Positions 1-22,297 of a stretch of 22,297 nucleotides of DNA are shown here, one piece after another (position 1 is the first letter of the stretch; every line of letters begins with the position of its first letter). The notes under the pieces were generated by a model. The model worked only from the letters and a program-made list of their open reading frames with translations. It was not told the DNA's origin and searched no databases. Position numbers and translations under genes: made by a program. The stretch covers positions 1-22,297 of the IMG/VR virus record IMGVR_UViG_3300032278_001178, one strand, 5' to 3'. This DNA is from a virus.

Positions 1-2
1 CA

Positions 3-428
3 TCGAACAATCCGACTCCCGCTTCGGGAGAGTTTTGTATCGAAACCGACACCGATTTTTACAAGATCGGTGACGGGGCTACGGCGTGGACCTCTTTGGG
101 GTATTCGTCGCTACCGTCTGGTACGGCACCGTTGGCGTCACCAACGTTTACGGGGGTTCCTGCTGCGCCTACAGCGGCAGCGGATACGAACACTACGCAG
201 TTGGCGACGACTGCGTTTGTGATGACCGAACTCGGGGACTATTTAACAACCAGTACGGCAAGTAGCACTTATGCTCCTTTGGCTTCTCCGACTCTCACAG
301 GTACGCCTCTTGGGCCTACCGCTGTGGCAGGCACCAACACTACGCAACTGAGCACTACTGCTTTCGTTACGACTGCGGTGGCTGCTGCTCCAACAACCTC
401 AGTTCTGGAAGTGCAGGTGTTTAGCTAA
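3..428 (+). CDS. Tail fibre protein with collar-type repeats, C-terminal part (5' end outside window)
   Basis: The frame is open to the left edge, so the N-terminus is missing. The visible start resembles the phage fibre N-terminal module GEFCIETDTDFYKIGDGATAW, which in known fibres anchors to the particle. Two copies of a repeat follow, PLASPTFTGVPAAPTAAADT and PLASPTLTGTPLGPTAVAGT, each continuing NTTQL(A/S)TTAFV. This PLASPTFTGTP..TTAFV repeat is widespread in phage fibre and collar proteins. The protein probably contributes to host recognition at the tail. It ends in the sequence TAATG, so the next gene starts on its last base. Any ATG-less internal start near 96 would be an artefact of the cut edge. 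Family assignment is firm; the exact position in the virion is inferred. Confidence 0.85.
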   Translation, partial: SNNPTPASGEFCIETDTDFYKIGDGATAWTSLGYSSLPSGTAPLASPTFTGVPAAPTAAADTNTTQLATTAFVMTELGDYLTTSTASSTYAPLASPTLTGTPLGPTAVAGTNTTQLSTTAFVTTAVAAAPTTSVLEVQVFS

Positions 429-787
429 TGGCAACATTCACGAAAGGCATTCTTTCTGGATCAGATGAGGGGCAGGCTTTCGGTCTGTCCACGGGCGGTC
501 ACGAAACAGTTCATACAGGCCCAACTACGGCAACTTCGTATGACGAAGTGTGGATGTATGTATCGAATGCTTACACCGCTGACGAAGAACTGTATGTAGG
601 TTGGGGTGGAAACGGTGGGAACATGGGCAACATGATGCGTTTCACGGTTCCAACTAAGGCAGGCTATTACTTGGTTGTTCCTGGGCTGATCCTCAAAGGA
701 AACGCGTCGCCTCTCATCGTGACTGGGTATGCGGCAACATCGAATCGACTTAATCTTGTGGGTTATGTGAACCACATTACGGCATAG
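428..787 (+). CDS. Small virion-associated protein, paralogue A of a tandem pair
   Basis: The product has 119 residues. The ATG overlaps the preceding stop (TAATG), with AGGTG eight bases upstream as a ribosome-binding site. I do not recognise the family. It is clearly related to the next gene: both have an ILSG/LLSG start, a (T/V)(V/I)HT segment, DEVW, VGWG, FT(V/I)PT, VPGLIL and a GYVN ending, with similar spacing. The composition (many G, T, N, V; predicted beta) and the position between a fibre gene and a polyglycine adhesin gene suggest a small beta-structured part of the tail tip or fibre. It could also be a capsid decoration protein. Confidence 0.8.
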   Translation: MATFTKGILSGSDEGQAFGLSTGGHETVHTGPTTATSYDEVWMYVSNAYTADEELYVGWGGNGGNMGNMMRFTVPTKAGYYLVVPGLILKGNASPLIVTGYAATSNRLNLVGYVNHITA

Positions 788-796
788 GACAGAAAT

Positions 797-1153
797 ATGG
801 CGATTGAAAAAATACTTCTCTCGGGTGGCGGCACCGACGGAGCACCGCTTCTTTCTGATGGAAACAACCAGACTATTCATACGGCTTCGTCGGTTGCTAC
901 TGAGTTCGATGAAGTGTGGATTTGGGGCACCAATGTTGATGGCTCTGCCGCTGACATAGAAGCAACTGTTGGCTGGGGACGAGCAGGATGGACGGCATCG
1001 AATATGCTGTTTACGATTCCTACCCAGGACGGTTGGTATCTTCTTGTCCCTGGGCTGATTCTGCAAGGAAGCACTGGTACACCCAAAATCGTGAATGTCA
1101 CTGCGACTGCGAATGATGTGAACTTTGCTGGCTACGTCAACAGGCACAGCTAA
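797..1153 (+). CDS. Small virion-associated protein, paralogue B of a tandem pair
   Basis: The product has 118 residues and aligns along its whole length with the preceding 119-residue protein. Shared anchors are LLSG, TIHT, FDEVW, VGWG, FTIPT, VPGLIL and GYVN, while the intervening loops have diverged (for example NVDGSAADIEA against NAYTADEE). A tandem duplication followed by loop divergence is the simplest reading. The start ATG lies nine bases after the previous stop. That stop, TAG, is part of the purine stretch TAGGACAG which probably acts as the ribosome-binding site. Function is unknown; the neighbours suggest a tail-tip or fibre role. Confidence 0.8.
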   Translation: MAIEKILLSGGGTDGAPLLSDGNNQTIHTASSVATEFDEVWIWGTNVDGSAADIEATVGWGRAGWTASNMLFTIPTQDGWYLLVPGLILQGSTGTPKIVNVTATANDVNFAGYVNRHS

Positions 1154-1156
1154 ACC

Positions 1157-2110
1157 ATGTACACGCCACGGTTCAACCCGAACTCGGCAGTTTCCAACTG
1201 GAAAGCTCGCCTGGATTACCTGAAAGGGTATCCAGGCAAGGCTATGTCTGGTGCGTTGAACGGCGGGTTCTTTGGCGGTGGAGCAGAGTTTTCTGGTGGT
1301 ACTAAAACAGAAGCCGATGGCTACACCTATGTGACGTATACATCTAGCGGAACTGTGACTTGTGATGTTGGTGGTGTAGTTGATTTGATTCTTGTTGGTG
1401 GTGGTGGTTCGACTAGCACTAATTCGGGGTATCAACAGTCCAGTGGTGGCGGTGGTGGTGGCGGTGTTGTCGCTGCTACGGGTGTCACCATTGACGTAGG
1501 GGGTTACGGATTGACAATAGGGAGCGGTGGCTATAGCCCAGGTCAAAATGCTGGCGGTAATTCTTCTATCGAAATGACTGGTCTTGGGACGAATTTCGTG
1601 ATCAGTGGTGGCGGCGGCGGTATAGGGGAACAAGGCGGCTGGGGTACTTACAATAACGGCGGTAGTGGTCAGATCTTGGGCACAGGTGGATCGGAACGCA
1701 TTAATACGTACGGCGGTGGCGGCGGTGCTGGTGTTTGGTACAACTATGCTGCTGGTGTTGGTGGCTCTGGGGGTGGTCCAAGTACGGCTGGAACTCCGTT
1801 TACGGCTGGTGGAACATGGACAACGCTTACTTCCCAAAATGGCGGTACCGCTGTTTATAACAACATGAGTGGGGCTGGTGGGGGTAGTGCCGATAACACT
1901 CAAACAGCGCCAGGTGGTGGTGGGAACCAGAATGCTGGAATTGGGTATTTGTGGGTAGACGGTGAGCGTTATGGGGGCGGCGGTTATGGTGGTGGTCAGG
2001 GGACTGCTACTCCCGTTAGCATTTATGGCAATGGCGCACAATCAAACTCTTATCCAGGTCCTTCCTACGCAGCGCAAAACGGTGTATTCATAGTCAGGTA
2101 TCCATCGTGA
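1157..2110 (+). CDS. Glycine-rich tail-tip adhesin-like protein
   Basis: The product has 317 residues. After about 45 non-repetitive residues (MYTPRFNPNSAVSNWKARL...), the rest is dominated by glycine runs, such as VDLILVGGGGS near 75-85 and GGGGGGG near 97-103. It ends GVFIVRYPS. The layout of a strand ending LVGGGGS, loops of G/S/N/T with poly-Gly runs, and a final V(F/I)IVRYP strand matches the glycine-rich domain found in many phage fibre proteins. In related adhesins such repeats form packed polyglycine helices that display variable receptor-binding loops. Probable role: contact with the host surface. It starts three bases after the previous gene. The stop overlaps the GTG of the next gene (GTGA). 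Confidence 0.75.
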   Translation: MYTPRFNPNSAVSNWKARLDYLKGYPGKAMSGALNGGFFGGGAEFSGGTKTEADGYTYVTYTSSGTVTCDVGGVVDLILVGGGGSTSTNSGYQQSSGGGGGGGVVAATGVTIDVGGYGLTIGSGGYSPGQNAGGNSSIEMTGLGTNFVISGGGGGIGEQGGWGTYNNGGSGQILGTGGSERINTYGGGGGAGVWYNYAAGVGGSGGGPSTAGTPFTAGGTWTTLTSQNGGTAVYNNMSGAGGGSADNTQTAPGGGGNQNAGIGYLWVDGERYGGGGYGGGQGTATPVSIYGNGAQSNSYPGPSYAAQNGVFIVRYPS

Positions 2111-2499
2111 GAACTTTTGCAGAAGTAAACGAAGATAATGTCGTCACAAATGTCGCTGTGTTCGATGATGAGAACACGCCAGTCGATTTGGGGTGGTCTG
2201 GGTGGTATGAAACAGGGGAAGGTATGCGAAAAAATATTGCTGGCCCTGGTTCCATGTTTGTGTCTGAAGCTGAGGGGTACCCGTTGGGGCTTTTTTATCC
2301 TCCAAGCCCACATGCCACTTGGGTGTTAGACGACAACTATGAGTGGCAGCCTCCTGCTGATAAACCGTACCCTGAGGGGTGGCCTGGGCCTCCATCTACT
2401 TGGTATTGGAATGACACCGAGGAAGATTGGGTAGAGGCCACACCCCAAGAGGAAGAGGAAGAGGACGAGGAAGAGGAAGAGGAAGAGGAAGAGGAATGA
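2107..2499 (+). CDS. Acidic virion or fibre-associated protein with poly-Glu tail
   Basis: The product has 130 residues, with a GTG start at 2107 overlapping the previous stop (GTGA). The N-terminus, MRTFAEVNEDNVVTNVAVFD, and the later W-and-P-rich segments (HATWVLDDNYEWQPPADKPY and WYWNDTEEDWVE) match a common but poorly characterised type of small phage protein encoded beside tail fibres. The last 16 residues are all Glu except for one Asp, and they are encoded by a GAGGAA hexamer repeat. The tail has no partner that I can identify; an acidic tail could act as a chaperone arm or bind basic proteins. An alternative start at 2224 would remove the conserved N-terminus, so GTG is preferred. Confidence 0.75.
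   Translation: MRTFAEVNEDNVVTNVAVFDDENTPVDLGWSGWYETGEGMRKNIAGPGSMFVSEAEGYPLGLFYPPSPHATWVLDDNYEWQPPADKPYPEGWPGPPSTWYWNDTEEDWVEATPQEEEEEDEEEEEEEEEE
2449..2496 (+). repeat. GAGGAA hexamer repeat encoding the poly-Glu tail
   Basis: There are eight tandem hexamers, seven GAGGAA and one variant GAGGAC (third unit). They are read in frame as alternating GAG and GAA codons. The run ends directly at the overlapping start/stop ATGA of the next gene, so its purines may also supply the ribosome-binding site for that gene. Gain or loss of one unit would change the acidic tail by two residues without shifting the frame. Confidence 0.9.
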
Positions 2500-2660
2500 G
2501 CGCTGACGTAGGCATCGAAGAAGTTATGGCTTCTTTAAGTGAGCGTGGACAGCTTGAATGGGAACTCGCTTTGATGCGGGTTCACATCAAGCAGCTTGAA
2601 GATGCCCAATGCGGTTGCGGCTGCGTGAAATGCGGTGGGACAGAAACAGGGGAAGAGTAG
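2496..2660 (+). CDS. 54-residue Cys-cluster miniprotein
   Basis: The ATG overlaps the previous stop (ATGA), and the purine repeat just upstream can serve as ribosome-binding site. The first 36 residues look helical (SERGQLEWELALMRVHIKQL). The C-terminus holds a tight CxCxCxxC cluster (C39, C41, C43, C46) followed by GGTETGEE. The cluster could hold a zinc ion or be redox active; no family is recognised. The same frame is open further upstream through the repeat, but there it encodes only an Arg-Gly run, so the ATG at 2496 is taken as the start. The stop TAG is part of the ribosome-binding site of the following gene. Confidence 0.6.
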   Translation: MSADVGIEEVMASLSERGQLEWELALMRVHIKQLEDAQCGCGCVKCGGTETGEE

Positions 2661-2671
2661 GAGGACTGATG
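2658..2671 (+). promoter_or_regulatory. Fused stop, ribosome-binding site and start: TAGGAGGACTGATG
   Basis: The stop codon of the 54-residue protein (TAG) is the first part of a strong Shine-Dalgarno sequence, TAGGAGG, placed five bases before the ATG at 2669. The identical 14-base string occurs at 12396-12409, again with TAG as the real stop of the upstream gene. This decides the start of the 255-residue protein, whose frame is open further upstream. Confidence 0.85.
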
Positions 2672-3436
2672 GCTATAGATACCTACGGTTCATGGAAGGG
2701 GCACGGGAAACCTGTCAATATCAAAAAGTCTGCCCGCCTACGGGGAAATCTTGCATCGAACGCTGCCAGAAATCTGAACACAAACATCAACAACTTGGGG
2801 GGGTTCTTAAATAACAATTCGGCCTTTAAGAATATTAATTGGAAGCACCAAGTTCCTGGTGCTACGTCTGCTTGGGGGAACCAATACTCTGATGTCGCCC
2901 GTGGGTTTAACACTTCGCTAGCAGATATATCTTCTGCTGTTTATGGAGGATTAAACGGAGGTCGCGGGTTTCAGATGCCTGCTGCTGGTTGGCAGCCGTC
3001 AAACCCTAATTATCATTTGGTTAGAAACAGGACTTTTGGGAATCCTCGTGCGATTATGGCTGCTCAAATTCAGAATGCCATAACTAAGGCACAGCTTGGG
3101 ATGAATCGAAGTGATCTGCTTGGTACTGCTGCGATGACGTTAGGTGACATAGAGCGTGCTGGCTTACGTCACGATGAACAGTTGAAGGACCGACTGAACG
3201 CTAAGGGGGTTTACGATGGGGGCATTAAACAAAAAACATTGGGGGATGCTGTTGGGGAAAGGGTTCGTTACAAGGGTCGAACTCGGGACGCTTTGCAGCG
3301 GGGGTTGCGTAATCTAAGTCTGAGTGCTGATCAAGCGGATCTGATTCATTTCCAAACAGATACTAATTCTGCGCTTGCTGACGCTGATGCGATAAGGGCG
3401 AGGACGGCGGCGAAGGTTAAGGAGTTTAGTATCTGA
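2669..3436 (+). CDS. Uncharacterised virion protein candidate, 255 residues
   Basis: The start at 2669 is chosen for its strong AGGAGG ribosome-binding site; the upstream extension overlaps the previous gene and is Arg-rich nonsense. The N-terminal third is rich in Asn, Gly and Ser (NLNTNINNLGGFLNNNSAF), and the C-terminal 130 residues are helical and charged (from about NPRAIMAAQIQNAITKAQLG to ARTAAKVKEFSI). No family is recognised. It is the first of three consecutive genes of rising size (255, 474, 2244 residues). That arrangement recalls the internal core protein genes of T7-like phages, but only by size and context. The TGA overlaps the next ATG. Confidence 0.75.
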   Translation: MAIDTYGSWKGHGKPVNIKKSARLRGNLASNAARNLNTNINNLGGFLNNNSAFKNINWKHQVPGATSAWGNQYSDVARGFNTSLADISSAVYGGLNGGRGFQMPAAGWQPSNPNYHLVRNRTFGNPRAIMAAQIQNAITKAQLGMNRSDLLGTAAMTLGDIERAGLRHDEQLKDRLNAKGVYDGGIKQKTLGDAVGERVRYKGRTRDALQRGLRNLSLSADQADLIHFQTDTNSALADADAIRARTAAKVKEFSI

Positions 3437-4860
3437 TGGGACTGGACGATGATCTCAAGGGTTATGGGGGAAAAACTGGACCTTCTGGTCGCCCATATAC
3501 TCGCCGAGGTGCTGGGCAAGGCCAAGGCCCGAGGCAGTATCGGGGTAGGTATGGGAATGTTGACATAGCTACGGACGGCCAGTACGTTGGCGGTAATTGG
3601 CGTCGTCCAGGGACAGTTATCGCAGCATTGCGGGCTTTGGATCGTGACAAGTTGTCTGCCGAGCAGCGGCAATGGTCAAAGGACTTGGAGAAATTTTTAC
3701 TCAGTGGGGGACCTAAATCTGATCGTACGCCAAGAGGACAACGAGAAGGTTGGACTACTACTGTGCCAGCGGACTGGCAGAGTTCTTATACCGACGAAGA
3801 GATCGTAACTCCTGGGATCATGGGCACCCTGGGAAGGGGTGCCGCTGACGGATACGCTGGAACTGTTAAGAGATTCACCGATATGGTAGACGGCCCTCGA
3901 TACGCTCCAAATGATCCTCGTGGTTACTCGCAAGCTCCAGGTCAAACTCAAACAGGTCCGTGGAGTTCAGGACAGTTCACCGCTGGGTATCAGCCTCCTC
4001 CCGAAGAGCCAGATCTATGGGACGAATACTTCGACTTCCAAGAAAAATTCATCAAAGAAGGGGCTGAAACTACACGAACTACTATAAAGGACTACCAGGA
4101 CTTTGGTTTGGAACAGCTTGGGCTTGACGAATCAGCATTAGGTGTTCAGATAGATGAGCGGGAAGCGCAAACCGTTGGCTTGATGCAAGAGCAGGAAGAA
4201 GTTCGGAGAGCCGACTACGAGATGCTTACGGAGGGGCAAGGTGGAGATGTTTCGGCCCAAAACATTTATCTGGCAGAACTAGGGATAGACGATCCTGAGT
4301 TGTTTACTACTGAGCCTGCTAACGAATCGACTGCCCTGCTTGGAGCCAGCTACCGTGCTGGCGCTGAGGTAGGGCGCGTCATTCAGCACCAAGTCAATTT
4401 TGCTGCCAACTCGCTAAATTCGATCGTTGCAAGCGGCTTCTCCCAAAGCCGTCAGGATCTTTTGTTTAACGTCATGCAGCAAGGTGTAGCGCTTGATAGG
4501 TATGTGTCCGAGAATCTCGCCAAGGTTGAGTTGGCGAGGATGCAGAAAAAGATTGACGATGAGCAGGCAGCCGATGAGGCAAAGGCGTTGGCTGACTACG
4601 CCGTAGAGCTTGTACCTATGTTGGGTCTACACGCTAACTTGATTCTGGCTATGGAGAAGTACGACATCTTAGATCCGTTCGTTGATCAACTTTGGGCACC
4701 TGACGAGGAACAGTACTACTCGGTTGATCCCATGAATCCCAACCAAGAGCTTTCAAACGATCAGATCGCTTCGAATCTAGACATTTATAAGAAATTCCTA
4801 GATATCATTGGTACAGAAGAAGAACTCAAAGGCATGCACGACTATGACATTAGGCGATAG
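3436..4860 (+). CDS. Uncharacterised virion protein candidate, 474 residues
   Basis: The ATG overlaps the preceding stop (TGATG), with AGGAG at 3420-3424, eleven bases upstream. The first 40 residues are Gly/Arg-rich (GRPYTRRGAGQGQGPRQYRG) and probably disordered. A Pro/Gly-rich stretch follows to about residue 190. From about EPDLWDEYFDFQEKFIKEG onward the protein is acidic and largely helical. I see no signal peptide or clear membrane segment. No family is recognised. Placement directly before the 2244-residue gene suggests that the two products act together, perhaps as a structural or ejection complex. That link is inference. Confidence 0.75.
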   Translation: MGLDDDLKGYGGKTGPSGRPYTRRGAGQGQGPRQYRGRYGNVDIATDGQYVGGNWRRPGTVIAALRALDRDKLSAEQRQWSKDLEKFLLSGGPKSDRTPRGQREGWTTTVPADWQSSYTDEEIVTPGIMGTLGRGAADGYAGTVKRFTDMVDGPRYAPNDPRGYSQAPGQTQTGPWSSGQFTAGYQPPPEEPDLWDEYFDFQEKFIKEGAETTRTTIKDYQDFGLEQLGLDESALGVQIDEREAQTVGLMQEQEEVRRADYEMLTEGQGGDVSAQNIYLAELGIDDPELFTTEPANESTALLGASYRAGAEVGRVIQHQVNFAANSLNSIVASGFSQSRQDLLFNVMQQGVALDRYVSENLAKVELARMQKKIDDEQAADEAKALADYAVELVPMLGLHANLILAMEKYDILDPFVDQLWAPDEEQYYSVDPMNPNQELSNDQIASNLDIYKKFLDIIGTEEELKGMHDYDIRR

Positions 4861-4863
4861 CCA

Positions 4864-7800
4864 ATGGCAGTCCCAGATTCTTCTCCATTCAAATACAATC
4901 CTCAGAACATCAAAAAAGGTGTCATAACTCCTCAGCTAACTAAAAAGCTTCTAAACCGAAATGACATGTATAAGGGTTTGGGGTTGGGTGCTGACACAGA
5001 GGTAGCTAAGACTTCTCCGATTCCTGCCAATACGTTTAATCCGTGGGGTCGAGTGGCACGTCCTGATGTGCCTGAGAGGGAAGAAAACGCTATCTTCAAT
5101 ATCCCTATCTTGGGACGTGGTCTGGATCTTTTAGATACTCCTGGGGCGATGATCAGGTCGGCTGTTAAAGAGATTGGGGATATTTTTGCGGAGGATGAAA
5201 GTTTCTCTATTGGTGAGTGGTGGAAGCAGGCTGGTGACAACATCTTTATGGGTGAGGTGTTGCGTGATTGGGGAGTTGATCTTCCTGGGCCTCTGGATTT
5301 TGCTCTTGGGTTGACGTTGGATATTGCGTTTGATCCTTTGACGTATATGTTGCCGTTGGGTGCGTGGGCACGGGTGGCGACTAAGCCGCAGATGCTAAAA
5401 CATCTGACGGACGTTGCGACTGCGGCAAGATATGGCAAAGTCAAAGACATAGCCAAAGCGGAACGAATGGAAGCCGCAGCGGAACGGGTGGGGAAGAGAG
5501 GCATCTTTGCTGCAGGCAAAGATGTTCTCGAAGAACTTGGTTTACCTACCGCAATGAGGTTCTCTATGCCCCTGACGGGTCGCTTGGGGCGTGGCATATT
5601 CGAGCGTCCCTTACGGAACATTCCTGGGGTTGGCCCCAAGTTTGCTGCTTGGGCCAACAAGAAACGTGTAGGTCAACTTAAACCTGTCAATACTGAAGTG
5701 TTGGAGGTAGCGAAGCCTCTTAAAGCTTTATCGGAAGAAGCCATACAGACCAGAGTGTTGAAAGCTGTTCAACAGTTGGATGCGGCTAAAGGCGCTGGGA
5801 AGACAAAACAAGTTATAGACCGAACCGTTAAGCGTGCCCCCAAGACTGGGCGGCAGGTCATAACCTCTGCCCAAAGAGCGATGCGGATGCCTATCGAGCT
5901 ATCGTTCGAGATTCCCTACGGTTATGTTGCCTTAGCTGCAGTCGCTGGTCTGCCTGGGCGAGCCATGGGGGAAGCCCAGAAGTTCAAGATGATGAATACG
6001 TTGAGTAAGGGCTTGTCTACTCGTTTCGCTCTTAATCAAATGTACCGTTCTGGCAATGCTCTCGATATCCAAAACGCTTTGATGCTGGAAGGCGCAGGTG
6101 CTCGGGCCAATATTTTGGCAGGGACATTCGGTCGCAAGCACACATTAGCGCTTGATGCTGTGGTCGCAGAGGCCCGAACGCTAGATGCTGATCTTACCTT
6201 TGACGATATCTTTCGTGCAGGTAACGAACAGATGGGAACTGTAACAGCGGGCGAATTGAATCCGTTGTACGGTCCCTTCGCTACGGGTGGTGATCTGGAA
6301 GTTCAGGCTGTTGTCAAAAAATTGCAGACATGGTTTAAGGATGTCTTGGAGGATTACAATGTGTCGCTTCCGTGGAGTGAAGATCTTCCAGCTTTGCTTT
6401 CCGAGATGTATGTCACCCGTCAGATCGGTAGGAAACAGCGAAAGTTGGTAGCGAAAAACCCGAAGAGTGTGAGGCTTGACGAGTTTGGTCCTGAGCTTAC
6501 GGGAAGCCCGTTTGTGAACCGTGAACTTTCTCTTCCTGACGAAATTATTGCTCAAAGGACAAGCGGTAATATCTCGCAAGAGCAGATCGACATGGTTGAA
6601 GACTTATACAAGGTGTCTTTCGATGAGGCTCTCAACTCTGGGTTACCTGTGCAGGTAACCACAGAGGATGGACGGATTCTTCGTTCTTCGTTTATGGGTC
6701 AAGGGTTTAAGCCTTACGCTGCGGAAGGGGGTGGCAGTGTTCTCACCCAAATGGACAACATAGGTAAATCCCGAATGGGTACAGAGTATCAGGCGTTATT
6801 TACGGACGATGCGGCCATTGCTTTGCCCCGTTATTTAGGCATGATGACATCAACGGTTCGAGCTAAGTCAATCGTTGATGACTTAGCTCAAGCTGGGATC
6901 ATTGTTAAAGGAAACGATAAAGGGTACATAAACAATTTTGTAGGCAACAAAATTGCTAAGGGCATAGACGACGCAAAAAAGACACGTACCAAAGCGGAGA
7001 AGAAGAAGATCAGGTTAGAGAAGAGGATTGCTATTGAAGCAGAGGTTGTTTCCAAATATGCAGATGACCCTGTTGATGAGTTGGTAGCTGCTCAACCGAG
7101 GAATCGAAAAGGGATTGGTCCTATTCGACGTGAAACGGCGGCAGCCGTTGATCAACTTGTCGAGTTGAGGCAGGGGATAGAGGATATTGATTCAGCGGCG
7201 ACGGCGTTACGGGATGGCACTGCCGATCATTTGACTGAGGGTGGCAGAAGGATTCTTCAGGAGGGTCTACCTGAGCAGCCCAGGGTTGGAGGCAAGTTTG
7301 GTCCGAAGGTGAAGCCGCTTGGTCCTTCTGCCCGAGAGGCTAAAGCGCAAGCTGCGTACGACGCGATCACCGAGGCTGATGTCGCCAGTGCTATGGAAGA
7401 ACTGGTGCGGATTCGTGAGGCTATTGATATTGCTAGCCAGCAACGCAAAGCTATCGTTGCCGAGATAGAGAAGAGACTTAGGTTCAGTCCCGAGTCTGCT
7501 GACTTCATAGCTGAAGTTGAAGCCCTCGGGGAATACTTGGTTCAGCAGGAAGAGTGGATTCAGTATTTAGCTCAGAATGCTTCACGTAACATGCAGGAGT
7601 TAAGTGCAAGTGTTCAAGGCGCTGAGATATTGGAGCGGTTGGGCAAAGGCGACTTCGGTGATGTCACGTTCTTTAAGGCACATGTTTCTCACGCTCAGGA
7701 AACGGCTGTAGATGTAGCTACCCAAAGGGTTAGGGACGCAGAAGAAGTGTTGACTCAACGCAAACTGGTTGATGTTGATATTGGGGGCGGATCGGAAACT

Positions 7801-10800
7801 AAAGCTATTTGGAAGGCGTACACGGAAGCTAATCCTGGTTGGAACCGTAACACCACGATGAGTGCTGCGGTTTCGGGGAACAAGATTACTTTGAGAAATG
7901 TCGGTGAGCTTCAGTTGGAGCGCATCCAAAGATTCGCTAATGACTGGATTGCTCAAAGAGGCGGCACAGCCGTGTCTGACGGTATTCCGTTGCAGAAAGC
8001 TGGGAAGGAAGCTTCGACTTGGAGTGAGGCCCGCAACATGGGGGCCGAGAATTGGCCTGCTAGGGGTGTTGACGAGATTAACGAGTTGATAGCTGAGGAG
8101 TTGGGTGCTGGGTCAGTGGTGAAGTTTTCCACTGGACCTCAGAAGGGTGTGGGTGCTACTGGGGGCAGGATTCGTTCTACTGATGGAAGTTTAACTGAGC
8201 ATAGCGGGGAATTCGTTATCAGAAAAAAGTCTGATGCGGAGTGGGTTGTTGATGTCGATGGTACCGAGATTCCCATAACTGGTCCCCGTGCTTCGGAAAC
8301 CGCTGGGAGGAATGCTGGGGAGCAAGGTCTTGTCGTGTGGCTTCCTCGCCAACAGCGGTCAATCTATTTTAATCCCACACCACGTTCTGGTGTGTATGCC
8401 CAGAACGTGCCTAAGGCAGCTAACAAGCAGCAACTAGGTGCGGCTAGAGCGTTTGGCAGAAGGATTGATAATGCTTTAGACGAGCGAATGGAAGGAGTAC
8501 TCCAAGCGCAAGAACAAGTGGGGAAAGCTAAAGCTCGACTGATAGATGCGAATAAGGCGCTTCAGAAGGAATACACCCTGAACGTGGTTGAGTCTTTCAA
8601 CTTGCTTCAATATTCCAGTACTGCGGCACGGGAAGCTGCCCCTGCCCAAGAGGTAATCGAAAGGGTCGCTATTCGTATGCCTCCCCCTGGTCGGCAGACT
8701 ATTCCACAGCCGAGGGTTGGGCCACATGTGTCGTCTGTATCTTCGAGAGACCCGAATGTGCCAATGTGGGGCACCAGCGAGGGTGGGGTGCATCGCTTGG
8801 GGGGCAACAGGATTGAGGTTGATGGACCTAACGGACGCAGGATCGTTTTGGAAGGTGATGAGGCTAGAGATTATCTGCGTGCGAGGAGGCCAGCGTCAAC
8901 TGGTCCTCGCGCATTGCCCGAGGTGACGCCACAACCAACGCCAACCCCCAGATCTCCAGAGGTTTACGAGCGGGATGTCTTTGCTGTAAATACGAAAAGC
9001 GATGACTTGTGGATTTACGCTGATGAGGGAGCTACCCCGACCGAATGGACGGGTCGCGTCAACCCTGAGGACGGGGGTCCCAGGCCAGGGCTGTCGAGTG
9101 GCTCGGTTGACCGTGAACTAATATTGGTGCGCCCGACGGGGGAACTACACACAGCGACAAGTGGCGAAGTGTTCCGTGTCTATGAGCCAGTCCAGCTAGA
9201 CCCAACTATTCCCTTGCGACGCAGGGCAGGTGGCTCCAGAAGGGCTAGCGCCTGGGACCTGCAGGACTCGGTCGCTAGTGGGGGCAAAGTCGAGTTCGAT
9301 GACGCTGGTGAGGCACTGGTTACGGGACAGAATTTTCAGAAGGGTCGCTCCGCTAATCGGCAGTTCCGTGCCCGTGAGCAAAGGAACCATTGGGCGCTCT
9401 TGGATGAGGATGGGGTGATAGAGGCTCTAGAGTCTGGGACGTATGTCGGACCTGCGCCGAATATGAGTAGACGTACCAGTGGTGCGGAACAAGCGAAAGT
9501 GGAACAGATCTTTGGATCTGAGCCTTACAGGGGATGGATTGAAAAGGTTCAGGAAGTACAGAAATTGCAAGCAGAGTTGTTTGAAGCTGAGAAGTTTCTC
9601 ATTGGTTCGCTCAATCAGCCTCTGGCTGTCATTCAGAATCGCATGCTTCGCTACAACGAGGCAGCTAAGAAGCTTTTTGAAGCCAAGATCACTACTCTCA
9701 ATGACCAGATTGCTGCTGGGGTCAAGGGGAAACATGGGGCTGTAAGGAACCGAGAGGCGGTTAGGCAGCTTGAGTTCAGTAAACAAGCTTTAGAGGAACA
9801 GGTTGTAGCTGCCAACGAAGAGTTGGCTCGCATACGTCAGTGGTTGCAGGACAACGTCCCCGAACATACGAACGCGCAAGGAAACATTAAGAGGATTACA
9901 GAGGGTGAGATGGCTGTGGTGCTGCAGAGCATTGAGCAGCAAAGCAAAGTGATCAACGATTTTGTGCGTCAGATTGAGAAAGCTATCACTGACGTTAAAG
10001 CGGGTACTGTGACGAAGATTGACTATGCACAGTCACAGAAAGAAGCTCTGAAAGTTTTGAATAACGCTCGTGCCCAACACACTCTTGGTGCTGTCCACGA
10101 GCAGAATGTGGGTGAGTATCTGATTCAAAGCGGTGGGTTCGGTAAGAGCGGTGAGATATCGTCCAGAACGAAACGGCATCTGAGTGGCTATCAGCTTGTT
10201 AATGCTGGTGATGAGAGTGCCGAATTGTTTGAGGCTGCATTTGAGTCGATAGCTAGGCTTCGCAATCCCGTCCAAACCAAGGCTTGGATGCATAACTACA
10301 GCAAGTTTGTGAATTATTGGAAAGCTCAGGCTGTTGCTACGACTGGTTTCGTGTACCGAAACTTGATGGGTGGAACTTGGATCAATAACCAGATGGCTGG
10401 TGTTCCTGTGAGTTTGCATATGCGTGTGGATCTCATGCGGAAGAAAGCTTTGAAAGCAGCAGAGGACGCTGGTCGTCCTCGTGATGTTGCGTACGGTGCG
10501 AGGCTGATCGCTAAGGAAGGTAAGCGGGTACCGATTGGTCACGGTTTGGGTCGGGCTGAACCTCACGAGTGGAATGTGATGGCTGATTGGGCTGAGACTG
10601 GTATGGCTAATACTGGTCTCACTTCCATGGAAGTCAGGAACGCTGTTAATGAGGCTGGTAGTTCTCTTGTCGAACATGCGAAGACGGCGAAGGCTTGGAA
10701 GCCTTGGAGTTCAGAAAACATTTTGTTTACTTCGATTGGTCGTTTGAACCAGCGAGCAGAGTTCACTCTTCGTGGAGCTTTAGCCCATCACATTATGATG

Positions 10801-11598
10801 GGCGGGGGAAGCCCTGGAGAGGCTTTAGCTGCGGTTTACAAGTATCACTTTGACTACACGAACCTGACCCACATGGATCAGAAGATGAAAATGGTTATTC
10901 CGTTCTGGACGTGGCAGAAAAACATTATCCCTGTCCTGATTGAGTCGTTGGGGAAGAAACCACAGGCGTGGAATCGGATTGTGCAGGTCAAAGGCGAGCT
11001 TGAATTGACTTCGGAAAGAGAAGGAATTGTTCCTGATTACTTCGGGGAGAACATGGGGATCAGGTTGCCATTCCAGACTGACGGGAACCGTGTGTATGCC
11101 TTACCCGATCTTCCATTCAAGGACCTCGCCCGCTATTTGAAGACGCCTTCTTCTCCTGCGAGGGGTCTGATTGAGAGTGCGTTGCCGTTCTACAAGTTAC
11201 CTATCGAGTTGTGGGCAGGGAAACGTACGTTCGCTGACATCCCGTTTACTGGGAGGTACCAGCAGGTACCTCATGCGATGGAGAAGCTTCCTGGGTTTAT
11301 GCCCCTTATGGCTGCTTTCGGGAAGGCAGAAAAAAATAAGCGCGGCGAGTGGAAGATGAGGGATCAAACAATTTATGTTATCGAACAGTCGATGCCTCTT
11401 CTCGGCAGGTTGCGTCGTTTGATACCCAACGAGGATGCTAAACAGAAAAGACTTATGACCACATATTTCTCTACGCTCTTCGGTATGGGTTTGAGGACTA
11501 ACACTCCGCAGGAAAAACGTAACCAGTTAATCAAAGATAAGATTAAACACTCTGAGGATCGACGAGATCTATTAGATATAGAAACCAGGAAAGTATAG
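4864..11598 (+). CDS. Giant virion protein, 2244 residues, candidate internal/ejected protein
   Basis: This is the largest gene here, three bases after the previous stop, with a weak ribosome-binding site. Near residues 140-172 is a hydrophobic stretch, GPLDFALGLTLDIAFDPLTY, of a type I associate with giant phage virion proteins. Long charged helical, coiled-coil-like parts occur near 700-725 and 1560-1670. A Pro-rich linker lies near 1340-1375 (PEVTPQPTPTPRSP). The C-terminal part has a hydrophobic/aromatic segment near 1825-1850 (FVYRNLMGGTWINNQMAGVP) and another near 2008-2030 (MVIPFWTWQKNIIPVLIESL). Such C-terminal features fit a protein that contacts or crosses a membrane. I found no transglycosylase or RNA polymerase motif by eye. 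The size and two neighbours suggest an ejected inner-core role like T7 gp16. A tape measure or multidomain polyvalent protein remains possible. Confidence 0.8.
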   Translation: MAVPDSSPFKYNPQNIKKGVITPQLTKKLLNRNDMYKGLGLGADTEVAKTSPIPANTFNPWGRVARPDVPEREENAIFNIPILGRGLDLLDTPGAMIRSAVKEIGDIFAEDESFSIGEWWKQAGDNIFMGEVLRDWGVDLPGPLDFALGLTLDIAFDPLTYMLPLGAWARVATKPQMLKHLTDVATAARYGKVKDIAKAERMEAAAERVGKRGIFAAGKDVLEELGLPTAMRFSMPLTGRLGRGIFERPLRNIPGVGPKFAAWANKKRVGQLKPVNTEVLEVAKPLKALSEEAIQTRVLKAVQQLDAAKGAGKTKQVIDRTVKRAPKTGRQVITSAQRAMRMPIELSFEIPYGYVALAAVAGLPGRAMGEAQKFKMMNTLSKGLSTRFALNQMYRSGNALDIQNALMLEGAGARANILAGTFGRKHTLALDAVVAEARTLDADLTFDDIFRAGNEQMGTVTAGELNPLYGPFATGGDLEVQAVVKKLQTWFKDVLEDYNVSLPWSEDLPALLSEMYVTRQIGRKQRKLVAKNPKSVRLDEFGPELTGSPFVNRELSLPDEIIAQRTSGNISQEQIDMVEDLYKVSFDEALNSGLPVQVTTEDGRILRSSFMGQGFKPYAAEGGGSVLTQMDNIGKSRMGTEYQALFTDDAAIALPRYLGMMTSTVRAKSIVDDLAQAGIIVKGNDKGYINNFVGNKIAKGIDDAKKTRTKAEKKKIRLEKRIAIEAEVVSKYADDPVDELVAAQPRNRKGIGPIRRETAAAVDQLVELRQGIEDIDSAATALRDGTADHLTEGGRRILQEGLPEQPRVGGKFGPKVKPLGPSAREAKAQAAYDAITEADVASAMEELVRIREAIDIASQQRKAIVAEIEKRLRFSPESADFIAEVEALGEYLVQQEEWIQYLAQNASRNMQELSASVQGAEILERLGKGDFGDVTFFKAHVSHAQETAVDVATQRVRDAEEVLTQRKLVDVDIGGGSETKAIWKAYTEANPGWNRNTTMSAAVSGNKITLRNVGELQLERIQRFANDWIAQRGGTAVSDGIPLQKAGKEASTWSEARNMGAENWPARGVDEINELIAEELGAGSVVKFSTGPQKGVGATGGRIRSTDGSLTEHSGEFVIRKKSDAEWVVDVDGTEIPITGPRASETAGRNAGEQGLVVWLPRQQRSIYFNPTPRSGVYAQNVPKAANKQQLGAARAFGRRIDNALDERMEGVLQAQEQVGKAKARLIDANKALQKEYTLNVVESFNLLQYSSTAAREAAPAQEVIERVAIRMPPPGRQTIPQPRVGPHVSSVSSRDPNVPMWGTSEGGVHRLGGNRIEVDGPNGRRIVLEGDEARDYLRARRPASTGPRALPEVTPQPTPTPRSPEVYERDVFAVNTKSDDLWIYADEGATPTEWTGRVNPEDGGPRPGLSSGSVDRELILVRPTGELHTATSGEVFRVYEPVQLDPTIPLRRRAGGSRRASAWDLQDSVASGGKVEFDDAGEALVTGQNFQKGRSANRQFRAREQRNHWALLDEDGVIEALESGTYVGPAPNMSRRTSGAEQAKVEQIFGSEPYRGWIEKVQEVQKLQAELFEAEKFLIGSLNQPLAVIQNRMLRYNEAAKKLFEAKITTLNDQIAAGVKGKHGAVRNREAVRQLEFSKQALEEQVVAANEELARIRQWLQDNVPEHTNAQGNIKRITEGEMAVVLQSIEQQSKVINDFVRQIEKAITDVKAGTVTKIDYAQSQKEALKVLNNARAQHTLGAVHEQNVGEYLIQSGGFGKSGEISSRTKRHLSGYQLVNAGDESAELFEAAFESIARLRNPVQTKAWMHNYSKFVNYWKAQAVATTGFVYRNLMGGTWINNQMAGVPVSLHMRVDLMRKKALKAAEDAGRPRDVAYGARLIAKEGKRVPIGHGLGRAEPHEWNVMADWAETGMANTGLTSMEVRNAVNEAGSSLVEHAKTAKAWKPWSSENILFTSIGRLNQRAEFTLRGALAHHIMMGGGSPGEALAAVYKYHFDYTNLTHMDQKMKMVIPFWTWQKNIIPVLIESLGKKPQAWNRIVQVKGELELTSEREGIVPDYFGENMGIRLPFQTDGNRVYALPDLPFKDLARYLKTPSSPARGLIESALPFYKLPIELWAGKRTFADIPFTGRYQQVPHAMEKLPGFMPLMAAFGKAEKNKRGEWKMRDQTIYVIEQSMPLLGRLRRLIPNEDAKQKRLMTTYFSTLFGMGLRTNTPQEKRNQLIKDKIKHSEDRRDLLDIETRKV
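6641..6660 (+). repeat. Palindrome inside the giant virion gene (9-base arms)
   Basis: GGTTACCTG and CAGGTAACC are exact inverted arms separated by TG. The site lies within the coding sequence (residues near 593-599, LPVQVTT). It may be a protein-binding site or chance; nothing else marks it. Confidence 0.5.
11253..11272 (+). repeat. Inverted repeat inside the giant virion gene (8-base arms)
   Basis: GAGGTACC and GGTACCTC flank AGCA, near the 3' end of the giant gene. It shares a GGTA(N)CC-like core with the palindrome at 6641-6660. Function unknown; it may be chance. Confidence 0.45.
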
Positions 11599-11606
11599 TT
11601 TTAGTT

Positions 11607-12398
11607 ATGCGTACCATTATTTCTCGGCAGGGATGGGATGCGCGACCCCCTAAGAAACCTTTCACGCAACTGAAGAAGTGGCGTGTCCAGGGAATCGTGT
11701 TACATCACAGTGGAGTGAAGGAAGCTCCTAAAGGTATCGCGGCGTTGAAAGCTTTCGAGCGTTACCACATGGATTCTCGGGGCTGGAACGCTATCGCATA
11801 TAACTGGCTGGTTGACCCTGAGGGGGTCATCTACGCAGGAAGAGGAGCAGGAATTGTTTCGGGCGCTACGAAGGGCTGGAATAGCCGCACTGAGTCGGTT
11901 TGTTACACGGGTTGGGGGTTTCTCGAAATTCCACAGGCCGCAAGGGACTCGATCCGATGGCTCATAGGTGACATCCAAAGCAGGTATGACGACAAGCTGT
12001 GGGTGAAAGGCCATAGGGACCTGGGTAATTCGACGTGTCCAGGCAACTGGTTGTATGACTGGCTGGTTTCAGGCATGCCTATGCCGCTGGGTGACCCTAA
12101 CACTATTGACTGGGACGGAATCAAAGCTCACGTTGACAGGCTCAGAGAGAAGATCTCACACTCTCCGCTATCTGTAGCCAGAAGAAGTCGTGGGGAGGCT
12201 GTACGGGCCGTTCAGGAGCGTCTGAGCGACCTTGGGTTCGACCCTGGAGGGGTCGATGGTATTTGGGGGAGGAAGAGTAGTAAAGCCACCAAAGATTTCC
12301 AAAAAAGTTTTGAAGCTTTCTTGAAAGTCGATGGGATTGTGGGCCTACAAACATGGGATGCGCTGTTCGGGGGTTGGGCCACGACAGCTTTCATATAG
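11607..12398 (+). CDS. Endolysin: N-acetylmuramoyl-L-alanine amidase with peptidoglycan-binding domain
   Basis: The product has 263 residues. Residues about 10-150 form an Amidase_2/PGRP-type zinc amidase, which cuts the bond between muramic acid and the stem peptide. The first zinc His lies in IVLHHSG (H33/H34), and the other ligands lie in VKGHRDLGNSTCPG (H136, C144). AIAYNWLVD carries the expected active-site Tyr (Y65), followed by the typical PEGVIYAGRG. Residues about 195-254 are a PG_binding_1 repeat (RGEAVRAVQERLSDLGF...VDGIVGLQTWDALF). There is no signal peptide, which fits release through the holin encoded two genes downstream. The ribosome-binding site is weak (AGGA about 17 bases upstream). 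Its TAG stop is built into the next gene's ribosome-binding site. Confidence 0.95.
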   Translation: MRTIISRQGWDARPPKKPFTQLKKWRVQGIVLHHSGVKEAPKGIAALKAFERYHMDSRGWNAIAYNWLVDPEGVIYAGRGAGIVSGATKGWNSRTESVCYTGWGFLEIPQAARDSIRWLIGDIQSRYDDKLWVKGHRDLGNSTCPGNWLYDWLVSGMPMPLGDPNTIDWDGIKAHVDRLREKISHSPLSVARRSRGEAVRAVQERLSDLGFDPGGVDGIWGRKSSKATKDFQKSFEAFLKVDGIVGLQTWDALFGGWATTAFI

Positions 12399-12409
12399 GA
12401 GGACTGATG
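12396..12409 (+). promoter_or_regulatory. Fused stop, ribosome-binding site and start: TAGGAGGACTGATG
   Basis: This is an exact copy of the 14 bases at 2658-2671. TAG is the endolysin stop, GGAGG is the Shine-Dalgarno core, and ATG starts the 50-residue protein. It sets that start at 12407 although the frame is open further upstream. Confidence 0.85.
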
Positions 12410-12559
12410 AACGATCCGAACATGACAGGTACGTCTGAAAAGAAACCTGTCAAAGAACCTGAAACAAACCACGGCAAAACACCCGCAGAGAACGCTAAGT
12501 TCTTGCGAGGAACTGGTTTAGGTAACCAATATCAGAACGGTCGCCCCTTCGGAAAGTAG
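12407..12559 (+). CDS. 50-residue hydrophilic protein in the lysis cassette
   Basis: MNDPNMTGTSEKKPVKEPET begins a short, charged, probably disordered protein ending in GNQYQNGRPFGK. It has no membrane segment or Cys, so it is neither a holin nor a spanin. The ribosome-binding site is excellent, which is the main support for it being real. It sits between endolysin and holin and is coupled to both by fused stop/ribosome-binding sites (TAGGAGG before it, TAGGAG after it). Function unknown; a regulator of lysis timing is conceivable but unsupported. Confidence 0.65.
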   Translation: MNDPNMTGTSEKKPVKEPETNHGKTPAENAKFLRGTGLGNQYQNGRPFGK

Positions 12560-12564
12560 GAGTT

Positions 12565-12756
12565 ATGACTGAGGTTTCCCAAAAGAAATTCAACTGGACA
12601 GACTGGCTTGAAAGGTCTGTCTGGACAGCAGTCGAAGCAGGTTTAGCCGTAATGGTTGTCACCGATGTGAGCACATGGAAAGCTGCAGGTGCCGCAGCGA
12701 TGGCTGCTGGCATTGCAGCAGTCAAAACTTTAGCTAAGGGCCGCCTAGGTCGGTGA
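12565..12756 (+). CDS. Holin, r1t-like
   Basis: The product has 63 residues. A charged, Trp-containing N-terminus (KKFNWTDWLERSVWTAVEAG) leads into a hydrophobic segment (AGLAVMVVTDV). A short turn containing W, an Ala-rich second segment (AAGAAAMAAGIAAVKTL) and a basic tail (KGRLGR) follow. This ER..(T/V)..A.LA..(W)KAA pattern is that of the r1t-type holin family of phages of Gram-positive bacteria. It would form the membrane lesions that release the endolysin. Start ATG at 12565 with TAGGAG (the upstream stop) five bases before its core end; the position next to the amidase strongly supports the call. Confidence 0.85.
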   Translation: MTEVSQKKFNWTDWLERSVWTAVEAGLAVMVVTDVSTWKAAGAAAMAAGIAAVKTLAKGRLGR

Positions 12757-12760
12757 CTTT

Positions 12761-13078
12761 GTGGACGAACAGTTTGAGGATAACTGGGCCAACTGGATGG
12801 CCGAAGAAGGTTTAGATTTAGAAGACTCGATTCATCACGAGCTTCTAACCAACCGTCATCTCATGGACATGAACGATGGCACCCATGGTACGTGGGTGGA
12901 CGGTTCCCTTGGCGTCCTAATGGTTTTCGAATCTGGAGAGGTCCAAGATTTGCTTGACGCTTGGGAAGATTCACGCAAAGGAAACCTGATGAGTTTGTCT
13001 TCGATCATGCAATGGTTGCAGCATCTCAGTCTGTTTCTTCAGGAATGTGTGGACTCTCACGATACCCTGAACGAGTAA
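12761..13078 (+). CDS. Acidic hypothetical protein at the end of the lysis cassette
   Basis: The product has 105 residues and starts at GTG 12761, four bases after the holin stop. The ribosome-binding site is poor, so it may be translated by coupling. It is strongly acidic with many Asp, Glu, His and Trp (NWANWMAEEGLDLEDSIHHE, EVQDLLDAWEDSRKG) and two helical parts. There is no membrane segment and no recognised family. Its last 53 bases overlap, tail to tail, the end of the sigma-like gene on the other strand. Confidence 0.6.
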   Translation: MDEQFEDNWANWMAEEGLDLEDSIHHELLTNRHLMDMNDGTHGTWVDGSLGVLMVFESGEVQDLLDAWEDSRKGNLMSLSSIMQWLQHLSLFLQECVDSHDTLNE

Positions 13079-13670
13079 ACAGGTACTCCCGTACCACCTC
13101 ATGCTGCAGTAGTCCCTCTCTTAATTTCTGAGCGAGTGAGTCACGCCTACGAGCCAACGTGCTTTTAGGTATTTGGAGTACTCGTGACAGGAATCGGAGA
13201 GACAACCCAACTTCGACAAGACAGTTATACAACCACTCTTCGTCTTCGGTGAGAGAGTCGAAGACCTCCTGCACGACTGTGCGGAGGTCAGCAAGTTCTC
13301 TATCTTTTGTTTCCCAGTCGGGATGAGGTTCCCGAAAGGGTTGGGTTTCCATTAAGGCACCCAACTCAGTTTCATGCCACGGAGTAAAAGTTTTACGATT
13401 CTGAGGAGCGTGTTCAAAAAGAATAGGCGCTCGTAAATTTTCTCTTGGAAGCAGATTAGGTAGTGGCTTAAGGGAAGGAAGCTTCATTTCCTTCATGGCC
13501 TCTATGAACTCAGCCCCACCAACCTCGTCAAAACCTGTGCCTGCTTTTCTTACGACACCTGTGGTTTTTCTGCGTTCGTTACCAATCCGTCGCCTAACGG
13601 CTTCGTCATACGAATATTCTAATTCGTGTTCTTCAAAGCCGTCGTCTTCTCCCTCATCGGGGTCATGCAT
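13026..13670 (-). CDS. Sigma region 4-like helix-turn-helix protein
   Basis: The product has 214 residues. The N-terminus is very acidic (MHDPDEGEDDGFEEHELEY). The C-terminal part, residues about 125-188, resembles region 4 of sigma70-type factors: LTEDEEWLYNCLVEVGLSLR, then FLSRVLQIPKSTLARRRDSL as helix-turn-helix, then AQKLREGL. In such proteins this domain reads the -35 element or binds RNA polymerase. I see no region 2, so it may be an accessory factor or divergent late-gene sigma rather than a full sigma. It is last in the - strand set, overlapping the previous gene by eight bases, and runs head-on into the late genes. Confidence 0.65.
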   Translation of the reverse strand: MHDPDEGEDDGFEEHELEYSYDEAVRRRIGNERRKTTGVVRKAGTGFDEVGGAEFIEAMKEMKLPSLKPLPNLLPRENLRAPILFEHAPQNRKTFTPWHETELGALMETQPFREPHPDWETKDRELADLRTVVQEVFDSLTEDEEWLYNCLVEVGLSLRFLSRVLQIPKSTLARRRDSLAQKLREGLLQHEVVREYLFTRSGYRESPHIPEETD

Positions 13671-14112
13671 CGTTCCAAGGCAGAAGCTTGGAACTCACAT
13701 TGAAGAACGCTTTTCCCTCAGGGAACTTCCCCAAAGGTGCATCTTCTTTATTGATGATATTCATCATGTCTCTGTATTTAAGTTCCGCAAAGTTTTCTCT
13801 GGTCCGTGACCAGATCCATAACCATACATCAATTCCTGACGCATCCCACCATTGTAACGCAGCGAGCTTCTCAAGTTTAATCTTTAACGGAGTCCTACCC
13901 ATACCCATAACCTCAACGAGCCGTGCGGGATCGGCCTGCAGATAGTCGGGGGTGTATCGAATATGATGCGGAAGTTTGTGTACATAGAAGTCGGGACGGT
14001 TCAGACCGTACCGCACCCACGAGCAATTATTTTTCTCGAAGTGGCCTTCAGCTTCATCACCCATCTGGACGTAACGCTCCTGATAAGAGCCTTGATGAAA
14101 TGGTCTGTTCAT
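13663..14112 (-). CDS. PD-(D/E)XK-like nuclease family protein with altered motif
   Basis: The product has 149 residues. RYTPDYLQADPARLVEVMGM followed by GRTPLKIKLEKLAALQWWD has the order of a PD-(D/E)XK core: PD (D56), then a strand with E67-V-M69 where the usual motif is E-x-K, then a Lys-rich helix (K77, K79, K82). An upstream acidic helix (DEAEGHFEKN) could supply the extra Glu. Phage proteins of this type often act on branched or damaged DNA. The missing motif Lys may be replaced by one of the helix lysines, or the protein may be inactive. It overlaps RusA-like by four bases (ATGA) and the sigma-like gene by eight. Confidence 0.6.
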   Translation of the reverse strand: MNRPFHQGSYQERYVQMGDEAEGHFEKNNCSWVRYGLNRPDFYVHKLPHHIRYTPDYLQADPARLVEVMGMGRTPLKIKLEKLAALQWWDASGIDVWLWIWSRTRENFAELKYRDMMNIINKEDAPLGKFPEGKAFFNVSSKLLPWNDA

Positions 14113-14453
14113 TTCTTTTCCCCGATGATCCGATAGATCTGTAGGTCGTCGTCGTAGGCGACACCGTTAAGTGCGTCCTCTACGGCTTTCAGATAGTTCG
14201 TTGCGTCGCCACGCAACGGACATTTCTCTGCTTCATAAGGAGTGATGGTTACTACTGTTTCGGTTGCTGTCAACAGGCAATGGAGTTCCACTGGTCCTTC
14301 AAACTTTGGGCCATCGTAAAGGTTCCTTATCTCCTCCTCCCGTTCCCTAGTGTTCTTCGGGGTGTAGGTCCGTCCACTCTTCGTGAAACGTGGCCGTCCC
14401 TTCACCCTTGGTTTCCCAGGGATCGAAAACGTGTAGGCATCAGGACGCTTCAT
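14109..14453 (-). CDS. RusA-like Holliday junction resolvase
   Basis: The product has 114 residues, close to the 120 of E. coli RusA. The start at 14453 is chosen because MKRPDAYTFSIPGKPRVKGR is the expected first strand (IPGKPRVKGRPRF). The longer frame lies wholly inside the primase gene. The core GDATNYLKAVEDALNGVAYD followed by DDLQI matches the family signature D-x-D-N..K...DAL......DD.Q. RusA dimers cut four-way junctions using Asp residues on this face. The second Asp of D-x-D-N is Thr here (D83-A-T85-N86); D93 and D101-D103 are kept. It overlaps the primase stop by 14 bases and the next gene by four. Confidence 0.85.
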   Translation of the reverse strand: MKRPDAYTFSIPGKPRVKGRPRFTKSGRTYTPKNTREREEEIRNLYDGPKFEGPVELHCLLTATETVVTITPYEAEKCPLRGDATNYLKAVEDALNGVAYDDDLQIYRIIGEKK

Positions 14454-15354
14454 CTGCTGCTTTCTGAACGAGGTTCCGAAGCTGCGCTTCTCGGTCGCTA
14501 CGGTTTGAGAACTTCTCAAGTCTGTCATCGAGTCGCCGCACCCAATCCACAGTAGCGTCAAAGGAGAAGCCTTGCCACAGCAAGCTCGCAGCAAAGGCAT
14601 ACATCGTTGAAGAGCGATCCTCTGTGCGGAGGTCCTCCCAAATTTTTTGGGCGATGCCTATGAAACCGTCCTTCGGGGTGTGTCCCTGCAGCGGCTGTTT
14701 CAGTTTGGGTTTGGTTGCCTCGTAGAGAGGGAGCAGCGACCTGAAGAGGTGGACGGGTGTTCGGTGTTTCCATGCACGTTCAGTGAACACGGTTACATCA
14801 AGCATCCCTTCCCCGTCAGGGTCGAACACCTCATGCCTACCTGCTTTCCTGTCATGGGGGTAAGGCAAACGCAGGCAGTTGCCAACCTGACTGCTGTCAA
14901 GGGTTACTTGTTTCGGGTACACCTCTCGGATGGGTACCTCCACCACTCGGCAGGCTCCGACCATAGAGTTTCTTCCTATCGAAGCTGAGATAGGTTCTTT
15001 GAGGTACACCCAAACGTGGTATCCCTTGCTCTTGGATGTTTCTTTCCAGGCTGTAATGTTCTTGGCTTTGAGTAAGCCGATCAGGTTGTCAGCGTGGACG
15101 TTGGAGACTTCTCCTTCGTCCAAGTCCACTGCTATCCAGTTGACCATCCATACACCGTTCCTCTTCCATAGCGGGTACACACCTAGGGCTGGTCCTTCTC
15201 CTACGAGATGTTTGCCGATGTGTTCCTCTGTCACCAAGGCGTAGTCACCGTTCTCTTCTTTGAGGGGACTCACCCCTTTGGAAACTTTTGCGAGGTGACC
15301 ACCTTGGTGGAGGTCAGTGAATTTTTGTTTGATTGGTTTGGTTACTCGACCCAT
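14440..15354 (-). CDS. DNA primase of the archaeo-eukaryotic (Prim-Pol) type
   Basis: The product has 304 residues. Residues 73-81, WIAVDLDEG, give the metal-binding D-x-D (D77, D79). SKSKGYHVWVYL (107-118) gives the S.sKG.H motif with H113. LRLPYPHDRKAGRHEVFDPD follows. This order is that of the AEP superfamily, closest in feel to the TOTE-type primase domain. It should make primers for phage replication and may also polymerise DNA. Residues from about 225 on (PKDGFIGIAQKIWEDLR..., TVDWVRRLDDRLEKFSNRSD) look like the helical C-terminal part of phage primases. It overlaps the helicase gene by 13 bases and RusA-like by 14, which suggests coordinate synthesis. Confidence 0.85.
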   Translation of the reverse strand: MGRVTKPIKQKFTDLHQGGHLAKVSKGVSPLKEENGDYALVTEEHIGKHLVGEGPALGVYPLWKRNGVWMVNWIAVDLDEGEVSNVHADNLIGLLKAKNITAWKETSKSKGYHVWVYLKEPISASIGRNSMVGACRVVEVPIREVYPKQVTLDSSQVGNCLRLPYPHDRKAGRHEVFDPDGEGMLDVTVFTERAWKHRTPVHLFRSLLPLYEATKPKLKQPLQGHTPKDGFIGIAQKIWEDLRTEDRSSTMYAFAASLLWQGFSFDATVDWVRRLDDRLEKFSNRSDREAQLRNLVQKAADEAS

Positions 15355-16319
15355 CGGTCATCACCTGGGATGTCGCTCTCGTAGTACTCGCGAACCAGTC
15401 CGCATTCGGGGTCCATGTAGTAGTCGATGGGTGGGTTGGTTACATGGCACGGTGGTCGCTTGTTCTTACACAGGTCAAGCGACACTGATACTGAGTGGAC
15501 TCTACGTTCTGCGTCAGAAAGTTTAGGATTGTCTCGTTGCCGAAACACATTCAACTGCAGGATTGCGTACTCGTCCGCATTGAATTTGCCGTCGTCCATG
15601 CCTCGTGAAGTTCCACGAGTGGAGCTTTTCCCTGACTGGTGGATCAGAGCTACTGGAAGATTCTCGGTTTCAGCCCATTCCTTTAGTCCCTTGAGCACAG
15701 TGGATACACCCTCGTATCCTGCTGCACCTGGGAGTTGTTCAAGGAAATCGACCATAACGAATCTCGGTTTGACTTGCCAGTAGTCCTCACATTCACGCAT
15801 CGCTTCCGACATATCGGGGAACGACAGTGCGTTAGGGAATATCTTAACCCTGTCCAGGTAACCATCTCTGGCTTCTCTGATCTCGTTGAGTACTGTTTCG
15901 TCTTCGCTGCGTAAGGCTTCCTCCACTTCAGCAAGGTTCCGCTGATACAAGAGGGCATACAACTTCGAGACAACCAGTATCTCTGGTTCGTCAGGTGTGT
16001 AGATAACCCCATGGAAATCTGGGTCTTCCAACAGGTTGCGTGCCATGGCTGAGAGAACGACAGCGGACTTGCCGCTGTGTGCTCTGCCTGTCACGACGAG
16101 TACATCGCTAGGCCACACGCCCCGCATCTTCTGGTCTATGTCTCCTAGTCCCAGATAGAAGCAGTCGTCGCTGCCCTTAGCGTATTCAACCCATCGTTCA
16201 ACAGCGTCAGAGGTGGGTCTAAAGAATTTGTATTGGCTCTCCCCCTCGGGGAGATCGTGCCCTTCCAAGAGGGCGTCGATCTCCTCGGTGGTGAGGGCGA
16301 CTGGTGCGCCCCCTTCCAT
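15342..16319 (-). CDS. RecA/DnaB-fold replicative helicase-like ATPase
   Basis: The product has 325 residues. The Walker A motif is GRAHSGKS (78-85), in VLVVTGRAHSGKSAVVLSAM. Walker B is PRFVMVDFLEQLPG with D191. ALIHQSGK (224-231) is the usual motif with the sensing Gln. The spacing and the LGLGDIDQKMRGVWPSDVLV lead-in fit the C-terminal motor of DnaB-type hexameric helicases. The DnaB N-terminal primase-binding domain is absent, so it is a motor-only form. It probably unwinds the fork together with the primase encoded next to it. The start overlaps the previous stop by one base (TGATG). A recombination ATPase of the RecA family is a less likely alternative. Confidence 0.85.
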   Translation of the reverse strand: MEGGAPVALTTEEIDALLEGHDLPEGESQYKFFRPTSDAVERWVEYAKGSDDCFYLGLGDIDQKMRGVWPSDVLVVTGRAHSGKSAVVLSAMARNLLEDPDFHGVIYTPDEPEILVVSKLYALLYQRNLAEVEEALRSEDETVLNEIREARDGYLDRVKIFPNALSFPDMSEAMRECEDYWQVKPRFVMVDFLEQLPGAAGYEGVSTVLKGLKEWAETENLPVALIHQSGKSSTRGTSRGMDDGKFNADEYAILQLNVFRQRDNPKLSDAERRVHSVSVSLDLCKNKRPPCHVTNPPIDYYMDPECGLVREYYESDIPGDDRWVE

Positions 16320-17077
16320 CAGTTCCCCTTATAGGCAAACTGTTGAAGTTCGTCACGTCGGCCAAGCCAATCCCATTCGATAGCATCGTCTTGGGTTTGC
16401 CCAGAAGCTTCGTCCCAGACTTTGAGGGGAACATTGCTGTCCCCATCGTTCACCCATATGCCTACGTCACGGGCGACCTGCATTCCAAGGCGAGCCAAAG
16501 CATCCTTAGACACTGAGAAGTTCGGGAAGTTCTTCCCGTTCTTCGTCACGTCAGTGGAACCGTCTGCTTTTTCTTTAACCTCGTACACCTTGATGATGCC
16601 GCCGTTCTCGTCAGCCCACTCGTTGGGCTGGAACGCCAGCAAGTTGAACGCAGTCTGGTTTTGCGCTGCGTTCTTACCAAGGCAGAAGTCCACTCGCTTG
16701 TAAACACGGCCACTCATCCTGCCACCTGACGGTGCGGATTGTGACGGCACAGGCGCTGCTGCTACCGATGTTGCCGTCGGGCCACTTGGAGCCGACGGCG
16801 CGGGGGTGCTTGCTTGATCACTTGAAGCCCTGGAAACGCCGCTTTTCAAGCGTCGCATTATGACTCCATCAGGCGAGAGGTCAACCTCTTGGCCTGCTTG
16901 TTTCAGCACCTCATTCTTTATCTCAGCGAACATCGCATTGGCTTCCACCAATACCGCTGCCTCGCCCATTGAATCAGGAATACTCCGCTCAATGATGAGC
17001 GTGTAGTCCGCTGTCTCATACGGTGCTTCACTTACTTTCTGAGTGAAGCTGACTGTTACTTTTGTTGAGTCAGTCAT
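16319..17077 (-). CDS. Unknown protein in the ssDNA-binding/annealase position
   Basis: The product has 252 residues. The start at 17077 (MTDSTKVTVSFTQKVSEAPY) is chosen for the upstream GGGAGAAAGG; the longer frame overlaps the preceding gene. Two parts are joined by an Ala/Pro/Ser-rich linker (about 82-120). The N-terminal part (VTVSF..., YTLIIERSI, helix EANAMFAEIKNEVLKQAG) is a small alpha/beta domain. The C-terminal part (GRVYKRVDFCLGKNAAQNQT..., IIKVYEVKEKADG) is beta-rich and could be an OB-like fold. I do not recognise the family. Position between a Cas4/RecB-like nuclease and the helicase suggests a ssDNA-binding protein or annealing partner; that is inference. It starts 14 bases after the nuclease stop. 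Confidence 0.75.
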   Translation of the reverse strand: MTDSTKVTVSFTQKVSEAPYETADYTLIIERSIPDSMGEAAVLVEANAMFAEIKNEVLKQAGQEVDLSPDGVIMRRLKSGVSRASSDQASTPAPSAPSGPTATSVAAAPVPSQSAPSGGRMSGRVYKRVDFCLGKNAAQNQTAFNLLAFQPNEWADENGGIIKVYEVKEKADGSTDVTKNGKNFPNFSVSKDALARLGMQVARDVGIWVNDGDSNVPLKVWDEASGQTQDDAIEWDWLGRRDELQQFAYKGN

Positions 17078-17091
17078 ATTTACCTTTCTCC

Positions 17092-17874
17092 CTACCAGGG
17101 ATTTTCTCCGAGGTGTTTCCCTCGGCATTCGCCTGCTTGCCAGACAGGACACCATTTCGGGGAGCAGTGCCAGCCTCCCCAGTTCATCGGCCAGGGTACC
17201 TGATTAGACATAATCGTAGGTACGATTGACCAACATAAATCCGTGAACGCCATTCTATCATTATCTGTGCGTTCTATCTCGATAAGCTGCACGGTCCCAT
17301 TTACCAGTACACATAAGACGAACTCGGTGGCGTCGAAAGCCAGACAGTAGGCATGGCTTTGTATGTCCCACCGCTTCTTCTCCCATGGCTCATACTTTCG
17401 GCTCGGGTTCTTCCAATCCCAGATGGCACCCGACTCGTCGATCCAGTCAGCGGTACCAGTGAGGATCAGGTTCACGTTATCCCTTACCCCTAAGGAAACC
17501 TCAAAGCTTTTCTCTATAGCTACAGGGTTGAGGATGGGGAGGACTTGATTGTACCACGCTTCAATGTTGTTCAATACTGTGTCTACGGTCTTCTCGTAGG
17601 TGTGTCGCCAGACTTCAACCTTGGGGGCGTTCTCAGCTAGATAGGTTTCTCCGAGGTCCAGCATCCATTCCAGACTCATCGGGTCTGTTGGCAGGACTGG
17701 TTGAGCATTGAACATTGTCTTGCCATACATTTCGATTGCATGGTGGACAGCGTTACCTCTGAGCAGGTCGGAGGTTTCTTTTTGTTTCACAAGTTCAAAT
17801 CGTTCCTGTCTTGCTTGTTCGGGGCATCGCAAGAAAGTGTTGATCCAACTTTGTCTTAACCGTACTTCAATCAT
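17092..17874 (-). CDS. Cas4/RecB-family PD-(D/E)XK exonuclease with predicted Fe-S cluster
   Basis: The product has 260 residues. The start at 17874 is set by GGGAG upstream and by MIEVRLRQSWINTFLRCPEQ, the usual first helix. Motifs in order are GNAVHH (His near 44-45), LTGTADWID (D143), IWDWKN (D153 and K155) and QSHAYCLAF (Q172, Y176), the signature of RecB/Cas4 nucleases. C17 in RCPEQ together with C237, C242 and C250 (HCSPKWCPVWQAGEC) matches the one-plus-three Cys pattern that holds a 4Fe-4S cluster in Cas4 and AddB. It probably resects DNA ends for recombination. It is the first gene after the promoter at 17978-18005. Its stop is TAGGGAG, part of the next ribosome-binding site. Confidence 0.88.
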   Translation of the reverse strand: MIEVRLRQSWINTFLRCPEQARQERFELVKQKETSDLLRGNAVHHAIEMYGKTMFNAQPVLPTDPMSLEWMLDLGETYLAENAPKVEVWRHTYEKTVDTVLNNIEAWYNQVLPILNPVAIEKSFEVSLGVRDNVNLILTGTADWIDESGAIWDWKNPSRKYEPWEKKRWDIQSHAYCLAFDATEFVLCVLVNGTVQLIEIERTDNDRMAFTDLCWSIVPTIMSNQVPWPMNWGGWHCSPKWCPVWQAGECRGKHLGENPW

Positions 17875-17902
17875 GTAACTCCCGTTCTCCCTTGGTCCCC
17901 AA

Positions 17903-17938
17903 GTGGGTGCCCAGTAGGGAGAGGAACTGGGCACCCAC
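17903..17938 (-). repeat. Perfect inverted repeat 1 in the nuclease leader (13-base arms)
   Basis: GTGGGTGCCCAGT (17903-17915) and ACTGGGCACCCAC (17926-17938) are exact complements around a 10-base loop. In the - strand transcript this would be a strong hairpin 29 bases before the nuclease start. Each arm also contains a short palindrome-like core (TGGGTGCCCA and TGGGCACCCA). On the + strand a T-run (17943-17947) follows, so it could also act as a terminator for + strand read-through. Confidence 0.85.
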
Positions 17939-17948
17939 GAACTTTTTA

Positions 17949-17977
17949 GGGGTGGCACCCTTTGGGGGTGCCACCCC
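17949..17977 (-). repeat. Perfect inverted repeat 2 at the predicted transcription start (12-base arms)
   Basis: GGGGTGGCACCC (17949-17960) and GGGTGCCACCCC (17966-17977) are exact complements around five bases. Each arm holds an 11-base palindrome, GGGTG-N-CACCC. The right arm abuts the -10 box of the promoter at 17978-18005, so the predicted start of transcription falls within it. That position is typical of an operator. No U-run follows on the - strand, so it is a poor terminator in that direction. Confidence 0.8.
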
Positions 17978-18005
17978 ATTATACGGCTTACAAGTCATCC
18001 GTCAA
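17978..18005 (-). promoter_or_regulatory. Sigma70-type promoter for the nuclease-helicase-primase set
   Basis: On the - strand TTGACG (18005-18000, five of six consensus bases) and TATAAT (17983-17978, six of six) are separated by 16 bases. The promoter lies over the end of the endonuclease VII gene and directs transcription toward the Cas4/RecB-like gene about 100 bases away. It is the best promoter match I noticed in the window. The predicted start near 17971 lies inside the inverted repeat at 17949-17977. Confidence 0.75.
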
Positions 18006-18425
18006 GCGTCCATGTATTTCTAGGTATACGGCTGCTTGCAATAGGCGTGCTGGATCGTCCCCCAGTATGCCGATACCCCTATTGCAGTTATTGCAAAGCA
18101 GTCCCCTAACTTTGTCTGTCTCATGGCAATGATCAACTACAAAGAAATTCGACATAGGGTGTCCGCTGTCAGTCGTATGACAAATCGCACATTCATATCC
18201 TTGAGCGATTGCGATACGTTCGTAATCTTCCATACTCAGTCCGTATCGACGTAAAGTTTTGACTCTACGTGCCACGCCTCGCTCGCGTCCATATTCACGC
18301 ATGTCTGCATTGTGGCATTCACGGCAGCGTGATCGCCGCCCAAACTTGCCTGTTGACTGCTTATGGAAATTGGCGAGTGGCTGAGGGTTATCCTCAGGAC
18401 ACTGAGGGTTGAAGCAACTTTTCAT
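17988..18425 (-). CDS. Endonuclease VII-like HNH nuclease
   Basis: The product has 145 residues. The N-terminal 40 residues contain C4, C9, C34 and C37, a possible zinc knuckle often seen in front of phage HNH proteins. The family signature follows: RRYGLSMEDYERIAIAQGYE, CAICH (C79, C82), VVDHCHET (D98, H99, H101) and GLLCNNCNRGIGILGDDP (C111, C114). In T4 endonuclease VII this beta-beta-alpha-metal fold with a four-Cys zinc site cuts branched DNA during packaging and recombination. Here it may be a junction nuclease or a freestanding homing-type enzyme; the position within the phage gene set favours the former. The ATG overlaps the previous stop (ATGA). The promoter for the next genes lies in its 3' end. 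Confidence 0.9.
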   Translation of the reverse strand: MKSCFNPQCPEDNPQPLANFHKQSTGKFGRRSRCRECHNADMREYGRERGVARRVKTLRRYGLSMEDYERIAIAQGYECAICHTTDSGHPMSNFFVVDHCHETDKVRGLLCNNCNRGIGILGDDPARLLQAAVYLEIHGRLTDDL

Positions 18426-18778
18426 TCCCCGATGGCCTCGAATGCACCGATCTTCCGCAGCCGTTCATGCTTGGCTTGACCAGTCATGTCATGGGCACGT
18501 TGCTTAGAGATGCCAATGTACCTTCCACTTTCAGCAGCATTAGATGTTTCGAGAGTGAGATCCAGCAGCGCATGCCTACGTTCGTAGCTCGCTATGTCTC
18601 TCCACTTAGCTGTCTGACTAGCTGTGTAGTCGTAGAAGGATAGACGGTTATGTAGATCTCCCAGCAAATGTGTTTCTGCACATTCACTCAACATCTCATG
18701 GAACTCTTCTTCTGACATGTCCAATATTTCCTTGAATATTTCAGACAGATTGATTTCTGGATAGTCGTATGAATTCAT
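18422..18778 (-). CDS. Small protein with possible helix-turn-helix
   Basis: The product has 118 residues. The start at 18778 (MNSYDYPEINLSEIFKEILD) is one base after the previous stop; the longer frame lies wholly in the upstream gene. The N-terminal half is acidic and helical (MSEEEFHEMLSECAETHLLG). The C-terminal half, SNAAESGRYIGISKQRAHDM, looks like a helix-turn-helix (G-I-S turn, K-Q-R-A recognition helix), followed by a basic helix. It may be a regulator of the neighbouring promoter, but this rests only on the motif and position. It is followed by endonuclease VII with a four-base overlap. Confidence 0.65.
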   Translation of the reverse strand: MNSYDYPEINLSEIFKEILDMSEEEFHEMLSECAETHLLGDLHNRLSFYDYTASQTAKWRDIASYERRHALLDLTLETSNAAESGRYIGISKQRAHDMTGQAKHERLRKIGAFEAIGE

Positions 18779-18779
18779 T

Positions 18780-19055
18780 TCAGATACCAGCTTTCTTTCT
18801 TTGTTTCTCTGACCAATCCAAATGAGGATTGGCACGGATAATGTCAACCATGGCATAGGCGTCGTTGTAGACAAGCGGATGGTCACGGCCCCCAGCACGT
18901 TTTTTCTTTTGACCTGTAGGCGTTGCATTTTTATTGGACTTCTCTCGCCGCTCTTTCTCGTATAAAGATTTGACGGAACGGCAGAGGTCGCAACGGCATC
19001 CCCTCCCATAGTTGTATATGGAGGGATTGCCACCACACGAAAATCTATTCTTCAT
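18780..19055 (-). CDS. Small basic Cys-rich protein (GCRCDLCR motif)
   Basis: The product has 91 residues. The N-terminus has NRFSCGGNPSIYNYGRGCRC followed by DLCR (C7, C20, C22, C25), a probable zinc-binding turn. A lysine/arginine-rich stretch (KSLYEKERREKSNKN, GQKKKRAGG) follows. The string GCRCDLCR is recurrent in small proteins of actinobacterial phages, as I recall it. It probably binds nucleic acid. It overlaps the previous gene by 11 bases and is followed by the next ATG after a single base. Confidence 0.65.
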   Translation of the reverse strand: MKNRFSCGGNPSIYNYGRGCRCDLCRSVKSLYEKERREKSNKNATPTGQKKKRAGGRDHPLVYNDAYAMVDIIRANPHLDWSEKQRKKAGI

Positions 19056-19299
19056 CTAACTCCCTCAAGAAAGCATTGGGGAATTCAATCACGTTGTCAG
19101 GGATTGACTCCACCCCTGACATCTTGCTCAGATCAACCAGCCCCAGCCGCACGGCTCTCGCCAACGTGGTTTCAAGGAACTCAGCTTTCTCTAAGAAGTC
19201 GCCAGACATATGCCTGAGCATGTGTATGGCGTCGTGAGTTTCATCGAAGAGATCAAGAAGAACGTCTTCGTTTGTCGCCTTAGGTTTATCAGTGGTCAT
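19045..19299 (-). CDS. Small acidic helical hypothetical protein
   Basis: The product has 84 residues. The start at 19299 (MTTDKPKATNEDVLLDLFDE) overlaps the preceding stop as ATGA, which is preferred over the longer frame. It is acidic and helical (THDAIHMLRHMSGDFLEKAE, ETTLARAVRLGLVDL) with no Cys cluster, membrane segment or recognised family. It sits within a run of small - strand genes whose close spacing suggests one transcript. Confidence 0.6.
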   Translation of the reverse strand: MTTDKPKATNEDVLLDLFDETHDAIHMLRHMSGDFLEKAEFLETTLARAVRLGLVDLSKMSGVESIPDNVIEFPNAFLRELDEE

Positions 19300-19523
19300 C
19301 TTTGGACATCCACAGACTTGGTGAAGGTCATAAGCATCTCCCAATCCATGAGTGGACGCTTAATGGGCCATGCCTCTCGTTGTCCTATGCCAGCGACATC
19401 GAGTATTGATTCGTCTGAACCGCAGGGAGAACAGACATACGTGTCGTTATCCAAACGGGACAGTGCATTCTGTCCTAAGTCATCCGCCAACTCAGTGAGT
19501 TGACAGCGTGGGCATATGGTCAT
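19296..19523 (-). CDS. Small zinc-ribbon protein
   Basis: The product has 75 residues. Two Cys pairs, MTICPRC at the N-terminus and CSPC about 25 residues on, with ALSRLDNDTYVCSPCGSDES between and after, form a typical zinc ribbon seen in many small actinophage proteins. An upstream ATG at 19532 is possible, but the AGGAG touches it directly. The ATG at 19523 is nine bases from AGGAG and is therefore chosen. The function is probably a protein or nucleic-acid adaptor. The stop overlaps the next ATG (ATGA). Confidence 0.7.
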   Translation of the reverse strand: MTICPRCQLTELADDLGQNALSRLDNDTYVCSPCGSDESILDVAGIGQREAWPIKRPLMDWEMLMTFTKSVDVQR

Positions 19524-19524
19524 T

Positions 19525-19743
19525 TTATTCATCTCCTAGTTCGCTGAAGTCAACTTCAGGATCTTCTATAAACATCTGCAGTTTGATCTTGTCTGCATAC
19601 GTTTCGATATGTTCAAGGTCAGCCAGAAGTTGTTCGACTTTGGCTCCCTCTTTCTTGTTTAATTGTTTCTTTAGCTTCTCCACCTTTCTCAAGGTGAAGA
19701 CAATGAACGCATAGATGCGTCTTTCTAGTTCGGAGAATGCCAT
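19525..19743 (-). CDS. Small coiled-coil hypothetical protein
   Basis: The product has 72 residues. The start at 19743 (MAFSELERRIYAFIVFTLRK) is preferred because GAGGAGGGAG precedes it and the longer frame overlaps the gp88-like gene. Residues about 15-50 (LRKVEKLKKQLNKKEGAKVE, QLLADLEHIETYADKI) form a charged heptad-like helix, and the C-terminus is acidic (EDPEVDFSELGDE). No family is recognised. It lies eight bases after the gp88-like gene, in the same transcriptional run. Confidence 0.6.
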   Translation of the reverse strand: MAFSELERRIYAFIVFTLRKVEKLKKQLNKKEGAKVEQLLADLEHIETYADKIKLQMFIEDPEVDFSELGDE

Positions 19744-19751
19744 CTCCCTCC

Positions 19752-20507
19752 TCACTTGGTGGCTGCGAAACGCACGTTGTTCACGCCCGTTATGCACAGT
19801 CCACATTCGACACAGGCTCCTCGGCCTGTCCGATCTTCATTCCATACGGCTAACGGGATCTTCCCTGTTAGCTCGGGGCAGCGTGGTCCCCGCCGTTGAC
19901 CAGGGAACGTCCGAGCTATCGCTTCGGTTGCTTCCCAGCTTTCAGCGGTAAAGGCCAGCTTCACCCATGGATATGTCTTACTCGTACGGCGTGCTTCTTT
20001 CACGTTGTCTTTGTCTACGGATAAGTAGACGACAAGGTTGTCAGCTTTCAGCCGTCTGATTACGTTGAATGTTCTGGTGTACAACCAGAACTTGATTTGT
20101 GGAAACCGTTTACAGACTCGCCGTACGGCAGTCGCAAACTCTGGGGTAGGGATGTCTCCATCCCAGAACCATCTGAACACCCAGTCCTCGGGGTCACTCC
20201 ACTTCTGCATGTGGGTGAACGAACGTTCAACCACATCGTAAAGGAGTTCTTCCAGTTTGTCTGGGTTATCCAGATGGGGTTCAACTAGCTGCCAGTTTCT
20301 CTCCAACGCATCGCGGGTATGTTTGAAGACGACCTCCAGCTTGCGTGCATAACACATAGCCTCACAAGTTGGAGTCGATCCCCAGCATGACTTGATTGCT
20401 GGAAGTCCGAATGCGTTAGGGACCCTGACATAAGCGTCGTTCCCCGATTCATATTTGCGCTGCATCATAGGTGCAGTCTTACGGTCAGTGCTGAGATGTA
20501 GGCTCAC
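19752..20507 (-). CDS. Gp88-family Cys-rich protein
   Basis: The product has 251 residues, from a GTG start that overlaps the previous stop (GTGA) and follows GGGGGAGAGG. The N-terminal region has FGLPAIKSCWGSTPTCEAMC followed by YARK (C41, C48, C52). The middle has strands DWVFRWFWDGDIP, IKFWLYTRTFNVIRRL and LVVYLSVDKDN, which look like a barrel. The C-terminus has CPELTGKIP and GACVECGLCITGVNNVRF (C210, C232, C235, C238). This arrangement fits the gene product 88 family of mycobacteriophages and relatives. The Cys sets could bind Fe-S or zinc. The biochemical role of the family is, to my knowledge, not settled. Confidence 0.8.
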   Translation of the reverse strand: MSLHLSTDRKTAPMMQRKYESGNDAYVRVPNAFGLPAIKSCWGSTPTCEAMCYARKLEVVFKHTRDALERNWQLVEPHLDNPDKLEELLYDVVERSFTHMQKWSDPEDWVFRWFWDGDIPTPEFATAVRRVCKRFPQIKFWLYTRTFNVIRRLKADNLVVYLSVDKDNVKEARRTSKTYPWVKLAFTAESWEATEAIARTFPGQRRGPRCPELTGKIPLAVWNEDRTGRGACVECGLCITGVNNVRFAATK

Positions 20508-20917
20508 GCCTCTCCCCCTATCTCCTGTTCAGGTGTGTAGGTATCTTTGTCTTCTCCAACCCATTCAGTTAGAGCACGGACCACGGCTTGCGCCTTGAAT
20601 CCTCGCCCCCCATAGCTACCCCACGTATTCTCTAGCTCAGGGTCTGCTGATCGGGCCATGTCTCCCACCCACAGGTGGAAGTCAAGAAGATAGATAGCTG
20701 TTAGCTGCTCCACTGGTTCACCGTTCTGATACAGAGCATGCTTGCCTGTACCACCGCGGTGGATTCGTTCAAGCGAACGCACATTCCAGTCCTCTGGAAT
20801 TTTGCCATCGAAGAACTCTGGTGCTACGAGCGTGTGCCCGTCACCATCGAGAGCAGCATAGTCTTGCCCCTCCTGTTGAGTCAGGGCAAAGCGTATATCT
20901 GCTTTGATTTTTTCCAT
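20504..20917 (-). CDS. Hypothetical protein, 137 residues
   Basis: The start at 20917 (MEKIKADIRFALTQQEGQDY) is set by the near-ideal GGAGGTGA, eight bases upstream of the ATG. A GTG nine bases earlier lies inside that ribosome-binding site and is not used. The protein is mixed alpha/beta, acidic, with HALYQNGEPVEQLTAIYLLD, FHLWVGDMARSADPELENTW and GGRGFKAQAVVRALTEWVGE. No family is recognised. Its stop overlaps the GTG of the gp88-like gene, which may indicate linked functions. Confidence 0.7.
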   Translation of the reverse strand: MEKIKADIRFALTQQEGQDYAALDGDGHTLVAPEFFDGKIPEDWNVRSLERIHRGGTGKHALYQNGEPVEQLTAIYLLDFHLWVGDMARSADPELENTWGSYGGRGFKAQAVVRALTEWVGEDKDTYTPEQEIGGEA

Positions 20918-20961
20918 GTGTCTCACCTCCCTTCAAGTAGTGAGTGAATAAGAATGTTCAG

Positions 20962-21453
20962 TCAGAATGGCTCGCTTGAGAATTCAAGCTTGATGGTTGC
21001 ATTCTTGAACTGATTGTTGAGCGCCTGCTGCAGGTCAAGTTCCTCGCGCATCTGCATGTCAACTCGTGACACGTTCGCTACCCTCTGGATTGCCTCGATA
21101 AAGGCTTCCCCAAAGGTGCAAGCTTCACTGAGGCTGTCAAGTCGGTTGAATTGCCTGAGTTGGCTCCTCACCGCATCGACAACCTCTTCTTCAACGTCAA
21201 GGTCATCGGTCCTGACGAAGCCCATATCATTCACGATGTCATGTACAGCATCGTGAACATCTAGATCCTCGTTGGCTATCTCTGAGATGGTCTGCGAGTG
21301 ATCCGTAAAGAGGTCTTGCCAGTCGAAGTCATCCATGTATCGTTTGACTTCTTGACTGACAAGCCCCTCAATCTTCTCCACGATTGATCTCAGATCAACC
21401 CCAAGTGTCATGTATGGGCTATTAATTATTTGTACTTCGAGTTCCTCACCCAT
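20962..21453 (-). CDS. Acidic hypothetical protein, 163 residues
   Basis: The ATG at 21453 follows AGGGAG with eight bases between. The sequence is very acidic and helical: LRSIVEKIEGLVSQEVKRYM, DDFDWQDLFTDHSQTISEIA, and a D/E/V-rich central part (DLDVHDAVHDIVNDMGF, DDLDVEEEVVDAVRSQL). The overall charge resembles DNA-mimic or adaptor proteins, but no family is recognised and no function is assigned. It is separated from the upstream DUF932-like gene by a 97-base gap holding a long hairpin. Confidence 0.7.
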   Translation of the reverse strand: MGEELEVQIINSPYMTLGVDLRSIVEKIEGLVSQEVKRYMDDFDWQDLFTDHSQTISEIANEDLDVHDAVHDIVNDMGFVRTDDLDVEEEVVDAVRSQLRQFNRLDSLSEACTFGEAFIEAIQRVANVSRVDMQMREELDLQQALNNQFKNATIKLEFSSEPF

Positions 21454-21505
21454 GGTGATTCTCCCTGTAATTGTGGTGTTGGCTAGACACCTGACTGAGC
21501 CATGA

Positions 21506-21544
21506 GGGAGATCAGACTTACTAAATTAGTAACTCTGATCTCCC
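21506..21544 (-). promoter_or_regulatory. 39-base hairpin/palindrome after the DUF932-like gene
   Basis: GGGAGATCAGA (21506-21516) pairs with TCTGATCTCCC (21534-21544), and TTACTAA (21518-21524) pairs with TTAGTAA (21526-21532). There is one central base and a single mismatch in each arm position (21517/21533). This gives 18 paired bases in a 39-base unit. It begins six bases after the DUF932-like stop on the - strand. No T-run follows in either direction, so it is not a classic terminator. It may be an mRNA-end stabiliser, an RNase III-type processing site or an operator. Confidence 0.8.
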
Positions 21545-21550
21545 CGAGTC

Positions 21551-22297
21551 TCATTCAGATGAAACTAAGTGGCGGATTGCCTTCTCGGTGAGAGGCATAG
21601 ATCCGAAGAGCAGACGATCAAGATGCCGTCCTTGCTTCGTACCTCCACGCACCTGCTGGACGTGCTGCTCGTAGCCTTGTACGGCCATGAGCGCACCCCA
21701 TTTGGTTTCTCGGATGCCACCATCCAGGTCACGGTCCATGTAGCGGGCAGTGATCGAGTCAAACACCTTGTCCCAAGATGTTTGGCTCCTACCCTCTTCT
21801 TCTGGACGTTCACCCAGGATGTTGTGCTTCAACGCCCCGAACTCGTGCTGGAGATAGCTTTCGTTGATGAGTCGCTCCACCTGTTCGTCGAGATGTTGTT
21901 GCAGCTTGGCTGCCTCAACGAACGAGTCGATTGCCCATTCCAGATAGCTACTGGCATTACGAGTGTGCTTGATCGACCACGTAGACTTCACACCCAAGAT
22001 GTAGGCAGCGAATGTGTTCGCACACACCACCACTCCAATGGTCGGTCGGCCTGAAGCGGCGATCGACCCATCGTGGGCATCAGTCAACGTGAAGTACTTA
22101 TGGATCTTGCTGTACCCCTCGATATCCAGTGGTTCACCCATCTCCAATGTTACATATGCCTTGCGGCCATGGTTCAGGGTCCCCTTTGATGCGACACCAG
22201 GAGAGAAACCCTGTTCTACGAGTTTCTCCACAGCGGAATCCATCTCATCATATTGAGTGATCCCCCTGCCTTCTGTCACACCCACATTTAGTGGGAA
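21551..22297 (-). CDS. DUF932 / TIGR03299-type phage-plasmid protein (5' end outside window)
   Basis: The frame is open to the right edge, so the N-terminus is missing; a GTG at 22285 exists but the similarity seems to run through it. GRKAYVTLEMGEPLDIEGYS, KIHKYFTLTDAHDGSIAASG, TIGVVVCANTFAAYILG and SIKHTRNASSYLEWA follow the pattern of the DUF932 (phage/plasmid-like TIGR03299) family. The C-terminal half is helical with SWDKVFDSITARYMDRDLDG. Members are frequent on phages and plasmids and their function is unknown. It lies upstream of the hairpin at 21506-21544. Confidence 0.75.
   Translation of the reverse strand, partial: FPLNVGVTEGRGITQYDEMDSAVEKLVEQGFSPGVASKGTLNHGRKAYVTLEMGEPLDIEGYSKIHKYFTLTDAHDGSIAASGRPTIGVVVCANTFAAYILGVKSTWSIKHTRNASSYLEWAIDSFVEAAKLQQHLDEQVERLINESYLQHEFGALKHNILGERPEEEGRSQTSWDKVFDSITARYMDRDLDGGIRETKWGALMAVQGYEQHVQQVRGGTKQGRHLDRLLFGSMPLTEKAIRHLVSSE

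Follow-up and report, generated by a model that had tools for sequence, protein, structure and literature searches.

Comparison with described ejection systems

Ejection proteins have been described in phages of Gram-negative hosts and are absent from phi29-like phages of Gram-positive bacteria, according to a review from 2022. The closest described systems are gp14-gp15-gp16 of phage T7, gp7-gp20-gp16 of P22 and gp52-gp51-gp50 of N4, the last of which is a virion RNA polymerase. We compared these systems with three genes in a marine virus fragment of 22,297 bases (the window), which encode a small, a middle and a giant protein of 255, 474 and 2244 residues. As in the T7 and P22 cassettes, the three genes were consecutive, ran from small to large and followed the tail genes. 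The window trio was also helical like the T7 proteins, and T7 gp15 and gp16 were likewise free of cysteine. In contrast to T7, there was no sequence similarity and no transglycosylase domain, the small protein was less hydrophobic than gp14, and the window giant was 1.7 times larger than gp16. P22 resembled the window in gene order, in the sizes of the first two proteins (229 and 471 aa) and in the absence of cysteine from all three, but it showed no sequence similarity and its gp16 has 609 aa. In N4, two smaller proteins and one giant are also all cysteine-free; however, sequence similarity was again absent, and no polymerase domain was recognised in the window giant.

A sequence-only reading of this DNA had stated that both order and sequence differ from T7 gp14-gp15-gp16. 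The order is in fact that of T7 14-15-16 and P22 7-20-16, while the difference in sequence held, as profiles of the giant's ends revealed no homology to T7 ejection proteins. In particular, N- and C-terminal giant profiles scored no better than reversed decoys against proteins of T7, P22, phiKMV, P-SSP7 and N4 (HMM and hhalign), and the best hhalign probability against ejection proteins was 1.3%. The exception was an isolated E-value of 0.0019 against T7 gp14, which was unsupported by hhalign (0.4%). Judged by hydropathy only, the small protein lacked a gp14-type hydrophobic stretch, with a best value of 0.46 compared with 0.90-1.31 in the controls.

Structure prediction for the giant gave two low-confidence models (pLDDT 54 and 56), for which Foldseek and VIA-align found nothing reliable. 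Models this poor say little for or against a tape measure fold, which the sequence-only reading had named as speaking against its proposal. The top-ranked row for the N-terminal model was the T7 core (9jyy_G, E 0.64, below trust level), and the other comparison placed the PhiM1 ejectosome first (8vb2_A, Z-score 6.3, rmsd 6.1, 230 aligned residues, also below trust level). These two rankings are not independent, and such scores mean little for helical proteins.

Gene trio and genomic surroundings

The three plus-strand genes practically abut (Table 1). The small-protein ORF can be extended to an ATG at 2609, which would give 275 aa, but the ATG at 2669 is favoured because AGGAGG precedes it. 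Between the window and a 38 kb relative, dN/dS was 0.108/0.192 for the small protein, 0.243/0.529 for the middle protein and 0.044/0.113 for the giant. Since relatives retain all three genes with dN/dS below 1, the trio consists of genuine genes, and it is under purifying selection. These results bear out the earlier statement that proteins of 255, 474 and 2244 residues occur in this order. The middle protein was the fastest evolving of the three; its position was conserved between groups while its sequence was barely recognisable. The small protein had a core remotely shared with the small proteins of relatives.

Table 1. Positions of the cassette genes, regions of the giant and boundary genes in the window.
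Feature	Position	Strand	Basis and remarks
Small cassette protein, 255 aa	2669..3436	+	ORF, AGGAGG upstream; no Cys; candidate counterpart by position of T7 gp14 / P22 gp7
Middle cassette protein, 474 aa	3436..4860	+	ORF; no Cys; candidate counterpart by position of T7 gp15 / P22 gp20 (471 aa)
Giant, 2244 aa	4864..11598	+	No Cys; candidate counterpart by position of T7 gp16 / P22 gp16
Giant, conserved N-terminal region, residues 1-720	4864..7023	+	Alignments A2, A5
Giant, length-variable middle, about residues 951-1600	7714..9663	+	Column occupancy 0.25-0.75
Giant, conserved C-terminal domain, residues 1720-2244, motif KYHFDYTNLTHMDQKMKMVIPFWTWQKNIIP	10021..11595	+	Alignment A4, profile matches
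Endolysin (Amidase_2 + PG_binding_1)	11607..12398	+	Directly after the cassette; boundary, outside the putative machine
Holin-like protein	12565..12756	+	Boundary marker

The left part of the window contained tail-fibre-like genes, followed by the trio, the amidase endolysin and the holin-like gene, and the right part carried replication genes in the opposite orientation. Several other genes were observed. Neighbouring genes at 428-787 and 797-1153 encode paralogues of 119 and 118 aa, which belong to PHROG 30535. A small protein at 2107-2499 has a terminal Glu/Asp run (EEEEEEDEEEEEEEEEE-like) and is overlapped in another frame by an Arg-Gly-rich ORF at 2427-2660. On the minus strand, 14440-15354 encodes an archaeo-eukaryotic type primase (AEP-TOTE, 4.6e-17), and 19752-20507 encodes a member of the Gene product 88 family (GP88, 3e-35), which has no known function.

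The window is without head genes, and the virion context was taken from relatives. The 38 kb relative (G001, 38,348 bases) encodes a giant 92% identical to that of the window. Its genes were arranged in the order small terminase, large terminase, portal, scaffold, major capsid protein and adaptor, followed by a 523-residue nozzle-like protein, fibres, the small, middle and giant proteins and the endolysin. The portal and adaptor matched SU10_portal, P22_portal and SU10_adaptor. The large terminase was present as two overlapping ORFs of 299 and 223 aa (L009:2399-3966). The circular complete genome MW202803 showed a similar arrangement. No gene for a tail tube, tail-assembly chaperone, terminator or tape measure was found in the 38 kb relative; tail-tube genes next to the giant were one of two features that the sequence-only reading had named as speaking against its proposal. 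Judging from gene content, the head and tail of this relative are those of a podovirus.

Relatives in cultured podoviruses

A profile search with the giant C-terminal region identified 42 loci in viral contigs. Complete giant genes encoded 823 to 2972 residues, and the gene for the middle-sized protein ended within about 22 bases of these giant genes across the family. The C-terminal profile matched gp37 of Microbacterium phage Shocker at 8.8e-15 and Cellulosimicrobium phage DS1 at 1e-10, and it matched the Jasmine giant directly but weakly at 0.0058, in a small database to which these E-values refer and in which reversed decoys started at 0.07. DS1 was in turn linked to Jasmine and Adat at 5e-27 to 5e-26, with Jasmine at 5e-27. 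The window giant therefore belongs to a C-terminal domain family (HFDY...PFW/YTW) with Shocker, DS1 and, through DS1, Jasmine.

Electron microscopy (EM) has shown Arthrobacter phage Jasmine to be a podovirus whose tail measures 10 nm, and Adat, GurgleFerb and Nellie are also podoviruses. The trio of Jasmine (gp27-gp28-gp29, cluster AV), Shocker (gp35-37) and DS1 resembled that of the window in order, in size (238-431-1803, 244-417-1743 and 247-441-1783 residues, respectively) and in its position directly upstream of the lysis genes, although in these phages it carries only hypothetical-protein annotation. The three giants lack cysteine and have C-terminal domains homologous to that of the window giant. 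In contrast, their middle proteins were not recognisably similar to that of the window, and their replication genes differed. Profile comparison revealed no connection between the middle proteins of group A (window) and group G (Jasmine); for the small proteins, it gave 0.9% directly, and the two groups were joined only by weak links via intermediate groups. Podovirus morphology is proven for Jasmine and predicted for the window virus. The trio is not confined to the window virus but is present in cultured podoviruses of soil actinobacteria.

A 45% identical cassette was found on a contig binned as Acidimicrobiaceae TMED189. Since bins assigned to phage contigs cannot be relied on, this gives no more than a lead to an actinobacterial host for the window; the less hydrophobic small protein would fit a host without an outer membrane. 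More distant C-terminal matches were on contigs binned as Bacillota, Prevotella, Proteobacteria and Phycisphaerae.

These relatives bear on whether the giant is the tail tape measure protein of a long-tailed phage. It is large, helical and cysteine-free like lambda gpH. However, both the 38 kb relative and Jasmine have a portal, an adaptor and a nozzle-like protein with no tube or tape measure found; in the former, the portal and adaptor are of podovirus type and neither chaperone nor terminator was detected. EM-proven podoviruses are among the relatives, and the family's range in length has no long tail to measure, which makes a tape measure very improbable.

Architecture of the giant protein

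The giant could be divided into conserved N- and C-terminal parts and a length-variable middle. Among the 20 aligned closest giants, both ends were conserved, while the middle was mostly missing in relatives of 1437-1611 aa. The previously noted N-terminal hydrophobic patch was located, with LGLTLDIAFDPLTY at residue 148, and a DIAxDPLTY motif lies at about residues 153-161 within the conserved N-terminal region. The two C-terminal aromatic/hydrophobic segments were also located, around residues 1985-2050 and 2080-2145. The coiled coils that had been claimed were suggested solely by profile matches to coiled-coil structures, and these matches were nonspecific. Nowhere was the giant as hydrophobic as a classical transmembrane helix, the best mean hydropathy over 19 residues being 1.23. 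Searches of Pfam, PHROGs, NCBIfam and the PDB gave chance or coiled-coil matches alone, and the matches to 'YgfZ_barrel', 'HUN', 'IMS_HHH' and 'blaBOR' were rejected as chance.

This architecture is relevant to three other readings of the giant. As an external tail or receptor-binding structure, for which the small and middle proteins would be assembly partners, it would suit its position after the tail-fibre gene block. No fibre, spike or lectin domain was found in it, however, and it is cysteine-free with both ends conserved, whereas the tail-fibre-like proteins are variable and some contain cysteine; we consider such a structure unlikely.

The giant could instead be an N4-like RNA polymerase that is carried in the virion and transcribes early genes after its ejection. 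In favour of this, it is large, cysteine-free and helical and stands beside two smaller cysteine-free proteins, as with N4 50-51-52; the same argument has been used for phage StenR_269. Strings of the T/DxxGR type, which might form part of the catalytic motif set of a T7-like RNA polymerase (T/DxxGR with motifs A, B and C), occur in the giant at 600, 791 and 1956. Against this reading, profile comparison with N4 gp50 gave a probability of 1.3% or less, neither PHROGs nor Pfam yielded a match, and the shortest relatives (823-1140 aa) could scarcely hold a core of roughly 1100 residues together with the conserved ends. A polymerase is quite unlikely.

Some relatives contain additional domains. 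Two A3 members, including L045 (residues 2882-2941), have an HHH_3 helix-hairpin-helix at the giant's C-terminal end, which in L045 is possibly a DNA-binding addition. Residues 606-739 of the L074 giant (L074:3432-9515) match a ddrB-like ParB domain (PF18763, 5.8e-15), which is known from polyvalent phage proteins. Such domains and the length-variable middle would be expected if the giant were chiefly a carrier of polyvalent effectors that enter with the DNA to counter host defences, with the conduit built by other proteins. However, no recognisable domain was present in the window giant or in any A2 member, and this function is improbable as the chief one, though compatible with an ejection cassette.

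Exclusion of cysteine

The window giant has no in-frame cysteine codon, whereas TGY triplets number 68 and 148 in its two other frames. Across 42 giants (72,759 aa, 19 clusters below 40% identity), no cysteine was found outside an apparent intein in one relative, L073. Rates in other proteins at the same loci predict about 100 to 330 cysteines for the cluster representatives; the lower of these rates (0.32%) was counted on plus-strand proteins. The middle proteins were also cysteine-free (21 of 21). The 28 other proteins of at least 350 aa at these loci contained 149 cysteines, and the only two without any were small cassette proteins.

Six cysteines occur in the L073 giant, none of them outside residues 794 to 1098. 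This giant was rejected as a real exception, as its cysteines are confined to the apparent intein (L073:7002-7976, giant residues 794-1118). This insert begins with C and ends at the junction of SGN and T. From end to end, it could be aligned with parts of the portal, TerL and DNA polymerase genes of phages that are unrelated, and no intein model was matched in Pfam or NCBIfam. The insert separates FDYQEL from TDFERKV..IPFYTW in the most conserved motif of this distant giant, which is probably essential because the insert sits inside it; the flanking protein is cysteine-free.

Among reference proteins picked by hand, cysteine was absent from the known ejected proteins T7 gp15/16, P22 gp7/20/16, phiKMV 35-37, P-SSP7 15/16 and N4 50-52, while T7 gp14 and P-SSP7 gp14 have one cysteine apiece. 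In this sample, the cysteine-free proteins above 700 residues were T7 gp15 and gp16, phiKMV 36 and 37, P-SSP7 15 and 16, N4 gp50, the lambda tape measure gpH (853 aa) and giants of the window's kind, and every large external or portal protein had at least one cysteine. Several non-ejected virion proteins of up to about 570 aa were cysteine-free, and below that length the rule does not discriminate. The D29 tape measure has one cysteine. Since the lambda tape measure has none, context must tell an ejection protein from a tape measure.

The cysteine idea is already known for N4-like giants. A lack of cysteine has been reported for N4-type polymerases, where it was tied to cell entry, has served as an argument for StenR_269 and has been noted in Zobellviridae proteins; cysteine goes unmentioned both in a recent ejection-protein review and in a paper on an N4 structure.

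The Microbacterium phages Burro and Akoni also encode cysteine-free giants of over 4,400 aa in actinobacterial podoviruses, namely gp27 (4491 aa, L059:4189-17664) and gp31 (4487 aa, L060:85-13548). Tested as homologues of the window giant, they showed no detectable homology, and unlike it, their genes lie before the portal rather than before lysis. Burro virions contain a protein of about 250 kDa that was attributed to gp27 (PMC7302621), and Burro's giant is probably a virion component. The absence of cysteine suggests that both giants are ejected too.

Proposed role and implications

The genes, their order, the podovirus context, the family membership and the exclusion of cysteine are established here. 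Together, a podovirus genome in which no tape measure or tube was found, the trio before lysis, an EM-proven relative and the missing cysteine best support a role in ejection, and we infer with a probability of roughly three in four that the trio is an ejection (internal virion) cassette of a podovirus. By analogy with T7, P22 and N4, the three proteins would sit in the head close to the portal and would exit by way of the portal and short tail, either ahead of the DNA or together with it. They may then assemble a temporary conduit in the host envelope, through which the DNA would follow. Near the tail, the conduit would be built from the small and middle proteins. The giant, whose ends are conserved and whose middle is interchangeable, could continue it into the cell and carry or deliver cargo domains. 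The lack of cysteine fits proteins that would be threaded through a narrow channel in a partly unfolded state and refold without disulphide errors.

The sequence-only reading had suggested an independent DNA-ejection machine. Its ejection part agrees with the context, gene order, podovirus relatives and cysteine content, while independence is not established. No homology was found, but independence does not follow, because ejection proteins of known systems have diverged too far for their sequences to be recognisable, and such weak structural hints as the poor models give point to T7-type core proteins. The cassette is possibly of independent origin.

Because the cassette can be recognised in actinobacterial podoviruses that are in culture, ejection across an envelope with one membrane and a thick wall can be tested directly. 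The cysteine rule offers an inexpensive and verifiable way of predicting which proteins pass the portal. More tentatively, and with considerable doubt, the cassette may represent a separate ejection lineage in actinobacterial and, distantly, other-phyla podoviruses, not descended from those of T7, P22 or N4, with cysteine exclusion as a general mark of large portal-threaded proteins. If this were true, cysteine exclusion would be good enough to find ejection machines blind.
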